Assembly (NCBI RefSeq): GCF_014395785.1
Contig: NZ_CP060713.1
Coordinates: forward strand, 3,376,501-3,440,500
Direction of reading: 5' to 3'
Length of the DNA: 64,000 nucleotides
Origin: Nocardioides mesophilus
GTDB lineage: Bacteria; Actinomycetota; Actinomycetes; Propionibacteriales; Nocardioidaceae
The notes under the pieces were generated by a model that had not been told where the DNA came from, searched no databases, and saw only the letters and a program-made list of their open reading frames with translations. Position numbers and translations under genes: made by a program. This document shows positions 1 through 64,000 of this stretch, piece after piece. Within the stretch, counting starts at the first letter, position 1. The number at the start of each line of letters is the position of its first letter.

Positions 1-2
1 CC

Positions 3-101
3 TCGGCGATGGAGCCCCGTGCCTACCGGCTGGTCCGCGAGCAGCTCGAGCGCTACGCGACCGGGCAGCCGCTGGTCAACGTGATGAGCGGCGACTACTA
101 G
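3..101 (+). CDS. C-terminal end of a D-2-hydroxyacid dehydrogenase family protein (partial)
   Basis: Only the last 32 codons lie in the window; the gene enters from the left edge and stops with TAG at 99-101. The tail reads RAYRLVREQLERYATGQPLV followed by NVMSGDY. An F/Y-x-x-x-x-x-x-N/Q-L-x-R-Y-x-x-G-x-P-L-x-N-V ending is characteristic of NAD-dependent D-isomer 2-hydroxyacid dehydrogenases, where it follows the catalytic domain. The catalytic and NAD-binding regions are outside the window, so the substrate cannot be said. The next gene begins 2 bases after the stop, suggesting an operon with the HIT protein. The identification rests on a short tail and is moderate. Confidence 0.55.
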   Translation, partial: SAMEPRAYRLVREQLERYATGQPLVNVMSGDY

Positions 102-103
102 CC

Positions 104-508
104 GTGAGCTCCTGCATCTTCTGCCAGATCGTCGCCGGTGAGGCCGAGGCCTTCGTGATCGCGTCCTCACCCGACGCGGTCGCCTTCCTTGACATCGCCC
201 CACTGTCCCGGGGCCACTCGCTGGTGGTGCCGACCCGGCACGTCAGCGACCTGCTGGAGGGCGGCGCCGAGGTGCTCGCGGAGGTGGCGCCGGTGGTCGA
301 GGAGACCGCGAGGCTGCTGGTCGGCCGGCTCCGGGCCGACGGGATCAACCTGTTCCAGAGCAGCGGTACGGCGGCCGGCCAGGAGGTGCCGCACTTCCAC
401 GTGCACCTGGTGCCGCGGTGGCGCGACGACGGGGTGCTGCGCAACCTGGTCGGTGAGCCCAGCGGGGCCGAAGACCTCGACGCGCTGCACGTCGAGCTCC
501 TCGGTTGA
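104..508 (+). CDS. HIT family protein (histidine triad nucleotide hydrolase)
   Basis: A 134-residue cytosolic protein of the usual HIT size. The family signature HFHVHLVPR (His97, His99, His101) forms the nucleotidyl-transfer site that hydrolyses phosphoramidates or nucleoside phosphate esters. The N-terminal SSCIFCQIVAGEAEAFVI is the typical CxFC opening, and the Cys pair may bind zinc. The GTG start at 104 is 2 bases after the upstream stop, so the gene is probably translated as part of the same message. The physiological substrate is not predictable from sequence. Confidence 0.93.
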   Translation: MSSCIFCQIVAGEAEAFVIASSPDAVAFLDIAPLSRGHSLVVPTRHVSDLLEGGAEVLAEVAPVVEETARLLVGRLRADGINLFQSSGTAAGQEVPHFHVHLVPRWRDDGVLRNLVGEPSGAEDLDALHVELLG

Positions 509-558
509 GCCGCGGGTGCCGGGAGGCCCCGGCACCCGCGGGTCGGTCGCCCCGTCGG

Positions 559-2001
559 TCAGACGGTGACCCGGCCGTTCTCGAACAGCCGGGGGACCCG
601 GTGGTTCGCCACGAACACGCCGTCCGGGTCGACTGCCGACCGGATCCCGGCCAGCCGGCGCCACGCCTCGGCGCCGTAGGCGGTCCGCGGGTCGACCGGG
701 TTCTCCGCGAAGTTCAGGTACTGCCGGCCGTTCGCCCACGGGGAGAGCGCGCCGGTCAGCCGGACGGCGTCCGCGTGCCCCTGCGCCGCCATCTCCGGGG
801 TCAGCGCCATCGCTCCGGCGAAGCCCACGAACGCCGCGTCGAGGTGCGAGAGGGCCCCGCCGCCCTCGTGGGGACGGCCCAACGCCCCGCCGAGCTGGCG
901 CAGCTCGCCCATCAGCAGCGAGGTGCCGGAGCCCGGTCCGATCTCGGTGAGGAAGGCGTCCACCGCGGCGTCCGGCAGGGAGCCGAGCATCGTGGTGTCG
1001 GAGACCACCGGCGTCGGACCCTCCGGGTCCATGTGCAGGCGCACCAGCGACCCGGCGGGGACCCGGTCGAAGGTGTCGATCTCGGGCCGCAGCGCCCGCA
1101 GGTCGCCGAGCAGCTCGCGGCCGTGCACGTCGGTGCCGAGCACGGCGCCGTCGATGACGACCACGGACCGTCCGCGCAGCGGCTCGGGGATGTCCGGCAG
1201 CGGCGGCAGGTGGAGCACCCGGAACGAGGTGGTGACCTCGTCGGGGGCTGCCGGCGCCCAGGAGGCCCAGCGGCGCAGCACCCGCTCGGCGTCGGCGACG
1301 TCCCAGATCAGCATGCCGGCGTACGCCGTGGCGATCCGGAACAGCGAGAACTCCAGCGCGGTGACGACGCCGAAGCTGCCGCCTCCGCCGCGCACCGCCC
1401 AGAACAGCTCGGGGTTCTCGGTGGCGTCGGCACGCACGGTGCTGCCGTCGGCGAGCACCATCTCGACGGCGGTCAGGCTGTTCGTGGCGAGACCGAGCTT
1501 GCGGGCGTACCAGCCGATGCCGCCGCCGAGGGAGTAGCCGGCGATGCCGACGTCGGGGGAGGAGCCGTGCAGGGCGGCCAGGCCGTGCTCGGCCGCGGCT
1601 TCGACCGCGGGAAGCCACACGGTGCCGGCTTCGACCCGGGCGACCCGGCGCTCGGTGTCGATGCTGACCCCGCTCATCTGCGAGGTCCGGAGCAGGACGA
1701 CGTCGGAGAGGTCCTGCGCGGCCAGCGGCCCGGCGTTGTGCCCGGTGCTCTGCGGAGCGACCCGGAGCCCGGCGGCGACGGCGGCGCGGACCACCTCGGC
1801 GACCTCACCGGCGCTGCGGGGCAGGGCGACAGCGGCCGGCTGCTGGTCGACGGCGGCGTTCCAGGCGCCGCGGGCAGCGTCGTAGCCGGGGTCGCCGGCC
1901 ACGTGCACCCGGCCGGCGCACAGGTGCCGCAGGGCGGAGGCGGCGATCGGGGCGGCCGCGTGCGCGGTGGCGGGACGGGCGGGGAAGGTCTGGCTGGTCA
2001 T
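559..2001 (-). CDS. FAD-binding oxidoreductase, berberine bridge enzyme (BBE) type
   Basis: A 480-residue flavoprotein with an FAD-binding PCMH/FAD_binding_4 domain (about residues 50-190) and a C-terminal BBE motif (AYGAEAWRRLAGIRSAVDPD, about 440-465). QSTGHNAG around residue 88 holds the His that in this family carries the covalent flavin; a Cys for bicovalent linkage is not obvious. PDVGIAGYSLGGGIGW and RGGGGSFGVVTALEF are conserved FAD-contacting segments. The ATG at 1999-2001 is preceded by AGGAG six bases upstream. It is divergent from a SARP-family regulator, an arrangement that suggests dedicated control. Substrate unknown; relatives oxidise sugars, polyketides or aromatic alcohols. 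Confidence 0.88.
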   Translation of the reverse strand: MTSQTFPARPATAHAAAPIAASALRHLCAGRVHVAGDPGYDAARGAWNAAVDQQPAAVALPRSAGEVAEVVRAAVAAGLRVAPQSTGHNAGPLAAQDLSDVVLLRTSQMSGVSIDTERRVARVEAGTVWLPAVEAAAEHGLAALHGSSPDVGIAGYSLGGGIGWYARKLGLATNSLTAVEMVLADGSTVRADATENPELFWAVRGGGGSFGVVTALEFSLFRIATAYAGMLIWDVADAERVLRRWASWAPAAPDEVTTSFRVLHLPPLPDIPEPLRGRSVVVIDGAVLGTDVHGRELLGDLRALRPEIDTFDRVPAGSLVRLHMDPEGPTPVVSDTTMLGSLPDAAVDAFLTEIGPGSGTSLLMGELRQLGGALGRPHEGGGALSHLDAAFVGFAGAMALTPEMAAQGHADAVRLTGALSPWANGRQYLNFAENPVDPRTAYGAEAWRRLAGIRSAVDPDGVFVANHRVPRLFENGRVTV

Positions 2002-2157
2002 GAGCTCTCCTGCGGAGGGTCGAGATGAACTGGTGAGAACACCGTGCCGCGCCGTTCTGGGAGCTCTCTGGGGATCGACTGGGGGTCGACCGGGGGTCCG
2101 CGGTGCCGGACCCTGCAGGGCTGCCCGAAGGGGGCCCGCGGGACGGCCGCGGCGCCC

Positions 2158-2163
2158 TATGCT
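2158..2163 (+). promoter_or_regulatory. -10 box of a leaderless promoter (SARP regulator)
   Basis: TATGCT is followed after 6 bases by the GTG at 2170. This TANNNT-N6/7-start spacing predicts that the transcript begins at the start codon. It is the main reason for choosing GTG 2170 over the in-frame ATG at 2044. Confidence 0.55.
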
Positions 2164-2169
2164 GCCGAC

Positions 2170-5100
2170 GTGGAGGTCGCGGTGCTGGGGCCGGTGCAGG
2201 TCCGTCGGGGCCCGGACAGCGTCGCTCTGGGCACCCGCAAGCAGCGGGAGCTGCTGGCGGCGCTGGCGCTGCATGCCGGCCGTCCGGTGCCCGTCGACAC
2301 CCTGGTCGACCTGCTCTGGGCGGACGCGCCGCCGCCGGGGGTCTCCGCGACGCTGCAGTCGTACGTCGCCGGGCTGCGCCGCGCCCTCGAGCCGCAACGG
2401 GAACGCCGGGCGCCGGCCAGCGTGCTCGTCACCGTCGACTCCGGTTACGCCCTCCGGCTCCCGGCCCAGGCCCTCGACGCGACCCGGTTCGACCAGCTGG
2501 TCACCGAGCAGCACCACCGGGTCGGCGCGGACCCGTCGGCCGAGGAGCTCGCCGAGCTGGTCGACCGACTCGACGAGGCACTCGCCCTGTGGCGCGGCGA
2601 CCCCTACGCCGAGCTCGAGGACGCACCCGCCGCCGAGGCGGAGCGGACCCGGCTCGGCGAGCTGCGGCTGCTGGCGCTGGAGGACCGCGCGGTCGCGGAG
2701 CTGGCGCGGGGCCACCACTCGACGGTCGCCGGCCAGCTCGAGGCGCTGACGGCCGCGCACCCGTTGCGGGAGCGGCTCTGGGCGCTGCGTGCCCTCGCGC
2801 TCACCCGGTCGGGACGGCAGGCGGAGGCGCTGGAGGTGCTGCGCGAGATCCGCACGCTGCTGGTCGAGGAGCTCGGGCTCGAGCCGGGCCACGAGCTGCG
2901 GAAGCTGCAGGGCGCGATCCTGGCGCAGGACCCGGGGCTGGACTGGACCCCGCCGCCGTCCGGAGTCGCGACCCGCGGCCCGTCCGCTCCAGGGCCCGTG
3001 CCCGCGGCCGACGCCCGGTCCCTCCCCGGGCCGGCCGGTCCCGGAGCCGTCGCCCCGACCACCCCCACCGGCCCCACCACCCCGACCACCCCGACCGCCC
3101 CCAATGGCGCGGCCGGCGGTGCCGGCCCGAACTTCTGGCCGATGGTCGGCCGGTCCGCGGAGCTGGCCGTGCTGGCCGGGCTCCTCGACACCGCCGACAC
3201 CGGCCGGCCAGCCTTCGCCGCGGTGACCGGCGATCCCGGGATCGGCAAGACCCGGCTGACCTCCGAGCTCGCCGCGCTCGCACGTGCCCGAGGTGCCACT
3301 GTGCTGGTCGGCAGCTGCTCGCAGGACGACGGCGCGCCGCCGCTGTGGCCCTGGCGCCCGGTGCTCGCCGGTCTCGGGGCGGAGCTCCCGCGGGCCGCCC
3401 CGGGCGACCGCGAGGACGAGGGCGCCCAGTTCCGCTCCTGGGAGGCCGTGGTGGCCACGATCCACGAGGCCGCGGCGCAGCGTCCGCTGCTGCTGGTGCT
3501 CGACGACCTGCACTGGGCCGACCGGTCCTCGCTGCGCGTGCTGCGCCTGCTGGTGGAGACCGTGCAGGAGGGACGCCTGGCAGTCGTCGGCACCTGGCGC
3601 CCGCACCCGCCGCCGCGCGAGGCGCTGGCGGACGTCGCGGAGTCACTCGCGCGCCGGCACGCGCTGCGCCTGGAGCTCACGGGCCTGGACGCCGCCGGGG
3701 CCGCCGAGGTGGTCACCGCGGTGACCCACGACCGCCCGTCCGCGGTGGAGGCGGAGTCGCTGGCCCTCCGCACCGACGGCAACCCGTTCTTCCTCGTGGA
3801 GTACGCCCGGCTGGCGGCCGAGGGCGGCGACCTGGCGGCCCTGCTCGCCGAGCCCGACCCGCCGACCGCCGTCCACGACGTGCTGGTCCGCCGGATCGAG
3901 CGGCTGGAGGAGCCGACCCGGGCCGTGCTGCGGACAGCCTCGGTGGTCGGCCGCGAGTTCGACACCGGCACGGTCGCCGCGGCCGGCGGCCTCGACGAGG
4001 ACGACGTGCTGGACCTGCTCGAGCCGGCGCGGGTCGCCGGGCTCGTCCGCGAGGACGGCGTGGACCGCTGGGCGTTCGCGCACGCGCTGGTCCGCGACAC
4101 CGTGTACGCCGCGCTGCCGGCGACCCGCCGGGCGCGGGTGCACGTCCGGGTCGCCGAGGCGCTGGAGGGCCGCGGCCGCGAGACCGAGCAGGCCCGGCAC
4201 TGGCTGGAGGCCGGGCCGGGGCACGCCGCACGGGCCTGGCCGTCCGCGGCTGCGGCCGCCGCCGCCACCCGGCGCCTGCACGCCCACGACGAGTCCGCGG
4301 AGCTGTTGGTCGCGGCGCTGGAGGCGCAGCAGCGGGATCCGGCGGCGACCGACGTCGACCGCTGGGAGCTGCTCATGCAGCTGATCGACGCCCGACGGTG
4401 GAGCGGCCACTGGCAGGCCGTGGTCGACGTCGAGGTGGAGGCGGTCGCGCTGGCCGAACGGCTGGGGGACGACGACCGGGTCGCCGCGGCGGCCACGGCG
4501 ATGACGCTGAGCCTGTGGAGCTCTGCTCCCTTCGGACAGGTCAACGAGGTCGTGGTCGGTGCCCTCAGGCGCTGCCTGGCCCGGCTGCCCGGTGGCGACA
4601 GCCGGTCCCGGTGCCTGGTGCTGCTCGGCCTCGCCAACGAGCTGTACTTCACGGCCGACTTCGACCAGCGCCGGTCATGGATCGCGGAGGCCGTGGCGAT
4701 GGCACGCCGGATCGGCGAGCCGGGGCTGCTGCTGGACGCGCTGATGGTCGCGCAGATCGCGCTGTTCGTCCCGGCGACGGCGGCGGACCGGCTCGTCTGG
4801 CTGAGCGAGGCCGTCGCCCTGGCCGAGGCGTCAGGCGACGAGCGGCGGCTGGCGGTGGCCGCGACGTTGCGGGCCGTGGTCGTGGGGGAGCTGGGCCGGG
4901 TGGAGGAGCTGGGACCGGCGCTGACGCTGGCGCAGCGGGAGGCGACCCGGCTGCGCCACCAGTACGCCCTGGTGATCCTGGCGGCCACCGAGGTGCCCTG
5001 GCTGGCGATGGCCGGCCGGTTCGAGGAGTGCGAGGACCGGCTGGAACGGATGCAGCGCCTGATGCAGCTGATGGGCCTCGTCGAGGGCGAGAACCTGCTC

Positions 5101-5580
5101 ACCGTGGTCAGCCTGGCGCTGTGGCGGGGCACCCCGCTGGCCGTGGTCGACGAGCTGGTCGCGGTGGTCGAGGCGGAGACGCTGCTCGGCCCTCTCGCCG
5201 TCGTCTGCCTGCTGCGCGGCGGAGAGGTGGACCGGGCCCGGACGATGGCCGAGAAGCACCCCTTCGAGCTCGACGCCGACACCTGGGCGTCGCCCCTGCT
5301 GTGGGGCTGTGCGGCGGAGACCGCGCTCGGGCTCGGCGACGCGGTCCTGGGACGTCGGGCGTACGCCGCGCTGGCGCCGTACGCCGGCCGCGCCCTCACG
5401 GCCGGCGCGCACTGCGCACTGGGCCCGGTGGACGCCTTCCTCGCCCTCGCGGCCGCAGCCGGCGGTGAGGGCGACGCGGCGACGCGGCACGCGGACCGGG
5501 CGGAGCAGCTCGTCGAGCAGTGGCAGATCCCGCTGGCCGGGGACTGGCTGCGGGAACTCCGGGGGCGCCACCAATTCTGA
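2170..5580 (+). CDS. SARP/AfsR-like transcriptional regulator with AAA ATPase (BTAD + AAA + TPR)
   Basis: About 1136 residues from GTG 2170. Residues 1-95 form an OmpR-type winged helix (VEVAVLGPVQVRRG, GTRKQRELLAALALHAG). Residues about 100-245 are the BTAD domain. After a Pro/Thr-rich linker comes an AAA_16-type NTPase with Walker A VTGDPGIGKTRL and Walker B LLLVLDDLHWAD, then a long alpha-helical TPR-like region. This is the architecture of large SARP regulators of antibiotic and secondary metabolism. It is divergent from the BBE oxidase, its most likely local target (inference). An in-frame ATG at 2044 would add 42 low-complexity residues, and no family homology is seen there. Confidence 0.87.
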   Translation: MEVAVLGPVQVRRGPDSVALGTRKQRELLAALALHAGRPVPVDTLVDLLWADAPPPGVSATLQSYVAGLRRALEPQRERRAPASVLVTVDSGYALRLPAQALDATRFDQLVTEQHHRVGADPSAEELAELVDRLDEALALWRGDPYAELEDAPAAEAERTRLGELRLLALEDRAVAELARGHHSTVAGQLEALTAAHPLRERLWALRALALTRSGRQAEALEVLREIRTLLVEELGLEPGHELRKLQGAILAQDPGLDWTPPPSGVATRGPSAPGPVPAADARSLPGPAGPGAVAPTTPTGPTTPTTPTAPNGAAGGAGPNFWPMVGRSAELAVLAGLLDTADTGRPAFAAVTGDPGIGKTRLTSELAALARARGATVLVGSCSQDDGAPPLWPWRPVLAGLGAELPRAAPGDREDEGAQFRSWEAVVATIHEAAAQRPLLLVLDDLHWADRSSLRVLRLLVETVQEGRLAVVGTWRPHPPPREALADVAESLARRHALRLELTGLDAAGAAEVVTAVTHDRPSAVEAESLALRTDGNPFFLVEYARLAAEGGDLAALLAEPDPPTAVHDVLVRRIERLEEPTRAVLRTASVVGREFDTGTVAAAGGLDEDDVLDLLEPARVAGLVREDGVDRWAFAHALVRDTVYAALPATRRARVHVRVAEALEGRGRETEQARHWLEAGPGHAARAWPSAAAAAAATRRLHAHDESAELLVAALEAQQRDPAATDVDRWELLMQLIDARRWSGHWQAVVDVEVEAVALAERLGDDDRVAAAATAMTLSLWSSAPFGQVNEVVVGALRRCLARLPGGDSRSRCLVLLGLANELYFTADFDQRRSWIAEAVAMARRIGEPGLLLDALMVAQIALFVPATAADRLVWLSEAVALAEASGDERRLAVAATLRAVVVGELGRVEELGPALTLAQREATRLRHQYALVILAATEVPWLAMAGRFEECEDRLERMQRLMQLMGLVEGENLLTVVSLALWRGTPLAVVDELVAVVEAETLLGPLAVVCLLRGGEVDRARTMAEKHPFELDADTWASPLLWGCAAETALGLGDAVLGRRAYAALAPYAGRALTAGAHCALGPVDAFLALAAAAGGEGDAATRHADRAEQLVEQWQIPLAGDWLRELRGRHQF

Positions 5581-5625
5581 GCGACCCACCGATGAGTTCG
5601 GAGTAGCGTGCCGGTCTGTACACCG

Positions 5626-5648
5626 GGGCCGGTCGTCGGGACCGGCCC
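5626..5648 (+). promoter_or_regulatory. Hairpin directly abutting the ribosome-binding site of the BNR gene
   Basis: GGGCCGGTC (5626-5634) and GACCGGCCC (5640-5648) form a perfect 9-bp stem with a 5-base loop; the Shine-Dalgarno GAGGAGG starts at the next base (5649). It could be the terminator of the SARP gene or a 5' UTR hairpin affecting translation or stability. No T run follows. Confidence 0.45.
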
Positions 5649-5661
5649 GAGGAGGGGTGTC

Positions 5662-6747
5662 ATGACCGAGACCGTGCTGATGATCGGCACCCGCAAGGGG
5701 CTCTGGCTGGCCCGCAGCGCCGACCGCGTCGACTGGAAGCTGGAGGGGCCCGACGAGCTGAGGAGCGAGGTGCACGCGGTCGCGTTCGACCGGCGCGCGG
5801 ACAGCCCGCGGATGTTCATGGCCAGCCGCAGCTGGCACTGGGGACCGCAGCTGCTCCGTTCCGACGACCTCGGCCGGACGTGGCAGCGCAGCGACGAGGG
5901 AGCGATCAAGTTCCCCGAGGACACCGGCGCGAGCCTGGAGGCGGTCTGGTCGATCGCCCCGTCCCCCGCGGACCCGGACGTCGTCTGGGCCGGCACCGAG
6001 CCGTCGGCGCTGTTCCGCTCCACCGACCGCGGCGAGAGCTTCACGATGGTGCGCTCGCTGTGGGACCACCCGCACCGCCCGCAGTGGGGAGCGGGGTTCG
6101 GAGGTCAGGCGATCCACACGCTGCTGCCGCACCCGACCGACCCGGACCAGCTCACCGTCGCGATGTCCACCGGCGGCGTCTACCGGACCTTCGACGCCGG
6201 CGAGACGTGGGCGCCGGCCAACGTCGGCATCAAGGCCGAGTTCTTCCCCGGTGAGGTGCAGTACCCCGAGTTCGGCCAGTGCGTGCACAAGGTGGCCCGC
6301 GACGCCGACGACCCGGACCGGCTCTACGCGCAGAACCATGGCGGCGTCTACCGCAGCGACGACCGCGGCGACTCCTGGACCTCCATCGCCGACGGACTGC
6401 CCAGCGACTTCGGCTTCCCGGTCGTCGCGCACCCGCGCCGAGGCGGGACGGTGTTCGTGCTGCCGCTCGGCGGCGCCGACGCGCGCTACCCGGTCGACGG
6501 GGACTGCCGGGTCTACCGCTCCACCGACGCCGGGGGGAGCTGGCAGGCGCTGGGTCGCGGGCTGCCGGACGACTTCTACTCCGCGGTGATGCGTGACGCG
6601 ATGTGCGCCGATGGCGGCGACCCGGCCGGGATCTACTTCGGCAGCCGGGACGGCACCGTGATGGCGAGCGCCGACGAGGGGGAGAGCTGGCGTCCGGTCG
6701 CCGAGCACCTGCCCGACGTGCTCTGCGTGCGGGCCGCCGAGCTCTGA
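5662..6747 (+). CDS. BNR/sialidase-like beta-propeller protein
   Basis: A 361-residue protein built from repeated SxDxGxxW Asp-box blades: RSTDRGESF, RTFDAGETW, RSDDRGDSW, RSTDAGGSW and SADEGESW. This is the BNR/VPS10-type propeller fold. No signal peptide is present, so it probably acts in the cytoplasm. The start METVLMIGTRKGLWLARS (ATG 5662, preceded by GAGGAGG) is typical of actinobacterial family members annotated as exo-alpha-sialidase or glycosyl hydrolase. The catalytic Arg triad of sialidases is not evident, so enzymatic activity should not be assumed. Confidence 0.8.
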   Translation: MTETVLMIGTRKGLWLARSADRVDWKLEGPDELRSEVHAVAFDRRADSPRMFMASRSWHWGPQLLRSDDLGRTWQRSDEGAIKFPEDTGASLEAVWSIAPSPADPDVVWAGTEPSALFRSTDRGESFTMVRSLWDHPHRPQWGAGFGGQAIHTLLPHPTDPDQLTVAMSTGGVYRTFDAGETWAPANVGIKAEFFPGEVQYPEFGQCVHKVARDADDPDRLYAQNHGGVYRSDDRGDSWTSIADGLPSDFGFPVVAHPRRGGTVFVLPLGGADARYPVDGDCRVYRSTDAGGSWQALGRGLPDDFYSAVMRDAMCADGGDPAGIYFGSRDGTVMASADEGESWRPVAEHLPDVLCVRAAEL

Positions 6748-6825
6748 GCCTGTGTTGGTGTTCGTTGCCCTGGCGGTGCACCCGACGTCGTCATGGTCGA
6801 AGGTCTCGTCGACCGGAGGCCGCTG

Positions 6826-7170
6826 ATGCGGCTCGAAGCTGCTCTCGACCGTCTGTTCCCGTTCGCGCGCGCGATCGACGTGGTCGTGCCGCTCACCGAT
6901 GAGGGCGGGTTCCTGGCCGAGCTCGTGCTTCCGGTGAAGGCCGGAGAGACACAGCTGCAGGTGTGCCGGATCCGGCAGGGCTCCGACGAGGGACCGTGGG
7001 AGGACCGGCTCCGGTGGCGAGGGCCGGGTCACCGCGCGAGCGACGGTCATGGACGGTGGTCGTTCCTCGCCGCCTGGGACGGGGTGGCCTCGATCGAGGA
7101 GGTACAGGCATTGGTGATGTTCCGGCTGGTGCGTGACCCGCAGCTCGGAGACACCGAGCCGCAGCGGTAG
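6826..7170 (+). CDS. Hypothetical protein
   Basis: A 114-residue product with G/C-biased third positions along its length, which supports real coding. GGAGG at 6815-6819 is 6 bases before ATG 6826; an in-frame ATG at 6793 lacks a good ribosome site. The sequence has an amphipathic N terminus ([18 protein letters not shown]) and a C-terminal half rich in Trp and Arg. No signal peptide, membrane segment or known motif is recognised. It lies 78 bases after the BNR gene and about 100 bases before ilvD, on the same strand. Confidence 0.5.
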
Positions 7171-7261
7171 GAGTCGCGAGCTGCTTCCGGAGAAGGCCGC
7201 CGGGCGGCGCCGGTCGTTCTCGCCAGGCGGCGGTCGACGGGTCGCCGCCCGGCCCGCGGCG

Positions 7262-7267
7262 TACGAT
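7262..7267 (+). promoter_or_regulatory. -10 box of a leaderless ilvD promoter
   Basis: TACGAT followed by 7 bases and the ATG of ilvD at 7275. No Shine-Dalgarno precedes the ATG, consistent with a leaderless transcript. Confidence 0.55.
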
Positions 7268-7274
7268 CCGGTTC

Positions 7275-8956
7275 ATGCCAGAGACCCCCGACATCAAGCC
7301 CCGCAGCCGCGACGTGACCGACGGCCTGGAGCGCGCGGCGGCGCGCGGCATGCTCCGCGCGGTGGGCATGGGCGACGACGACTTCGCCAAGCCGCAGATC
7401 GGCGTCGCCTCGTCCTGGAACGAGATCACCCCCTGCAACCTGTCGCTGGACCGGCTCGCGAAGGCCGTGAAGAACGGCGTGCACGCCGCCGGCGGCTACC
7501 CGCTGGAGTTCGGCACCATCTCGGTCTCCGACGGCATCTCGATGGGTCACGAGGGCATGCACTTCTCGCTGGTCTCGCGTGAGGTGATCGCCGACAGCGT
7601 CGAGACCGTGATGATGGCCGAGCGCCTCGACGGCTCCGTGCTGCTCGCCGGGTGCGACAAGTCGCTGCCGGGCATGATGATGGCCGCCGCGCGACTCGAC
7701 CTCGCCAGCGTCTTCCTCTACGCCGGCTCGATCATGCCCGGCCAGGTCGACGGCCGCGACGTCACGATCATCGACGCCTTCGAGGCGGTCGGCGCCTGCC
7801 TGGCCGGCAAGATCACCCGGGAGGAGGTCGACCGGATCGAGCGGGCGATCTGCCCCGGCGAGGGCGCCTGCGGCGGCATGTACACCGCCAACACGATGGC
7901 CGCCGTCGGCGAGGCGCTCGGCATGTCCCTGCCGGGCTCCGCGGCCCCACCCGCGGTGGACCGCCGCCGCGACGGCTTCGCGCACCGCTCCGGCGAGGCC
8001 GTGGTGAACCTGCTGCGCAAGGGCATCACCGCCCGGCAGATCATGACCATGGAGGCGTTCGAGAACGCGATCACCGTGGTGATGGCGCTCGGCGGCTCCA
8101 CCAACGCGGTCCTGCACCTGCTGGCGATCGCCCGCGAGGCGGAGGTCGACCTCACCCTCGACGACTTCAACCGGATCGGTGCCAAGGTGCCGCACATCGG
8201 CGACCTGAAGCCGTTCGGCCGCTACGTGATGAACGACGTCGACAAGGTCGGCGGCATCCCGGTCGTGATGAAGGCGCTGCTCGAGGCGGGCCTGATGCAC
8301 GGCGACTGCCTGACCGTGACCGGCAGGACGCTGGCGGAGAACCTGGAGGAGATCGCACCCCCGGACCTCGACGGTGACGTCATCCGGCAGCTCACCGCGC
8401 CGATCCACAAGACCGGCGGCCTGACGATCCTCAAGGGCTCGCTCGCCCCGAGGGCGCGGTCGTGAAGTCGGCCGGCTTCGACGAGTCGGTCTTCGAGGGC
8501 ACCGCCCGGGTCTTCGACGGCGAGCGGGCCGCGATGGACGCGCTCGAGGCTGGTCAGATCCAGGCCCGCGACGTGGTGGTGATCCGCTACGAAGGGCCCA
8601 AGGGCGGCCCGGGGATGCGCGAGATGCTGGCGATCACCGGCGCGATCAAGGGAGCCGGCCTCGGCAAGGACGTGCTGCTGCTGACCGACGGCCGCTTCTC
8701 CGGAGGTACGACGGGCCTGTGCGTCGGGCACGTCGCCCCGGAGGCCGTCGACGGCGGGCCGATCGCCTTCGTCCGGGACGGCGACCCGATCCGGCTGGAC
8801 GTGGCCAACCAGCGCCTCGACGTCGACGTGGACGTCGCGGAGCTCGAGGCCCGCAGGGACGGCTGGGCGCCGCTGCAGCCGAAGTTCACCAAGGGTGTGC
8901 TGGGCAAGTACGCCAAGGTCGTGCAGTCCGCCGCTCACGGCGCGGTGTGCGGCTGA
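7275..8956 (+). pseudogene. ilvD: Dihydroxy-acid dehydratase, interrupted by a -1 frameshift
   Basis: IlvD dehydrates 2,3-dihydroxy-isovalerate and -3-methylvalerate, the third step of Val/Ile synthesis. Frame 1 (7275-8465, 396 residues) contains the Fe-S/Mg regions [15 protein letters not shown] and [20 protein letters not shown]. Frame 2 (8462-8956) carries the remaining ~164 residues with [12 protein letters not shown] and [20 protein letters not shown]. Together they give a normal ~561-residue enzyme. At 8446-8449 GCCCCGAG replaces the expected GCCCCCGAG (Ala-Pro-Glu); adding one C restores the frame. The break creates a GTGA overlap at 8462-8465 by chance. A sequencing error is the simplest explanation because the rest of the pathway is intact, but a real null allele cannot be excluded. 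Confidence 0.9.
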
Positions 8957-8969
8957 GCCCGGTCCCGGG

Positions 8970-9548
8970 ATGAGCGCGGTCCACGAGTCGATCGGCGGCC
9001 GGCTGCGCGCCTTCATCGAGGCGCAGCCGGTGTTCTTCGTGGCCACCGCGCCGTCCAGCGGCGGTCACGTCAACGTCTCTCCCAAGGGCGTCGCCGGCAC
9101 GTTCGTCGTGGTGGACGAGCGCACCGTCGCCTACCTCGACATCACCGCGAGCGGCGCCGAGACGATCGCGCACCTGCGCGAGAACGGTCGGATCACGGTC
9201 ATGTTCTGCTCGTTCGAGCGCTCGCCGAACGTGGTGCGGTTGCACGGGACCGGCCGGGTGGTCAGCCTCTACGACCCCGGCTACGAGACCTGGGCGGCAC
9301 GGTTCACCGAGACCCGGGGTGCCCGCGCCGTCGTCGTCGTGGACGTCGAGCGGGTCTCGGACTCCTGCGGCTACGGCGTCCCCCTGCTGGAGTACGCCGG
9401 CGAGCGGGACCTGCTTCCGGGGCACATGGAGCGCAAGGGCACCGAGGGGCTGCTCGACTACCGGCGCGCCAAGAACAGGTCGAGCATCGACGGGCTGCCC
9501 GCCTTCGACGACGACCCGCTCCCGGGAGCGGGGACGAGCGGTTCCTGA
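8970..9548 (+). CDS. Pyridoxamine 5'-phosphate oxidase-fold (FMN/F420 split-barrel) protein
   Basis: A 192-residue protein from ATG 8970, 13 bases after the ilvD stop. The N-terminal ~145 residues match the split-barrel flavin reductase fold: FFVATAPSSGGHVNVSPKG, VAYLDITASGAETIAHLREN and GRITVMFCSFERSPNVVRLHG. The C-terminal segment SCGYGVPLLEYAGERDLLPG and a charged tail are common in actinobacterial members of unknown function. The cofactor (FMN or F420) and substrate cannot be decided from sequence; cofC elsewhere in the window shows that the organism makes F420. Confidence 0.82.
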   Translation: MSAVHESIGGRLRAFIEAQPVFFVATAPSSGGHVNVSPKGVAGTFVVVDERTVAYLDITASGAETIAHLRENGRITVMFCSFERSPNVVRLHGTGRVVSLYDPGYETWAARFTETRGARAVVVVDVERVSDSCGYGVPLLEYAGERDLLPGHMERKGTEGLLDYRRAKNRSSIDGLPAFDDDPLPGAGTSGS

Positions 9549-9614
9549 CCCGGCGGAGCGGCCCGCGCGCTGCGTGACGGACGCGCCGCCACGCCGGTTC
9601 CGCCCCGCTCGGGA

Positions 9615-11030
9615 TCAGGCCGGCGGCCAGGTGCGGGAGTTGAGCCAGTCGCGGAAGAAGCCGCTCAGCTCGCGCCCGGTCTGGTCCTCGACGAAGCTCA
9701 CGAACTGCTGGCGGTTCGAGCTGCTGTCCGGGTGCTGCTGCGGCCACCGGCGGACCACCCGCCAGAACGTCTCGTCGCCGAGCTTGAGGCGGAGCTTGTC
9801 GTACATCAGCGCGGTGCAGGTGTAGACGCAGCTGGTCGCGAAGTCGCCGCGGTCGTAGGCGCCCGGGCCGCCCTGCTCCCGCCGGTCGTAGGTGTTCGAC
9901 CACTTGAAGTAGGAGATCCAGTCGCGCCAGCGCATCGAGGTCTTCTGCGAGGCCCACTGCGCCTCGAGGTACATCGCCATGCCCTCGTTCATCCACAGGT
10001 CGCGCCAGTCGCTGGGGGTGACGGTGTCGCCGTACCACTGGTGCGCGAGCTCGTGGACCATGGTCTCGCGTCCGGACAGTGCGTCGCCCCAGCTGCGGGA
10101 GCCGAAGGTGACCAGCGTCTGCGTCTCCATCGCCGATTCGGCCGGGACGACGACGGCGCCCGCGGACTCGAACGGGTAGCGACCCAACCGCGCCTCCAGC
10201 CAGCGCAGGTCGGCACCCACGTGCTGCAGCCCCTTCATGTAGCGGGCCACCTCGCCGCGCGGCAGCCAGAAGTGCAGCGGCAGCCCGTGCGGGCCGGTGT
10301 CGCGCCGATGGGCGTAGGGGCCGACCGCGAGCGTGGTCAGGTAGCTGGCGGTCGGGTGCTGCAGCTGCCACGAGGTGGTGGTGCGTCGCTCGGTGCGGGT
10401 GCGGCTGACCAGCGTGCCGTTGCTGACCCCGACCCAGTCGCGGGGAGCGGACACGGTGATGTCGTAGAGCGCCTTGTCCGACGGCTGGTCGTTGACGGGG
10501 TACCACGTCAACGCACCGAAGGGCTCCTGCATGGTCCACAGCTGGCCGTCGCGGGCGACCCGCATGCCGACATCGCTGAAGTCGCCGCGGGTGGTCGGTG
10601 CGGGCACCGGCCGCGGGGTGCCGCGGTAGGTCACGCGCACGTCGTACCGCTGGTCGGCCACGACGGGGGAGTCGATGACGAGGTGCCGGCCGGGGTGCGA
10701 GAACAGCGCCGGGACCCCGTCGACGCTCACCGCGGTGACGGTCATGGTCCTGTTCAGGTCGAGCTGGACGTGATCGGCGGTGCCGGTGGCGCGCAGCCGG
10801 ATGTCGGCGACGCCGCGCAGCAGCCGCTTGCCGCGGTTCCAGTCGAGGTCCAGGCCGTAGTGGAGGGTGTCCACGCCCGGGTCGCCGTACGCCGGGTAGT
10901 AGCTGTCCTCGCGGGGCGTCGACAGCCCGAGGTCCTCGCTGGTCGCCGCCGCGGCCGGGCCGGCGAGGGTGGTGGTCAGAGCGGCCGAGAGGCCGAGCGC
11001 CAGCGCAGCGCTGGTGCGGCGAAGCTGCAT
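9615..11030 (-). CDS. Secreted M1 family zinc metallopeptidase
   Basis: A 471-residue protein beginning with a Sec signal peptide (MQLRRTSAALALGLSAALTT, cleavage probably near AAAA at 26-29). The gluzincin motif HELAHQW (His326, Glu327, His330) and the third ligand in NEGMAMYLE (Glu349) define an active M1 aminopeptidase. The N-terminal beta domain precedes the catalytic domain. It is shorter than ~850-residue PepN because the C-terminal helical domain is missing, as in many secreted actinobacterial M1 peptidases. It is convergent with the upstream oxidase gene and divergent from the GNAT gene. Confidence 0.92.
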   Translation of the reverse strand: MQLRRTSAALALGLSAALTTTLAGPAAAATSEDLGLSTPREDSYYPAYGDPGVDTLHYGLDLDWNRGKRLLRGVADIRLRATGTADHVQLDLNRTMTVTAVSVDGVPALFSHPGRHLVIDSPVVADQRYDVRVTYRGTPRPVPAPTTRGDFSDVGMRVARDGQLWTMQEPFGALTWYPVNDQPSDKALYDITVSAPRDWVGVSNGTLVSRTRTERRTTTSWQLQHPTASYLTTLAVGPYAHRRDTGPHGLPLHFWLPRGEVARYMKGLQHVGADLRWLEARLGRYPFESAGAVVVPAESAMETQTLVTFGSRSWGDALSGRETMVHELAHQWYGDTVTPSDWRDLWMNEGMAMYLEAQWASQKTSMRWRDWISYFKWSNTYDRREQGGPGAYDRGDFATSCVYTCTALMYDKLRLKLGDETFWRVVRRWPQQHPDSSSNRQQFVSFVEDQTGRELSGFFRDWLNSRTWPPA

Positions 11031-11082
11031 GTGGTTTCCCGAGTCGGGTCGGTCCGGAAGCCCGCTGCGTCCGGGACCGACC

Positions 11083-11088
11083 TAGAGT
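11083..11088 (+). promoter_or_regulatory. -10 box of a leaderless promoter (GNAT gene)
   Basis: TAGAGT, then 7 bases, then ATG 11096; no Shine-Dalgarno is present. It lies 53 bases from the divergent M1 peptidase start. Confidence 0.5.
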
Positions 11089-11095
11089 TCCACAC

Positions 11096-11842
11096 ATGGG
11101 ACGGTCGGAAGAGGCATTCGCGCCGATCGGCGGGGCGGTGCCGGGCTGGTCGGAGCGGGAGCCTCCGCGGCCCGGACCGTTCCCGGGTCGGCACTGCAGC
11201 GTGGTGCCGCTGCGCGCCGAGCACGCGGAGGCGCTCTACCCGTCCTGCGCCGGTCCCGGCAACGAGTCGCTGTGGACCTACCTGGCCGACGGCCCCTACC
11301 CGGACGCGGAGTCGTTCGCCGCCCGGGTGGCCGGCACCGCCGCGGACCCCGACTCGGTCAGCGTGGCGGTCCTGAACCCCGCCGGTACGCCCGTCGGCCT
11401 CGCCAACTTCCTGCGCATCGACCCTCGCAACGGCACCGTCGAGGTGGGCGGCATCCTGTTCGGCCGACGGCTCCAGCGGACCGCCGCCGCCACCGAGGCG
11501 ATGCACCTGATGGCCCGGCACGTCTTCGAGGAGCTCGGCTACCGGCGCTACGAGTGGAAGTGCGACGCGCTGAACCAGCCGTCCCGCGACGCTGCGGTCC
11601 GCCTCGGCTTCACCTTCGAGGGCGTCTTCCGGCAGGCGGTGGTCTACAAAGGCCGCAACCGGGACACGGCGTGGTTCTCGATCACCGACCGGGAGTGGCC
11701 GGCCCTGGACGCGGCGCACGAGGAGTGGCTGGCACCGGCGAACTTCGACGAGCGGGGCCGACAGCGACGCTCGCTGAGCGAGATCCGTTCACATGCTGGT
11801 ACGCAAAGTCCAGATGTTGGGACGCCTGTCACACTTGCTTGA
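11096..11842 (+). CDS. GNAT family N-acetyltransferase (RimJ/RimL-like)
   Basis: A 248-residue protein of the RimJ/RimL-type GNAT clade (about residues 40-215). Supporting segments are VVPLRAEHAEALYPSCAG, EVGGILFGRRLQRTAAATEA (acetyl-CoA loop region), YRRYEWKCDALNQPSRDAAV and RLGFTFEGVFRQAVVYKGRN. The acceptor is unknown. The final ~30 residues (ERGRQRRSLSEIRSHAGT and beyond) show little family resemblance. The DNA encoding the end of the gene runs into the ilvB promoter: the -35 TTGACG overlaps its TGA stop. Confidence 0.88.
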   Translation: MGRSEEAFAPIGGAVPGWSEREPPRPGPFPGRHCSVVPLRAEHAEALYPSCAGPGNESLWTYLADGPYPDAESFAARVAGTAADPDSVSVAVLNPAGTPVGLANFLRIDPRNGTVEVGGILFGRRLQRTAAATEAMHLMARHVFEELGYRRYEWKCDALNQPSRDAAVRLGFTFEGVFRQAVVYKGRNRDTAWFSITDREWPALDAAHEEWLAPANFDERGRQRRSLSEIRSHAGTQSPDVGTPVTLA

Positions 11843-11868
11843 CGAGGGAGCGCGGCTGCGGCGACGGT
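11839..11868 (+). promoter_or_regulatory. Promoter of the ilvB leader (ilvBNC operon)
   Basis: TTGACG (11839-11844), an 18-base spacer and GACGGT (11863-11868, a near match to TANNNT), then 7 bases to the leader-peptide ATG at 11876. This predicts a transcript starting at or next to the leader ATG. The -35 overlaps the stop codon of the GNAT gene. Confidence 0.5.
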
Positions 11869-11875
11869 TGGTCCC

Positions 11876-11917
11876 ATGCGAACCGACATTCTTGTACGCA
11901 CGCGACGCGGCTGCTGA
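11876..11917 (+). CDS. ilvB operon leader peptide (Ile-Leu-Val attenuator)
   Basis: Thirteen codons: MRTDILVRTRRGC then TGA. The central Ile-Leu-Val is written ATT-CTT-GTA, unusual codons for such GC-rich DNA. It precedes an intrinsic terminator (11944-11977) and the acetolactate synthase gene. Leader peptides with an MRT..ILV pattern before ilvB are known in actinobacteria as ribosome-mediated attenuators. When any of the three charged tRNAs is scarce, the ribosome would stall here and favour antitermination. The peptide itself probably has no function. Confidence 0.82.
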   Translation: MRTDILVRTRRGC

Positions 11918-11943
11918 CGACACCACCGACAGCGACGCGTCCT

Positions 11944-11977
11944 CCCCTCGATTGCCCACCGGGCCGAGGGGTTTTTT
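11944..11977 (+). terminator. Attenuator terminator of the ilvBNC operon
   Basis: CCCCTCG (11944-11950) pairs with CGAGGGG (11965-11971), and GCCC pairs with GGGC inside, with a 3-base bulge ATT. The stem is followed directly by T6 (11972-11977). It lies between the leader peptide and ilvB, 45 bases before the ilvB start, so it can only act on the leader transcript. Confidence 0.85.
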
Positions 11978-12022
11978 GTTGGGCACGGCACCCTCCGGGG
12001 TGAACGGACGAGGAAGGCGAGC

Positions 12023-13807
12023 ATGGCGAACCAGGCCACCGGCGCGGCAGCGACCACGGGGACGGAGACCGCCGTCACCGGCGCACAGAGCCTGATCAAG
12101 GCCCTCGAGTGCGCGGGAGCCGAGAACGTCTTCGGCATCCCGGGCGGCGCGATCCTGCCCGCCTACGACCCGCTCTTCGACTCCACCAAGCTGCGTCACA
12201 TCCTGGTGCGGCACGAGCAGGGCGCCGGACACGCGGCGCAGGGGTACGCGAGCGCCACCGGCAAGGTAGGGGTCTGCATGGCCACCTCGGGGCCCGGCGC
12301 CACGAACCTGGTCACCCCGATCGCCGACGCCTACATGGACAGCGTGCCGATGGTGGCCGTCACCGGCCAGGTGGCGAGCGCCGCGATCGGCACCGACGCC
12401 TTCCAGGAGGCCGACATCCGCGGCATCACGATGCCGATCACCAAGCACAACTTCCTGGTCACGAACCCGGACGACATCGCGCGCACCATCGCCGAGGCGT
12501 TCTACATCGCCTCCACGGGCCGACCCGGACCCGTGCTCGTCGACGTCTCCAAGGACGCCCTGCAGGCGGCGACCACGTTCGCGTGGCCGACCGAGCTGAA
12601 CCTCCCCGGCTACCGGCCGGTGACCCGTCCGCACGCCAAGCAGGTGCGCGAGGCCGCCCGGCTGATCCTGGAGTCGCGACGCCCCGTCCTGTACGTCGGC
12701 GGCGGGGTGATCCGCGCGGGTGCCTCCAAGGAGCTGCGGGTGCTCGCCGAGGCGACCGGGATCCCCGTGGTCACGACCCTGATGGCCCGCGGCGCCTTCC
12801 CCGACAGCCACCCGCAGCACCTCGGCATGCCGGGCATGCACGGCACCGTGGCCGCGGTCGCCGGACTGCAGCGCAGTGACCTGATCATCAGCCTCGGGGC
12901 CCGCTTCGACGACCGGGTGACCGGCAACCTGGACTCGTTCGCGCCGAACGCCAAGGTGATCCACGCCGACATCGACCCAGCGGAGATCGGCAAGAACCGG
13001 CACACCGACGTCCCGATCGTCGGCGACGCCCGCGAGGTGATCGCCGACCTGGTGGTTGCGCTCCAGGCCGAGGCCGAGCAGGGCCGCTCCGGCGACTACG
13101 AGGCCTGGGTGGAGTTCCTGGCCGGGGTGAAGATGAAGTACCCGCTGGGCTACGACGAGCCCTCCGACGGGTCCCTCTCCCCGCAGTACGTCATCCAGCG
13201 GCTCGGCAAGATCGCCGGCCCCGAGTCGATCTACGTCTCCGGCGTGGGTCAGCACCAGATGTGGGCGACCCACTTCGTCAGCTACGAGAACCCGCGCACC
13301 TGGATCAACTCCGGAGGCCTCGGCACGATGGGCTTCGCCGTGCCGGGCGCGATGGGCGCCAAGGTCGGCTGCCCGGACACCACGGTGTGGGCCATCGACG
13401 GCGACGGCTGTTTCCAGATGACCAACCAGGAGCTCGCGACCTGCGCGATCGAGGGCATCCCGATCAAGGTCGCGATCATCAACAACGAGTCCCTCGGCAT
13501 GGTCCGGCAGTGGCAGACGCTGTTCTACAACGAGCGCTACTCCAACACCGACCTGCAGTCCAAGCGGATCCCCGACTTCGTGAAGCTCGCCGAGGCCTAC
13601 GGCTGCGTGGGTCTGGCCTGCGAGGCGCCGGAGGACGTCGACGCGACGATCGAGAAGGCGATGCAGGTCGACGACGTGCCGGTGGTCGTGGACTTCCGGG
13701 TGCACCGCGACGCGATGGTGTGGCCGATGGTGGCCGCCGGCACCAGCAACGACGACATCAAGTTCGCCCGGGACATGGCGCCCGTCTTCGAGGAGGACGA
13801 CCTGTGA
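12023..13807 (+). CDS. ilvB: Acetolactate synthase large (catalytic) subunit
   Basis: A 594-residue ThDP enzyme that condenses pyruvate with pyruvate or 2-oxobutyrate, the first common step of Val/Leu/Ile synthesis. The N-terminal ThDP domain shows [17 protein letters not shown] and the catalytic Glu in [20 protein letters not shown]. The middle domain binds FAD, and the C-terminal ThDP domain has [15 protein letters not shown] ending in INN. ATG 12023 follows AGGAAGG. It is the first structural gene of ilvBNC, with ilvN starting 34 bases downstream, and is under the attenuator at 11876-11977. Confidence 0.97.
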
Positions 13808-13841
13808 GCACCCGAGGACCCCGAGAGCGGGAGTGGAACCG

Positions 13842-14384
13842 ATGAGCAAGCACACGCTGTCCGTGCTGGTGGAGAACAAGCCCGGCGTCCTCGCCAGGGT
13901 CGCCGGCCTGTTCAGCCGCCGGGGGTTCAACATCGACTCCCTCGCGGTCGGGCCGACCGAGCACCCCGAGGTCTCCCGGATGACCATCGTGGTCAGCGTC
14001 GAGGAGTCGCCGCTCGAGCAGGTCACCAAGCAGCTGAACAAGCTCGTCGAGGTGATCAAGATCGTCGAGCTCGAGCCGACCCAGGCGGTCTCCCGCGAGC
14101 TGCTGCTGGTGAAGGTCAAGGCCGACGCCACGTCGCGGAGCCAGGTGCTCGAAGTCGTCCAGCTGTTCCGTGCCAAGGTGGTCGACGTGGCCACCGACGC
14201 CGTCACCATCCAGGTGGTCGGCAACGCCGGAAAGCTCGAGGACTTCCTGCGGGTGGTCGAGCCGTTCGGCGTCCGCGAGCTCGTGCAGTCCGGGATGGTG
14301 GCGATAGGACGCGGCGGACGCTCCATCAGCGAGCGGAACCTCAAGCCCGTCCCGGTCCCGGCCTCACTCTCCGCACCCGCCTGA
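13842..14384 (+). CDS. ilvN: Acetolactate synthase small (regulatory) subunit
   Basis: A 180-residue regulatory subunit that activates IlvB and confers Val feedback inhibition. The N-terminal ACT domain (SKHTLSVLVENKPGVLARVA, GLFSRRGFNIDSLAVGPTEH) is followed by the ALS_ss_C domain (RELLLVKVKADATSRSQVLE, about 80-160). ATG 13842 has GGGAG 8 bases upstream; a GTG at 13833 is a weaker alternative. The length is normal for actinobacterial IlvN. Confidence 0.96.
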   Translation: MSKHTLSVLVENKPGVLARVAGLFSRRGFNIDSLAVGPTEHPEVSRMTIVVSVEESPLEQVTKQLNKLVEVIKIVELEPTQAVSRELLLVKVKADATSRSQVLEVVQLFRAKVVDVATDAVTIQVVGNAGKLEDFLRVVEPFGVRELVQSGMVAIGRGGRSISERNLKPVPVPASLSAPA

Positions 14385-14394
14385 ACGACGTACC

Positions 14395-14432
14395 CGTGGT
14401 GGACGCCCCGGCTCCCGGACCGCTCCACCACG
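14395..14432 (+). promoter_or_regulatory. Inverted repeat between ilvN and ilvC
   Basis: CGTGGTGGA (14395-14403) and TCCACCACG (14424-14432) form a perfect 9-bp stem around a 20-base GC-rich loop. There is no T run. It could be a processing or attenuating structure that separates ilvBN from ilvC expression. Confidence 0.45.
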
Positions 14433-14443
14433 ACCCCGCCTGA

Positions 14444-15529
<1,086 letters not shown>

Positions 15530-15556
15530 TCGGCCTGCCCACCTGCTGCACCGACC

Positions 15557-15582
15557 GAGCCCCCGGCACCGTCCGGGGGCTC
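15557..15582 (+). terminator. Hairpin terminator after ilvC
   Basis: GAGCCCCCGG (15557-15566) and CCGGGGGCTC (15573-15582) form a perfect 10-bp stem with a 6-base loop, 28 bases after the ilvC stop. There is no T tract, as is common for actinobacterial terminators. Confidence 0.7.
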
Positions 15583-15720
15583 AGTCGCGTCCGGGCCCAG
15601 GTCGCGGCCGCCCAGGCCGGCGTACCGGTGTTGCCGCCGCCCCGGTGGCTCACGTGCCGCCGGCTGTTCCCGCGCCCGGCGGGCGGGGCCGCCCGACCCG
15701 GGGGAGGGGCACCAGCGGTG

Positions 15721-15794
15721 GGACATGCACTTCCCGGCCACCGGGCGAGGTCCCAGGCGGGGCGCGGCCCTGCCGGGCTCTCGAGTGCATGTCG
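15721..15794. repeat. Dispersed ~75-bp palindromic element, copy A
   Basis: A 74-bp unit with inverted ends: GGACATGCACTT (15721-15732) on the left and CGAGTGCATGTCG (15782-15794) on the right. The left arm has diverged at two positions from the copy-B arm. It is followed by AGCGCTTGCCGCCGC, also present after copy B. It lies in the 594-bp gene-free gap between ilvC and efeU. Confidence 0.75.
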
Positions 15795-15992
15795 GAGCGC
15801 TTGCCGCCGCGCGCCCGAGGGGAGCGTCAGCTGGCCGCGGGCCCGGCCCTCCCGCACCCGGAGGCTGGCCCCCGCGGCGACGAGCACCTGCGGTGCGACA
15901 TGCACTCGCGGGCTACCGGGCGGCGCCCCAGGCGGGGCGCGGCCCTGCCGGGCTCTCGAGTGCATGTCGGAGCGCTTGCCGCCGCGCGCCCG
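15752..15992 (+). repeat. Pair of 66-bp identical direct repeats in the ilvC-efeU gap
   Basis: 15752-15817 and 15927-15992 are identical and spaced 175 bases apart. Similarity continues upstream to about 15707 and 15882 (GCACCAGCGGTG versus GCACCTGCGGTG). Each repeat holds the right half of a palindromic element. The rest of the gap 15583-16086 contains no convincing gene: open frames across it are by-products of the GC-rich repeats and have no ribosome sites or family resemblance. Confidence 0.8.
15896..15969. repeat. Dispersed ~75-bp palindromic element, copy B
   Basis: CGACATGCACTCG (15896-15908) and CGAGTGCATGTCG (15957-15969) are perfect 13-bp inverted ends of a 74-bp unit, offset exactly 175 bases from copy A. 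The interior is GC-rich and partly self-complementary (CCAGGCGGGGCGCGGCCCTG). A third copy lies at 38624-38699. Confidence 0.8.
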
Positions 15993-16086
15993 GGGGAGTG
16001 TGAGCGCCGTCCCTCCGCGCACCCGGCCGGGCTAGCCGGCACGGCACGGGCGGGGACCCCGCATCGACATCCTTGGTAGTTCGAAC

Positions 16087-16105
16087 TAAGGTAAGCCTTA
16101 CCTAC
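16087..16105 (+). promoter_or_regulatory. IdeR/DtxR-type iron box upstream of efeU
   Basis: TAAGGTAAGCCTTACCTAC matches the actinobacterial iron-box consensus TWAGGTWAGSCTWACCTWA at 18 of 19 positions, with a perfect AGGTAAG-C-CTTACCT core. It ends 18 bases before the permease ATG and overlaps a plausible -10 (TAAGGT), the right place for Fe(II)-dependent repression. Confidence 0.88.
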
Positions 16106-16123
16106 TGGATCGGAGCGCCCTTC

Positions 16124-16984
16124 ATGCTCGCCAACTTCCTCATCGGCCTGCGGGAAGGCCTCGAGGCCGGGCTGATCGTCAGCATCCTCGTGGCCTACCT
16201 GGTGAAGTCGGACCGCCGCCGGCTGCTGCCCCAGCTGTGGAGCGGGGTCGCTGCCGCGATCGTGCTCAGCCTCGGCTTCGGGGCGGCACTGACCTTCGGT
16301 CCCCGGGGTCTCAGCCACGAGGCGCAGGAGCTCATCGGCGGGCTGCTGTCGGTCCTGGCGGTCGTCTTCGTGACCTGGATGATCTTCTGGATGGCCGCCG
16401 CCGCGCGGGGGATGGGCGGCGAGCTCCGCGGCCGGATCGACCGGGCCGCCGACGCCGGCGGCTGGTCGCTGGTGGTGGTGGGTCTGCTGGCGGTGGGCCG
16501 CGAGGGCCTCGAGACGGCGCTGTTCCTGTGGGCGGCCACCGGGGCGGCCACGTCCGGCGGCGCGAGCAGCGTGCGCCCGCTGATCGCGGCCGCACTGGGC
16601 CTCGCCACCGCGGTCGTGCTGGCCTACCTGCTCTACCGCGGTGCGCTGCGGCTGAACCTGTCGCGCTTCTTCACCTGGACCGGCGGCTTCCTCGTCCTGG
16701 TCGCCGGCGGCGTGCTCTCCTACGGGGTGCACGACCTCCAGGAGGCCGGGGTGCTGCCCGGGGAGGACTCCCTGCTCTTCGACGTCAGCAACGTGCTCGA
16801 TCCCTCGTCGTGGTTCGCCGTCGTCCTCAAGGGCGTCTTCAACATCTCGCCGGTGACCAGCGTGCTGGCCGGGGTCGCGTGGCTGCTCTACGTCGTCCCG
16901 ACCATGACGATCTTCCTGGTCAAGGCGCGGGGCCGGTCGTCCCGGTCGCCGGCCCGTCCGCGGGTTCCCGAGCGGACCGGCTGA
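16124..16984 (+). CDS. efeU: FTR1/EfeU family iron permease
   Basis: A 286-residue integral membrane protein with about seven hydrophobic segments. The two iron-binding REXXE-type motifs of the FTR1 family are clear: LREGLEAGL near residue 9 and GREGLETALF near residue 127. ATG 16124 follows a GGAG; an upstream start would place the iron box inside the coding region. Usually efeU works with EfeO and EfeB, but neither follows here; the next gene encodes a DsbA-like protein. Regulation by iron through the box at 16087 is likely. Confidence 0.92.
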   Translation: MLANFLIGLREGLEAGLIVSILVAYLVKSDRRRLLPQLWSGVAAAIVLSLGFGAALTFGPRGLSHEAQELIGGLLSVLAVVFVTWMIFWMAAAARGMGGELRGRIDRAADAGGWSLVVVGLLAVGREGLETALFLWAATGAATSGGASSVRPLIAAALGLATAVVLAYLLYRGALRLNLSRFFTWTGGFLVLVAGGVLSYGVHDLQEAGVLPGEDSLLFDVSNVLDPSSWFAVVLKGVFNISPVTSVLAGVAWLLYVVPTMTIFLVKARGRSSRSPARPRVPERTG

Positions 16985-17058
16985 CCGGTTCCCGCGCCGG
17001 CGCGCCGCAGCGTCGGACGTCCGGGAAGAACCGGTCGCTTCGAGACGTTGGGACCGGT

Positions 17059-17769
17059 ATGCGCATCGAGATCTGGTCCGACGTCGTGTGTCCGTGGTGC
17101 TACATCGGCAAACGTCGCCTCGAGCGCGCCCTCGCCGGCTTCGAGCACGCCGACGAGGTGGAGGTGGTCTACCGCTCCTTCGAGCTCGACCCTTCGGCTC
17201 CGCGGGACTCCACGGAGCCCGTCGTCGAGGTGATCGCCCGCAAGTACGGCGGCGGAGTGGACGGCGCCCGACAGATGCTCCAGCGGGTCAGCGAGGTGGC
17301 CGCCGAGGAGGGTCTCGAGTACCACCTCGAGCGCACCCTGCGCGGCAACACCGTGGACGCGCACCGGCTGCTGCACCTGGCGCTCGAGCAGGGCGGCCCG
17401 CGCCTGCAGGGGGAGCTGAAGGAGGCGCTGCTGGCGGCGTACTTCACCCGCACCGAGAACGTCGCCGACCACGACGTGCTGCGCAAGGTCGCCGCCGACA
17501 CCGGCCTCGACGCCGCCCGGGTCGAGCAGATGCTCGGCTCGCAGGAGTTCACCGACGACGTGCACGCCGACGTCGCGCAGGCACAGGCGTTCGGGGCGAG
17601 CGGGGTGCCGTTCTTCGTCGTCGACCGGGCGTACGGCGTCTCGGGGGCGCAGCCGGTGGAGGTCTTCGCCGACGTCCTGGAGCGGGCCTGGGCCGCCGCC
17701 CACCCGACCCTGACGGTGGTCGGCGCCGACCAGGACGCGGCCTGCGGGCCGGACGGCTGCCCGGTCTGA
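17059..17769 (+). CDS. DsbA family oxidoreductase (FrnE-like, CPWC motif)
   Basis: A 236-residue thioredoxin-fold protein with the active site VVCPWCYIGKRRLERAL near residues 10-27 and the cis-Pro loop SGVPFFVVDRAYGVSGAQP near 190. This is the FrnE-type 2-hydroxychromene-2-carboxylate isomerase/DsbA superfamily, cytosolic because no signal peptide is present. The helical insert between the thioredoxin halves fits the family. A C-terminal CGPDGCPV adds a second Cys pair, common in actinobacterial homologues. It begins 74 bases after efeU. Confidence 0.9.
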   Translation: MRIEIWSDVVCPWCYIGKRRLERALAGFEHADEVEVVYRSFELDPSAPRDSTEPVVEVIARKYGGGVDGARQMLQRVSEVAAEEGLEYHLERTLRGNTVDAHRLLHLALEQGGPRLQGELKEALLAAYFTRTENVADHDVLRKVAADTGLDAARVEQMLGSQEFTDDVHADVAQAQAFGASGVPFFVVDRAYGVSGAQPVEVFADVLERAWAAAHPTLTVVGADQDAACGPDGCPV

Positions 17770-17779
17770 CGCGGCGCCG

Positions 17780-18238
17780 ATGCAGACGTTCCTGCCCTAC
17801 CCCGACTTCGAGCGCTCCGCCCGCTCGCTGGACGACAAGCGGCTCGGCAAGCAGCGGGTCGAGGGCATCCAGGTGCTCCGCGGGCTGGTCCGCCCCGGCT
17901 ACGGCTGGCGCCACCACCCGGCCGTGCTGATGTGGAAGGGCCATGAGGAGGCGCTGGTGCGCTACGCCCTGACCTGCTGCGAGGTCTGGGTCGGGCGGGG
18001 GTTCGCCGACACGTGTGCGACCACCCTGGTGACCGATCTCCGGGAGGCCGGGACCTCGACCGTGCGCAGCCAGCCCGAGCTCCGCGAGGCCGCGGCGCTG
18101 CCGGTCTGGCTCGGTGACGAGGCGTTCCACCGCAGTCACCGCTCCGCCTTGCTGCGCAAGGATCCCGAGCACTACCGCTCGCTGTTCAGTGACGTCCCGG
18201 ACGACCTTCCCTACGTGTGGCCCGGCCCCTCGCGATGA
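17780..18238 (+). CDS. MSMEG_6728-like conserved protein (pyrimidine dimer glycosylase-like family)
   Basis: A 152-residue protein whose N terminus MQTFLPYPDFERSARSLDDK, then RLGKQRVEGIQVLRGL and GYGWRHHPAVLMWKGHEEAL, matches a widespread actinobacterial family related to the pyrimidine-dimer DNA glycosylase (Pyr_excise) fold. Function is not established, so a DNA repair role is only inferred from that fold relationship. It starts 10 bases after the DsbA gene, so it is co-transcribed. Confidence 0.75.
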   Translation: MQTFLPYPDFERSARSLDDKRLGKQRVEGIQVLRGLVRPGYGWRHHPAVLMWKGHEEALVRYALTCCEVWVGRGFADTCATTLVTDLREAGTSTVRSQPELREAAALPVWLGDEAFHRSHRSALLRKDPEHYRSLFSDVPDDLPYVWPGPSR

Positions 18239-18273
18239 GCCGGACACCGGCCGCGACGGAGAGTCCGATCGGG

Positions 18274-18279
18274 TAGGGT
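18274..18279 (+). promoter_or_regulatory. -10 box for serA
   Basis: TAGGGT lies about 100 bases upstream of serA. The resulting ~95-base 5' UTR was checked for a Ser-rich leader peptide or terminator and neither was found. Confidence 0.4.
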
Positions 18280-18381
18280 TGCCGGCGGGCACAGCGTCGT
18301 GCAGGTCGCCCTCGCACCCGGGGCCCGGGCAGGCGGGGAGGACGGCCAGTCAGCCGACCGACAAGCACTGAGGAAGCCGAA

Positions 18382-19971
18382 GTGAGCAAGCCCGTCGTAC
18401 TCATCGCCGAAGAGCTCAGCCCCGCCACCGTCGAGGCGCTCGGCCCGGACTTCGAGATCCGGCACTGCAACGGCGCCGACCGCGCCGAGCTGCTGCCGGC
18501 GCTGGCCGACGCCGACGCGATCCTGGTGCGCAGCGCCACCAAGGTGGACTCCGAGGCGCTGGCCGCCGGGCGCCGGCTCAAGGTGATCGCCCGGGCCGGG
18601 GTCGGCCTGGACAACGTCGACGTCAAGGCCGCCACCCAGAGCGGGGTGATGGTGGTCAACGCGCCCACCTCCAACATCGTCTCCGCCGCCGAGCTGGCCG
18701 TCGCGCTGATGCTGGCCGCCGCCCGCCACGTCGCGCCGGCGAACGCGGCGTTGAAGAACGGCGAGTGGAAGCGCAGCAAGTACACCGGCATCGAGCTCTA
18801 CGAGAAGACCGTCGGGATCGTGGGCCTCGGCCGGATCGGAGTGCTGGTCGCGCAGCGGCTCAGCGCCTTCGGCATGAAGGTGATCGCCTACGACCCCTAC
18901 GTCCAGGCCGGCCGTGCCGCCCAGATGGGCGTCCGGCTGGTGAGCCTCGACGAGCTGCTCGCCGAGTCCGACTTCATGAGCGTGCACCTGCCCAAGACCC
19001 CGGAGACCATCGGTCTGATCGGCGAGGACGAGCTCGCCAGGGTCAAGCCCAGCCTGGTGCTGGTCGACGCCGCGCGCGGCGGCATCGTCGACGAGCACGC
19101 GCTCTACCTGGCCGTGAAGGAGGGCCGGGTGGCCGCCGCCGGCCTGGACGTGTTCGCCACCGAGCCCTGCACCGACAGCCCGCTGTTCGAGTTCGAGAAC
19201 GTCGTGGCCACCCCGCACCTGGGCGCGTCCACCGACGAGGCCCAGGAGAAGGCCGGCATCGCGGTGGCGCGGTCGGTGCGGCTGGCGCTCTCCGGCGAGC
19301 TGGTCCCCGACGCGGTCAACGTGCAGGGCGGCGTGATCGCCGAGGACGTGCGCCCCGGCATCCCGCTCACCGAGAAGCTCGGCCGGATCTTCACCGGCCT
19401 GGCCGGCGAGGTGGCGCAGCAGCTCGACGTCGAGGTCCGCGGCGAGATCACCCAGTACGACGTGAAGGTGCTGGAGCTCGCCGCCCTCAAGGGGGTGTTC
19501 GCCGACGTGGTCGAGGAGCAGGTCTCCTACGTGAACGCTCCGCTGCTCGCGGCCGAGCGCGGGGTCGCCGTACGCCTGGTCACCGAGGTCGACAGCCCCG
19601 ACCACCGCAACCTGATCACGCTGCGCGGCACGCTCGCCGACGGGTCGCAGGTCTCCGTGTCCGGCACCCTGATCGGGCTCGCCCAGCGCGAGCGGCTCGT
19701 CGAGGTCGACGGCTACGACGTCGACATCGAGCCCACCGAGCACCTGGCCTTCCTCCGCTACACCGACCGGCCGGGCATGGTCGGCACCGTCGGCGGGATC
19801 CTCGGGGCCGCCGAGGTCAACATCGCGGGCATGCAGGTCGCCCGCGACACCAAGGGCGGGCACGCGCTCGTCGCACTGTCGGTCGACTCCGCGATCCCCG
19901 CCGCAGTCCTCGAGCAGATCCGCGAGGCCATGGGCGCCGTGTCGGTGCGCGCCGTCGACCTCACGGAGTAG
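18382..19971 (+). CDS. serA: Phosphoglycerate dehydrogenase (long, ACT-containing form)
   Basis: A 529-residue enzyme that oxidises 3-phosphoglycerate in the first step of serine synthesis. The NAD site is VGIVGLGRIGVLVAQRLSAF; catalytic residues lie in AARGGIVDEHAL and in the His of TPHLGASTDEAQ. Residues ~315-450 are the intervening ASB domain, and ~455-529 a C-terminal ACT domain (FLRYTDRPGMVGTVGGILGA) that senses serine, as in the mycobacterial form. GTG 18382 has AGGAAG upstream. It sits between BCAA genes, but no shared transcript is evident. Confidence 0.97.
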   Translation: MSKPVVLIAEELSPATVEALGPDFEIRHCNGADRAELLPALADADAILVRSATKVDSEALAAGRRLKVIARAGVGLDNVDVKAATQSGVMVVNAPTSNIVSAAELAVALMLAAARHVAPANAALKNGEWKRSKYTGIELYEKTVGIVGLGRIGVLVAQRLSAFGMKVIAYDPYVQAGRAAQMGVRLVSLDELLAESDFMSVHLPKTPETIGLIGEDELARVKPSLVLVDAARGGIVDEHALYLAVKEGRVAAAGLDVFATEPCTDSPLFEFENVVATPHLGASTDEAQEKAGIAVARSVRLALSGELVPDAVNVQGGVIAEDVRPGIPLTEKLGRIFTGLAGEVAQQLDVEVRGEITQYDVKVLELAALKGVFADVVEEQVSYVNAPLLAAERGVAVRLVTEVDSPDHRNLITLRGTLADGSQVSVSGTLIGLAQRERLVEVDGYDVDIEPTEHLAFLRYTDRPGMVGTVGGILGAAEVNIAGMQVARDTKGGHALVALSVDSAIPAAVLEQIREAMGAVSVRAVDLTE

Positions 19972-19993
19972 GACCCGTCCCTTTCGTGTCGCC

Positions 19994-20009
19994 GTGTCCC
20001 CCCGGACAC
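19994..20009 (+). terminator. Short hairpin after serA
   Basis: GTGTCC-CCCC-GGACAC, a 6-bp stem 22 bases after the serA stop. It is weak and has no T run. Confidence 0.4.
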
Positions 20010-20040
20010 CTCACGTCAGGGATCCGTTCACCGTGGCTCA

Positions 20041-20072
20041 CCAGGGTGGGGGCGTCCCCGCACCCACCCTGG
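20041..20072 (+). promoter_or_regulatory. Hairpin overlapping the ribosome site of the DUF839 gene
   Basis: CCAGGGTGGG (20041-20050) and CCCACCCTGG (20063-20072) form a perfect 10-bp stem with a 12-base loop. Its right arm shares two bases with the Shine-Dalgarno GGAGG (20071-20075). Melting or formation could therefore affect ribosome access. Confidence 0.5.
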
Positions 20073-20081
20073 AGGAACTTC

Positions 20082-21314
20082 GTGAACAAGCACCTGATCG
20101 CCGGCGCTGCCGGCTGCACGTTCGTCGCGCTCGCCGCCCTCGCTGCTCCCGCGCAGGCGGCCGGACCGTTCTCCTTCGAGCCGATCCCGGGCTCGGCGTA
20201 CGGCCAGGCGAGCGACTCCTGGACCGAGCCCTACCTCGTCCCGGACGGCTACAGCCAGCACCTGGTGGCCGACGAGACCGTCCTGGACGTCTTCCCGGGC
20301 CAGGACGACCTCAGCGACATGAACACCGTGAACGAGACCGGCCCGCAGGCCGGCCGCTACCTGTACCGCACCCACGAGGTCGGTGCCAACGCCGCCATGG
20401 TCGTGGTCGACCTGCAGACCGGCGACGCGAAGGTCCTCGTGCAGGACCCGGCGTGGGGTCGCGTGGACGGCATCGAGTGGACGCCGTGGGGCACGCTGCT
20501 CTTCGGCGAGGAGCGCGACGGCGGACAGGTCCACGAGGTCTTCCTGGACCCGAAGGACCCGACCCGCGCCGTCCGCGTCGAGGCGCGACCGCAGATCGGC
20601 GTGATGCGCCACGAGGGCATCGGCGTCGGCGCCGACGGTTCGGTCTACGTGATCGACGAGCTGAACGGCGGCTCGATCTACAAGTTCGAGCCCACCCGTC
20701 GCGGCGACCTCTCCGAGGGCCGGCTCTACGCCCTGCGGCTCAGCGGCCTCTCCGCGGCCGAGCAGAAGTGGTCCCCGGACACTTTCAAGGACAAGGTCGG
20801 CTCCTTCGAGTGGGTCGCGCTCGACCAGACGCTCGCCGCCGCCGACGGCAACGCGGCGTCGGACGCGGTCGGTGCCACGGAGTTCGGCCGCCCCGAGGAC
20901 GTCGAGATCATCGGCAACGTCCTCTACGTCGCCAACACCAGCGAGGACCGGGTGGTCGCGATCGACCTGGGCCAGAAGACCCTGAGCACCTTCGTGCTCC
21001 CCGGCCTGAACGTCCCGGCCGAGGACAAGTCCGCCGGAGTGACCGGCTTCAACAACCCCGACAACCTGGCCGAGGGCCCCGGTGGTCGTCTCTGGATCGT
21101 CGAGGACAACGACTTCAGCGACATCTGGGCGACCCGCAAGGACACCGACGGTGACGGTGCCGCCGACGGGCTGGACCTCTTCGCCTCGCTGACGGACGAG
21201 AACGCGGAGACCTCGGGCATCTACTTCGGGAAGGACCCGAAGACGATGTTCGTCAACATCCAGCACCCCGACAAGCCGCTGGCCGACGGCACCTGGGCGA
21301 TCACCCGCCGCTGA
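20082..21314 (+). CDS. Secreted PhoX/DUF839-type beta-propeller protein
   Basis: A 410-residue exported protein: signal peptide VNKHLIAGAAGCTFVALAAL ending near AQA-AG at about residue 29, then a DUF839 (PhoX-like phosphatase) propeller. Supporting segments are NTVNETGPQAGRYLYRTHEV, RVDGIEWTPWGTLLFGEE, EGIGVGADGSVYVIDELNGG, FGRPEDVEIIGNVLYVANTS and FNNPDNLAEGPGGRLWIVED. PhoX enzymes use Ca and Fe; activity here is inferred. There is no twin-Arg motif, unlike classical Tat-exported PhoX. GTG 20082 is preceded by GGAGG. The 3' end overlaps the convergent terC gene by 14 bases. Confidence 0.82.
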   Translation: MNKHLIAGAAGCTFVALAALAAPAQAAGPFSFEPIPGSAYGQASDSWTEPYLVPDGYSQHLVADETVLDVFPGQDDLSDMNTVNETGPQAGRYLYRTHEVGANAAMVVVDLQTGDAKVLVQDPAWGRVDGIEWTPWGTLLFGEERDGGQVHEVFLDPKDPTRAVRVEARPQIGVMRHEGIGVGADGSVYVIDELNGGSIYKFEPTRRGDLSEGRLYALRLSGLSAAEQKWSPDTFKDKVGSFEWVALDQTLAAADGNAASDAVGATEFGRPEDVEIIGNVLYVANTSEDRVVAIDLGQKTLSTFVLPGLNVPAEDKSAGVTGFNNPDNLAEGPGGRLWIVEDNDFSDIWATRKDTDGDGAADGLDLFASLTDENAETSGIYFGKDPKTMFVNIQHPDKPLADGTWAITRR

Positions 21315-22347
21315 GCCGAGCCGACTCATCCTGCGTCTCCGGGACCCGGTCCTCCTCGGACCGGGTCTCGGCGCGCTTGCCGGCCACCAGGCTGCTCACC
21401 GTGGTCAGGACCAGCACCACGACGATCACGGCCAGCGACATCAGCGTCGGGATCTCCGGGACCTGCTCCCACCGCAGGTGCGCCCAGTGCAGGGCGAGCT
21501 TGCCGCCGATGAAGGCAAGGATCACCGCGAGCCCGTAGCCGAGGTGCACCAGCTTGGACAGGGCGCCCTCCAGCACGAAGTACAGCGCTCGCAGGCCGAG
21601 CAGGGCGAAGGCGTTGGTGACGAAGACGAGGTAGGGGTCGCTGGTGATGCCGTAGACGGCCGGGACCGAGTCGACGGCGAACACGATGTCGGTGGCGAGC
21701 ACCGCGACGACCACCAGGGCGAACGGCGTCGCCGCCCTCCGGCCGTCGACCCGGCCGAGCAGCCGGGGACCGTCGTACGCGTCGGTCACGGGCATGAACC
21801 GGCGGAGGAACCGCACGCTGCGGATCTTGTCGACGTCGACCTCGTGGCCGGTGCCGGCGCGGGTGTCGCGCAGGATCTTCACCGCGGTCGCGACCAGCAC
21901 CAGACCGAACAGCAGGAACATGAAGTCGAAGCGGGACAGCGCTGCGGCGCCGAGGGCGATGAAGATGCCCCGCAGGACGAGCGCGCCGATGATGCCGTAG
22001 AGCAGCACCCGCTGCTGGAGCACCTTGGGCACCGCGAAGGCGCCGAGCAGCAGCATGAACACGAAGAGGTTGTCCACGCTGAGGGACTTCTCCACCAGGT
22101 AGCCGGTGAGGTACTCCAAACCTCGTTCGGACCCGTAGCCGTTCCACACGTAGACGGCGAAGGCCAGCGGCAGGGCGACGTAGAACAACGACCAGCCGAC
22201 GGCCTCCCGCATCGACACCGCGTGCGGGCGCCGGGTGATGAGGAAGTCGAGGGCGAGCAGGACGAGCACCCCGGCGATGGAGGCGGCCCAGAGCAGGGGA
22301 GTGCCGATCGAGTCGAGGGTGGGCTGGGCTTGCGCGGCCAGGATCAC
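21301..22347 (-). CDS. TerC family integral membrane protein (probable Mn2+ exporter, Alx-like)
   Basis: A 348-residue protein with about nine membrane segments. Family signatures are GYLVEKSLSVDNLFVFMLLL (acidic metal-site residues), VVVAVLATDIVFAVDSVPAV and VTNAFALLGLRALYFVLEGA. TerC/Alx proteins are linked to tellurite resistance and, for Alx and MeeF/MeeY, Mn2+ export. The GTG start (22345-22347) has AGGAG 6 bases upstream. The leader carries a putative yybP-ykoY Mn2+ riboswitch, which strongly supports a role in manganese homeostasis. Confidence 0.92.
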   Translation of the reverse strand: MILAAQAQPTLDSIGTPLLWAASIAGVLVLLALDFLITRRPHAVSMREAVGWSLFYVALPLAFAVYVWNGYGSERGLEYLTGYLVEKSLSVDNLFVFMLLLGAFAVPKVLQQRVLLYGIIGALVLRGIFIALGAAALSRFDFMFLLFGLVLVATAVKILRDTRAGTGHEVDVDKIRSVRFLRRFMPVTDAYDGPRLLGRVDGRRAATPFALVVVAVLATDIVFAVDSVPAVYGITSDPYLVFVTNAFALLGLRALYFVLEGALSKLVHLGYGLAVILAFIGGKLALHWAHLRWEQVPEIPTLMSLAVIVVVLVLTTVSSLVAGKRAETRSEEDRVPETQDESARLSGG

Positions 22348-22465
22348 AGAGGTCTCCTCAGACGATGTCTGAGGTCTCCTTCACCCGCGGGAGGTGCGGG
22401 TGCCGGGTCGAGGCGCCGTGGGGCGCCGTAATGACCGACCAGGACTTCGGGAAGTACTCCCCTCG
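22348..22465 (-). promoter_or_regulatory. Putative yybP-ykoY (manganese) riboswitch in the terC leader
   Basis: Read on the minus strand, the leader starts with GAGGGGAGTA (22455-22464) and closes with GGAGACCTC (22371-22379). GAGG pairs with CCTC as P1, and the GGGGAGTA and AGACC elements are hallmarks of the yybP-ykoY class. Between them are TCATTACGGCG, a GGCGCC/GGCGCC hairpin (22412-22427) and a CACCCGC/GCGGGTG hairpin (22382-22402). The class senses Mn2+ and frequently precedes TerC/Alx genes. The assignment is by eye, without a covariance search. Confidence 0.62.
22356..22374 (-). promoter_or_regulatory. Ribosome-site-masking hairpin (riboswitch expression platform)
   Basis: On the minus strand CCTCAGAC (22374-22367) and GTCTGAGG (22363-22356) form a perfect 8-bp hairpin with a 3-base loop. 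The 3' arm covers GAGG of the GAGGAG ribosome site; the 5' arm contains the CCTC that would otherwise close P1. The two structures are mutually exclusive, so ligand-stabilised P1 would expose the ribosome site (an ON switch). Confidence 0.6.
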
Positions 22466-22471
22466 TCGCAA

Positions 22472-22477
22472 AGTGTA
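22472..22477 (-). promoter_or_regulatory. -10 box of the terC leader transcript
   Basis: TACACT on the minus strand, placing the predicted transcript start within a few bases of the riboswitch 5' end at about 22465. Confidence 0.5.
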
Positions 22478-22539
22478 GGGGAGTCATGCACTATTGCTCA
22501 ACCCGAGGCTCAGTCCCGGCCCGGGAGCGGCCTCCGGGG

Positions 22540-23106
22540 TCAGCGCTTGGTGGCGATCAGCACCGAGGCGTCGGGGGCCACCATCACCTCGACGGTGGTG
22601 AACCGCTCGTCGGTCAGCCACTGCTCGCGCAGCACGTCGACGCGGCCCTCGTAGACCGGCGGCCACGAGGAGCAGGGGGTGAAGTCGTCCAGGACCACGA
22701 CGCCGCCGGGCTCGACGAGGTCGATGATCGTGTCCGCGCCGGCGTTCTTGGGCTCCCGCGCGTCGAGGAAGAGCAGTGAGAACGGACCGTGGTCGCGCAT
22801 CGTGGACCAGTCGGCGGAGAGCACCTCCACCTGGTCGTCGGCCTCGAAGATCTCGCCCGCGGCCTCCGCGAGCCGCGGGTCCAGCTCGGCGCTGATGATC
22901 CGCGCGTCGTCGCGGACCCCGCTGCGCAGCCACGCCGTCCCCACGCCGCAGCCGGTGCCGAACTCGGCCAGCGTGCCCGACCGGGTGGCTGCCAGCGTGG
23001 CCAGCAGGCGTCCGGTCTCGTTGCGGCAGAAGGACACGTAGCCTCGGGTGCGGGAGACGTCGAACGCCCGCGAGACGATCTCGGGCAGCTCCGGGGGTGC
23101 GCTCAT
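22540..23106 (-). CDS. Class I SAM-dependent methyltransferase (O-methyltransferase-like)
   Basis: A 188-residue protein. Motif I LAEFGTGCGVGTAWLRSGV (about residues 46-64), motif II ARIISAELDPRLAEAAGE, motif III-like DHGPFSLLFLDAREPKNAG and VEPGGVVVLDDFTP define the Rossmann methyltransferase fold, resembling the caffeoyl-CoA O-methyltransferase group. The substrate is unknown. It is divergent from the leuB leader; the IclR-like motif at 23150-23170 lies 44-64 bases upstream of its start and might also affect it. Confidence 0.85.
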   Translation of the reverse strand: MSAPPELPEIVSRAFDVSRTRGYVSFCRNETGRLLATLAATRSGTLAEFGTGCGVGTAWLRSGVRDDARIISAELDPRLAEAAGEIFEADDQVEVLSADWSTMRDHGPFSLLFLDAREPKNAGADTIIDLVEPGGVVVLDDFTPCSSWPPVYEGRVDVLREQWLTDERFTTVEVMVAPDASVLIATKR

Positions 23107-23149
23107 GCGGTGAGTCTCTCAAAGATGCCGGTGCTGACCACTACCCGAG

Positions 23150-23170
23150 ATGTCGTCTCACATAGCGGAA
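23150..23170 (+). promoter_or_regulatory. Candidate NdgR/LtbR (IclR) operator upstream of the leuB leader
   Basis: A 21-bp stretch with core CGTCTCA and flanks ATG...GGAA matches the region at 50312-50332 beside leuC at 16 of 21 positions. LtbR/NdgR regulators of this family control leuCD and, in corynebacteria, leuB, so the pairing fits known biology. The site is about 40 bases upstream of the leader promoter -10. Confidence 0.55.
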
Positions 23171-23210
23171 TGTTCGCAGAAGTCCGCTGCGCACCCGGCG
23201 ACCGGGTTGT

Positions 23211-23216
23211 TAGCCT
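23211..23216 (+). promoter_or_regulatory. -10 box of the leuB leader transcript
   Basis: TAGCCT, 9 bases before the ATG of the short leader peptide at 23226. The same hexamer, followed by the same TCG, precedes leuB itself at 23642. Confidence 0.45.
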
Positions 23217-23225
23217 TCGGACACC

Positions 23226-23273
23226 ATGCGGAGCTTCTTCGTACTTATCGACCGCCGTGGCGGGGCCTCTTAA
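23226..23273 (+). CDS. Putative leu leader peptide (MRSFFVLIDRRGGAS)
   Basis: Fifteen codons ending in TAA. Val-Leu-Ile is encoded GTA-CTT-ATC, again using A/T-ending codons (GTA, CTT) in GC-rich DNA, like the ilvB leader. It lies 430 bases upstream of leuB with no other gene between except very short frames. The downstream segment can form competing helices (GGCC at 23264-23267 with GGCC at 23278-23281, then CGCC at 23286-23289), but no T-run terminator is visible, so the mechanism may be translational or involve processing. Function is inferred. Confidence 0.6.
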   Translation: MRSFFVLIDRRGGAS

Positions 23274-23301
23274 GTAAGGCCACCTCGCCGCGGAGTTCGG
23301 C

Positions 23302-23340
23302 ATGTCCGGCCCTACGAAGATCCTCCGCCGCGAGCAGTGA
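23302..23340 (+). CDS. Possible second short leader frame ([12 protein letters not shown])
   Basis: Twelve codons with ATG 23302 and TGA 23338-23340, preceded by CGGAG nine bases upstream. It lies just downstream of the VLI leader peptide. It might be translated as part of the leader or be chance; there is no other support. Confidence 0.25.
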
Positions 23341-23521
23341 AGCACCGCCACCGCAGAGCTCCTCCGAGATCACCTCGAGCGTCGCGTGACCCGCACCCGA
23401 GATCGATCCTCTTCGGCTGGCAGCGGAGACCCCCTCGACCGCGACGGCGGCAATCCCGCCCGGTCTTCCGCACCACCCAGCAAGAGCACCGAGACCCTTC
23501 GTCGATCTTCAGGAGCAGACC

Positions 23522-23644
23522 ATGTACGACATGTACCCCGAGTGGGGCCCGGCCCGGCACGACCCCGAGGGCGGCACCTACAGCGCGCTGCAGCAGGCAC
23601 TCGACCTGCGAGACAACGGCGGTCAGCGCCCCGACGACAACTAG
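23522..23644 (+). CDS. 40-residue small protein, unknown function
   Basis: [20 protein letters not shown] followed by [20 protein letters not shown]; 40 codons with strongly G/C-biased third positions. AGGAG is 8 bases upstream of ATG 23522 (TCAGGAGCAGACC). It is acidic, without a membrane segment. Its TAG stop forms part of the TAGCCT -10 box of leuB. Coding bias plus a proper ribosome site support a real small gene. It could be a conserved actinobacterial microprotein or the translated end of the leu leader. Confidence 0.62.
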
Positions 23645-23647
23645 CCT
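23642..23647 (+). promoter_or_regulatory. -10 box of a leaderless leuB promoter
   Basis: TAGCCT followed by 7 bases and GTG 23655. It overlaps the stop codon of the 40-residue gene. Confidence 0.45.
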
Positions 23648-23654
23648 TCGCCGG

Positions 23655-24797
23655 GTGAGCGACGAAGCGCAGCAGCCCATCGAGTCCCAGCGACCCCACC
23701 CAGACGTTCCGGGCGTCCCCGGGGAGAGCGGCCGGGCCATCCGCCTGGCCGTGATCCCCGGCGACGGGATCGGTCCGGAGGTCACGGCCGAGGCCCTCAA
23801 GGTCCTCGACGCGGTGACCTCCGGCAGCGCCTCGGGGGTGAGCTTCGACTCCACCCGCTACGACCTCGGCGCCGAGCGCTACCTCGCCACCGGCGAGGTG
23901 CTCCCCGACGCGGTCCTCGCCGAGATCCGGGAGCACGACGCGATCCTGCTCGGCGCGGTCGGCGGCCGGCCCGGCGACCCCGCCCTGCCGGCGGGCCTCC
24001 TCGAGCGGGGGTTGCTGCTCAAGCTCCGCTTCGAGCTCGACCACTACGTGAACCTGCGGCCCTCGCGCATCTACCCCGGCGCCGTGTCGCCGCTCGCCGA
24101 CCCCGGTGAGGTGGACTTCGTGGTGGTCCGGGAGGGCACCGAGGGGCCCTACGTCGGCAACGGGGGGCGGTTCCGTCCCGGAACGCCGCACGAGGTCGCC
24201 ACCGAGGTCAGCATCAACACCGCGTTCGGGGTGGAGCGCGTCGTCCGCGACGCCTTCGCCCGGGCGGCCCGCCGCCCGCGGCGCAAGCTCACGCTGGTCC
24301 ACAAGACCAACGTGCTGGTGCACGCCGGCGCGGTGTGGTCGCGGGTCGTCGCCGCCGTGGCGCCGGAGTTCCCCGAGGTGAGCGTCGACTACCTGCACGT
24401 CGACGCGGCCACCATCTTCCTGGCCACCGACCCGGCGCGCTTCGACGTGATCGTCACCGACAACCTGTTCGGGGACATCCTCACCGACCTCGCCGGCGCC
24501 GTGACCGGCGGCATCGGCCTCGCGGCGAGCGGCAACGTGAACCCGGACCGGACGGCGCCGAGCATGTTCGAGCCGGTGCACGGCTCCGCGCCCGACATCG
24601 CCGGTCAGCAGAAGGCGGACCCGACGGCGGCGATCCTGTCCGCGGCCCTGCTGCTGGACCACCTCGGGCTCGCCGAGGAGGCCCGTCGGGTCGAGGACGC
24701 GGTGGTGGCCGACCTGGCCGGCCGGACCGGGACGGTCGCGGGCGGCGGCCGCCGTACCGCTGCGGTCGGCGACGCGATCGCCGCCCGCCTCACCTGA
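23655..24797 (+). CDS. leuB: 3-isopropylmalate dehydrogenase
   Basis: A 380-residue enzyme that oxidatively decarboxylates 3-isopropylmalate in leucine synthesis, and 3-methylmalate in the citramalate route to Ile. Motifs: [20 protein letters not shown], the Arg/Asp substrate site [27 protein letters not shown], the Lys in [10 protein letters not shown] and the metal site [13 protein letters not shown]. The first ~30 residues are a Pro-rich extension from GTG 23655, chosen because a TAGCCT -10 sits 7 bases upstream. An alternative inner start would remove the extension. A large palindrome follows the stop. Confidence 0.96.
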
Positions 24798-24806
24798 CCC
24801 CAGAAC

Positions 24807-24884
24807 ACCACGGGATGCCGGACGTCTGATGCTTCCCATGGGCCACGGCCCATGGGAAGCATCAGATCGCCGACATCCCGTGGT
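24807..24884. repeat. 78-bp near-perfect palindrome between leuB and ilvE
   Basis: Left arm 24807-24844 and right arm 24847-24884 are 38 bases each with four mismatches, around a 2-base centre (AC). The innermost 20 bp (starting TCTGATGCTTCCC) and the outermost 11 bp (ACCACGGGATG) pair perfectly. It begins 9 bases after the leuB stop and ends 33 bases before the ilvE -10. There is no T run. It may act as a terminator, but its length and symmetry exceed ordinary terminators and suggest a mobile palindromic repeat. Confidence 0.92.
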
Positions 24885-24916
24885 AATCCGCGGGACCGAG
24901 CGCAGAGAGGTTGGGC

Positions 24917-24922
24917 TAACGT
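24917..24922 (+). promoter_or_regulatory. -10 box of a leaderless ilvE promoter
   Basis: TAACGT then 7 bases then ATG 24930; no Shine-Dalgarno. An upstream in-frame ATG at 24852 lies inside the palindrome and is rejected. Confidence 0.55.
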
Positions 24923-24929
24923 GCCCCTC

Positions 24930-26021
24930 ATGGAGACGTCACTCGACATCGAGGTCACCGCGACGAGCACTCCGGTCGGCGACGAGCGGCTCGCGGAGAT
25001 CCTCGCCAACCCCGGTTTCGGCGTGCACTTCACCGACCACATGTTCATGGCCGAGTGGACCCCGCAGGCCGGCTGGCACGACGCGCGGGTGACGCCCTAC
25101 GCCCCGCTCACCCTCGACCCGGCCACCGCGGTCCTGCACTACGCGCAGGAGATCTTCGAGGGCATGAAGGCCTACCGGCACGCCGACGGCTCGGTGTGGA
25201 CGTTCCGGCCCGAGGCGAACGCCGCCCGGATGGTCCGCTCCTCCCAGCGGCTGGCACTGCCGGTGCTGCCGGTCGGGGACTTCGTCGCCTCTGTCGACGC
25301 GCTGGTGCGGGCCGACGAGCGCTGGGTGCCGGACGCGGCGGGCGAGAAGAGCCTCTACGTGCGGCCGTTCATGTTCGCCTCCGAGGCCTTCCTCGGGGTC
25401 CGGCCCTCGCAGCACGTCAGCTACCTCGTGATCGCCTCGCCGGCCGGCGCCTACTTCGCCAAGGGGCTCAAGCCGGTCTCGATCTGGCTGACCGAGGAGT
25501 ACACCCGCGCCGGTCGCGGCGGGATGGGTGCCGCCAAGACCGGCGGCAACTACGCCAGCTCGCTGGTCGCGCAGCAGGAGGCCACCGAGCACGGCTGCGA
25601 CCAGGTGGTCTTCCTCGACGCGAGCGAGGGCCGCTACGTCGAGGAGCTCGGCGGCATGAACCTCTACTTCGTCCACGACGACGGCACCGTGGTCACCCCC
25701 GAGCTGTCCGGCACGATCCTCGAGGGGATCACCCGCGACTCGATCGTGGAGCTCTGCGGCAAGCTCGGTCACCGGGTCGAGGAGCGCAAGGTCTCGGTCG
25801 AGGAGTGGCGCGAGGGCGTCGCGTCCGGCCGGATCACCGAGGTCTTCGCCTGCGGTACGGCGGCCGTGGTCACACCGGTGGGCGTGCTGAAGTGGCGCGA
25901 CGGCGAGGTCGGCGACCCGGAGCTGACCGGTCCGGTGACCCAGCAGGTCCGGCAGAACCTCGTCGACATCCAGTACGGCCGCGCCGAGGACACCTTCGGC
26001 TGGATGCACCGCGTCGTCTGA
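24930..26021 (+). CDS. ilvE: Branched-chain amino acid aminotransferase (class IV PLP)
   Basis: A 363-residue enzyme that catalyses the final transamination to Val, Leu and Ile. The catalytic Lys is in GGMGAAKTGGNYASSLVAQQ (about residue 203). Other family segments are LHYAQEIFEGMKAYRHADG, YVRPFMFASEAFLGV, YVEELGGMNLYFV and the cofactor-binding TEVFACGTAAVVTPVG. Its length is that of the eukaryotic-like/actinobacterial IlvE group. It stands alone after the palindrome, with its own leaderless promoter. Confidence 0.97.
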   Translation: METSLDIEVTATSTPVGDERLAEILANPGFGVHFTDHMFMAEWTPQAGWHDARVTPYAPLTLDPATAVLHYAQEIFEGMKAYRHADGSVWTFRPEANAARMVRSSQRLALPVLPVGDFVASVDALVRADERWVPDAAGEKSLYVRPFMFASEAFLGVRPSQHVSYLVIASPAGAYFAKGLKPVSIWLTEEYTRAGRGGMGAAKTGGNYASSLVAQQEATEHGCDQVVFLDASEGRYVEELGGMNLYFVHDDGTVVTPELSGTILEGITRDSIVELCGKLGHRVEERKVSVEEWREGVASGRITEVFACGTAAVVTPVGVLKWRDGEVGDPELTGPVTQQVRQNLVDIQYGRAEDTFGWMHRVV

Positions 26022-26082
26022 ACCCGGACCGCCCGGACCGGCCGGCCCGGTCACGTCCTGGTCACGCCCCGGCGTGCGCACG

Positions 26083-26099
26083 GCGGGGGCGGCCCCCGC
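26083..26099 (+). terminator. GC hairpin after ilvE
   Basis: GCGGGGG-CGG-CCCCCGC, a perfect 7-bp stem 61 bases after the ilvE stop and just upstream of the kinase -10. It may end ilvE transcripts. Confidence 0.4.
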
Positions 26100-26104
26100 T
26101 CGGC

Positions 26105-26110
26105 TACCGT
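26105..26110 (+). promoter_or_regulatory. -10 box of a leaderless kinase promoter
   Basis: TACCGT then 6 bases then GTG 26117. Confidence 0.45.
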
Positions 26111-26116
26111 TGAACG

Positions 26117-27886
26117 GTGACTGCCACGAGCTCCGGGCCCGCCGACGTCCAGGTGGGTCCCTACCGCCTGCTGACGAAGATCGGCGAGGGCGGCATGGGG
26201 GTGGTGCACCTGGCGCAGGGGCCGGACGGCCACCGGGTAGCGCTCAAGGTGCTGCGCACCCACATCATCGGCGACGACGAGGCGCGCGAGCGGCTCTCCC
26301 GCGAGGTCAGCTCGATGCGACGGGTGAGCAGCCCGCGGATCGCGGAGATCATCGACGCCGACCCCTGGGGGGAGACGCCGTACGTCGCCACCCGCTACGT
26401 CCCGGGGCTCTCGCTGCACCAGCACGTCCAGCAGGAGGGACCGATCCGGGGTGCGGACCTGCGCTGGTTCGCCGCCGGGCTCGCCGAGGCCGTGATCGCG
26501 GTGCACAGCGTCGGTGTGCTGCACCGCGACATCAAGCCGTCCAACGTGCTGCTCGAGGGCCGCTCGCCGGTGCTCATCGACTTCGGTCTGGCCCGGCTCG
26601 CCGAGGACCCGCGGCTGACCCACACCGGGTGGCTGCTGGGCACGCCGGGCTACCTGGCGCCGGAGATCCTCTACGGCGAGGACGCCACGACGGCGTCGGA
26701 CGTGCACGCGTGGGCGGCCACCCTGGTCTTCGCCGCGACCGGGCGCGGCCCGTTCGGCACCGGACCGGCGATGGCGATCATGGACCGCGTGCGGCGCGGC
26801 GAGCACGACCTGACCGGGGTGCCGGAGGAGCTGCTGCCGCTGGTGCGCGCGGCGCTCGCCGCGGAGCCCGACGAGCGGCCGAGCACCGGTGCGCTGCTGG
26901 CCGCGGTGCGGGGCCCGGCCGGACCCGCGGCCGCCGCTGAGGTCCCGGTCGAGCACCCCACGCTGCCCTACGTGCTGGCCCAGCCGGACCCGGACCCCAC
27001 CGCGCGGGTCACCGGGTCCGGGGCACCGGTTTCCGGTGCCGGCTCCTGGACGCCGGCGACACCGCCGCCGGCCGCCGTCGCCGGTACGACGACGCCGCTG
27101 ACGGTGCCCGGGCCGGGCCGGCCGGCTGCCGGGCCTGGCACCACCACGCCGCTGACCGTCGCCGGCCCGCACCCGGCCCCCGGCGGCGTCCCGCCGATGG
27201 TCCCGGCCCGGGAGCCGTACATGATGCCGCCGCCGCCCAGCCGGGGCGCCGACCAGCGGCCCCGGCTGGTGCCGCCGACCCCGGGACGGCCGACCGCGAC
27301 CGCCCGGGCGCAGCGCTTGCTGCTCCTCGGGGGCGGCCTCGCCGTCGTCGCGTTCGGCTTCGCGGCCGCGCCGTACCTCACCTTCCTCGTCCTCACCGCG
27401 CTCGCGCTGGCGGTCCGGACGGTCTCCTGGACCACCGAGGCCGCGCGGGAGCGGCAGCACCTGCGGGGCCGGAGGCGCTGGTACGACGCGCCGCTCACCC
27501 TCGCCTCGTCGCCGTGGTACCTCCTGGTGGCGACCGGCGGCACGTTGATGCTGGTGACCTGGGCGGGGGTGGTCACCTCCCTCACCGGGCTGGCGCTGGC
27601 GCTGGTCGGGCTGCCGCTGTCCTGGGCGCTGATCGGGCTCGGGGGAGTGCTCGGGTTCACGCTGTGGTGGGGTCCGGGGGCGAAGCGGCTGCGGCTGCCG
27701 ACCTACCGCGTCGTCGCCGCCGTGACCCGGGACCCGTGGGTCGGCTGGACGGTCGTCGCGGCGGTCGGGCTGGTGCTCGGCGTGCTGGTGTACGCCGTCG
27801 TCGACGGCGGGGTCAGCTGGGCTCCGGAGCCGGGGGCGCCGTGGCGCAGCGGCACGCTGCTCGGCCGGCTCCTGGGCCGGCTCTGA
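26117..27886 (+). CDS. Serine/threonine protein kinase (Hanks type) with C-terminal membrane region
   Basis: A 589-residue protein. Residues ~14-265 are a complete kinase domain: glycine loop KIGEGGMGVVHLAQG, Lys in HRVALKVL, catalytic loop VLHRDIKPSNVLL, DFG in LIDFGLARL, and activation/APE segment LLGTPGYLAPEIL. A Pro/Thr/Gly-rich linker (~265-395) contains repeated TTTPLTV motifs that may be phosphorylation sites. The C-terminal ~190 residues have about four hydrophobic segments. There are no PASTA repeats, so it is not PknB. The target is unknown. Confidence 0.93.
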   Translation: MTATSSGPADVQVGPYRLLTKIGEGGMGVVHLAQGPDGHRVALKVLRTHIIGDDEARERLSREVSSMRRVSSPRIAEIIDADPWGETPYVATRYVPGLSLHQHVQQEGPIRGADLRWFAAGLAEAVIAVHSVGVLHRDIKPSNVLLEGRSPVLIDFGLARLAEDPRLTHTGWLLGTPGYLAPEILYGEDATTASDVHAWAATLVFAATGRGPFGTGPAMAIMDRVRRGEHDLTGVPEELLPLVRAALAAEPDERPSTGALLAAVRGPAGPAAAAEVPVEHPTLPYVLAQPDPDPTARVTGSGAPVSGAGSWTPATPPPAAVAGTTTPLTVPGPGRPAAGPGTTTPLTVAGPHPAPGGVPPMVPAREPYMMPPPPSRGADQRPRLVPPTPGRPTATARAQRLLLLGGGLAVVAFGFAAAPYLTFLVLTALALAVRTVSWTTEAARERQHLRGRRRWYDAPLTLASSPWYLLVATGGTLMLVTWAGVVTSLTGLALALVGLPLSWALIGLGGVLGFTLWWGPGAKRLRLPTYRVVAAVTRDPWVGWTVVAAVGLVLGVLVYAVVDGGVSWAPEPGAPWRSGTLLGRLLGRL

Positions 27887-27917
27887 CCTCCCGACCCGCG
27901 CCGCCGACCCGCGCGGC

Positions 27918-29021
27918 TCAGCCGTCCAGCACGACGACCCGCACCGGGTCGTCCGCGGTGTTGGTGAAGCCGCCGCGGTTCCACGCCGGCTCCACCGGCT
28001 GCACCCGGCCGGTCGCGTCGTGCGCCCTCGCGCGCAGCAGGTGCTCGCCGGGCCCGGCCTCCCAGTCGAGGGTGAACTCCCGCCAGGCCCAGCGGTGCTC
28101 GTCCGGCCCGAGGGCCGCGTCGCGCCAGGTCGCGCCGCCGTCGGTGCTGACCTCCACCCGGGTGACCCCGCCCCAGCCGGACCAGGCCCGCCCGCGCAGC
28201 CGCACCGGGCCCGGCCGCAGGACCCGGTCCCGGCTCATGAAGTCGGGATCGCCCGGCGGCATCAGCAGCGCCCGGGGCTCGATCCGGGTGACCGGCACAC
28301 CTTCGTCGTCGGGCTGCTGACGCAGCCGGTAGGCGGCGTTCTGGTAGCCGTCGAAGGGATGGTCGATGACGGTGATGCTGCGCAGCCACTTGACGTGCGC
28401 CATGCCGTACCACCCGGGGACCACGAGCCGGGCCGGGAAGCCGTGCTGGGCCGGCAGCGGTGCGCCGTTCATCGCGAAGGCGATCAGTACGTCGTCCGCG
28501 TCGGCCTCCGCCAGGCTCAGGCCGCGCGCGTAGTCCTGCTCGACGCCGCGCTCGAAGCCGTGGTCGTGGCCGGTGAACACGACGTCCACCGCGGAGCCGG
28601 TCGGCGCCGCGTCGGCGAGCAGGTCCCGCAGCGGCACCCCGGTCCACTCCGCCGTACCGACCGCGCCGGTGAGCCACGGCTGGCTGACCGGGCGCGGCGA
28701 GAGCCCCGCCCGGCCGTTGCCGGCGCACTCCAGGGTGACGCGCACGGTCCGGCTCGGCATCGCGGTCAGGTCCGCCATCGACAGGGAGATCGGATGCTCC
28801 ACCTCGCCGCCGAGGTCCAGGCGCCAGGTGGCGGCGTCGACGTCGGGCACGTCGTAGTGGGTCAGCACGTAGTGCAGCCCGGGCGGCGTGAGCTCCGCGC
28901 GCAGCATCTCCAGCGGCATCGCGTGGTTGCGGCCGGCCAGCCGCAGCTCGTCGATCCCGATGCCCTCACCCGGCTCGGCCACCCGTCCGGGCCTGCTGAC
29001 CCGCTCCACCGGGATCGTCAT
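27918..29021 (-). CDS. Sulfite oxidase-type molybdopterin oxidoreductase
   Basis: A 367-residue protein: an oxidoreductase molybdopterin-binding domain (about 45-215) followed by a Mo-co dimerisation domain (about 245-360). The cofactor-ligating Cys lies in VRVTLECAGNGRAGLSPRPV (about residue 100). PARLVVPGWYGMAHVKWLRS and NAAYRLRQ are typical of SUOX/SorA relatives. No signal peptide or haem domain is present, so the electron acceptor is unknown and the enzyme is probably cytosolic. GGAGA lies 8 bases upstream of ATG 29021. It is divergent from the cimA leader. Confidence 0.9.
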   Translation of the reverse strand: MTIPVERVSRPGRVAEPGEGIGIDELRLAGRNHAMPLEMLRAELTPPGLHYVLTHYDVPDVDAATWRLDLGGEVEHPISLSMADLTAMPSRTVRVTLECAGNGRAGLSPRPVSQPWLTGAVGTAEWTGVPLRDLLADAAPTGSAVDVVFTGHDHGFERGVEQDYARGLSLAEADADDVLIAFAMNGAPLPAQHGFPARLVVPGWYGMAHVKWLRSITVIDHPFDGYQNAAYRLRQQPDDEGVPVTRIEPRALLMPPGDPDFMSRDRVLRPGPVRLRGRAWSGWGGVTRVEVSTDGGATWRDAALGPDEHRWAWREFTLDWEAGPGEHLLRARAHDATGRVQPVEPAWNRGGFTNTADDPVRVVVLDG

Positions 29022-29185
29022 GCGGGTCTCTCCTTCGTGTCCGGGTGGGCCGCTATTCCGGCGGCCCTGCGGCCTGTCTACTCCCGCGCACCGGGCCCGG
29101 CAACCGCCCGTCCGGGGCAGTGCGGAGCAGACCGGATCGTGGGACCGGGTTCCGGATCGCGGACAACGGTGGCAGACTCGACGCC

Positions 29186-29212
29186 GTGCAGCAGCAGATC
29201 ATTATCAGCTAG
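29186..29212 (+). CDS. cimA leader peptide (MQQQIIIS, isoleucine attenuator)
   Basis: Eight codons from GTG 29186 to TAG 29210-29212: Met-Gln-Gln-Gln-Ile-Ile-Ile-Ser, with Ile encoded ATC-ATT-ATC. A -10-like CAGACT lies 7 bases before the GTG, so the transcript probably starts at the leader. A strong terminator at 29237-29266 follows, then the citramalate synthase gene. Three consecutive Ile codons before an Ile-pathway gene are a textbook ribosome-attenuation arrangement: Ile starvation would stall the ribosome and prevent the terminator from forming. Confidence 0.8.
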   Translation: MQQQIIIS

Positions 29213-29236
29213 CGCGTGCGGCCCGGCCGGACGCGC

Positions 29237-29266
29237 AGACCTCTCGTGACCACGGGAGGTCTTTTT
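29237..29266 (+). terminator. Attenuator terminator upstream of cimA
   Basis: AGACCTC (29237-29243) pairs with GAGGTCT (29256-29262) and CGTG with CACG inside, with one T-G wobble, giving a 12-bp stem around a 2-base loop and ending in T5 (29262-29266). A smaller stem GCGCGT/ACGCGC (29212-29217 with 29231-29236) starts in the leader stop codon and directly abuts it; it could be the competing structure. Confidence 0.85.
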
Positions 29267-29318
29267 GTTGCCCGACCGCGCCGCGCTGACACGACCGGAT
29301 CCAGACAAGGGACCACAG

Positions 29319-30980
29319 ATGAGCACCGACCCCCGTCACCCCCGGGACCGCGTGGACGCCGCCTTCCACGTCTACGACACGACGCTGCGCGACGGTGCGC
29401 AGCAGGAGGGGCTGAACCTCTCCGTCGCCGACAAGCTGGCGATCGCGCGGCAGCTCGACGACCTCGGGGTCGGCTACATCGAGGGCGGCTGGCCGGGGGC
29501 CAACCCCAAGGACACCGAGTTCTTCCGCCGCGCCCGGACCGAGCTGGACCTCCGGCACGCGACGCTGGCCGCCTTCGGTGCCACCCGGCGGGCCGGGGTG
29601 CCGGCGGCGGACGACCCGCTGGTGGCCGCGCTGCGTGAGTCGGGTGCCTCGGTGGTCACGCTGGTGGCGAAGTCACACGACCGGCACGTCGAGCTGGCGC
29701 TGCGGACCACGCTGGCGGAGAACCTGGCGATGGTCCGGGACACCGTGAGCCACCTGCGCGCGGAGGGCCAGCGGGTCTTCCTCGACGCCGAGCACTTCTT
29801 CGACGGCTACCGCGCCAACCGCGACTACGCGCTCGAGGTGCTGCGCACCGCGGCCGAGGCCGGCGCGGAGGTGGTCGCGCTCTGCGACACCAACGGCGGC
29901 ATGCTCCCGTCGTGGATCGCCGACGTGGTCGACGACGTGCTGAGCACCGGCGTCCGGGTCGGCATCCACTGCCACAACGACACCGGCTGCGCCGTCGCCA
30001 ACACCCTCGCCGCCGTGGACGCCGGCGCCACCCACGTGCAGGGCACCCTCAACGGCTACGGCGAGCGCACCGGGAACGCCGACCTGGTCTCGGTGGTGGC
30101 CAACCTCGAGCTGAAGCTGGACCGGCCGGTGCTGCCCACCGGTGCGCTGCGCGAGGCCACCCGGATCGCGCACGCGGTCGCCGAGGTCACCAACGTCCCG
30201 CCCGCCTCGCGGCAGCCGTACGTCGGGGTGAGCGCCTTCGCGCACAAGGCCGGCCTGCACGCCAGCGCGATCAAGGTCGACCCCAACCTCTACCAGCACC
30301 TCGACCCGGTCCGGGTCGGCAACGACATGAGGCTGCTGGTCTCCGACATGGCCGGGCGCGCGTCGATCCACCTGAAGAGCCGCGAGCTCGGCTTCGACCT
30401 CACCGACAGCCGGGAGGACCAGGACCTGGTGGCCCGGGTGACCGCCCGCGTCAAGGACCTGGAGTCGCGGGGCTTCACCTTCGAGGCGGCGGACGCCTCC
30501 TTCGAGCTGCTGCTCGTCGAGGAGGTGGAGGGCCGGCGCCCGTCGTACTTCGACGTGGAGTCCTGGCGCGTCATCACCGACTCGCGGCCGGGGGGCGAGG
30601 CGCTCTCCGAGGCAACGGTCAAGCTGCACGCCGGCGGCGCGCGGATCCTGACCACCGGCGAGGGCAACGGGCCGGTGAACGCCCTCGACCACGCGCTGCG
30701 CGAGGCGATCGGGCAGGCCTACCCGGAGGTCGCGAAGTTCGAGCTGATCGACTACAAGGTCCGGATCCTCGACCAGGGCCACGGCACCGACGCGGTCACC
30801 CGGGTGCTCATCGAGACCACGGACGGGGAGTCCTCGTGGGTGACGGTCGGGGTCGGGGCCAACGTGATCGAGGCGTCCTGGGGCGCGCTGGTCGACGGGG
30901 TCACCTTCGGGCTGCGCCGCCACGGAGAGCAGCCGGAGCAGCAGCCGGGCGCGCTCGAGCCGGAAGCCGCGCGCGGCTAG
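29319..30980 (+). CDS. cimA: (R)-citramalate synthase
   Basis: A 553-residue member of the 2-isopropylmalate/homocitrate synthase family. The TIM barrel (about 10-290) has VYDTTLRDGAQQEGLNLSVA, the metal site GIHCHNDTGCAVANTLAAV, and GTLNGYGERTGNADLVSVVA. The C-terminal LeuA_dimer regulatory domain (about 405-535) can bind an end product, usually Ile. It condenses pyruvate with acetyl-CoA; LeuCD and LeuB, both in this window, then yield 2-oxobutyrate for Ile. AAGGGA precedes ATG 29319. Length and the DTTLRDGAQ opening favour cimA over leuA, and the Ile leader supports it. Confidence 0.93.
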   Translation: MSTDPRHPRDRVDAAFHVYDTTLRDGAQQEGLNLSVADKLAIARQLDDLGVGYIEGGWPGANPKDTEFFRRARTELDLRHATLAAFGATRRAGVPAADDPLVAALRESGASVVTLVAKSHDRHVELALRTTLAENLAMVRDTVSHLRAEGQRVFLDAEHFFDGYRANRDYALEVLRTAAEAGAEVVALCDTNGGMLPSWIADVVDDVLSTGVRVGIHCHNDTGCAVANTLAAVDAGATHVQGTLNGYGERTGNADLVSVVANLELKLDRPVLPTGALREATRIAHAVAEVTNVPPASRQPYVGVSAFAHKAGLHASAIKVDPNLYQHLDPVRVGNDMRLLVSDMAGRASIHLKSRELGFDLTDSREDQDLVARVTARVKDLESRGFTFEAADASFELLLVEEVEGRRPSYFDVESWRVITDSRPGGEALSEATVKLHAGGARILTTGEGNGPVNALDHALREAIGQAYPEVAKFELIDYKVRILDQGHGTDAVTRVLIETTDGESSWVTVGVGANVIEASWGALVDGVTFGLRRHGEQPEQQPGALEPEAARG

Positions 30981-30999
30981 GTCCGGCCGGGCCAGACGA

Positions 31000-32757
31000 T
31001 CACCGCACCCGCGCCGCGACCACGGTGACGTCGTCGCGCAGGGACGCGTCCGCCAGGCCGGCGAGCCCGTCGACGAGCTCCTGCAGCGGCCGCTCCCGCA
31101 GCCGGGCCGCGGTGGCCCGCAGCCGGGCGATGCCCTCGTCGAGGTCGTGGTCGCGCGACTCCACGACGCCGTCGGTCACGAGCACCAGCAGCGCCCCGGG
31201 CTCGAGGTGCTGCCGGGTCACGCCGCGCTCGAGGTCGGCCAGGATCCCCAGCGGTACGCCGGAGCCGGCGCCGAGCGCCTCGGTGCTGCCGTCGGGGTGC
31301 ACCACCAGAGCCGGCACGTGCCCGGCGTTGCAGAGGGTGAGGAGACCGGTGGCCGGGTCCACCAGCACCGAGACGGCGGTGACGAACTGGTCGGGAGCGT
31401 CGCGGGTCATCATGTCGTCCGCGGAGCGCAGCACGGCCTGCGGAGCCGGGTCGACGGTGAGCAGCCCGCGGATCGCGGCCCGGACCCGGATCATCGTGGT
31501 GGCCGCACGGACGCCGCGGCCCATCACGTCGCCGACGACCAGTGCCAGCGACCCCTCGGAGGTCCGCACCGCGTCGTACCAGTCGCCGCCCACGTGCTCG
31601 AGCTCGTCACCGCCGGGGGCGTAGTGCGCGGCCAGCTCGAAGCCCTCGATCGTGGGCAGCGGACTCGCCGCCAGGCTGGACTGCAGCTGCTCGGCGATGT
31701 CGGCGGTGCGGGCCTGGAGCGCGGCACGCTCGGCGGCGATGGCGTACTGGGACGCGAGCGTGTCGAGCAGCTGGCTCTCCTGCAGGGACAGTGGCCGGTG
31801 CGTGCCGGCAAGGAACGCGCCGCCGTCGCCGACCGTCGGCAGCTCGCGCGGCACCTGAATCTCGATGCTCCCGCGGAAGATCTCCCGCACCCGTGCCAGA
31901 CCGGCGGCGAGCACCGTCTCGACCTGCGCCGGCGTCCACGCGCTGACGAAGTCGGCGGTCAGCTCCTGCAGCAGCAGGGCCCGTTCCGCGGCGTCCGCCT
32001 CGCGCTGCTGCACCAGTACCTGCTCGGTGACGTCGCGCACGCAGCCGATCGTGCCGGTGGGGGCGCCCCGCTCGTCGGTGGTGACCTTGCCGTGCGCCTC
32101 GATCCAGCGCACGGTGCCGTCCGGCCAGAAGATGCGGTTGCGCAGGACGTACGACGAGCGGGCGGCGACCGCCTCCTCCACAACCGCCATGATCCGGTCG
32201 TGGTCCTCCGGGTGCAAGGTCGCCTCCCAGGCCTCGAAGGTGCCGTCGAAGCCGCCGGGCGGCATCCCGTAGATCCCCTCGAGCTGCTCGTCCCACACGG
32301 TGGTCCCGGAGGCCATGTCCCAGTGCCAGCTGCCGAGCTCGGCGGCCTCGTGCGCCAGCCGCAGGCGCTGCTCGCTGGCGGCGGCCTCGGCCTCCGCCCT
32401 GCGCACCTCGGTCATGTCCTCGGCGACGACCACGGCTCCGATCACGACGTCGTCCCGGTCGCGGACGGGGGTGGCGGAGACGGCGGCGAGGAACGTCTCG
32501 CCGCCCGGCCGCCGCACGGGCAGGTCACCGCGCCAGGTGTTGCCGGCGAGCACCTCGTCGAGGACGAAGGGGAAGTCGGAGTCACGCTCGGGCACCAGGA
32601 GGGCGGCCACGTCCCGCCCGAGCAGCGCCTCCGCCCGGTCGGCGTAGAGATCGGCGGCCGCCTCGTTGACGAACGTGATCAGGCCGTCGGTGTCGGTGGC
32701 GACGACGGCGAGCCGGATGGCGTGCAGCAGCTGGAGCTCGTCGATGTAACGGAGCAT
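31000..32757 (-). CDS. PAS-domain PP2C phosphatase (SpoIIE/RsbU type)
   Basis: A 585-residue signalling protein. Two PAS domains come first: about 5-125 (LAVVATDTDGLITFVNEAAA) and about 140-255, the latter a PAS_3 type with GSWHWDMASGTTVWDEQLEG and a PAC segment. A linker follows, then a SpoIIE catalytic domain (about 360-585) with HVGGDWYDAV, LVVGDVMGRGVRAAT, LCNAGHVPALVVHPDG, LVTDGVVESRDHDLD and DDVTVVAARV; the Asp residues bind Mn/Mg. Such proteins dephosphorylate anti-anti-sigma factors in partner switching. ATG 32757 has GGGAGA upstream. Confidence 0.92.
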   Translation of the reverse strand: MLRYIDELQLLHAIRLAVVATDTDGLITFVNEAAADLYADRAEALLGRDVAALLVPERDSDFPFVLDEVLAGNTWRGDLPVRRPGGETFLAAVSATPVRDRDDVVIGAVVVAEDMTEVRRAEAEAAASEQRLRLAHEAAELGSWHWDMASGTTVWDEQLEGIYGMPPGGFDGTFEAWEATLHPEDHDRIMAVVEEAVAARSSYVLRNRIFWPDGTVRWIEAHGKVTTDERGAPTGTIGCVRDVTEQVLVQQREADAAERALLLQELTADFVSAWTPAQVETVLAAGLARVREIFRGSIEIQVPRELPTVGDGGAFLAGTHRPLSLQESQLLDTLASQYAIAAERAALQARTADIAEQLQSSLAASPLPTIEGFELAAHYAPGGDELEHVGGDWYDAVRTSEGSLALVVGDVMGRGVRAATTMIRVRAAIRGLLTVDPAPQAVLRSADDMMTRDAPDQFVTAVSVLVDPATGLLTLCNAGHVPALVVHPDGSTEALGAGSGVPLGILADLERGVTRQHLEPGALLVLVTDGVVESRDHDLDEGIARLRATAARLRERPLQELVDGLAGLADASLRDDVTVVAARVR

Positions 32758-32901
32758 CTGCGCGTCTCCCTGCTGGCATGCTGCCGCGATGCCCCGCGGC
32801 GTCATTCTGCACCCCGCCGGCGCGTCCTGGTGGCACAACACGGAGGAGGTGCGGAGCCCGCCGACCCGGCCCGGGTCCGGTCGGGGCGAGCCGTGCCAGG
32901 C

Positions 32902-34257
32902 TCAGCGCGGGCCGGACCAGGACCCGGTCCCGGCCGCCGCGGCGAGCTCCTCGGCGACCCCGTCGTGGTCGTCCGCGAGCAGCCCGACCGTGACCCGCAG
33001 GTGCTGCTGGCCGCGCGGCTCGCGGGGCAGCACCTCGAAGGGGGTGCCGGCGGCGGCGCCGATCCCGCGGCTGGCCAGGCGGAGCAGCGCGCCCACCTCG
33101 TCGCGCACCGGCAGCCACAGGTTGATGCCGTCCGCGGCCGTCACGCTCACCCCGTGGTCGGCCAGCGAGCTCCGCATCCTGTCCCGCCGGCCGGCGTACG
33201 CGCCGCGTGCCCGCTCCACCTGACGCACGGCCTCCTCGTCGGTGAGCAGGTGCAGCAGCACGCCCTGCAGCAGCCGGCTGGACCAGCCCTGCCCCAGGTA
33301 GCGACGGTCGTTGAGCTGGTCGATCATCCGTGACGGGCCGGAGACCGCGGCCAGCCGCAGGTCCGGGCCGTGGGACTTGGAGAAGCTCCGGACGTGCAGG
33401 GTGTCGGCGGGCAGCCAGCGCCCCAGGCTGAGCGCGTCGGCGGCCGAGGTGGCGCCGGCCGCGTCGTCCTCCACGACCAGCACCCCGCTCCCCGCGAGCA
33501 CGGCGGCCAGCTGCTCGGCCCGGCCGGCTGTCATCGAGACGCCGGTCGGGTTCTGCGCCCGTGGCTGCAGGACCAGCATCCGGGCCGCGCCCAGGTGCGC
33601 CTCCAGCTCCGCGGGCAGCACGCCCTCGTCGTCCATCCGCAGCCCCTGGACGTGGGCGCCGACCGACTCCAGCAGGTCGAGCAGCGGCGGGAAGCACGGG
33701 TGCTCGACCAGCACCACGTCCCCCCACCGCAGGTGCAGCGCGACGATCTGCTGCACCGCGTCCATGGCGCCGTCGACGACGGTCAGCCCCTGCGCGGCGT
33801 AGGGCCAGTCGGCCCTCAGCACCTCCGCCAGCCGCGGCAGCGTCGGGTCGTCGAGATAGCTGCTGTGCCCGGCGCGCGCGCCGTCCGACGTGGTGGCCTG
33901 AACGGCCAGCGCCGCGCCGAGGTCGGGCAGCAGCGCGGGGTCGGGGACCCCCGAGGAGAGGTCGAGCGCGAAGGACTGCGTGTGCTCGAGCGCCCGCCGG
34001 TAGCGGGTCGGGGCCGCCCGCGTCGCCGCCACGGTGGTGCCGCGCCGGCCGTCGGTGCGCAGCGTGCCGGCCCGGGCCAGCAGGCTCCAGGCCGCGCTCA
34101 CCGTCGTGGGGGAGAGGCCCAGGTGGGCGGCGACCGACCGGATCGGAGGCAACCGGTCGCCCTCGGTCAGCTCGCCGACCCGGATGGCAGCGCTGACCGC
34201 CTGCGCCAGGCCCCGGCTGGACGGGTCGGTCAGGTGCCGCGAGAGGACGTCGAGCAT
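32902..34257 (-). CDS. MocR-type regulator (GntR winged helix fused to class I aminotransferase)
   Basis: A 451-residue fusion. Residues 1-75 are a GntR HTH ([40 protein letters not shown]); residues ~95-445 are a fold-type I aminotransferase domain with the PLP Lys in [19 protein letters not shown]. MocR/GabR/TauR proteins sense an amine or PLP adduct and control divergent catabolic genes. Here the divergent operon encodes MmsA, an aminotransferase and a cupin. A TATGTT -10 (minus strand, 34265-34270) lies 7 bases before the chosen start; an ATG at 34269 inside that box is less likely. Confidence 0.93.
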
Positions 34258-34318
34258 GTTTTGTAACATAGCAGAACAGACATTGTGCGGCACCGTGGTG
34301 ACGCGTACTGTGCGGGAC
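34258..34318. promoter_or_regulatory. Divergent promoter/operator region of the MocR and mmsA genes
   Basis: This 61-bp AT-richer gap holds both leaderless -10 boxes: TATGTT on the minus strand (34265-34270) and TACTGT on the plus strand (34306-34311), each 7 bases from its start codon. Between them is the segment TAACATAGCAGAACAGACAT. It contains the partial repeats TAACA and GAACA and a short inverted repeat ATGTT-TTGT-AACAT, candidates for MocR binding. Confidence 0.55.
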
Positions 34319-35812
34319 ATGACCACGACCTCCATCGACCACTGGATCGACGGCGCCCGCGTCGCCGGCACCTCCGGCCGCACCGCACCCGTCTTCAACC
34401 CCGCCACCGGCGCCCGCAGCGCCGACGTCGCGCTCGCGTCGGTGGAGGAGGTCGACGCCGCGGTGGCCTCCGCCCGCGCGGCAGCCACGCAGTGGCGCCG
34501 CTCGTCGCTGTCGCGGCGCTCGGAGGTGCTGTTCGCGTTCCGCCAGCTGCTGCACGAACGCTCCGACGAGCTCGCCCACATCGTCACCGCGGAGCACGGC
34601 AAGGTGCTCTCCGACGCGGCCGGGGAGATCGCCCGCGGCCTCGAGAACGTGGAGTTCGCCACCGGGGTCCCGAACCTGCTCAAGGGCGGGTTCTCCGAGC
34701 AGGCGTCGACCGGGGTCGACGTGTACTCGATCCGGCAGCCGCTCGGGGTGGTCGCCGGCATCACGCCGTTCAACTTCCCGGTCATGGTGCCGATGTGGAT
34801 GTGCGCGAACGCGATCGCCACCGGCAACGCCTTCGTCCTCAAGCCGAGCGAGAAGGACCCCTCTGCGGCGCTGTTCCTCGCCGAGCTCTGGAAGGAGGCC
34901 GGGCTGCCCGACGGCGTCTTCACCGTCGTCCAGGGCGACAAGGAGGCGGTCGACCGGCTGCTCGTGCATCCCGACGTCGCCGCGGTCAGCTTCGTCGGCT
35001 CGACGCCGATCGCCCGGTACATCTACGAGACCGGAACCGCCCACGGCAAGCGCGTGCAGGCCCTCGGTGGCGCGAAGAACCACATGGTGGTGCTGCCCGA
35101 CGCCGAGCTCGATCTGGCCGCCGACGCGGCGGTGTCGGCCGGTTACGGTGCCGCGGGTGAGCGCTGCATGGCGATCTCGGTCGTGGTCGCGGTCGGCGAC
35201 GTCGGGGACCGGCTCGTCGACGCGATCGCGTTGCGGCTGCCCAAGCTGGTGATCGGCGACGGCGCCGAGCCCGGCACGGACATGGGTCCGCTGATCACCG
35301 CCGAGCACCGCGACAAGGTGGCCGGCTACATCGCGGCCGGCGAGAGCTCCGGCGCCCGGGTGGTCGTGGACGGCCGCGAGAGCGCCGTACCGGAGGAGGG
35401 CTTCTTCCTCGGCACCACGCTGCTCGACCACGTCGCCCCGCAGATGAGCGTCTACACCGACGAGATCTTCGGTCCGGTGCTGTCGGTCGTGCGCGCCGAG
35501 ACCTACGAGGAGGCGGTCGCGCTGATCAACTCCAACCAGTACGCCAACGGCACCGCGATCTTCACCCGGGACGGCGGGGCCGCGCGGCAGTTCCAGTTCG
35601 ACGTCGAGGTCGGCATGGTCGGCATCAACGTGCCGATCCCGGTCCCGGTGGCCTACTACTCCTTCGGTGGCTGGAAGTCCTCGCTGTTCGGCGACTCCCA
35701 CATGTACGGCCCCGAGGGGATCAACTTCTACACCCGCGGCAAGGTGGTCACCTCCCGCTGGCCGGATCCGGCGACCTCCTCGGTCGACCTCGGCTTCCCG
35801 CGGACCCGGTGA
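34319..35812 (+). CDS. mmsA: CoA-acylating methylmalonate/malonate-semialdehyde dehydrogenase
   Basis: A 497-residue aldehyde dehydrogenase of the MmsA group. The cofactor region [40 protein letters not shown] and the catalytic Cys in [20 protein letters not shown] identify the CoA-dependent, glutamate-lacking class ([28 protein letters not shown]). It converts malonate or methylmalonate semialdehyde to acetyl- or propionyl-CoA in beta-alanine, valine or inositol breakdown. ATG 34319 follows a leaderless -10. The next gene starts with a GTGA overlap, so they are translationally coupled. Confidence 0.95.
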
Positions 35813-37221
35813 GCGCGATGACCACCACGACGCCGGACGCGACCGGCGCCCCCGCTGGGCCGACCGCCGCGCACGGGCGCCTCGACGAGGCCGAGGTACG
35901 CCGCCTCGACCGTGCGCACGTGTTCCACTCCTGGTCCGCGCAGGCGACGATCGACCCGATGCCGGTCGCCGGCGCCGAGGGCTCCTGGTTCTGGGACCAC
36001 TCGGGTCGCCGCTACCTGGACTTCTCCTCGCAGCTGGTCAACGTCAACATCGGCTACCAGCACCCGAAGCTGGTCGCGGCGATCCAGGAGCAGGCCGGCC
36101 GGCTGCTGACCGTCTCGCCGGCGTTCGCCGAGGAGTCCCGTAGCCGCGCCGCCGCGATGATCGCCGAGCGGGCCCCCGGAGCGCTCAACAAGGTGTTCTT
36201 CACCAACGGCGGTGCCGAGGCGGTCGAGAACGCCGTCCGGATGGCGCGGCTGCACACCGGGCGGCACAAGGTGATGGCCGCCTACCGCAGCTACCACGGC
36301 GCCACCGCCGGCGCGATCGCGCTCACCGGCGACCCGCGGCGCTGGGCCTCCGAGCCGGGGGCCGCGGGAGTGGTGCGCTACTGGGGCCCCTACCTGTACC
36401 GGTCCGCCTTCCACGCCACCACCGAGCAGGAGGAGTGCGAGCGCGCGCTGCAGCACCTGCGTGACCTGGTCATGGTCGAGGGCGCCCAGACGATCGCGGC
36501 GATCCTGCTGGAGTCGGTGGTCGGCACCAACGGGATCCTCGTGCCGCCGGACGGCTACCTCGCCGGGGTGCGGCAGATCTGCGACGAGTTCGGCATCGTG
36601 ATGGTCGCCGACGAGGTGATGGCCGGCTTCGGCCGCTGCGGCGAGTGGTTCGCCGTCGACCACTGGGACGTCGAACCGGACCTGATCACCTTCGCCAAGG
36701 GCGTGAACTCCGGCTACGTGCCGCTGGGCGGGGTGCTGATCAGCGACGAGATCGCGGCCACCTTCGACCACCGTCCGTTCCCGGGCGGCCTCACCTACTC
36801 CGGGCACCCGCTGGCCTGCGCGTCGGCGGTGGCCTCGATCGAGGTCTTCGAGGAGGAAGGCATCCTCGCGCACGCCCGGCACCTCGGCGACGACGTGATC
36901 GGGCCGGGGCTGCGCGAGCTCGCGCAGCGCCACTCCAGCGTGGGCGAGGTCCGCGGCCTCGGGGTGTTCTGGGCCGTGGAGCTGGTGCGCGACCGCACGA
37001 CGCGTGAGCCGCTGGTGCCCTACAACGCCACCGGCGCGGACGCCGCCCCGATGAACGCCGTCGTCGGCGCCTGCAAGGAGCGCGGACTGTGGCCGTTCGC
37101 CCACTTCAACCGGATCCACGTGGTGCCGCCGTGCACGACCAGCGACGAGGAGGTCCGGCACGGGCTGGCGATCCTCGACGAGGCGCTGCTCGTCGCCGAC
37201 GAGCAGGCCGCGTCCCGGTGA
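35809..37221 (+). CDS. Class III PLP omega-aminotransferase (beta-alanine/GABA type)
   Basis: A 470-residue fold-type I aminotransferase. The PLP Lys lies in [20 protein letters not shown]; the Asp-binding motif is [20 protein letters not shown]; other segments are [20 protein letters not shown] and [20 protein letters not shown]. The close pairing with mmsA predicts that it makes malonate semialdehyde from beta-alanine (or methylmalonate semialdehyde from an amino-isobutyrate), with pyruvate or 2-oxoglutarate as acceptor. The GTG start overlaps the mmsA stop (GTGA), and its own stop overlaps the cupin gene start in the same way. The exact substrate is inferred. Confidence 0.92.
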
Positions 37222-37556
37222 GCCACCGCCTGCTCTCGCCGGACGTCCGGACCGCGGCGCTCTCCGAGGACCTCCCCGCCGGCGACGTGGTCGTCGACGG
37301 GGAGCCACGCGCCCGGCTGGCCGAGCTGCTCGACACCGAGCACGGCGGGATCGGGCTGTGGGAGATGACCGCCGGCGTGGCCGAGGACACCGAGACCGAC
37401 GAGCTCTTCCTGGTGCTCGAGGGATCCGGCACCGTCAGCTTCGAGGACGGCGAGAGCATCCGGCTCGAGCCCGGAGTGCTGGTGCGGCTGACCCGCGGCG
37501 AGCGCGCCACCTGGTCGGTGCAGGACCAGCTGCGCAAGCTCTACGTCTCGCTCTGA
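37218..37556 (+). CDS. Small cupin-domain protein
   Basis: A 112-residue protein with a single cupin barrel: LWEMTAGVAEDTETDELFLV, LEGSGTVSFEDGESIRLEPG and VLVRLTRGERATWSVQDQLR. This resembles the (S)-ureidoglycine aminohydrolase-type or cupin_3 family often found beside catabolic aminotransferases. Conserved cupin His ligands are not obvious; Glu and Asp residues might replace them. GTG 37218 overlaps the aminotransferase stop. It may detoxify an intermediate or act as a sensor; its role is unknown. Its end overlaps the convergent peptidase gene by 16 bases. Confidence 0.85.
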   Translation: MSHRLLSPDVRTAALSEDLPAGDVVVDGEPRARLAELLDTEHGGIGLWEMTAGVAEDTETDELFLVLEGSGTVSFEDGESIRLEPGVLVRLTRGERATWSVQDQLRKLYVSL

Positions 37557-38569
37557 GCCTCGCCCCGCTCGGCTGTCGCAACGGTGCCCGTCGTCGCTGT
37601 CGCAACGGTGTCCATCGTCGCTGTCGCAACGGTGTCCATCGTCGCTGTCGCAACGGCGTTCCGGATCGCCCGGGCCACCACCTCCACCGCCGCCGTCTCC
37701 AGCACCACCGGCTCCTCCTCCCGGCCGGTCCCGTCGGCGGTGCTCAGCACGAAGACCGTGTCGCCGTCGTACGACGTGTGCACCGGCCGCACCGCCAGGG
37801 CCAGCCCGTCGTGCGACACCACCGCCAGCCGGTGCGCCCGGGTGCGGGTCAGCACGACATCGGTGGCGACCACGACCAGCGTGGTGTTCGCGGCGGCCAG
37901 CGGAGCACGCGCCAGCCCGTCCGCGAGCAGGGTCTCCACCGCGCCGACGCCGGCGAGCACCGTGCCGTCGGCGGCCACCACGTCGCCGACCGCGTTGACC
38001 ACGGCCATCGCGGCGACCACGCCGCCGCCGGGCAGCGCCCGCGACGCGGTGCCGATCCCGCCGTCGACGGCCCGGTCGGGGCCCAGCAGCTTGCCGACCG
38101 TCGCCCCGGTCCCGGCGCCGAACAGCCCGTTCCCGCACGGCGAGCCCGGCTCCGCGTCCACGCACGCGTGCACCCCGGCCGCGGCGTCCGGCCGGGCCTG
38201 AGCCGAGCCCACGCCCAAGTCGTAGACCACCGCCGCGGGCACGATCGGCACCACCGCGTGCCCGGTCGGCAGCCCGACGCCCCGCTCCGCGAGGTAGGAC
38301 ATCACCCCGTCGGCCGCGGCCAGGCCGAACGCCGAGCCACCGGCCAGGACCACCGCGTGCACGCGTTCGACCAGCCGGCCCGGGGCGAGCAGGTCGGTCT
38401 CCCGGGTGCCCGGGGCCGCGCCCCGGACGTCGACCGCCGCGACCGCACCGTGCGGCGGCGGGAGCACGACGCTGCAGCCGGTCAGGCCGACCGGGTCGGT
38501 CCAGTGGCCGACCCGGATGCCCGGCACGTCGGTGATGTCGTCGTGCAGGTCGCCGTACTCCTCGTCCAT
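37541..38569 (-). CDS. P1 family peptidase (DmpA/BapA-like)
   Basis: A 342-residue Ntn-type autoprocessing peptidase. Family features are DVPGIRVGHWTDPVGLTGCS, AAVDVRGAAPGTRETDLLAP, VLAGGSAFGLAAADGVMSYL and the nucleophile region VVAANTTLVVVATDV (here written LAAANTTLVVVATDVVLTR; the Thr would be N-terminal after self-cleavage, whereas DmpA uses Ser). Relatives are beta-peptidyl or D-stereospecific aminopeptidases. The last ~30 residues are a low-complexity VATATMDT tail produced by a 24-bp tandem repeat and are not part of the family fold. Confidence 0.85.
   Translation of the reverse strand: MDEEYGDLHDDITDVPGIRVGHWTDPVGLTGCSVVLPPPHGAVAAVDVRGAAPGTRETDLLAPGRLVERVHAVVLAGGSAFGLAAADGVMSYLAERGVGLPTGHAVVPIVPAAVVYDLGVGSAQARPDAAAGVHACVDAEPGSPCGNGLFGAGTGATVGKLLGPDRAVDGGIGTASRALPGGGVVAAMAVVNAVGDVVAADGTVLAGVGAVETLLADGLARAPLAAANTTLVVVATDVVLTRTRAHRLAVVSHDGLALAVRPVHTSYDGDTVFVLSTADGTGREEEPVVLETAAVEVVARAIRNAVATATMDTVATATMDTVATATTGTVATAERGEAQSET
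37572..37658. repeat. 24-bp tandem repeat (about 3.6 copies) in the P1 peptidase 3' end
   Basis: Units start at 37572, 37596, 37620 and 37644 with the form GCTGTCGCAACGGTGTCCAT then CGTC. The second and third units are identical; the first differs at two bases. It keeps the reading frame (8 residues per unit), so copy-number changes would only lengthen or shorten the protein tail. Confidence 0.92.
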
Positions 38570-38623
38570 GCCCCGAACCTAGCCCGAGCCGGCGGATCGT
38601 CGCGGTGCGGTTCGGCAGCCGCT

Positions 38624-38699
38624 CGGACAGGCACTCGCCGACCGTCCGAGCGCACGCCGAGCGTGCCGGTGCTCGCGCGGCGGGTCGAGTGCATGTCCG
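38624..38699. repeat. Dispersed ~75-bp palindromic element, copy C
   Basis: CGGACAGGCACTCG (38624-38637) and CGAGTGCATGTCCG (38686-38699) are 14-bp inverted ends with one mismatch, spanning 76 bp. The flank AGCGGTGCTTGACCGGCCGC resembles the AGCGCTTGCCGCCGC after copies A and B. It fills most of the gap between the divergent P1 peptidase and VOC genes. Confidence 0.75.
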
Positions 38700-38767
38700 A
38701 GCGGTGCTTGACCGGCCGCCGCCGCGGGGTCGACCCTGGTCGCTGACGACGACGGAGGGGGAGACAC

Positions 38768-39148
38768 ATGGCCGAGCTGACGCCCTACCTCGCGGTCCGG
38801 GACGCCCGGGGCGCCATCGACTGGTACGTCGAGCACCTCGGCGCCCGGGTCACCTACGAGCCGATCGTGATGCCGGACGGCCGGATCGGCCACACCCAGC
38901 TCAGCGTCGACGGCGCCAGCTGGATGATGGCCGACGAGCATCCCGAGCTGCACGTCCAGGCGCCGGACCCACAGCGCGGCGCCTCCGTCACGCTGCACCT
39001 CACTACCGGCGACGTCGACGCCCTCACCCGCCGGGCGGTCGCGGGGGGCGCCACGCTCGACCGTGGCCCGGAGGACTCGCCCGCCGGCCGGGTGGCCGTG
39101 CTGCGCGATCCGTTCGGCCACCGGTGGCTGTTCAACCAGCTGGCCTGA
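38768..39148 (+). CDS. VOC family protein (glyoxalase/bleomycin-resistance fold)
   Basis: A 126-residue protein with paired beta-alpha-beta-beta-beta modules: MAELTPYLAVRDARGAIDWY, VEHLGARVTYEPIVMPDGRI, GHTQLSVDGASWMMADEHPE and the C-terminal AVLRDPFGHRWLFNQLA. This is the PhnB-like subgroup of VOC proteins. Metal ligands of true glyoxalases are only partly present. GGAGGGGGAG lies upstream of ATG 38768. The substrate is unknown. Confidence 0.88.
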   Translation: MAELTPYLAVRDARGAIDWYVEHLGARVTYEPIVMPDGRIGHTQLSVDGASWMMADEHPELHVQAPDPQRGASVTLHLTTGDVDALTRRAVAGGATLDRGPEDSPAGRVAVLRDPFGHRWLFNQLA

Positions 39149-39188
39149 GGGAAAGACCGAGGAACCCCGGCCCGGTCCCGGGCAGTGG

Positions 39189-40091
39189 TCACTCGCCGGC
39201 GGCCGGAACCTCGACGGACAGCAGGCGGGCGAGCTCCTCGACGAGCCGCTGCCGCAGCGGGGCGCCCCGCTCGGCGAACGCACGCTGGGCGGCGACGTAC
39301 TCCTGCTTGCCCTCGGCGGTCTCCACCCGGACGGGGGAGTAGCCGAGCGCGGAGAGGTCGTACGGCGAGGCGCGCATGTCGAGCACCCGGATCTCGCGGG
39401 CGAGCTCGAAGCAGTCCGCGACCAGCTCGGAGGCCACCAGCGGGGTGAGTCGGAAGGCGTGCTTGTAGAGGTCCATCCCGGCGTGCAGGCATCCCGGCTG
39501 CTCGAAGGCGGGCCGGTCGTCGCGGCCGGGCTGCAGCAGGTTGCGCGGCCGGGCGGCGTCGGTGAAGAACCGGAACGCGTCGAAGTGCGAGCAGGCGATC
39601 CGGTGCGACTCGACGACCCCGTCGGTGCCGTCCGGCCCGAGCCGCAACGGCCAGGCGGCGTGCCGGACCTGCTCCTGATCCTGGCGGTAGACCATCGCCC
39701 ACTCGTGCATCCCGAAGCAGCCGAGCTGCGGCGCCCGGGAGGCGGTGGCGCCCAGCAGCCGGTGCAGCGACTCGAGCACGGGCCGCTGCGCGGCGAGGTG
39801 CCGGGCGGAGACCGCGGCACCGCCCGGGACGGCGGCGTAGCCCTTGACCGGGAGGTACTCCTCGGCGCCGGCCAGCACGACGCCGTACCCCGGGTGCCAG
39901 CGGCGCAGGCCGGCCGGACGCTGGGAGTAGTAGGTGAAGAGGAAGTCCTCGACCGGGTGCGGCAGACCGGCCCGGCGCCGCTCGAGATGCGGTTGGACCC
40001 AGGCGTCAACGCGTGCCTCGTGGGCCGCCCGGCGGGCCGTCCACGTCGGCTCGTCGAGCAGCACGCCGGTCCCGGATCCACGTGTCTGCAC
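39189..40091 (-). CDS. Conserved actinobacterial protein of unknown function
   Basis: A 300-residue cytosolic protein without signal peptide or membrane segments. Striking conserved-looking stretches are HPVEDFLFTYYSQRPAGLRR, WHPGYGVVLAGAEEYL, CFGMHEWAMVYRQDQEQVRH, CSHFDAFRFFTDAARPRN and PGCLHAGMDLYKHAFRLTPL, rich in His, Asp, Trp and Tyr as in an enzyme. Actinobacterial homologues have often been labelled 3-methyladenine DNA glycosylase, but no helix-hairpin-helix or AAG motif is visible, so I treat that name as unsupported. The start at 40091 is 52 bases from the divergent FAH-family gene. Confidence 0.85.
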   Translation of the reverse strand: MQTRGSGTGVLLDEPTWTARRAAHEARVDAWVQPHLERRRAGLPHPVEDFLFTYYSQRPAGLRRWHPGYGVVLAGAEEYLPVKGYAAVPGGAAVSARHLAAQRPVLESLHRLLGATASRAPQLGCFGMHEWAMVYRQDQEQVRHAAWPLRLGPDGTDGVVESHRIACSHFDAFRFFTDAARPRNLLQPGRDDRPAFEQPGCLHAGMDLYKHAFRLTPLVASELVADCFELAREIRVLDMRASPYDLSALGYSPVRVETAEGKQEYVAAQRAFAERGAPLRQRLVEELARLLSVEVPAAGE

Positions 40092-40131
40092 AGGGCCGAG
40101 GGTAGTGGCGGGCGGGTCGCCGCCGCGCCGG

Positions 40132-40137
40132 TAGGCT
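40132..40137 (+). promoter_or_regulatory. -10 box of a leaderless promoter (FAH gene and gltX)
   Basis: TAGGCT then 6 bases then GTG 40144. With the ATG at 40141 the spacing would be only 3, which favours GTG 40144 as the true start. Confidence 0.45.
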
Positions 40138-40143
40138 CAGATG

Positions 40144-40944
40144 GTGCGTATCGCTAGGTTCACCACTGGAGACGACCCGCAGTACGGCGTGGTCACGGGC
40201 GAGGTCGACGAGCTGGGCATCCCCGGCGACGACTCCGTCATCGTGGCGCTCGCCGGCGACCCGTTGTACGTCGGCGTGCAGCTGACCGACAAGGAGGTGC
40301 CGCTCTCCGAGGTCCGGCTGCTCGCGCCGGTCCTGCCACGGAGCAAGGTGGTGGGGATCGGCAAGAACTACGCCGCGCACGCCGCCGAGATGGGGGGCGA
40401 CGTCCCGGCCGAGCCGCTGATGTTCCTCAAGCCCAACACCTCGGTCGTGGGCCCCGGCGACCCGATCTTCTACCCCCGGCAGACCAGCAACCTGCACTAC
40501 GAGGGCGAGCTCGCTGTGGTGATCGGGCGGATCTGCCGCGACGTCACCCCCGAGCGGGTGGCCGAGGTGATCTACGGCTACACGGTCGCCAACGACGTCA
40601 CCGCGCGCGACCTGCAGCGCAGCGACGTGCAGTTCACCCGGGCCAAGAGCTTCGACTCCTTCTGCCCGCTCGGCCCGTGGATCGAGACCGAGCTCGACCC
40701 CGCCGACCTCAAGGTGCAGACGCACCTCAACGGTGACCTGGTTCAGGACGGCTCCACCAAGGACATGATCTTCGACGTCCCGTCGCTGGTCGCGTTCGTG
40801 TCCTCGGTGATGACGCTGCTGCCCGGCGACGTGATCCTCACCGGCACCCCCGAGGGTGTCGGTCCCATGAACGTCGGCGACGAGGTCGAAGTGACCGTCG
40901 CCGGCATCGGCTCTTTGGCGAACAAGGTGGTTTCCCGTGACTGA
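40144..40944 (+). CDS. Fumarylacetoacetate hydrolase (FAH) family protein
   Basis: A 266-residue enzyme with the FAH C-terminal fold (about 70-265). Metal-binding acidic residues lie in [19 protein letters not shown] (HxxxExE type), and other signatures are [53 protein letters not shown] and [20 protein letters not shown]. Members include 2-hydroxyhepta-2,4-diene-1,7-dioate isomerases, acylpyruvases and oxaloacetate decarboxylases; the exact reaction is not predictable. It overlaps the gltX start by 8 bases, an arrangement common in high-GC actinobacteria. Confidence 0.93.
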
Positions 40945-42427
40945 CAGCCCGATGCCTCCGGTGCGGGTGCGCTTCTGCCCCTCACCGACCGGGAGCCCGC
41001 ACGTCGGTCTGGCCCGGACCGCCTTGTTCAACTGGGCGTTCGCGCGCCACCACGGCGGGACGTTCGTGTTCCGCATCGAGGACACCGACGCCGCCCGCGA
41101 CTCCCAGGAGTCCTACGACACGCTGCTCGAGGTGATGCGCTGGCTGGGCTTCGACTGGGACGAGGGCCCCGAGGTCGGCGGCCCCTTCGGGCCCTACCGG
41201 CAGTCCGAGCGCTACGACCTCTACGCCGACGTGGCCGCCCGGCTGCTCGAGGCCGGCCGTGCCTACCGCTGCTACTGCTCGGCAGAAGAGCTCGAGGAGC
41301 GCAACGAGAAGGCCCGGTCGGAGGGGCGCGCTCCCGGGTACGACGGGCACTGCCGCACGCTCACCGAGGAGCAGGTCGCGGCCTACGAGGCCGAGGGCCG
41401 TCGCCCGGTCGTCCGCTTCCGGATGCCCGAGCAGGCGATCACGTTCGACGACCTGGTGCGCGGGGAGATCACGTTCCAGCCGGAGAACGTGCCCGACTAC
41501 GTGCTGGTGCGCGGCAACGGTCACCCGCTCTACACGCTGGTGAACCCGGTCGATGACGCGCTGATGGAGATCACGCACGTGCTGCGCGGCGAGGACCTGC
41601 TCTCTTCCACGCCCCGCCAGATCGCGCTCTACGACGCCCTCGCGGAGATCGGGGTGGGCACCGGAGTCACGCCCCGCTTCGGTCACCTGCCCTACGTCAT
41701 GGGCCAGGGCAACAAGAAGCTCTCCAAGCGCGACCCCGAGGCGAACCTGCTCGGCTACCGCGACCGGGGCTTCCTGCCGGAGGGGCTGCTGAACTACCTG
41801 GCGCTGCTCGGCTGGGCGATCGCCGAGGACCGCGACATCTTCTCGATGACCGAGATGGTCGAGGCGTTCACCATCGAGCGGGTCAACCCCAACCCTGCCC
41901 GCTTCGACCTCAAGAAGGCCGAGGCGATCAACGCCACGCACCTGCGGGCGCTCCCGGTCGAGGACCTGACCGAGCGGATGGTGCCCTACCTGCAGGGCGC
42001 CGGTGTCCTCGGCTCCGAGGTCGGCGAGGACCAGCGGGCGCTGCTCACCGCCGCGGCGCCCCTGGTGCAGGAGCGGATGACCACGCTCGCGGAGGCCGTC
42101 GACATGCTGGGCTTCCTGTTCGTCGACGAGACGGGCTTCACCCGCGACCCGGCCGACGCCGCGAAGCTGCTCGACGAGAACGGCCGGAGCGTGGTCAAGG
42201 CGGCGCACGAGGCGCTCGCGGCGCTGCCGACCTGGACGACCGAGGCCATCGACGAGGCGCTGCGGACCGCGCTGGTCGAGGAGATGGGGCTCAAGCCGCG
42301 CAACGCCTTCGGCCCCGTGCGGGTGGCGGTCACCGGTCGGCGGATCTCGCCACCGCTCTTCGAATCCTTGGAACTGCTGGGCAGGGACCGTTCGTTGGGC
42401 AGACTGAGCAGCGCCCAGGACGCCTGA
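40937..42427 (+). CDS. gltX: Glutamyl-tRNA synthetase
   Basis: A 496-residue class I synthetase. The HIGH motif is [20 protein letters not shown], and the KMSKS equivalent is [32 protein letters not shown] and [20 protein letters not shown] are also typical. The C-terminal anticodon-binding helical domain is complete. It charges tRNA-Glu and, in actinobacteria that lack GlnRS, also tRNA-Gln for the amidotransferase route. It is notable that tRNA-Gln and tRNA-Glu lie just downstream. GTG 40937 is coupled to the FAH gene. Confidence 0.97.
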
Positions 42428-42459
42428 GCGTCCGTGACAGCAGACCCTGGGAGGGGCCG

Positions 42460-43698
42460 ATGAGCGAGCACACGCCGGAGCAGGGCGAACCGCGTCCGCA
42501 GCAGGGTGCGCCCTCCGGCTCGTGGCCGCCTCCGCAGTACCCCTCCCAGCGGCCCGCGCCGGCGTACCCAGCGCCTCCGACCCCGCCGCCGGACACCGGC
42601 CGGCAGCAGCCGCCGTACGCCGTCCCCGGCTACCCGCAGGGCCCGTACGCCGGCCCGTACGGCGCGCCGGCCGGTCAGGGCGGCCTCCCGGTCCCCGCGG
42701 CCGGCGCCCTGCCGTCCTACCCGCACCCCGGGCCGGTGCCGTACCACCTGATGCTGCGCACCTGGAGCTACCGCTGGTGGAAGCCGCTGGCCGGCCTCGC
42801 CCTGCTGATGGTGCTGTTCCTCGGCGTCCAGGTGCTGGTGGCCGGCGCGCTGTTCGTGATCGCCGCGTTCCAGCCCGGCCCGTTCATGGACAACCTGACG
42901 AAGGTCAGTGACCTGAGCACGGTCACACCGACGTTCCTGCTGCTGCTCAACATCTCCCTCGGGGCGCTGATCCTGGCGACCTGGGCGGTGATGCGGGTGG
43001 TGCACCGGATGCGGCCGCGCTGGCTGACCTCGGTGCAGCCGAAGATGCGGTGGTCGTTCTTCTGGGCCTGCATCGGCCTCTCGGTCGTGGCGCTGGTGGC
43101 CTCGATCGTGGTCGGTCAGCTGGTCCCCGGTGACGCGGGGCCCGTCGGGGACCTGAAGCTCAACGACTTCACCCTCACCACCGCCCTGCTCGCGGTGATC
43201 GTGTTCCTCACCACGCCGTTCCAGGCCGCAGGGGAGGAGTACTTCTTCCGGGGCTACCTGATGCAGGCGATCGGCTCGCTGCTGGGCTTCCGCTCCGACC
43301 GGTGGGTGCAGCTGATGGCGAAGTGGACGGCCATCGTGGTCACCGCCCTGCTGTTCGCCGCAGCCCACGGTGCGCAGAACTTCCCGCTGTTCTTCGACCG
43401 GTTCGCCTTCGGGCTGATCGCCGGCTGGCTGGTGGTCCACACCGGCGGCCTGGAGGCGGGCATCGCGATGCACATCCTGAACAACTTCCTGGCCTTCGGG
43501 CTGGCGCTGATGCTCGGCGACATCAGCGAGAGCCTCAACGTGAGCTCGATCTCGTGGTGGAACATCCCGGTGACCGTCACCCAGGCCGGTGTCTACGCGC
43601 TGCTGGTGGTCTGGCTGGCCCGGAAGATGGGTCTGCGCAGGCAGACCCAGCCACCCGTGCCGAGCCCGGAGAGCGAGCCGCTGCCGATGCCCGTGTGA
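42460..43698 (+). CDS. CPBP family intramembrane metalloprotease
   Basis: A 412-residue membrane protein. Residues 1-90 are a Pro/Gln/Tyr-rich cytoplasmic region (PPPQYPSQRPAPAYPAPPTP type), followed by about eight hydrophobic segments. The CPBP (Abi/Rce1) motifs are EEYFFRGYLMQAIGSLLGF (motif 1, EExxxR), ALLFAAAHGAQN (motif 2) and AMHILNNFLAFGL (motif 3), giving the Glu/His catalytic set. The role may be prenyl-protein processing or immunity, unproven here. It starts 32 bases after gltX with GGGAGG upstream. Confidence 0.92.
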   Translation: MSEHTPEQGEPRPQQGAPSGSWPPPQYPSQRPAPAYPAPPTPPPDTGRQQPPYAVPGYPQGPYAGPYGAPAGQGGLPVPAAGALPSYPHPGPVPYHLMLRTWSYRWWKPLAGLALLMVLFLGVQVLVAGALFVIAAFQPGPFMDNLTKVSDLSTVTPTFLLLLNISLGALILATWAVMRVVHRMRPRWLTSVQPKMRWSFFWACIGLSVVALVASIVVGQLVPGDAGPVGDLKLNDFTLTTALLAVIVFLTTPFQAAGEEYFFRGYLMQAIGSLLGFRSDRWVQLMAKWTAIVVTALLFAAAHGAQNFPLFFDRFAFGLIAGWLVVHTGGLEAGIAMHILNNFLAFGLALMLGDISESLNVSSISWWNIPVTVTQAGVYALLVVWLARKMGLRRQTQPPVPSPESEPLPMPV

Positions 43699-43734
43699 GC
43701 GCGCTCACCCCAGCCGTCGCAGGCGTGTGCGCGT

Positions 43735-43764
43735 TTTGGTGCCGGAGTCCGGGACGTGTATTCT
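43735..43764 (+). promoter_or_regulatory. Promoter of the tRNA-Gln/tRNA-Glu unit
   Basis: TTTGGT (43735-43740), an 18-base spacer, and TATTCT (43759-43764), 30 bases before the tRNA-Gln 5' end. The segment is AT-rich relative to its surroundings. Confidence 0.5.
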
Positions 43765-43793
43765 CAACCGGGCTTCGAGAGAAGCAAATCCCA

Positions 43794-43865
43794 TGGGGTA
43801 TGGGGTAATTGGCAGCCCGACTGGTTCTGGTCCAGTTAGTCTAGGTTCGAGTCCTAGTACCCCAG
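43794..43865 (+). tRNA. tRNA-Gln (CTG)
   Basis: A 72-nt cloverleaf: acceptor TGGGGTA (43794-43800) pairs with TACCCCA (43858-43864), discriminator G. The anticodon arm ACTGG-TTCTGGT-CCAGT has CTG at positions 34-36; the T arm contains GGTTCGAGTCC. CCA is not encoded. Confidence 0.95.
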
Positions 43866-43914
43866 CGATTTGGTTGAGATCACTGGCAGACGCTAGAGTT
43901 TCGACCGCTTCAAG

Positions 43915-43987
43915 GCCCCCGTTGTGTAGTGGCCTAGCACGCCGCCCTCTCAAGGCGGTAGCGCGGGTTCGAATCCCGTCGGGGGTA
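43915..43987 (+). tRNA. tRNA-Glu (CTC)
   Basis: A 73-nt cloverleaf: acceptor GCCCCCG (43915-43921) pairs with CGGGGGT (43980-43986), discriminator A. The anticodon arm CCGCC-CTCTCAA-GGCGG gives anticodon CTC; the T loop is GGTTCGAATCC. It lies 49 bases after tRNA-Gln, probably on the same transcript. Confidence 0.95.
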
Positions 43988-43997
43988 CATAGATCGA

Positions 43998-44037
43998 CAG
44001 GGGTCCTGGTCAGCAGCTTTGCTGGTCAGGGCCCCTG
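43998..44037 (+). terminator. Hairpin after tRNA-Glu
   Basis: CAGGGG (43998-44003) pairs with CCCCTG (44032-44037); TCCTG, GTCAGC and related inner segments also pair around AGCTTTGCT. It is a long imperfect stem 10 bases after the tRNA, with no T run. Confidence 0.55.
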
Positions 44038-44231
44038 CGGCATTTCCGGACGAATCCAATTCGGGTAACAGCGGTCAGTCAGCCCCCGGCTGCGAGACCG
44101 GCGATCGCCACCCGCCGCTGCGCCGAACCCGGTCTTGAAGGTGCTGACCCAGACGAGGAACACACGACCAGCCGATAGATCTTGTTCCCGTCCCGTCCCC
44201 GGACCCGCTTGTGGGGGACCGGCCTTGGCAA

Positions 44232-47201
44232 TCACCTGTCGAGCACGTTGGTGCGCTGCGCGATGGCGGCGGCCTCAGTGCGAGAGCTGGCGTGCAGCTT
44301 GCCGAGGATGTTCGACACGTGTACCGAAGCGGTCTTGGGCGAGATGAAGAGCTCGGTCGCGATCCGGTTGTTGCTGTAACCGCGGGTGATGAGCGCAAGA
44401 ACCTCCATCTCGCGCGCGGTCAGTCCGGTGGCACCAGGCGCCCGTCCCGAACCTGCGGCGGGTCCGAGGCCGGTGTTCCGGGCGATCTGCACGGTAGCGA
44501 CCTCGAGCGGAGCGGCTCCGAGTTGGTGGGCGATGTCGCGCGCCGACTGCAGGGCATCGCGCGCCTCCTTGTTGCAGCCGCTCCGGGCCTGGGCGGTGGC
44601 GAGGCCCAGCAGCGCAAGGCATCGTTCCCGTAGCCAGCCGGCCGCGATCCACGCCTCTGCGGCGGCCGCCCAGGGTGCCGGGTCGCTGGGGCGGTCGAGG
44701 CGGGAGAGCTCGGCGGTGAGGTGGAGGTCCCAGGCGACGCCGACGTCTCCGATGCGGTGGAGCCTCGCGGCGACCACCTGGCATGTCGCGAGGTCGTCGC
44801 GTGCCTCCTTGGTCGAGCGGGCGGGACGACCGGCGATCTCGTCCACGTTGACCTTGACCGCGGACATAAGCGGCCGCCACATCGCGTGTGAGGCCGATTC
44901 TGGATGTGGTTTCGACCATAGGGTGCCCAGGATCGTCCGGGCGCGAGCGGCGTGGGAGCGGGCGACTGCCAGCTCGGCCTCTAGCCAGATGGTCTCCCAG
45001 ACGGCGCGCCACGATGTCGAGTCCACCGTGTCGAGGTGGGACCTCACGGTCGTGGCACACCGCTCGGCGGTGCGCAGGTTGCCGCGCCAGCAGTGCAGCA
45101 GACCGGCCAGTGCACAGAGCGAGTAGGTCAGGCTGTCGTCGTCCACGTCTTGGCATGCCTCGTCGAGTCGGGACAGTGCGTGGTCCCAGTCGCCGAGCGC
45201 GATCTCCGAGTCAGCCGCGGTATGGGTGAAGGTGGCGTAGAGCTGAAGGGACTTTCGTGGCTGCGGCAAGGCTGCAAGGGCGGCATTGGCCGTCGCGTAT
45301 GCGTCTTGGTGCTTGCCGGTCGCTGCGAGCGCCTCGGCCATGCACGCGTCGCACTCGAGACCGACCTGAGGGGACACGGCCTCACACCGCGGTCGCAGGT
45401 TCGCGTAGAAGCGAGCCGCCTCCTCGGCGCGGCCGGCCACGCACAACATCACGTCGGCCCGGCAGTGCTCGGCGTACAGAAGCTCCTCCTCGGGGGTGAT
45501 CCATGTCAGGGCGGTTCGGTGGCGCCCGGACTCCCGGTACACCTGGACGGCGAGCTCGGCTGCCTGAACCGCACGGTCGGCGAGGACCGACGCGGACTGG
45601 GGGTCCGTCTCTTGCAGGGCGAAGCTGGCATCGCCCGCCGCGCGGGACAGCCAGGGGTTGGACAGAGGGCAGGAGCGCAGCAGTTGGACCTCCGCCCCGG
45701 TGGGTTGCCAGTCGACGCCGTCGAACTCTCTGCGCGTGTAGGCGATGGAGAGGTCGCGGACCTGGTTCTGCCCGCCCGTGAGCCGAACCGCCCCGAGGGT
45801 CTCGGCGAGGTCGGAACGCCCGGCCATGCGGGCCCAGAACAAGCTGGAGCGGAGCAGCGCATCCTGCTCGATCCCGGCGCGTTGCGTGGCATCCGGAACC
45901 GACGGCCACAGCTCGAGAGCCCTGGCTAGCAGACCGACCGCCTCGGCGTCGGCCAGCACCTGATGCGCCAATGCCGCACCGGTAAGAACCGCATCGAGGG
46001 CACGGCTGTTGTCGCCGGCTCCAGCCCAGTGGTGAGCCGCCGCGATGCGGGCGAACGGGTCACCGGTCGACTCCGCCGACATCTCGAGTTGCTTGGCCCA
46101 GCGCTCGTGCCAACGCCGCCGGTCCCCGGGCAGGAGCCCAGCCTCGACCGACTCGCGCAGTAGCGCGTGCCTGAAGCGGTAGCCGCTGCCGTCCGGCTCC
46201 GGCACCAGAACTGACTCCGCTACCGCGGTCGCGATCCCCGCCAGCGCTCGGTGCTCGCCTCCGGCAACGGCGACCAGCACGTCGTGCGGAAGCCGGCCAC
46301 TCTCCACGGACGCAGCTTCCACCGTGGCCCGGGCATCATCGTCGAGGCTCTCGATTTCCCCGCGGACCATCGACCGGACCGGGCTCGGCACCCGCCCGTC
46401 GGGCAGCCCTTCTCGGGCCAGCAGCTCGGTGTAGAACGGAAGCCCGCCACTGAGGAGAGCCACCGTGTGTACGACTCCCGCGCCGCTCCGCAACCCCGTC
46501 AGAGCCCGTAAGTGCTCGGCCACCTGGCTGCGCGTGAAAGGCTGCAGGACGATCTGGTCAACGAGCGGGACCCGCAGCAGCTCCGCAATCACGTCGTCGG
46601 CACCAGGCGACGCCGTGTCCTCCGTGCGGACGGTTGCCATCATCACCAGATTGGGCGGCCCCTCCACCCGAAGCAGGTAGGAGACCAGGTTCCGCGTCGC
46701 TCGATCTGCCCACTGCAGGTCCTCCAACCACAGCCAGATCACCCGGCCGGTTCCCCGTCCTGCACGGTCCAGACCAGCGACGAACGCATCGAGCACGTGT
46801 ACACCGCCAGACCGGTCGACATCGGCCTCAGACGCGGCGCGGCGGTAGTCTCCGGTGTCGAGGTCCGGAACCAGCGCTGCCAGCGGTCGGGCTGCGGGAC
46901 CAAGCATCTGCCGTGCGCCACCTGGGCCGCGTTCGCGGACCAGGTGCCGCAGCGCCTCGGCCACGGCTGCGTACGGGATCTCCTCTCCGTACAGGTCCAC
47001 GCAGTGTCCGACGAGAACGAGATCCCCCTCGCGCCGGCCGCGCCGGACCGCCTCTTCGACCAGCCGGGACTTACCGACGCCGGGCGGCCCACAGACCAGC
47101 ACTGCGCCACGCAGGCCGGCGCGGGCGGCGTCCACGGCCGCGCCCAACTCGCTGAGCTCGGCGTCGCGTGCGATCAGGTCTGCGGTCCGCAGCCGCACCA
47201 T
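44232..47201 (-). CDS. LuxR family regulator with AAA ATPase (MalT/LAL-like)
   Basis: About 989 residues. The N-terminal AAA_16 module has Walker A VCGPPGVGKSRLVEEAV and Walker B VIWLWLEDLQWAD; a long helical TPR-like middle follows; the C terminus is a LuxR HTH (GLTAREMEVLALITRGYSNN, then FISPKTASVHVSNILGKLHA). These large LAL regulators often activate catabolic or biosynthetic clusters. The start MVRLRTADLIARDAEL (ATG 47199-47201) is the first consistent with the family. The gene looks less G/C-biased in places than its neighbours and sits next to a tRNA gene, so acquisition is possible but unproven. No adjacent target is evident. The 190 bp between it and the tRNA hairpin hold nothing recognisable. 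Confidence 0.9.
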   Translation of the reverse strand: MVRLRTADLIARDAELSELGAAVDAARAGLRGAVLVCGPPGVGKSRLVEEAVRRGRREGDLVLVGHCVDLYGEEIPYAAVAEALRHLVRERGPGGARQMLGPAARPLAALVPDLDTGDYRRAASEADVDRSGGVHVLDAFVAGLDRAGRGTGRVIWLWLEDLQWADRATRNLVSYLLRVEGPPNLVMMATVRTEDTASPGADDVIAELLRVPLVDQIVLQPFTRSQVAEHLRALTGLRSGAGVVHTVALLSGGLPFYTELLAREGLPDGRVPSPVRSMVRGEIESLDDDARATVEAASVESGRLPHDVLVAVAGGEHRALAGIATAVAESVLVPEPDGSGYRFRHALLRESVEAGLLPGDRRRWHERWAKQLEMSAESTGDPFARIAAAHHWAGAGDNSRALDAVLTGAALAHQVLADAEAVGLLARALELWPSVPDATQRAGIEQDALLRSSLFWARMAGRSDLAETLGAVRLTGGQNQVRDLSIAYTRREFDGVDWQPTGAEVQLLRSCPLSNPWLSRAAGDASFALQETDPQSASVLADRAVQAAELAVQVYRESGRHRTALTWITPEEELLYAEHCRADVMLCVAGRAEEAARFYANLRPRCEAVSPQVGLECDACMAEALAATGKHQDAYATANAALAALPQPRKSLQLYATFTHTAADSEIALGDWDHALSRLDEACQDVDDDSLTYSLCALAGLLHCWRGNLRTAERCATTVRSHLDTVDSTSWRAVWETIWLEAELAVARSHAARARTILGTLWSKPHPESASHAMWRPLMSAVKVNVDEIAGRPARSTKEARDDLATCQVVAARLHRIGDVGVAWDLHLTAELSRLDRPSDPAPWAAAAEAWIAAGWLRERCLALLGLATAQARSGCNKEARDALQSARDIAHQLGAAPLEVATVQIARNTGLGPAAGSGRAPGATGLTAREMEVLALITRGYSNNRIATELFISPKTASVHVSNILGKLHASSRTEAAAIAQRTNVLDR

Positions 47202-47414
47202 GCTTCCAGGATGCGCAGCCGGCGGGGAGTTGTCATCCTGTTCCCGCGTCCCTGCCTGAAATGCGACGACCAGCCGCCCTCGGGTTGGTCCTTTGCCGGC
47301 CTCCCGGGATCCGCCCGCGTCCGGCAATCTCTGGACCTCTCCCATCTTTCCCGCTCGCACGTCGTGTCTGATTCCCGCTAGCGGCGGCCCCCGGTCCGGG
47401 AGAGAATCGTGGTC

Positions 47415-49046
47415 ATGGACATCGAGGACACCGAGGCCTGCTACCGGGCCGTGAAGGCGCGGGACCGTCGTTTCGACGGCGTCTTCTACACCGGCGTCAC
47501 GTCCACCGGGATCTACTGCCGCCCGTCCTGCCCGGCGATCACGCCGCAGCGGCGCAACGTCACCTTCCACCGCACCGCGGCCGCCGCCCAGGCGGCCGGC
47601 TTCCGGGCCTGCAAGCGCTGCCTGCCCGACGCCACGCCCGGCTCACCGGACTGGGACGTCGCCGCCGACCTCGCCGGCCGGGCGATGCGGCTGATCGCCG
47701 ACGGCGTGGTGGAGCGGGACGGGGTCGAGGGGCTGGCCCGCCGGGTCGGCTACACCTCCCGGCACCTGAACCGGCTGCTGGTCGCCGAGCTCGGCGCCGG
47801 GCCCCTGGCACTGGCCCGGGCCCGCCGGGCGCAGACCGGCCGGATCCTCATCGAGACGACCGCGATGCCGTTCGCGGACGTCGCCTTCGCCGCCGGCTTC
47901 GCCAGCATCCGGCAGTTCAACGACACCATCCGAGAGGTGTACGCCGCCTCGCCGACCGAGCTGCGCGCGGCACGCGCCGCCTCGGCCCCCGGTCGCGGCC
48001 GGAGCGCCCGCGCGGTCAGCCCCGCCGGTGCGGCGGCCACCGACCGTGCGGACGGTGTGGCCGGTCAGCTGGAGCTGAGGCTCGCGGTGCGGGCCCCGTA
48101 CGCCGCCGCCGAGATGCTGACCTTCCTGGCCGTGCACGCGGTCGCCGGGGTCGAGGCCGCCGGACCCGGCTGGTACGCCCGCACGCTGCGGCTGCCGCAC
48201 GGACCCGGCCGGGTGGTGCTGGAGCTCGACGACGGGGTGGGCGCGCGAGGACACGTCCGGTGCCGCCTGCAGGTCGGCGACCTGCGCGACGTCGCCGCCG
48301 CGGTCGAGCGCTGCCGACGGCTGCTGGACGCCGACTGCGACCCGCTCGCCGTCGAGGACGCGCTGTCCGCCGACGTGGTGCTGGCCCGGCTGGTCCGCAG
48401 CCGTCCCGGCCTGCGGGTGCCCGGCCACGTCGACGGCGACGAGGTGGCGATCCGCACCGTGATCGGCCAGCAGGTCTCGCTCGCTGCGGCCGCCACCGTC
48501 ACCGGCCGGCTCGTCGAGCGGTACGGCGAGCCCTGCGGGGTGGCCGGTGGGGCGGCCGGTGCGGACGACGCCGACCGGCTGTTCCCGCGCGCGGAGGTGC
48601 TCGCCGGGCTCGACCCCGAGGAGCTGCCGATGCCGCGCTCACGCGGCCGGGCCCTGGTGGCGCTGTGCCGGGCGCTCGCCGACGGCGAGATCCCGCTCGA
48701 CCGCAGCATGGACCGCGACGACGTACGCTCGCGGATGATGGCGCTGCCGGGGATCGGGCCCTGGACGGCCGACTACGTGGCGCTGCGGGCTCTCGGCCAC
48801 CCCGACGTGTTCCTGCCCACCGACATCGGCGTCCGCAACGCCCTGCGCGGGCTGGGGGAGCCGGTCGACCGGCTGGCGGCCCGCGCCGAGCAGTGGCGGC
48901 CCTGGCGCTCCTATGCCCTGCTGCACCTGTGGTCGTCGCTGGCGCTGCTGCGTCCCGCCGACCCCGACCCGACCGGCCGGTCACGTGACCGGGTCGACCG
49001 GACCGTCCCGACCTCGGGGCCTGGCCCCGTCACGAAGGAGATGTGA
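47415..49046 (+). CDS. Ada-AlkA fusion: DNA-3-methyladenine glycosylase 2 with Ada zinc and AraC domains
   Basis: A 543-residue three-part repair regulator. Residues ~8-72 are the Ada Zn-binding domain (GVFYTGVTSTGIYCRPSCPA, then CKRCLPDA: four Cys, including the methyl-phosphotriester acceptor). Residues ~85-190 are an AraC HTH (VEGLARRVGYTSRHLNRLLV, FAAGFASIRQFNDTIREVY). Residues ~215-525 are AlkA_N plus the HhH-GPD glycosylase (MMALPGIGPWTADYVALRAL, catalytic Asp in FLPTDIGVRNAL). It senses DNA methylation and removes alkylated bases. The gene is coupled to ogt downstream. Confidence 0.94.
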   Translation: MDIEDTEACYRAVKARDRRFDGVFYTGVTSTGIYCRPSCPAITPQRRNVTFHRTAAAAQAAGFRACKRCLPDATPGSPDWDVAADLAGRAMRLIADGVVERDGVEGLARRVGYTSRHLNRLLVAELGAGPLALARARRAQTGRILIETTAMPFADVAFAAGFASIRQFNDTIREVYAASPTELRAARAASAPGRGRSARAVSPAGAAATDRADGVAGQLELRLAVRAPYAAAEMLTFLAVHAVAGVEAAGPGWYARTLRLPHGPGRVVLELDDGVGARGHVRCRLQVGDLRDVAAAVERCRRLLDADCDPLAVEDALSADVVLARLVRSRPGLRVPGHVDGDEVAIRTVIGQQVSLAAAATVTGRLVERYGEPCGVAGGAAGADDADRLFPRAEVLAGLDPEELPMPRSRGRALVALCRALADGEIPLDRSMDRDDVRSRMMALPGIGPWTADYVALRALGHPDVFLPTDIGVRNALRGLGEPVDRLAARAEQWRPWRSYALLHLWSSLALLRPADPDPTGRSRDRVDRTVPTSGPGPVTKEM

Positions 49047-49051
49047 GACCG

Positions 49052-49576
49052 ATGTGGACCACGATGGAGTCCCCGGCCGGGACGATGCGGGTCGTCGCCT
49101 CCCGGGACGCGATCACCGACTTCGAGTTCTGGGACGGCGACAACGCCAGTGGGTCGCCCCGGTCCTCCACCGCCGTGGCGGCGGCGCGGGCCGCCGGGCG
49201 ACCGGTCGGCCAGCGGACCGACGACGACCCGTTGCTGCGCGAGGCGGTGCGGCAGATGACGGCCTACTTCGCGCGCGACCTCAAGGAGTTCGACCTGCCG
49301 GTGCGCCCGGAGGGCACGCCGTTCCAGCAGCGCGTGTGGGAGCAGCTGCGGCGGATCGGTTACGGCGAGACCGCGTCGTACGGCGAGATCGCGCGCCGGA
49401 TGGGGATGACCAACGCCGCCTCGCGGGCGGTCGGGCTCGCCAACGGGCGCAACCCGATCGCGATCGTGATCCCGTGCCACCGGGTGCTCGGTGCGCAGGG
49501 CAAGCTGGTCGGCTACGCCGGCGGCCTGGAGCGCAAGCAGATGCTGCTCGAGCTCGAGCAGGACGCCCTGTTCTGA
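49052..49576 (+). CDS. ogt: Methylated-DNA--protein-cysteine methyltransferase
   Basis: A 174-residue O6-alkylguanine alkyltransferase with the acceptor Cys in NPIAIVIPCHRVLGAQGKLV and the HTH segment YGEIARRMGMTNAASRAVGL. FQQRVWEQLRRIGYGETASY is the family core. AAGGAG at 49035-49040 is 11 bases before ATG 49052; a GTG at 49043 overlaps the upstream stop (GTGA) but is too close to the ribosome site. With the Ada-AlkA gene it forms an alkylation-damage operon. Confidence 0.95.
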   Translation: MWTTMESPAGTMRVVASRDAITDFEFWDGDNASGSPRSSTAVAAARAAGRPVGQRTDDDPLLREAVRQMTAYFARDLKEFDLPVRPEGTPFQQRVWEQLRRIGYGETASYGEIARRMGMTNAASRAVGLANGRNPIAIVIPCHRVLGAQGKLVGYAGGLERKQMLLELEQDALF

Positions 49577-49582
49577 GCGGGT

Positions 49583-50302
49583 CTACTCGGCGGCGCGGCG
49601 CAGCGACTCGGAGAGCCGCTCGGCCGCGGCGAGCACGGCGGGAGCGTGCATCCGGCCCGGCTGGCGGCTGAGGCGCTCGAGCGGACCGGAGACCGAGACC
49701 GCGGCGATGATCTTGCCAGAGGGGGAGCGGACCGGCGCGGACACCGAGGCGACGCCCTGCTCGCGCTCGCCCACGGACTGTGCCCAGCCGCGACGGCGGA
49801 TGCCCGAGAGCGCGGTGGCGGAGTACGCGGCGTTCTGCAGCCCGCGGTGCATGCGCTCGGGGTCCTCCCAGGCGAGCAGCACCTGGGCCGCCGAGCCGGC
49901 GCGCATGGTCAGCTGCGAGCCGACCGGGATCGTGTCGCGCAGTCCCGAGGGCCGCTCGGCGGCGGCGACGCAGACCCGGTAGTCACCCTGGCGACGCCAC
50001 AGCTGCGCGGACTCGCCGGTGATGTCGCGCAGGCGGGCGAGGACGGGGCCGGCGGCGGCGAGGAGACGGTCCTCGCCGGCTGCCGCGGACAGCTCGGCCA
50101 GCCGGGGCCCGAGCACGAACCGGCCCTGCATGTCCCGCGCCACCAGGCGGTGGTGCTCCAGCGCGACGGCCAGCCGGTGCGCGGTGGGGCGCGCCAGCCC
50201 GGTGCCGGCCACCAGACCGGCCAGCGTGGCCGGTCCGGACTCCAGCGCCGCGAGCACCAGCGCGGCTTTGTCGAGAACGCCGACTCCGCTAGAGTTGTCC
50301 AT
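49583..50302 (-). CDS. ndgR: IclR family regulator, NdgR/LtbR type (leucine biosynthesis)
   Basis: A 239-residue regulator: winged HTH at about 8-70 ([40 protein letters not shown]) and an IclR effector domain at about 80-235. Position and sequence match the NdgR (Streptomyces) and LtbR (Corynebacterium) group, which lies divergent from leuC and controls leuCD, in some species leuB and others. The shared motif at 50312-50332 and 23150-23170 fits such a regulon. Co-effector not deducible. Convergent with ogt, 6 bases apart. Confidence 0.9.
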
Positions 50303-50333
50303 ACTCTGATAATGCCGTCTCAGATGCTGGAAA
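50303..50333. promoter_or_regulatory. Divergent operator between the IclR gene and leuC
   Basis: It contains the inverted repeat TCTGA (50305-50309)/TCAGA (50320-50324) and the 21-bp motif 50312-50332 with core CGTCTCA, repeated upstream of leuB. A GATAAT -10 for leuC lies at 50308-50313, so a bound regulator would block it and could also repress its own gene. leuC then has a ~90-base 5' UTR with no leader peptide seen. Confidence 0.6.
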
Positions 50334-50406
50334 GCAAGTCAGTCGGCGGGTGATCATGGGCCGGAAAACAGACGACGGGGACGCACCCCGAACGAAGGAG
50401 AGCGTG

Positions 50407-51825
50407 ATGGGCAAGACCTTGGCCGAGAAGGTGTGGGACGAGCACGTCGTCCGGAGTGCCGAGGGTGAGCCGGACCTGCTCTTCATCGACCTGCACCTCA
50501 TCCACGAGGTGACCTCGCCGCAGGCGTTCGAGGGGCTCCGGCTCGCCGGCCGCGGCGTACGTCGTCCCGACCTCACGCTGGCCACCGAGGACCACAACGT
50601 GCCGACCCTGGACATCGACAAGCCGATCGCGGACCCGGTCTCGCGCACGCAGGTCGAGACGCTGCGGCGCAACGCGGAGGAGTTCGGGGTCCGCCTGCAC
50701 CCGCTCGGCGACATCGAGCAGGGCATCGTCCACGTCGTCGGCCCGCAGCTGGGCCTGACCCAGCCGGGGATGACGATCGTGTGCGGCGACTCGCACACCT
50801 CCACCCACGGCGCCTTCGGGTCGATCGCCTTCGGGATCGGCACCAGCGAGGTCGAGCACGTGCTCGCGACCCAGACGCTGTCGCAGGCGCGGCCGAAGAC
50901 GATGGCCGTGACCGTCAACGGCTCGCTGCCCGACGGGGTCACCGCCAAGGACCTGGTCCTCACGCTCATCGCGCACACCGGCACCGGCGGCGGCCAGGGC
51001 TACATCGTGGAGTACCGCGGCGAAGCCATCGAGAAGCTGTCGATGGAGGCCCGGATGACGATCTGCAACATGTCCATCGAGTGGGGCGCCAAGGCCGGCC
51101 TGATCGCCCCCGACCAGACGACCTTCGACTACATCGAGGGGCGACCCGAGGCACCGAAGGGCGAGGACTGGGTGGCGGCCGTCGAGCACTGGCGCACGCT
51201 TGTCACCGACGAGGACGCGGTCTTCGACGCGGAGATCGAGCTCGACGCCGACACCATGACCCCGTTCGTCACCTGGGGCACCAACCCCGGCCAGGGGGTC
51301 CCGCTCGGCGGCACCGTTCCGGTGCCGGAGCAGTTCGAGGACGAGGCGGACCAGCTCGCCGCCCAGCGTGCCCTGGACTACATGGGCCTGACCGGTGGCA
51401 CGCCGATGCGCGAGATCGCCGTCGACACCGTCTTCGTCGGCTCGTGCACCAACGGTCGCATCGAGGACCTGCGTGCGGCAGCCGAGGTGATCAAGGGACG
51501 CCACGTCGCCGACGGGACCCGACTGCTGGTGGTCCCCGGCTCGGTGCGGGTGCGGCTCCAGGCCGAGCACGAAGGCCTCGACGTGGTGTTCAAGGAGGCC
51601 GGCGGCGAGTGGCGCGGAGCGGGCTGCTCGATGTGCCTGGGCATGAACCCCGACCAGCTCGAGCCGGGGGAGCGCAGCGCGTCGACGTCGAACCGCAACT
51701 TCGAAGGCCGGCAGGGCAAGGGCGGACGCACCCATCTCGTCTCGCCGTTGGTCGCCGCGGCCACCGCAGTGACCGGCCACCTGGCCTCGCCGTCCGACCT
51801 GCCCTCCCTGCAGCACTCGGCCTGA
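50407..51825 (+). CDS. leuC: 3-isopropylmalate dehydratase large subunit
   Basis: A 472-residue aconitase-family subunit that isomerises 2- to 3-isopropylmalate (and citramalate in the CimA route). The [4Fe-4S] Cys ligands are in [20 protein letters not shown] and [42 protein letters not shown] and [20 protein letters not shown] are signature segments. ATG 50407 has AAGGAG upstream; the in-frame ATGs at 50350 and 50356 would add unrelated residues. leuD starts 34 bases downstream. Confidence 0.97.
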
Positions 51826-51859
51826 CCGGCCCACCGACCATCTCGAAGAGGACCTCGCC

Positions 51860-52447
51860 ATGGAGAAGTTCACCCGCCACATCGGGACCGGCCTGCCGCT
51901 GCGACGCGGCAACGTCGACACCGACCAGATCATCCCCGCCGTCTACCTGAAGCGGGTCACGCGCACCGGCTTCGAGGACGGCCTGTTCGCCGCGTGGCGC
52001 AAGGATCCCGAGTTCGTCATCAACAAGCCGCAGTTCGCAGGCGCCACCGTGCTCGTGGCCGGGCCCGACTTCGGAACCGGCTCCTCGCGCGAGCACGCGG
52101 TGTGGGCGTTGACCGACTACGGCTTCAAGGTCGTGCTCTCGAGCCGGTTCGCCGACATCTTCCGCGGCAACTCCGGCAAGGCCGGACTCCTTGCCGCACA
52201 GGTGACGCAGGACGTCGTCGAGCAGCTGTGGAAGCTGATCGAGACCGAGCCGACGACGGAGATTGTCGTTGACCTGCAGGAGAAAACCATCCAGGCAGGG
52301 GCGCTGACCGCGCCGTTCCAGATCGACGACTACACCCGCTGGCGCTTGCTCCAAGGCCTCGACGACATCGGCATCACGCTCTCGCACGCCGACGACATCA
52401 CGGCCTTCGAGGCCACCCGGCCGTCGTGGAAACCCGCGACTCTCTAA
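51860..52447 (+). CDS. leuD: 3-isopropylmalate dehydratase small subunit
   Basis: A 195-residue swivelling-domain partner of LeuC. Family segments are [40 protein letters not shown] and [20 protein letters not shown]; the Ser-Arg loop contacts substrate. ATG 51860 follows GAGGACC. Length is normal. The gene is the last of the leuCD operon; a weak hairpin (CTTTGC 52473-52478/GCAAAG 52487-52492) follows. Confidence 0.97.
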
Positions 52448-52593
52448 TCCCCGTTCGCGAAATGGCGCCATCCTTTGCCCAAACCCGCAAAGAAAAGATG
52501 CGTGTTGTGATGGTGGGGTGGGCAGGTATTCCCTAGCGTGGCAAGAAGAAGTCGAGCACGGGCTCGACACACACGTTCACGGAAGGGAAGCTT

Positions 52594-53312
52594 GTGAACA
52601 AGAGTCAGTTGATCGACACCCTCGCCGGCCGCTTCGAAGGCAACCGCAAGGCCGCCGCGCACGCGCTCGACTCGGTGCTCGACACCATCACCCGCGAGGT
52701 CGCGAAGGGCGAGAAGGTCGCCATCACCGGCTTCGGATCGTTCGAGAAGCGCGTTCGTGACGCGCGCTGGGTGCGCAACCCGCGCACCGGTGAGCGCATC
52801 AAGGCGAAGAAGACCGCGGTCCCGAAGTTCAACGCCGGGGCGGACCTCAAGAACGTGGTGTCGGGCGCCAAGAAGCTGCCCAAGCTGACGCTGAACGCTG
52901 CTGCTGCCGGCGCCCGGAAGGCGACGCCGACCAAGGCGGCCGCCGCGAAGAAGACCACGGCCACGAAGGCTGCCCCGCGAAGAAGACGGCGGCGAAGACC
53001 ACGGCCACCAAGGCAGCCCCCGCGAAGAAGACGGCGGCGAAGACCACGGCCACCAAGGCGCCTGCGAAGAAGACCGCGGCCAAGACCACGGCCACCAAGG
53101 CGCCTGCCAAGAGGACGGCGAAGACGACGGCCACCAAGGCGCCCGCCAAGACGGCCCCGGCCAAGAGCACCGCCAAGAAGACCAGCGCCTCCGCGGTGCC
53201 GGCCAAGAAGACCGCTGCCAAGACCACCGCGGCCAAGACCACGGCCACCAAGGCTCCGGCCAAGAAGACGACGGCCAGGACGACGGCGAAGAAGACCGCC
53301 AAGAAGGCCTGA
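52594..53312 (+). pseudogene. hup: HU family DNA-binding protein with Lys/Ala tail, frame broken by one missing C
   Basis: HU compacts DNA. Residues 1-92 are a complete HU domain (MNKSQLIDTLAGRFEGNRKA, then VAITGFGSFEKRVRDARWVR and NPRTGERIKAKKTAVPKF). A Lys/Ala/Thr tail of PAKK-type repeats follows, as in mycobacterial HupB and streptomycete HupS. At 52973-52976 GCCCCG stands where the repeat next door reads GCCCCCG. Adding a C keeps the AKKTAAKTTATKAP repeats in frame to TGA 53310-53312 (about 239 residues). As written the frame instead turns Arg/Pro-rich and runs to 53604. A sequencing error is most likely. Good Shine-Dalgarno GGAAGGGAAG before GTG 52594. Confidence 0.9.
52977..53160 (+). 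repeat. ~42-bp tandem repeats encoding the HU Lys/Ala tail
   Basis: About four imperfect units encoding AKKTAAKTTATKAP, with starts near 52977, 53025, 53064 and 53106, followed by more degenerate PAK repeats to 53309. Such repeats form the histone H1-like tail and are prone to copy-number change and assembly error. Confidence 0.8.
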
Positions 53313-53329
53313 CCGCTCAGACCTCGCAG

Positions 53330-53359
53330 ATGGGCCGGCTCCTCACGGAGCCGGCCCAT
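53330..53359 (+). terminator. Terminator after the HU gene
   Basis: ATGGGCCGGCTCC (53330-53342) and GGAGCCGGCCCAT (53347-53359) form a perfect 13-bp stem with loop TCAC, 18 bases after the HU stop. Confidence 0.85.
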
Positions 53360-53458
53360 TCGTGTGTCCGAAGGACCTTCAGCCCTTCACTCGCCACGTG
53401 GGCGCGCCAAGGGTGAGGACGAGGAGCAGCGACAATCCGTCGCACGGGAGGAGTGGTC

Positions 53459-53833
53459 ATGAAGGTCGAAGAGGTCCTGGGCACCGCACGGGACGCCATC
53501 ACGGTGAAGCGGGTCTACGCAGAGCCCTACGAGAAGGACGGCGTCACGATCATCGCCGCAGCGAAGATCGGTGGCGGTGGCGGTGGCGGGACCGGGCACG
53601 ATGACAAGGGCGGACAGGGGGAGGGCGGCGGTTTCGGCGTCAGCGGTCGCCCGGCCGGGGCCTATGTCATCAAGGACGGAGGCGTCACCTGGCGTCCGGC
53701 GGTGGACCCGAACCGGCTGTTCGTGGTGATCGGTGCAGCCGTCGTGGTCTACCTGCTCAGCCGGCCGCGGCTGGCGCGGGCACGGGCCAAGGCAGCCCTC
53801 GCGGCAATGGGCGCGGAGTCCGCCGACGAGTGA
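53459..53833 (+). CDS. GerW/YtfJ-family protein
   Basis: A 124-residue protein related to the sporulation protein YtfJ (GerW). It has KVEEVLGTARDAITVKRVYA, VTIIAAAKIGGGGGGGTGHD, a Gly-rich stretch, GVSGRPAGAYVIKDGGVTWR and a C-terminal hydrophobic segment NRLFVVIGAAVVVYLLSR that could anchor it in the membrane. In endospore formers GerW aids germination; here the role is unknown, since the neighbourhood is not sporulation-related. GGGAGGAG lies upstream of ATG 53459. Confidence 0.78.
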   Translation: MKVEEVLGTARDAITVKRVYAEPYEKDGVTIIAAAKIGGGGGGGTGHDDKGGQGEGGGFGVSGRPAGAYVIKDGGVTWRPAVDPNRLFVVIGAAVVVYLLSRPRLARARAKAALAAMGAESADE

Positions 53834-53917
53834 CCCGCCGCTCGACGGCGCCGGCGGCGACCCTCGCGCGGAACGGCCGGACTGCCTCACCCGGCACGGA
53901 CTGCGCGGGCCGCGGCC

Positions 53918-54124
53918 TCAGCTGAGCGTGAGGATCTGGAGCCGCTCGACGTGGAGTGCGTCCCCGGTCCCCGAGACGTCGAGCCGCACGCGCTGGCCGG
54001 CGCGGAGCAGCCGCAGCCCGGTGCCCTCGAGAGCGGTGGCGCCGAAGGCGATCTCGGTGCCGTCGTCACGCACCACCGTGCCGCTGCGGGTCTCGGAGTC
54101 GTAGCGGAGCACGGTTGCCTGCAC
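53918..54124 (-). CDS. Small conserved protein, possible cold-shock/OB-like fold
   Basis: A 68-residue protein: MQATVLRYDSETRSGTVVRD, DGTEIAFGATALEGTGLRLL, then RAGQRVRLDVSGTGDALHVE and RLQILTLS. A pattern of short beta strands with GTVVRDDGTEI recalls cold-shock-like OB barrels, but the RNP motifs are not clear. A TAGTCT -10 on the minus strand (54132-54137) is 7 bases before the GTG start, a leaderless arrangement. That promoter overlaps the 3' end of the cofC gene on the same strand. Confidence 0.7.
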   Translation of the reverse strand: MQATVLRYDSETRSGTVVRDDGTEIAFGATALEGTGLRLLRAGQRVRLDVSGTGDALHVERLQILTLS

Positions 54125-54134
54125 GGCAACGAGA

Positions 54135-54770
54135 CTAGAGCAGGACGGCCGCGGCCCGGGCGGTGCGGGGGCCGATGCCCAGCTCGAGGGCGGCCGCGAG
54201 GTCCGCGGGAGTGTCGACGTCTCGTCGCAACGTCGGTACGTCGTCCAGGACGATCTCCCGCGCCCCGAGGTCGAGGTGCATCTCGCGCGACCCCGCGCCG
54301 AACGACGGGCGGAACCGCGCGAGGTCCGGCGCCACCAGCAGCGTGGTGCCGATGCCGTCCGCGTCCGCCACGAACGACATCTCGTCTCCGGCCGCGCACG
54401 CCAGCGCCCGGGAGAGCTCATCCGCACGCAGCGCGGGCAGGTCGGCGCACAGGGCCGCGGGGCGCAGCGCGGCGTCGCGGCGCACCAGCTCGACCGCCGC
54501 CTGCACCAGTGACGTGTTCATGTCGTCGGTGGTGGCGTCGGGCAGCACCTGGGCGCCGAGTTCGGCGAGCTCGGCGGCCAGCAGGTGGTCGTCGGTGACC
54601 GCGAGCACCGTCGCGACACCCTCGGTCGCCAGTGCGGCCGCCACGGTGTCGAGGGCGAAGGCCTGCGCCAGCGTGCGGCGGGTGCGGTCTCCGAGACCGC
54701 CGAGCCGGCTCTTGGCGAACGCGGGCGGCTTGACGGGGACGACCACGCCGTACCGGTGCTCGGGAACCAT
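54135..54770 (-). CDS. cofC: 2-phospho-L-lactate (phosphoenolpyruvate) guanylyltransferase
   Basis: A 211-residue nucleotidyltransferase of coenzyme F420 synthesis. The opening VVVPVKPPAFAKSRLGGLGD is the GTP-binding signature of CofC. ALCADLPALRADELSRAL and DADGIGTTLLVAPDLARFRP are metal/substrate segments, and FGAGSREMHLD is typical. In actinobacteria the enzyme loads PEP with GTP for CofD/FbiA. The presence of the gene implies F420-dependent enzymes. It is divergent from the acyltransferase gene. Confidence 0.93.
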   Translation of the reverse strand: MVPEHRYGVVVPVKPPAFAKSRLGGLGDRTRRTLAQAFALDTVAAALATEGVATVLAVTDDHLLAAELAELGAQVLPDATTDDMNTSLVQAAVELVRRDAALRPAALCADLPALRADELSRALACAAGDEMSFVADADGIGTTLLVAPDLARFRPSFGAGSREMHLDLGAREIVLDDVPTLRRDVDTPADLAAALELGIGPRTARAAAVLL

Positions 54771-54899
54771 GACGCCTCGATCCTCTCAGGCATCCGACGG
54801 CACGCCCGCGGCGGGGATCTGCGGGCGGAGGCGTCCGCCGAGTAACCTCAGCGGCACGGTCGTCCAGTCAGGGCGAACCGGACGTCGAGAGGACCAGCG

Positions 54900-55685
54900 T
54901 TGCCCTACCCACGCACACTCCAGGAGCGTCGCGGATGGGCGTTCGCGTTCTGCGTCGCGCTGGTGGAGCCGCTGCTGCGGGCGCTGACCCGGAGACGCTG
55001 GATCGACGGCACGAAGATCCCGGCGCGGGGCGGCTGCGTGATCGCGGTCAACCATGTCTCGCACCTCGACCCCTTCACGTTCGCGCACTTCGTCTACGGG
55101 CACGGACGGATCGTCCGCTTCCTCGCCAAGGCCGAGGTCTTCTCGATCCCGGTCGCGGGGCGCATCGTGCGGTCCGCCGGGCAGATCCCCGTCTACCGGC
55201 TGACGAACGACGCCTCCCAGGCGTTCCGCGCGGCGGTGGCGTCCGTACGCCGGGGCGAGTGCGTGGTCGTCTACCCCGAGGGCACCATCACCCGCGAGCC
55301 CGACCTGTGGCCGATGACCGGGCGGACCGGTGCAGCCCGGATCGCCCTGGCCTCCGGCGTCCCGGTGATCCCGGTGGCGCAGTGGGGTCCGCAGGAGATC
55401 CTGGCCCCCTACGCGAAGCGGCCGCATCTGTTCCCGCGGAAGCTGGTCACGGTCAAGGCCGGCGACCCCGTCGACCTCACCGAGTTCGAGGGCCGCGAGC
55501 TGACCCCCGACGTGCTGCGGCAGGCTACCGAGCGGATCATGGACGCCATCACCCATCAGCTCGAGGACATCCGCGGCGAGAAGGCCCCCGCCGAACGCTT
55601 CGACGCCCGCAGCCGCGGCGTCCGTGAGATCGGCAACCCCAACGGGCAGCAACGCCGCCGTCGGCGGAAGGAGGGTCGACGATGA
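54900..55685 (+). CDS. 1-acyl-sn-glycerol-3-phosphate acyltransferase (PlsC family)
   Basis: A 261-residue membrane-associated acyltransferase. The block I motif NHVSHLDPFTF (HxxxxD) and block III VVVYPEGTITREPDLWPMTG (EGT) are clear. FAFCVALVEPLLRAL is a possible membrane helix. The TTG start at 54900 is supported by GAGAGG 7 bases upstream. It makes phosphatidic acid. The last ~25 residues are very basic (QQRRRRRKEGRR). Its stop overlaps the gpsA start (ATGA), linking two steps of phospholipid synthesis. Confidence 0.92.
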   Translation: MPYPRTLQERRGWAFAFCVALVEPLLRALTRRRWIDGTKIPARGGCVIAVNHVSHLDPFTFAHFVYGHGRIVRFLAKAEVFSIPVAGRIVRSAGQIPVYRLTNDASQAFRAAVASVRRGECVVVYPEGTITREPDLWPMTGRTGAARIALASGVPVIPVAQWGPQEILAPYAKRPHLFPRKLVTVKAGDPVDLTEFEGRELTPDVLRQATERIMDAITHQLEDIRGEKAPAERFDARSRGVREIGNPNGQQRRRRRKEGRR

Positions 55686-56685
55686 TCGGCACGAAGGTCG
55701 CGGTGTTCGGCGCCGGTGCCTGGGGCACCGCGTTCTCGCTCGTGCTCGCCGACGCCGGCCACGAGGTCACCCTGTGGGCCCGCCGGGAAGAGGTGTGCGC
55801 CACGATCAACGACAAGCGGGAGAACACCGACTACCTGCCCGGCATCGAGCTGCCCCCCACGATCTCCGCGACCCACGACCACGAGCTGGCCGCGGCCGGT
55901 GCCGAACTGGTGGTGCTCGCGGTTCCCTCCCAGACCCTGCGCGAGAACCTCACGCAGTGGGCGCCGGTCCTGCGCCGGGACGCCGTGCTGATCTCGCTGG
56001 CCAAGGGCGTCGAGCTCGGCACCCTGAAGCGCATGAGCGAGGTGATCGCCGAGCTCACCGACGCCGGTCCGGAGCGGATCGGGGTGCTCAGCGGACCGAA
56101 CCTGGCCCTCGAGATCGCCCGACGCGAGCCCGCGGCCAGCGTCATCGCCTGCGCCGACGACGCGGTGGCGCACCGGCTGCGCGAGGCCATCCACTCCGCG
56201 ACGTTCCGTCCCTACTCCAGCACAGACGTGGTGGGCTGCGAGCTCGGCGGCGCCTACAAGAACGTGATCGCGCTCAGCGTCGGCATGGCCGTCGGTCTCG
56301 GGTTCGGCGACAACACCACGGCGTCGGTGATCACCCGCGGCCTCGCCGAGATCGCCCGGGTCGCGACCGCATTCGGGGCCGACCCGATGACGCTGATGGG
56401 CCTGGCCGGTCTCGGAGACCTGGTCGCGACCTGCTCCTCACCGCTCTCCCGCAACCGCACGTTCGGCGAGAAGCTCGGCCACGGCCTGACCACCGCCGAG
56501 ATCACCGCGTCCACCCGGCAGGTCGCCGAGGGCGTGAAGTCGGCGTCGTCGCTGCACGACCTTGCGCGCAGCAAGGACGTCTACGCGCCCATCGTCGCGC
56601 ACGTGCACGCGGTGGTCGAGGGCGAGCTGACCGCCGCCGACATGCTGACCAGCCTGATCAGCCGGGAGACCAAGCCCGAGCGCGA

Positions 56686-56689
<4 letters not shown>
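55682..56689 (+). CDS. gpsA: NAD(P)H-dependent glycerol-3-phosphate dehydrogenase
   Basis: A 335-residue enzyme that makes sn-glycerol 3-phosphate for lipids. N-terminal Rossmann motif VAVFGAGAWGTAFSLVLADA; catalytic Lys and substrate segments in GCELGGAYKNVIALSVGMAV; GLAGLGDLVATCSSPLSRNR and FGEKLGHGLTTAEI are signature regions. ATG 55682 overlaps the plsC-like stop. The 3' end overlaps the convergent trans-sulfuration gene by 4 bases. Confidence 0.97.
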
Positions 56690-57867
<1,178 letters not shown>

Positions 57868-57927
57868 GCGACCACCCTACGAGGCGCCACGGCCGCCGCC
57901 GCCCCGGCCGGTAGGGTTCGGGGAACC

Positions 57928-59049
57928 ATGGACTTCCGCAAACCTCGTGTCGCCGTCGTCTTCGGAGGCCGCTCCAGCGAGCACTCCGTCTCCTGCGTGA
58001 CGGCAGGCAGCGTCCTGCAGGCCCTCGACCCCGAGCGGTACGACGTCGTCCCGGTCGGCATCACCAAGGACGGCCGCTGGGTCCTGGAGTCACCGGACCC
58101 GGCCCGGCTGACTTTCACCTCCGCCGACTGCCTGCCGGAGGTGGACGGCAGCCGCGCCGGCGTCGCGCTCGCCAGCGCCGCCCACTCCAGCGAGCTGGTC
58201 GTCTCCGAGCCGGGCGGGTCCGCCCCCCGGACGCTCGGCGAGGTCGACGTCGTGTTCCCGGTGCTGCACGGGCCCTGGGGCGAGGACGGCACGGTGCAGG
58301 GGCTGCTGGAGATGGCCGGGGTGCGCTACGTCGGCGCCGGGGTGCTGGCCTCCGCGGTCGGCATGGACAAGGCCTTTATGAAGGTCGCCTTCCAGGCACA
58401 GGGCCTGCCGGTGCTGCCCTACACGGTGATCACGTCGCGGGCCTGGGCGACCGATCGCGCCGCCTGTCTGGAGGCGGTCGACTCGCTCGGCTACCCGGTG
58501 TTCGTCAAGCCGTGCCGCGGCGGCTCCAGCCTCGGCATCAGCAAGGTCCGGGACCGCAGCGACCTCGAGGCCGCCGTCGAGGAGGCCCGCCGGCACGACC
58601 CCAAGGTGCTGGTCGAGACCGCCGCCGAGGGCGGCCGCGAGATCGAGTGCGGGGTGCTGCAGGGCTTCGGCACGAACCCACCCGACACCAGCGTGGTCGC
58701 GGAGATCCGGATCGACGCGAAGCACGAGTTCTACGACTTCGCCGCGAAGTACCTGCCCGGCGAGCAGACCAGCCTCGACGTGCCGGCCGACCTGCCCGAG
58801 CAGGTGGTCACCCGGGTGCAGGCGCTCTCCGCGCAGGCGTTCGAGGCGCTCGGCTGCGAGGGTCTGGCCCGCGTGGACTTCTTCCTGCTGGCCGACGACC
58901 GACTGGTGATCAACGAGATCAACACGATGCCGGGGTTCACACCGTCGTCGATGTTCCCGCGGATGTGGGCGGCCACCGGGCTCGACTACCCGGCGCTGGT
59001 GGACCGCCTGGTGCAGCTGGCCCTGCACCGCGACACCGGGTTGCGCTGA
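57928..59049 (+). CDS. ddl: D-alanine--D-alanine ligase
   Basis: A 373-residue ATP-grasp enzyme for peptidoglycan precursors. N-terminal VAVVFGGRSSEHSVSCVTAG, the ATP-grasp Lys in VFVKPCRGGSSLGISKV, and the metal site RVDFFLLADDRLVINEINTM followed by PGFTPSSMFPRMW. A TAGGGT -10 lies at 57912-57917, 10 bases before ATG 57928. Lengths of 360-375 are usual in actinobacteria. The frame extends far upstream, but the FGGRSSEHS opening fixes the start. Confidence 0.97.
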   Translation: MDFRKPRVAVVFGGRSSEHSVSCVTAGSVLQALDPERYDVVPVGITKDGRWVLESPDPARLTFTSADCLPEVDGSRAGVALASAAHSSELVVSEPGGSAPRTLGEVDVVFPVLHGPWGEDGTVQGLLEMAGVRYVGAGVLASAVGMDKAFMKVAFQAQGLPVLPYTVITSRAWATDRAACLEAVDSLGYPVFVKPCRGGSSLGISKVRDRSDLEAAVEEARRHDPKVLVETAAEGGREIECGVLQGFGTNPPDTSVVAEIRIDAKHEFYDFAAKYLPGEQTSLDVPADLPEQVVTRVQALSAQAFEALGCEGLARVDFFLLADDRLVINEINTMPGFTPSSMFPRMWAATGLDYPALVDRLVQLALHRDTGLR

Positions 59050-59098
59050 CCCGCCACGGTGACCGGCTCGGCTGACCGCCCGGGCCGACCGGCCGGGT

Positions 59099-59590
59099 TC
59101 AGAGGCAGGGGTCGTCCTGCACCGTGGTCTGCTTGATCGCCGCGGCGAGGTTTACCATCGCCGCGGCCGGCGGGAAGTACTCCCGCGGGATCCGAACCTG
59201 CACCGCCGGCGTCCGGTCCACGGTGGTCATCAGGATCTCCGTCGGCTCGCCGGTGATCTGCTCCTCGGGGATGAACCACCCGACGCCGTTGGTCACCTGG
59301 CAGGTGGAGAGGTCGTCGAACCCGTCGGGGGTGCCGACGCCGCAGCGCAGCACGATGGCCGGGTCGCCCCAGGCGGCGACGGTGCTGCCGGCGGGGTCGA
59401 CGTCGCGCCGGGGCTGGTCGGCGACCGTCTCCGGCAGCGCCGCCACCAGGCGCCGGCAGGCCTTGGCCTGGTCGCCGGGCGCGTCCGCCGGGTCGACGTG
59501 CAGCGGGCCGCCGCAGGCGCTGGTGAGCAGGAGCGCCGCCGTAGCGGCGACGACGCCCGGTTCGCGGAGAACCGGGCGTCGTCGGGGCAT
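59099..59590 (-). CDS. DUF3515 family putative lipoprotein
   Basis: A 163-residue protein with the DUF3515 pattern: KACRRLVAALPETVADQPRR, WGDPAIVLRCGVGTPDGFDD and GVGWFIPEEQITGEPTEILM. The N terminus PGVVAATAALLLTSACGG contains a lipobox (TSAC), so it is probably an exported lipoprotein. In actinobacteria it commonly sits beside ddl, an Lrp-like gene and thiL, as here. Function unknown, possibly envelope-related. The ATG at 59590 lacks a clear Shine-Dalgarno and is 20 bases after the Lrp-like stop. Confidence 0.85.
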   Translation of the reverse strand: MPRRRPVLREPGVVAATAALLLTSACGGPLHVDPADAPGDQAKACRRLVAALPETVADQPRRDVDPAGSTVAAWGDPAIVLRCGVGTPDGFDDLSTCQVTNGVGWFIPEEQITGEPTEILMTTVDRTPAVQVRIPREYFPPAAAMVNLAAAIKQTTVQDDPCL

Positions 59591-59610
59591 GCGGGAGGAG
59601 AGAGCCTTCG

Positions 59611-59847
59611 TCAGATGTGCACGACGGGGCAGGTCAACGTGCGGGTGATGCCGGGGATGTTCTGCACCTTGGCGACGACCAGCTTGCCCAGCTCGTCGAC
59701 GTTGCGGGCCTCGGCCCGCACGATCACGTCGTAGGGCCCGGTGACGTCCTCGGCCAGGGTGACGCCCTTGACGTCGGCGATCTCGGCCGCGACCTCGGCG
59801 GCCTTGCCGACGTCGGTCTGGATCAAGATGTAGGCCTGAACCACCAT
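59611..59847 (-). CDS. Lrp/AsnC ligand-binding (RAM) domain protein
   Basis: A 78-residue stand-alone effector domain without HTH: VVQAYILIQTDVGKAAEVAA, EIADVKGVTLAEDVTGPYDV, IVRAEARNVDELGKLVVAKV, then QNIPGITRTLTCPVV. Such SraA/Lrp_ligand proteins bind amino acids and may modulate full-length Lrp proteins. ATG 59847 has AGGAG 5 bases upstream; the GTG at 59853 lies too close. Co-directional with the DUF3515 gene and likely co-transcribed. Confidence 0.9.
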   Translation of the reverse strand: MVVQAYILIQTDVGKAAEVAAEIADVKGVTLAEDVTGPYDVIVRAEARNVDELGKLVVAKVQNIPGITRTLTCPVVHI

Positions 59848-59946
59848 GGTCACTCCTGCGGTCTCGAGGGGCTCGTGTGATCGTCAACCTACCCTGAGCC
59901 GAGTCCGCCCCGGAACACGGTCGGGTCATCGGTTTGAATGGCACCC

Positions 59947-60918
59947 ATGTCCTCGTCCCGGCCCCCCGTGTCCCTGACCCCCGCGACCACCCTCGCCGAC
60001 CTCGGCGAGTTCGGGCTGATCGCCGAGCTGACCCGTCGCTTTCCCCAGGGGGAGCAGGTGCTGCTCGGCCCGGGCGACGACGCGGCGGTGGTGACGATGC
60101 CCGACGAGCGGGTGGTGGTCTCCACCGACCTGGTCGTCGAGGGCCGGCACTTCCGGCGCGACTGGGCCTCCGCGGCCGACGTCGGGCACCGCGTCGCGGC
60201 CCAGAACCTCTCCGACCTCAACGCCATGGGCGGTCGCGCCACCGCGCTGACGGTCGGGCTGGCCGCGCCGCCGGACCTCCCCGCCCAGTGGCTGCTCGAG
60301 CTCGCCGACGGGATGGCCGAGGAGGCCGCCGAGGTGGGGGCCAGCATCGTCGGCGGCGACGTCACCAGCTCCGACCAGCTGGTGATCGCGGTGACCGCGC
60401 TGGGCGTGGTCGACGGCGACCCGGTGACCCGCGCCGGCGCCCGGCCCGGGGACGTGGTGGCGCTGGCCGGGCGGCAGGGCTGGGCGGCCGGCGGGCTCGC
60501 CGTGCTCACCCGCGGCTTCCGCTCGCCGCGCGCGCTGGTGGAGGCCTACCGCCGCCCGCAGCCGCCGTACGGCGCCGGGGCCGAGGCCGCCGGCCTCGGG
60601 GCGACAGCGCTGATCGACGTGTCCGACGGGCTGCTGGCCGACCTCGGTCACCTCGCCGAGGCGAGCGGGGTGGCGGTGGACGTCGCGACGGCGAGCTTCG
60701 ATATCCCCGAGCCGCTCCTCGCGGTCGGCGCGGCGCTCGGCGCGGACCCGCTCGGCTTCATCCTCGGAGGCGGTGACGACCACCCGCTCGCGGCCACGTT
60801 CCCGGCCGGGTCCGCGCTCGGGCCGGCCTGGACGGTCATCGGCAGCGTCGCCGAGGGGACCGGCGTCACCGTGGACGGGGCGCCCTACGAGGGGCCCACC
60901 GGACACCGGCACTTCTGA
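59947..60918 (+). CDS. thiL: Thiamine-phosphate kinase
   Basis: A 323-residue AIR-synthase/PurM-fold enzyme that makes thiamine diphosphate. Motifs: LGPGDDAAVVTMPDERVVVS, TDLVVEGRHFRRDWASAADV, GHRVAAQNLSDLNAMGGRA, VGGDVTSSDQLVIAVTALG, LIDVSDGLLADLGHLAEASG and GGGDDHPLAATF (GGxDY is usual; here DDH). ThDP is the cofactor of IlvB. A TTGAAT box lies 7 bases before ATG 59947; the ATG at 59938 is an alternative. Confidence 0.96.
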   Translation: MSSSRPPVSLTPATTLADLGEFGLIAELTRRFPQGEQVLLGPGDDAAVVTMPDERVVVSTDLVVEGRHFRRDWASAADVGHRVAAQNLSDLNAMGGRATALTVGLAAPPDLPAQWLLELADGMAEEAAEVGASIVGGDVTSSDQLVIAVTALGVVDGDPVTRAGARPGDVVALAGRQGWAAGGLAVLTRGFRSPRALVEAYRRPQPPYGAGAEAAGLGATALIDVSDGLLADLGHLAEASGVAVDVATASFDIPEPLLAVGAALGADPLGFILGGGDDHPLAATFPAGSALGPAWTVIGSVAEGTGVTVDGAPYEGPTGHRHF

Positions 60919-60930
60919 GCAGCGCTGGGC

Positions 60931-60963
60931 CCGACCGGCCGGGACCCGTGCCCGGCCGGTCGG
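60931..60963 (+). terminator. Terminator after thiL
   Basis: CCGACCGGCCGGG (60931-60943) and CCCGGCCGGTCGG (60951-60963) form a perfect 13-bp stem with a 7-base loop, 12 bases after the thiL stop. Confidence 0.8.
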
Positions 60964-61012
60964 TGGCGGCGTTCCGGGTCGGTGCCGGAAGCGCGCGGAC
61001 CCGGAGACGCGA

Positions 61013-61036
61013 AGAGCCGCCCCGAGGGGCGGCTCT
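61013..61036 (-). terminator. Terminator after rpmB
   Basis: On the minus strand AGAGCCGCCCC (61036-61026) pairs with GGGGCGGCTCT (61023-61013) around a tiny loop, ending in TCT-TCGC. It is 18 bases after the rpmB stop. Confidence 0.75.
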
Positions 61037-61054
61037 GTCAGCGGTGTGCAGCGG

Positions 61055-61240
61055 TCAGCGGGAGACCTTGCCGGCCTTCAGGCAGCCGGTGCACACGTTG
61101 AGGCGCTTCGGGGCCCCGTTCACCGTGGCGCGGACGCGCTGGATGTTCGGGTTGAAGCGACGCTTCGTAATCTTGCGGGACCACGGCCGGTTGTGACCGA
61201 AGCCCGGGCGCTTGGCGCAGATGTCACAGACGGCAGCCAC
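61055..61240 (-). CDS. rpmB: 50S ribosomal protein L28 (zinc-type)
   Basis: A 61-residue ribosomal protein: AAVCDICAKRPGFGHNRPWS, RKITKRRFNPNIQRVRATVN and CTGCLKAGKVSR. Two CxxC pairs (CDIC, CTGC) make this the zinc-binding C+ form, which in actinobacteria is the form made in zinc-replete cells; a C- paralogue may exist elsewhere. The GTG start at 61240 has AGGAG 6 bases upstream. It is divergent from the DAK2 gene. Confidence 0.97.
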   Translation of the reverse strand: MAAVCDICAKRPGFGHNRPWSRKITKRRFNPNIQRVRATVNGAPKRLNVCTGCLKAGKVSR

Positions 61241-61446
61241 CGTGAACTCCTGGGGGTTGATCGAGGTGCTTGGTTCAGGCCCTGGGGACCTGCCACATAG
61301 GCGTGGACAACCGCTCAAGAGTATCTGAACGCCCACGAGGGCGCCAATCGAGGGCTCGACTACCCTGGGCGCCGCGGTCGGCCGGAGGCCGTCAGCAGAC
61401 CGACAGCCGGGCAGACCAGCGCCCACGAGCCGCCGAGGGAGGGCCG

Positions 61447-63093
61447 ATGCCGTACGACGAGCCGGACGTCCGCGCCGCCCTCGACCTGGGAACCCTGGCG
61501 CGGTTCTGCGAGATCGCGCTCACCGCCCTCGCCGCGGCGCGCGAGGAGATCGACTCCCTGAACGTCTACCCGGTGCCCGACGGCGACACCGGCACCAACA
61601 TGTTCCTCACCTTCGAGTCCGCCCGGGACGCGCTGGTGCTCGCGCAGCCGCCCGGTGACCTGGCCGCCGGCCTGGCCGGCTTCGCCCGCGGCGCGCTCAT
61701 GGGCGCCCGCGGCAACTCCGGGGTGATCCTGGCCCAGCTGATGGGGGCGATGTGCCGCCGGCTCGGCGAGTCCCCGCCGCAGGACCGTGCCGCCGCGGTC
61801 GTGGCCGAGGGCCTGGTGCGCGCGACCGAGGCCGCCTACGCGGCGGTCGGCGTGCCGGTGGAGGGCACCATCCTCTCCGTGGCCCGGGCCGCCTCCGACG
61901 CCGCGCAGCGGAAGGCGTCCGAGCCGCGGGCCCGGCTCGGGCACGTGGTGCGCGCCGCCGCCGCGGCGGCCCGCGAGGCGCTCGCCCGGACCCCCGAGCA
62001 GCTGCAGGTCCTCCGCGACGCCGGGGTGGTCGACGCCGGCGGCCGCGGCCTCTGCGTGATCCTCGACGCCGCCGAGACCGCTGTGACCGGCCGGCGTCCG
62101 GTCTCGGACCACGTGCCGATCGGGACCCGGGCGATCGCGATGCCGCTGCCGACCGGCGACCTGCGGGCCAGCGGCCCGGCGTACGAGGTGATGTTCCTGC
62201 TCGACGCCGCCGACGCCGCCATCCCGACCCTCAAGCAGCGGCTGGCGCCGCTGGGGGACTCGCTGGTGGTGATCGGCGGCGAGGGCCTGTGGAACGTGCA
62301 CGTGCACGTCGACGACGTGGGCGCCGCGGTCGAGGCGGGCATCGAGGCCGGACGGCCGCACCGGATCCGGGTCACCCACTTCGCCGAGCAGGACGGCCGC
62401 TGGTCGGGCGACGCCGCGGGCGCCGAGCGGCAGGGGCGCAAGGTGGTCGTCGTCGCGGCCGGCAGCGGCCTGGCGGAGCTGTTCGGCCAGGCCGGGGCCG
62501 TCGTCCTGCGCGGCGGGCCGGGCAGCCGTCCCTCGACCGCCGAGGTCCTGGAGGCGATCACCGGCAGCGGTGCCGCGGAGGTGGTGGTGCTCCCCAACGA
62601 CCGGGACTCGGTGCCGGTGGCCGAGGCGGCCGCCCAGACCGCGCACGAGGAGCTCGGGCTGCGGGTGAGGGTGATCGCGACCAGCACCCAGGTGCAGGGT
62701 CTCGCCGCGCTGGCCGTGCACGAGCCCGGACGCGGCTTCGACCAGGACGTGCTGGAGATGACCGCGGCGGCCCGCCATGCCCGCTCCGGTGGTGTCACCG
62801 TGGCCGCGCGCCGGGCGATGACCACCGCCGGACCGTGCGAGCCCGGCGACGTGCTCGGCGCGATCGAGGGAGACTTCACCGTTGTCGGTGCCGACCTGTT
62901 CACTGTGGCCGTGGAGGTGCTGGAGCGGCTCCTCGGCGGAGGCGGGGAGCTGGTGACGCTGGTGACGGGGCAGGGGGCCGGCGACCTGCCCGACCGGTGC
63001 TCGAAGCACCTCGCGTCCCGGCACCCCATGGTCGACGTCGTCGTCTACGACGGCGGCCAGGACCGCTACCCGCTCCTGGTCGGCGTGGAGTAG
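61447..63093 (+). CDS. DAK2 (DhaL) domain protein, FakA/YloV-like
   Basis: A 548-residue protein with an N-terminal DhaL kinase domain (about 15-210): SLNVYPVPDGDTGTNMFLTF holds the Mg/ATP Asp residues, and ALMGARGNSGVILAQLMGAM and GTILSVARAASDAA follow. The middle and C-terminal parts (about 240-548, ending VVYDGGQDRYPLLVGVE) match YloV/FakA, the fatty-acid kinase ATP-binding subunit that needs a FakB partner; none is nearby. ATG 61447 is preceded by GAGGGAGG. It lies 9 bases before recG, a pairing typical of Gram-positives. Confidence 0.92.
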   Translation: MPYDEPDVRAALDLGTLARFCEIALTALAAAREEIDSLNVYPVPDGDTGTNMFLTFESARDALVLAQPPGDLAAGLAGFARGALMGARGNSGVILAQLMGAMCRRLGESPPQDRAAAVVAEGLVRATEAAYAAVGVPVEGTILSVARAASDAAQRKASEPRARLGHVVRAAAAAAREALARTPEQLQVLRDAGVVDAGGRGLCVILDAAETAVTGRRPVSDHVPIGTRAIAMPLPTGDLRASGPAYEVMFLLDAADAAIPTLKQRLAPLGDSLVVIGGEGLWNVHVHVDDVGAAVEAGIEAGRPHRIRVTHFAEQDGRWSGDAAGAERQGRKVVVVAAGSGLAELFGQAGAVVLRGGPGSRPSTAEVLEAITGSGAAEVVVLPNDRDSVPVAEAAAQTAHEELGLRVRVIATSTQVQGLAALAVHEPGRGFDQDVLEMTAAARHARSGGVTVAARRAMTTAGPCEPGDVLGAIEGDFTVVGADLFTVAVEVLERLLGGGGELVTLVTGQGAGDLPDRCSKHLASRHPMVDVVVYDGGQDRYPLLVGVE

Positions 63094-63102
63094 GGAGGAA
63101 CC

Positions 63103-64000
63103 GTGCCTGCTGTCACCTGGGACTCCAAGCTCCGCGTCGTCGCCGGCTCCGCCGCGCCCAAGATCGAGAAGGCCTTCGGCTACCTCACGGTCGGGGAGCT
63201 GCTCACCCACTACCCGCGGCGCTACGTCGAGAAGGGCAGCGTGAGCGACCTCGGCGACCTCACCATCGGCGACCAGATCACCTGCGTCGCCATGGTGCTC
63301 AGGTCCGAGCAGCGGCCCTACCAGGACAAGCGCACCGGGCGGCGTGCCTACCGGCTCGAGGTGACCGTGGCCACCGAGCGCGACACCTTGACGTTGACCT
63401 TCTTCGACCGGACCCAGCACACGGCCAGCTGGCGGGCCTCGCGGATGAAGAAGGGCAGCATGGCGCTCTTCTCCGGCAAGGTGGGCCGGTTCCGCGACGG
63501 CTGGCAGCTGGTCAACCCGCAGACGGAGGTGTTCGAGGGCGACGACGCCGTCGAGGAGGCCGACCTGGGCCTGGCCGCCTTCGACGCGATGCCCGACCTG
63601 GTCACGCTCTACCCCGCCACCGCCTCGCTGCACTCGTGGCAGATCCAGAAGGCGATCCACCTCGCGCTCGCGATGATCGAGGAGGTCCCCGAGCCGCTGC
63701 CCGAGGACGTACGTCGTCGGCACGACCTCGTCGACGCCCGGACCGCCCTGGAGTGGATCCACCGCCCCGACTCCGTCGAGCAGCGCCGGGCGGCGGAGGA
63801 GCGGCTGCGCTTCCAGGAGGCCTTCGTCACGCAGGTGGTCCTCGCCGGTCGCCGGCAGGAGCTGCGGGCCCTCGCCGCCGAGCCGCGCACCGGCCGGCCG
63901 GACGGGCTGCTGGACCGCTTCGACGCGCGGCTGCCGTTCACCCTGACCGCGGGCCAGGAGCAGGTGTCGGCGGAGATCCTCGGCGACCTCGCGGCCGGTC
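63103..64000 (+). CDS. recG: ATP-dependent DNA helicase RecG, N-terminal part (runs off the window)
   Basis: Starts at GTG 63103 with GGAGGAA upstream, 9 bases after the DAK2 gene, and remains open to the window end (299 codons visible). The wedge/OB domain is present: VGELLTHYPRRYVEKGSVSD, GDQITCVAMVLRSEQR, LTFFDRTQHTASWRASRMKK, GKVGRFRDGWQLVNPQTEVF, then LVTLYPATASLHSWQIQKAI. The visible part ends at LPFTLTAGQEQVSAEI, just before Walker A. RecG reverses stalled replication forks. Confidence 0.96.
   Translation, partial: MPAVTWDSKLRVVAGSAAPKIEKAFGYLTVGELLTHYPRRYVEKGSVSDLGDLTIGDQITCVAMVLRSEQRPYQDKRTGRRAYRLEVTVATERDTLTLTFFDRTQHTASWRASRMKKGSMALFSGKVGRFRDGWQLVNPQTEVFEGDDAVEEADLGLAAFDAMPDLVTLYPATASLHSWQIQKAIHLALAMIEEVPEPLPEDVRRRHDLVDARTALEWIHRPDSVEQRRAAEERLRFQEAFVTQVVLAGRRQELRALAAEPRTGRPDGLLDRFDARLPFTLTAGQEQVSAEILGDLAAG

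Follow-up and report, generated by a model that had tools for sequence, protein, structure and literature searches.

Does the region before cimA let the isoleucine supply control this gene in Nocardioides mesophilus? The gene lies on the plus strand at positions 29319 to 30980 of the window (the whole stretch of DNA analyzed here, 64,000 nucleotides). The initial annotation named it cimA and read the sequence before it as an Ile attenuator. The name holds, as the product matches the citramalate synthase model TIGR00977 at 643.8 bits (cut-off, 450). The regulatory reading is supported by the joint conservation of the parts (90 of 102 related regions) and by codons that match the pathway. Judged from sequence, the element is very likely an Ile-sensing, ribosome-mediated transcription attenuator. 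The genome also contains a threonine deaminase gene (TIGR01127, 441.9 bits; cut-off, 378.75), so CimA need not be the sole source of 2-oxobutyrate. With two possible entries to this compound, regulation of cimA would adjust one of them.

Leader, stem 2, and terminator in the window

The leader ORF was found at 29186 to 29212 on the plus strand. It encodes MQQQIIIS (GTG-CAG-CAG-CAG-ATC-ATT-ATC-AGC-TAG), with the GTG start codon at 29186 to 29188 and the TAG stop codon at 29210 to 29212. It is the eight-codon frame with three consecutive Ile codons that had been annotated. These putative regulatory codons are ATC ATT ATC at 29198 to 29206. A -10-like box had been placed 7 bases 5' of the GTG, and CAGACT is indeed located there (29173 to 29178). 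With the preceding TGG it forms an extended -10-like box, TGG-CAGACT, at 29170 to 29178 on the plus strand. A strict scan for consensus -10 and -35 sequences upstream of cimA retrieved no sigma-70 promoter; the -10 assignment is made because the box, and its spacing from the start codon, are conserved across the family. The leader mRNA is probably leaderless, because the start codon lies only 7 nt past the box. Transcription probably starts at or adjoining the leader start codon.

Two hairpins were predicted behind the leader. Stem 2 (GCGCGT...ACGCGC; 29212 to 29236, plus strand) lies between the leader stop and the terminator and adjoins the latter. It was absent from the initial annotation and was found by folding; covariation and folds with the ribosome in place also bear on it. 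The putative intrinsic terminator occupies 29237 to 29266 on the plus strand and was identified from the fold and the family alignment. Its hairpin spans 29237 to 29262, and its T-run spans 29262 to 29266. A terminator 24 bases past the leader stop had been annotated, and this position was confirmed. The stem had been given as 12 bp; the fold contains 11 pairs and a 4-nt loop. The fold of 29186 to 29270 had an energy of -41.9 kcal/mol (z score, -4.53), and none of 200 shuffled sequences was as low. A terminator of the neighboring gene was ruled out, since the upstream gene (27918 to 29021) is on the opposite strand.

As in attenuators of the ilvB and leuS type, a predicted intrinsic terminator stands between leader and gene, and an apparently leaderless short frame follows closely behind a -10-like box. 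Across the whole window, Rfam models at the gathering score matched no family except tRNA, twice. The leader region gave five sub-threshold Rfam matches, all to microRNA or Caulobacter sRNA models.

Conservation in the family Nocardioidaceae

We searched 120 genomes of the same family for CimA and obtained some match in 116. We excluded distant homologues, as well as matches in which the CimA N terminus was missing. This left 102 upstream regions, namely, that of the window and 101 others. Of 184 loci, 168 were placed by tblastn; coordinates served to place those of the remaining 16 that are family regions. Of 80 further named loci, 71 were scanned and read by eye only, and they enter no count. 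Leader picking preferred starts behind a -10-like box, and one terminator was set by hand.

The upstream alignment proposed in the initial annotation was run. Leader, stem 2, and terminator were present together in 90 of the 102 regions, and these 90 represent 18 of the 20 genera. In 87 regions, we recovered a short frame that has an Ile core (II, IxI, LI, FI, etc.) and is followed by a hairpin. Three more regions (L106, L167, and L174) have the same layout with one Ile each and were added by hand. Three consecutive Ile codons occur in 56 of the 90 leaders, at least two Ile codons occur in 86, and none lacks Ile. Loss of the Ile codons with the hairpin kept had been named as the case that would refute the reading; it is only approached, in the four leaders with a single Ile (L106, L167, L174, and L176). 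The commonest leader length is nine residues (43 of 87), as in MQHRTIIIR. Since an Ile frame and a stop signal are kept in most relatives, Ile supply very probably gates cimA.

The spacing of the parts is also conserved. The distance from the last Ile codon to GCGCG is constant in 87 of the 90 aligned leaders. Zero to 1 unpaired nt separates stem 2 from the terminator in 85 of the 90, and 2 nt do so in the other 5. The stem-2 loop varies widely among these rows. Four or more T's directly follow the terminator hairpin in 88 of 90 rows; L114 and L154 are the two not caught by this pattern. A [CT]ANNNT box ends 6 to 8 nt 5' of the start codon in 86 of the 90 leaders (7 nt in 49, 6 nt in 36, and 8 nt in 1), with start codons that were partly picked using the box itself. 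The box is preceded by TGG in 53 of the 90 and by GTC in 22. TTGA was found between -60 and -20 in only 5 of 90. When frames were anchored on the -10-like box and Ile was ignored, 84 of the 102 regions gave a frame. The spacing was 6 to 7 nt in 83 of these 84, which points to leaderless translation of the leader.

The remaining 12 regions contain neither leader nor terminator. A T-run of at least 4 was present among them (-200 to +60) in L088 only, and no terminator stem was seen before it. Four of these 12 cimA genes (L088, L132, L144, and L145) lie directly behind an aminotransferase-type gene. In L088 this gene encodes a branched-chain aminotransferase (NF009897, 491.2 bits; cut-off, 307), and by eye the genes before cimA in the other three resemble it. 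At the level of sequence, the following are established for the family: the leader frame, the Ile codons, the predicted terminator and stem 2, the distances between these parts, and the fact that they occur or are missing together.

Chance controls and covariation

Chance was assessed on frames of 6 to 24 codons within 200 nt upstream of cimA, which were not selected by Ile. Frames with Ile-Ile-Ile were present in 56 of the 102 regions and in none of the regions in each of 20 dinucleotide-shuffled sets. The next homotripeptide was Ala, in 3 of 102 regions, and all others occurred in at most 2. The minus strand of the 102 regions contained no Ile-Ile-Ile frame. Among the 84 frames anchored on the -10-like box, 83 contain at least one Ile and 79 contain at least two. 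Ile makes up 27% of their residues after the start. The leader with its terminator is far above chance.

Across the 90 leaders, the second and third Ile codons are ATC in some rows and ATT in others, which is the pattern of a translated run. The check for compensatory changes, also proposed in the initial annotation, gave two-sided changes above the shuffled level, mostly in stem 2 and fewer in the terminator. They affect 7 of 10 pairs in stem 2 and 3 of 10 in the terminator. In both helices together, 113 cells changed on both sides (shuffled mean, 31.8), and none of 500 shuffles was as high; this control leans, since related rows may exceed shuffles without structure. Two other measures are less striking. 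Pairs with a two-sided change numbered 10 against 7.4 expected, a value that 6 of 500 shuffles reach and that one slid control gives likewise. Pair types numbered 31 against 27.5 expected, and 19 of 500 shuffles reach this.

Covariance model and occurrence in the class Actinomycetes

A covariance model, R1, was built from the 90 family rows. In the genome of the window its best match was the cimA leader (E value, 3.1e-17), followed by a site before leuS (0.0099) and by two at 0.49 and 1.17. R1 matched at an E value of at most 0.01 in 159 of 246 genomes of the class. The best 30 loci, that of the window included, all have cimA downstream. The listings of R1 and of cimA comprised 150 rows each. 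For 109 of the listed R1 matches, the genome also has a listed cimA; 100 of these matches lie 36 to 236 nt upstream of cimA on the same strand. Five of the other 9 were fetched, and all 5 lie before ilvB. Of 20 further places chosen by hand, 12 lie before cimA, 7 before ilvB, and 1 (L225) before leuA. TIGR00977 matched at an E value of at most 1e-100 in 195 of the 246 genomes. Among the 150 listed cimA genomes, 50 had no listed R1 match, so absence or divergence of the element is common too.

Leaders of ilvB, leuS, and leuA

The window contains a second leader, before ilvB, that was used for comparison only. It encodes MRTDILVRTRRGC (11876 to 11917, plus strand), and its terminator lies at 11944 to 11977 on the plus strand. 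This leader has one Ile, one Leu, and one Val codon in a row, followed by a stem and a terminator in a similar layout. Of 30 fetched ilvB loci in the family, 28 gave a leader. The other two were L250, where an ilvB leader with a shorter T-run was seen by eye, and L267, where none was seen. The 90 cimA leaders contain 244 Ile, 23 Leu, and 60 Val among 883 residues, and the 28 ilvB leaders contain 15, 59, and 42 among 305. The cimA leaders are Ile-rich and the ilvB leaders are Leu/Val-rich, as the pathway predicts. This comparison is somewhat biased, given that Ile guided part of the choice of cimA rows and that any I/L/V pair qualified an ilvB row; the Ile count in the frames anchored on the -10-like box is free of that bias. 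The cimA leaders contain consecutive codons for the end product of their own pathway. The gap between stem and terminator in the ilvB leaders is 0 to 1 nt in 22 of 28 and 2 to 3 nt in 6. Their computed median stem is 14 bp in the stalled state and 3 bp with the ribosome at the stop.

The site before leuS (L185, G000:C1:555686-555770) is on the minus strand of the genome of the window and has a stem and a terminator. By eye, its leader reads MRKSLLLIRPH followed by a stop. The gene matched TIGR00396 at 582 bits (cut-off, 548.4). The R1 match in L225 has a Leu-rich leader that reads MKHLLLIESARH by eye, and it stands before a leuA-type gene. The best NCBIfam matches of this partial gene are 2-isopropylmalate synthase.

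Ribosome positions and the proposed mechanism

The 90 leaders were folded with the ribosome in two positions. We assumed that its front edge reaches 12 nt past the first base of the A site. A stem 2 of 5 bp or more was computed for 89 of 90 leaders when the ribosome waits on the codon that opens the last Ile run. With the ribosome at the leader stop, 6 of 90 kept it. The median number of stem-2 pairs was 10 bp in the stalled state versus 0 at the stop. The contrast persists over assumed front edges of 9 to 16 nt; at a 6-bp threshold, the stalled and stop states gave 90 versus 8 leaders with a 9-nt edge and 67 versus 1 with a 16-nt edge. In these folds the hairpin after the codons would have its 5' arm masked by a ribosome at the stop. 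Ribosome-dependent folding of stem 2 is thus a computed property of the leaders. The terminator was intact in the minimum-energy fold of 90 of 90 and 89 of 90 leaders in the two states. The switch is therefore not predicted by equilibrium folding.

We propose the following sequence of events. Transcription would begin on or beside the leader start codon, after which a ribosome would translate MQQQIIIS. When Ile-tRNA is ample, the ribosome would reach the TAG, with its front edge over the 5' arm of stem 2. With stem 2 masked, the terminator would form alone and transcription would end before cimA. When Ile-tRNA is scarce, the ribosome would stall as the first Ile codon enters the A site, and the edge of the ribosome would stop just short of stem 2. 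The free stem 2 would then fold and lie flush with the terminator base, at a distance of 0 to 1 unpaired nt. There it would make it harder for the terminator stem to close fully inside the RNA exit channel, and the polymerase would read through into cimA. By analogy, stalling likely raises readthrough.

A terminator closes its lowest pairs while they are still within the RNA exit channel. We infer from this that a flush GC-rich helix could not be there too. This steric step is a tentative proposal, somewhat short of probable. A general actinobacterial design, in which a ribosome-gated guard hairpin flush on the terminator acts sterically and no competing antiterminator is involved, is conjectural to the same degree. 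It is possible, at that same tentative level, that cimA (Ile), ilvB (Leu/Val/Ile), and perhaps leuS and leuA share this design with the codons swapped.

Alternative explanations

The same Ile attenuator could possibly work, with a probability that we also place below even, through a classical antiterminator. Stem 2 would extend a few pairs into the base of the terminator, or some of the stem-2 region would pair transiently with one arm of the terminator. Helix enumeration and the ribosome-state folds retrieved no strong competing antiterminator in the 90 leaders, so the way in which a stall is passed on is a matter of inference. In the equilibrium folds, no antiterminator that shares bases with the terminator and excludes it, as in trp-type leaders, was seen; 0 to 2 unpaired nt lie between the hairpins, and no pairs are shared. 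Competing helices do occur. Helices of at least 4 bp from the stem-2 region onto the 3' arm of the terminator were found in 90 of 90 leaders (median, -10.8 kcal/mol). Helices onto the 5' arm were found in 77 of 90 (median over all 90, -8.2 kcal/mol), and 48 of these 77 begin in the inner 5' arm of stem 2. These are rough helix energies, and on the same rough scale they are far weaker than the terminator (-19.9) or stem 2 (-17.7). Short helices are also expected anyway in GC-rich sequence. They may provide a weak competitor for the terminator arms. In some close relatives TG follows stem 2, and UAG could pair with CUG; the window has an A.A mismatch at this extension site. Published models for Corynebacterium ilvBNC support the classical arrangement, as far as the parts of these sources considered here go. 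One (PMC11857589) has overlapping hairpins, and another (PMC10272879) pairs the loop of hairpin 1 with the 3' shoulder of the terminator.

It is unlikely that the tandem hairpins jointly strengthen termination while the leader peptide tunes it in the opposite direction or has no effect. Both hairpins do fold together in the stalled state, and hairpin clusters are reported, in the part of PMC8355165 considered, to induce intrinsic termination. An Ile-making gene would then go off in Ile shortage, and the pathway-matched codons and the fixed codon-to-stem spacing would be left unexplained. A little less likely still is an effect of the leader by way of mRNA decay, Rho, or ribosome reinitiation and not by way of the intrinsic terminator. 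Such modes exist for other uORFs, but the hairpin and T-run are conserved beside the leader and absent where the leader is absent. It is very improbable that the second hairpin (3' arm GGAGGT, U-run, NTG) hides the ribosome binding site of a longer cimA: the TTG at 29265 of the window is in frame with cimA and 84 of 102 regions have an NTG behind the U-run, but this NTG is in frame in only 30 of the 84, as expected by chance, and an upstream cimA start behind a Shine-Dalgarno-hiding hairpin was rejected on this count.

Comparison with known systems

In enterobacterial trp, his, and ilv leaders, the position of the ribosome on end-product codons sets transcription of the pathway genes. The cimA element is alike in this control by ribosome position. 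The enterobacterial leaders differ from it in having an antiterminator and a terminator that exclude each other and in starting translation from a Shine-Dalgarno sequence. T-boxes respond to the signal proposed for the cimA leader, uncharged tRNA. The cimA leader differs from them in that no Rfam covariance model matched it at the gathering score. In the part of PMC12452182 considered, T-boxes are joined to the COG0119 group (isopropylmalate, homocitrate, and citramalate synthases) in Bacillota.

The closest known systems are actinobacterial. As described in the parts of the sources considered, the ilvB attenuators (Seliverstov 2005, PMC1262725; Mtb ilvB1, PMC13236596; PMC10272879, PMC11857589, and PMC8079986) share with the cimA element a short frame that contains branched-chain codons, a hairpin behind these codons, an intrinsic terminator, and a biosynthetic gene. 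The family ilvB leaders, that of the window included, have the two-hairpin layout of the cimA leader. The cimA element differs from the ilvB attenuators in its target and in codons that are almost only Ile. Published ilvB models, in the parts considered, name a competing antiterminator, whereas none that is strong was found for the cimA leader. The leuS leader attenuators of Streptomyces, in the same part of PMC1262725, have a relative before leuS in the genome of the window. They differ from the cimA element in their Leu codons and their tRNA-synthetase target.

The examined sections of PMC1262725 describe ilvB, leuA, leuS, trp, and cys leaders in Actinobacteria and report that other pathways gave no conserved structures. 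In those sections, codon substitutions before Streptomyces coelicolor ilvB were reportedly without effect, which counts against the Ile-attenuator reading. In the part of PMC13236596 considered, replacement of LVVI by AAAA in the mycobacterial ilvB1 leader abolished induction, which counts for it. The model proposed there has the ribosome at the stop masking an antiterminator. Eight leaders in Streptomyces lividans, including IlvL, are described in the part of PMC8079986 considered.

The initial annotation knew of no described Ile leader before cimA, and our literature search, which covered papers open without subscription, retrieved none among the papers listed. The term cimA does not occur in PMC13236596, PMC10272879, or the main text of PMC8079986, and it is not mentioned in the examined sections of PMC1262725 and PMC11857589. 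Neither cimA nor citramalate occurs in PMC11109978, and citramalate does not occur in PMC2965389 or PMC4833913.

The cimA leader would give the citramalate route to Ile its own end-product sensor in a large part of the class. This sensor would be separate from the general branched-chain ilvB leader, which predicts which leader answers which amino acid. The flush hairpin, if true, would explain the attenuator parts that are seemingly missing in Actinobacteria in the examined sections of PMC1262725. It would also be a regulatory part with its specificity set by the codons alone. The element may be of use in engineering Isoleucine and 2-oxobutyrate production in actinobacteria.

Additional observations

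Bases reading GTTGCC or similar often follow the T-run, in the window (29267 to 29272) and by eye in many relatives. They are common to cimA and ilvB leaders and are not an in-frame start (30 of 84).

Eight cimA regions that lack the leader lie outside aminotransferase operons, in four genera, and may be viewed as natural deletion mutants. Three regions (L098, L101, and L115) keep the -10-like box without leader or terminator. In three (L159, L166, and L173), which have no leader, TAGACT stands a short way upstream of a cimA start codon. L100 and L142 have no leader and neither the -10-like box nor the TAGACT pattern.

Longer cimA leaders with Met and Ile codons were retrieved from L228, L229, and L230. 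All three belong to one genus (g45), with genomes of 5.8 to 11 Mb. One such leader reads MLSFAMIIGSRRAGPQ by eye. The stem-2 loop in this genus is long.
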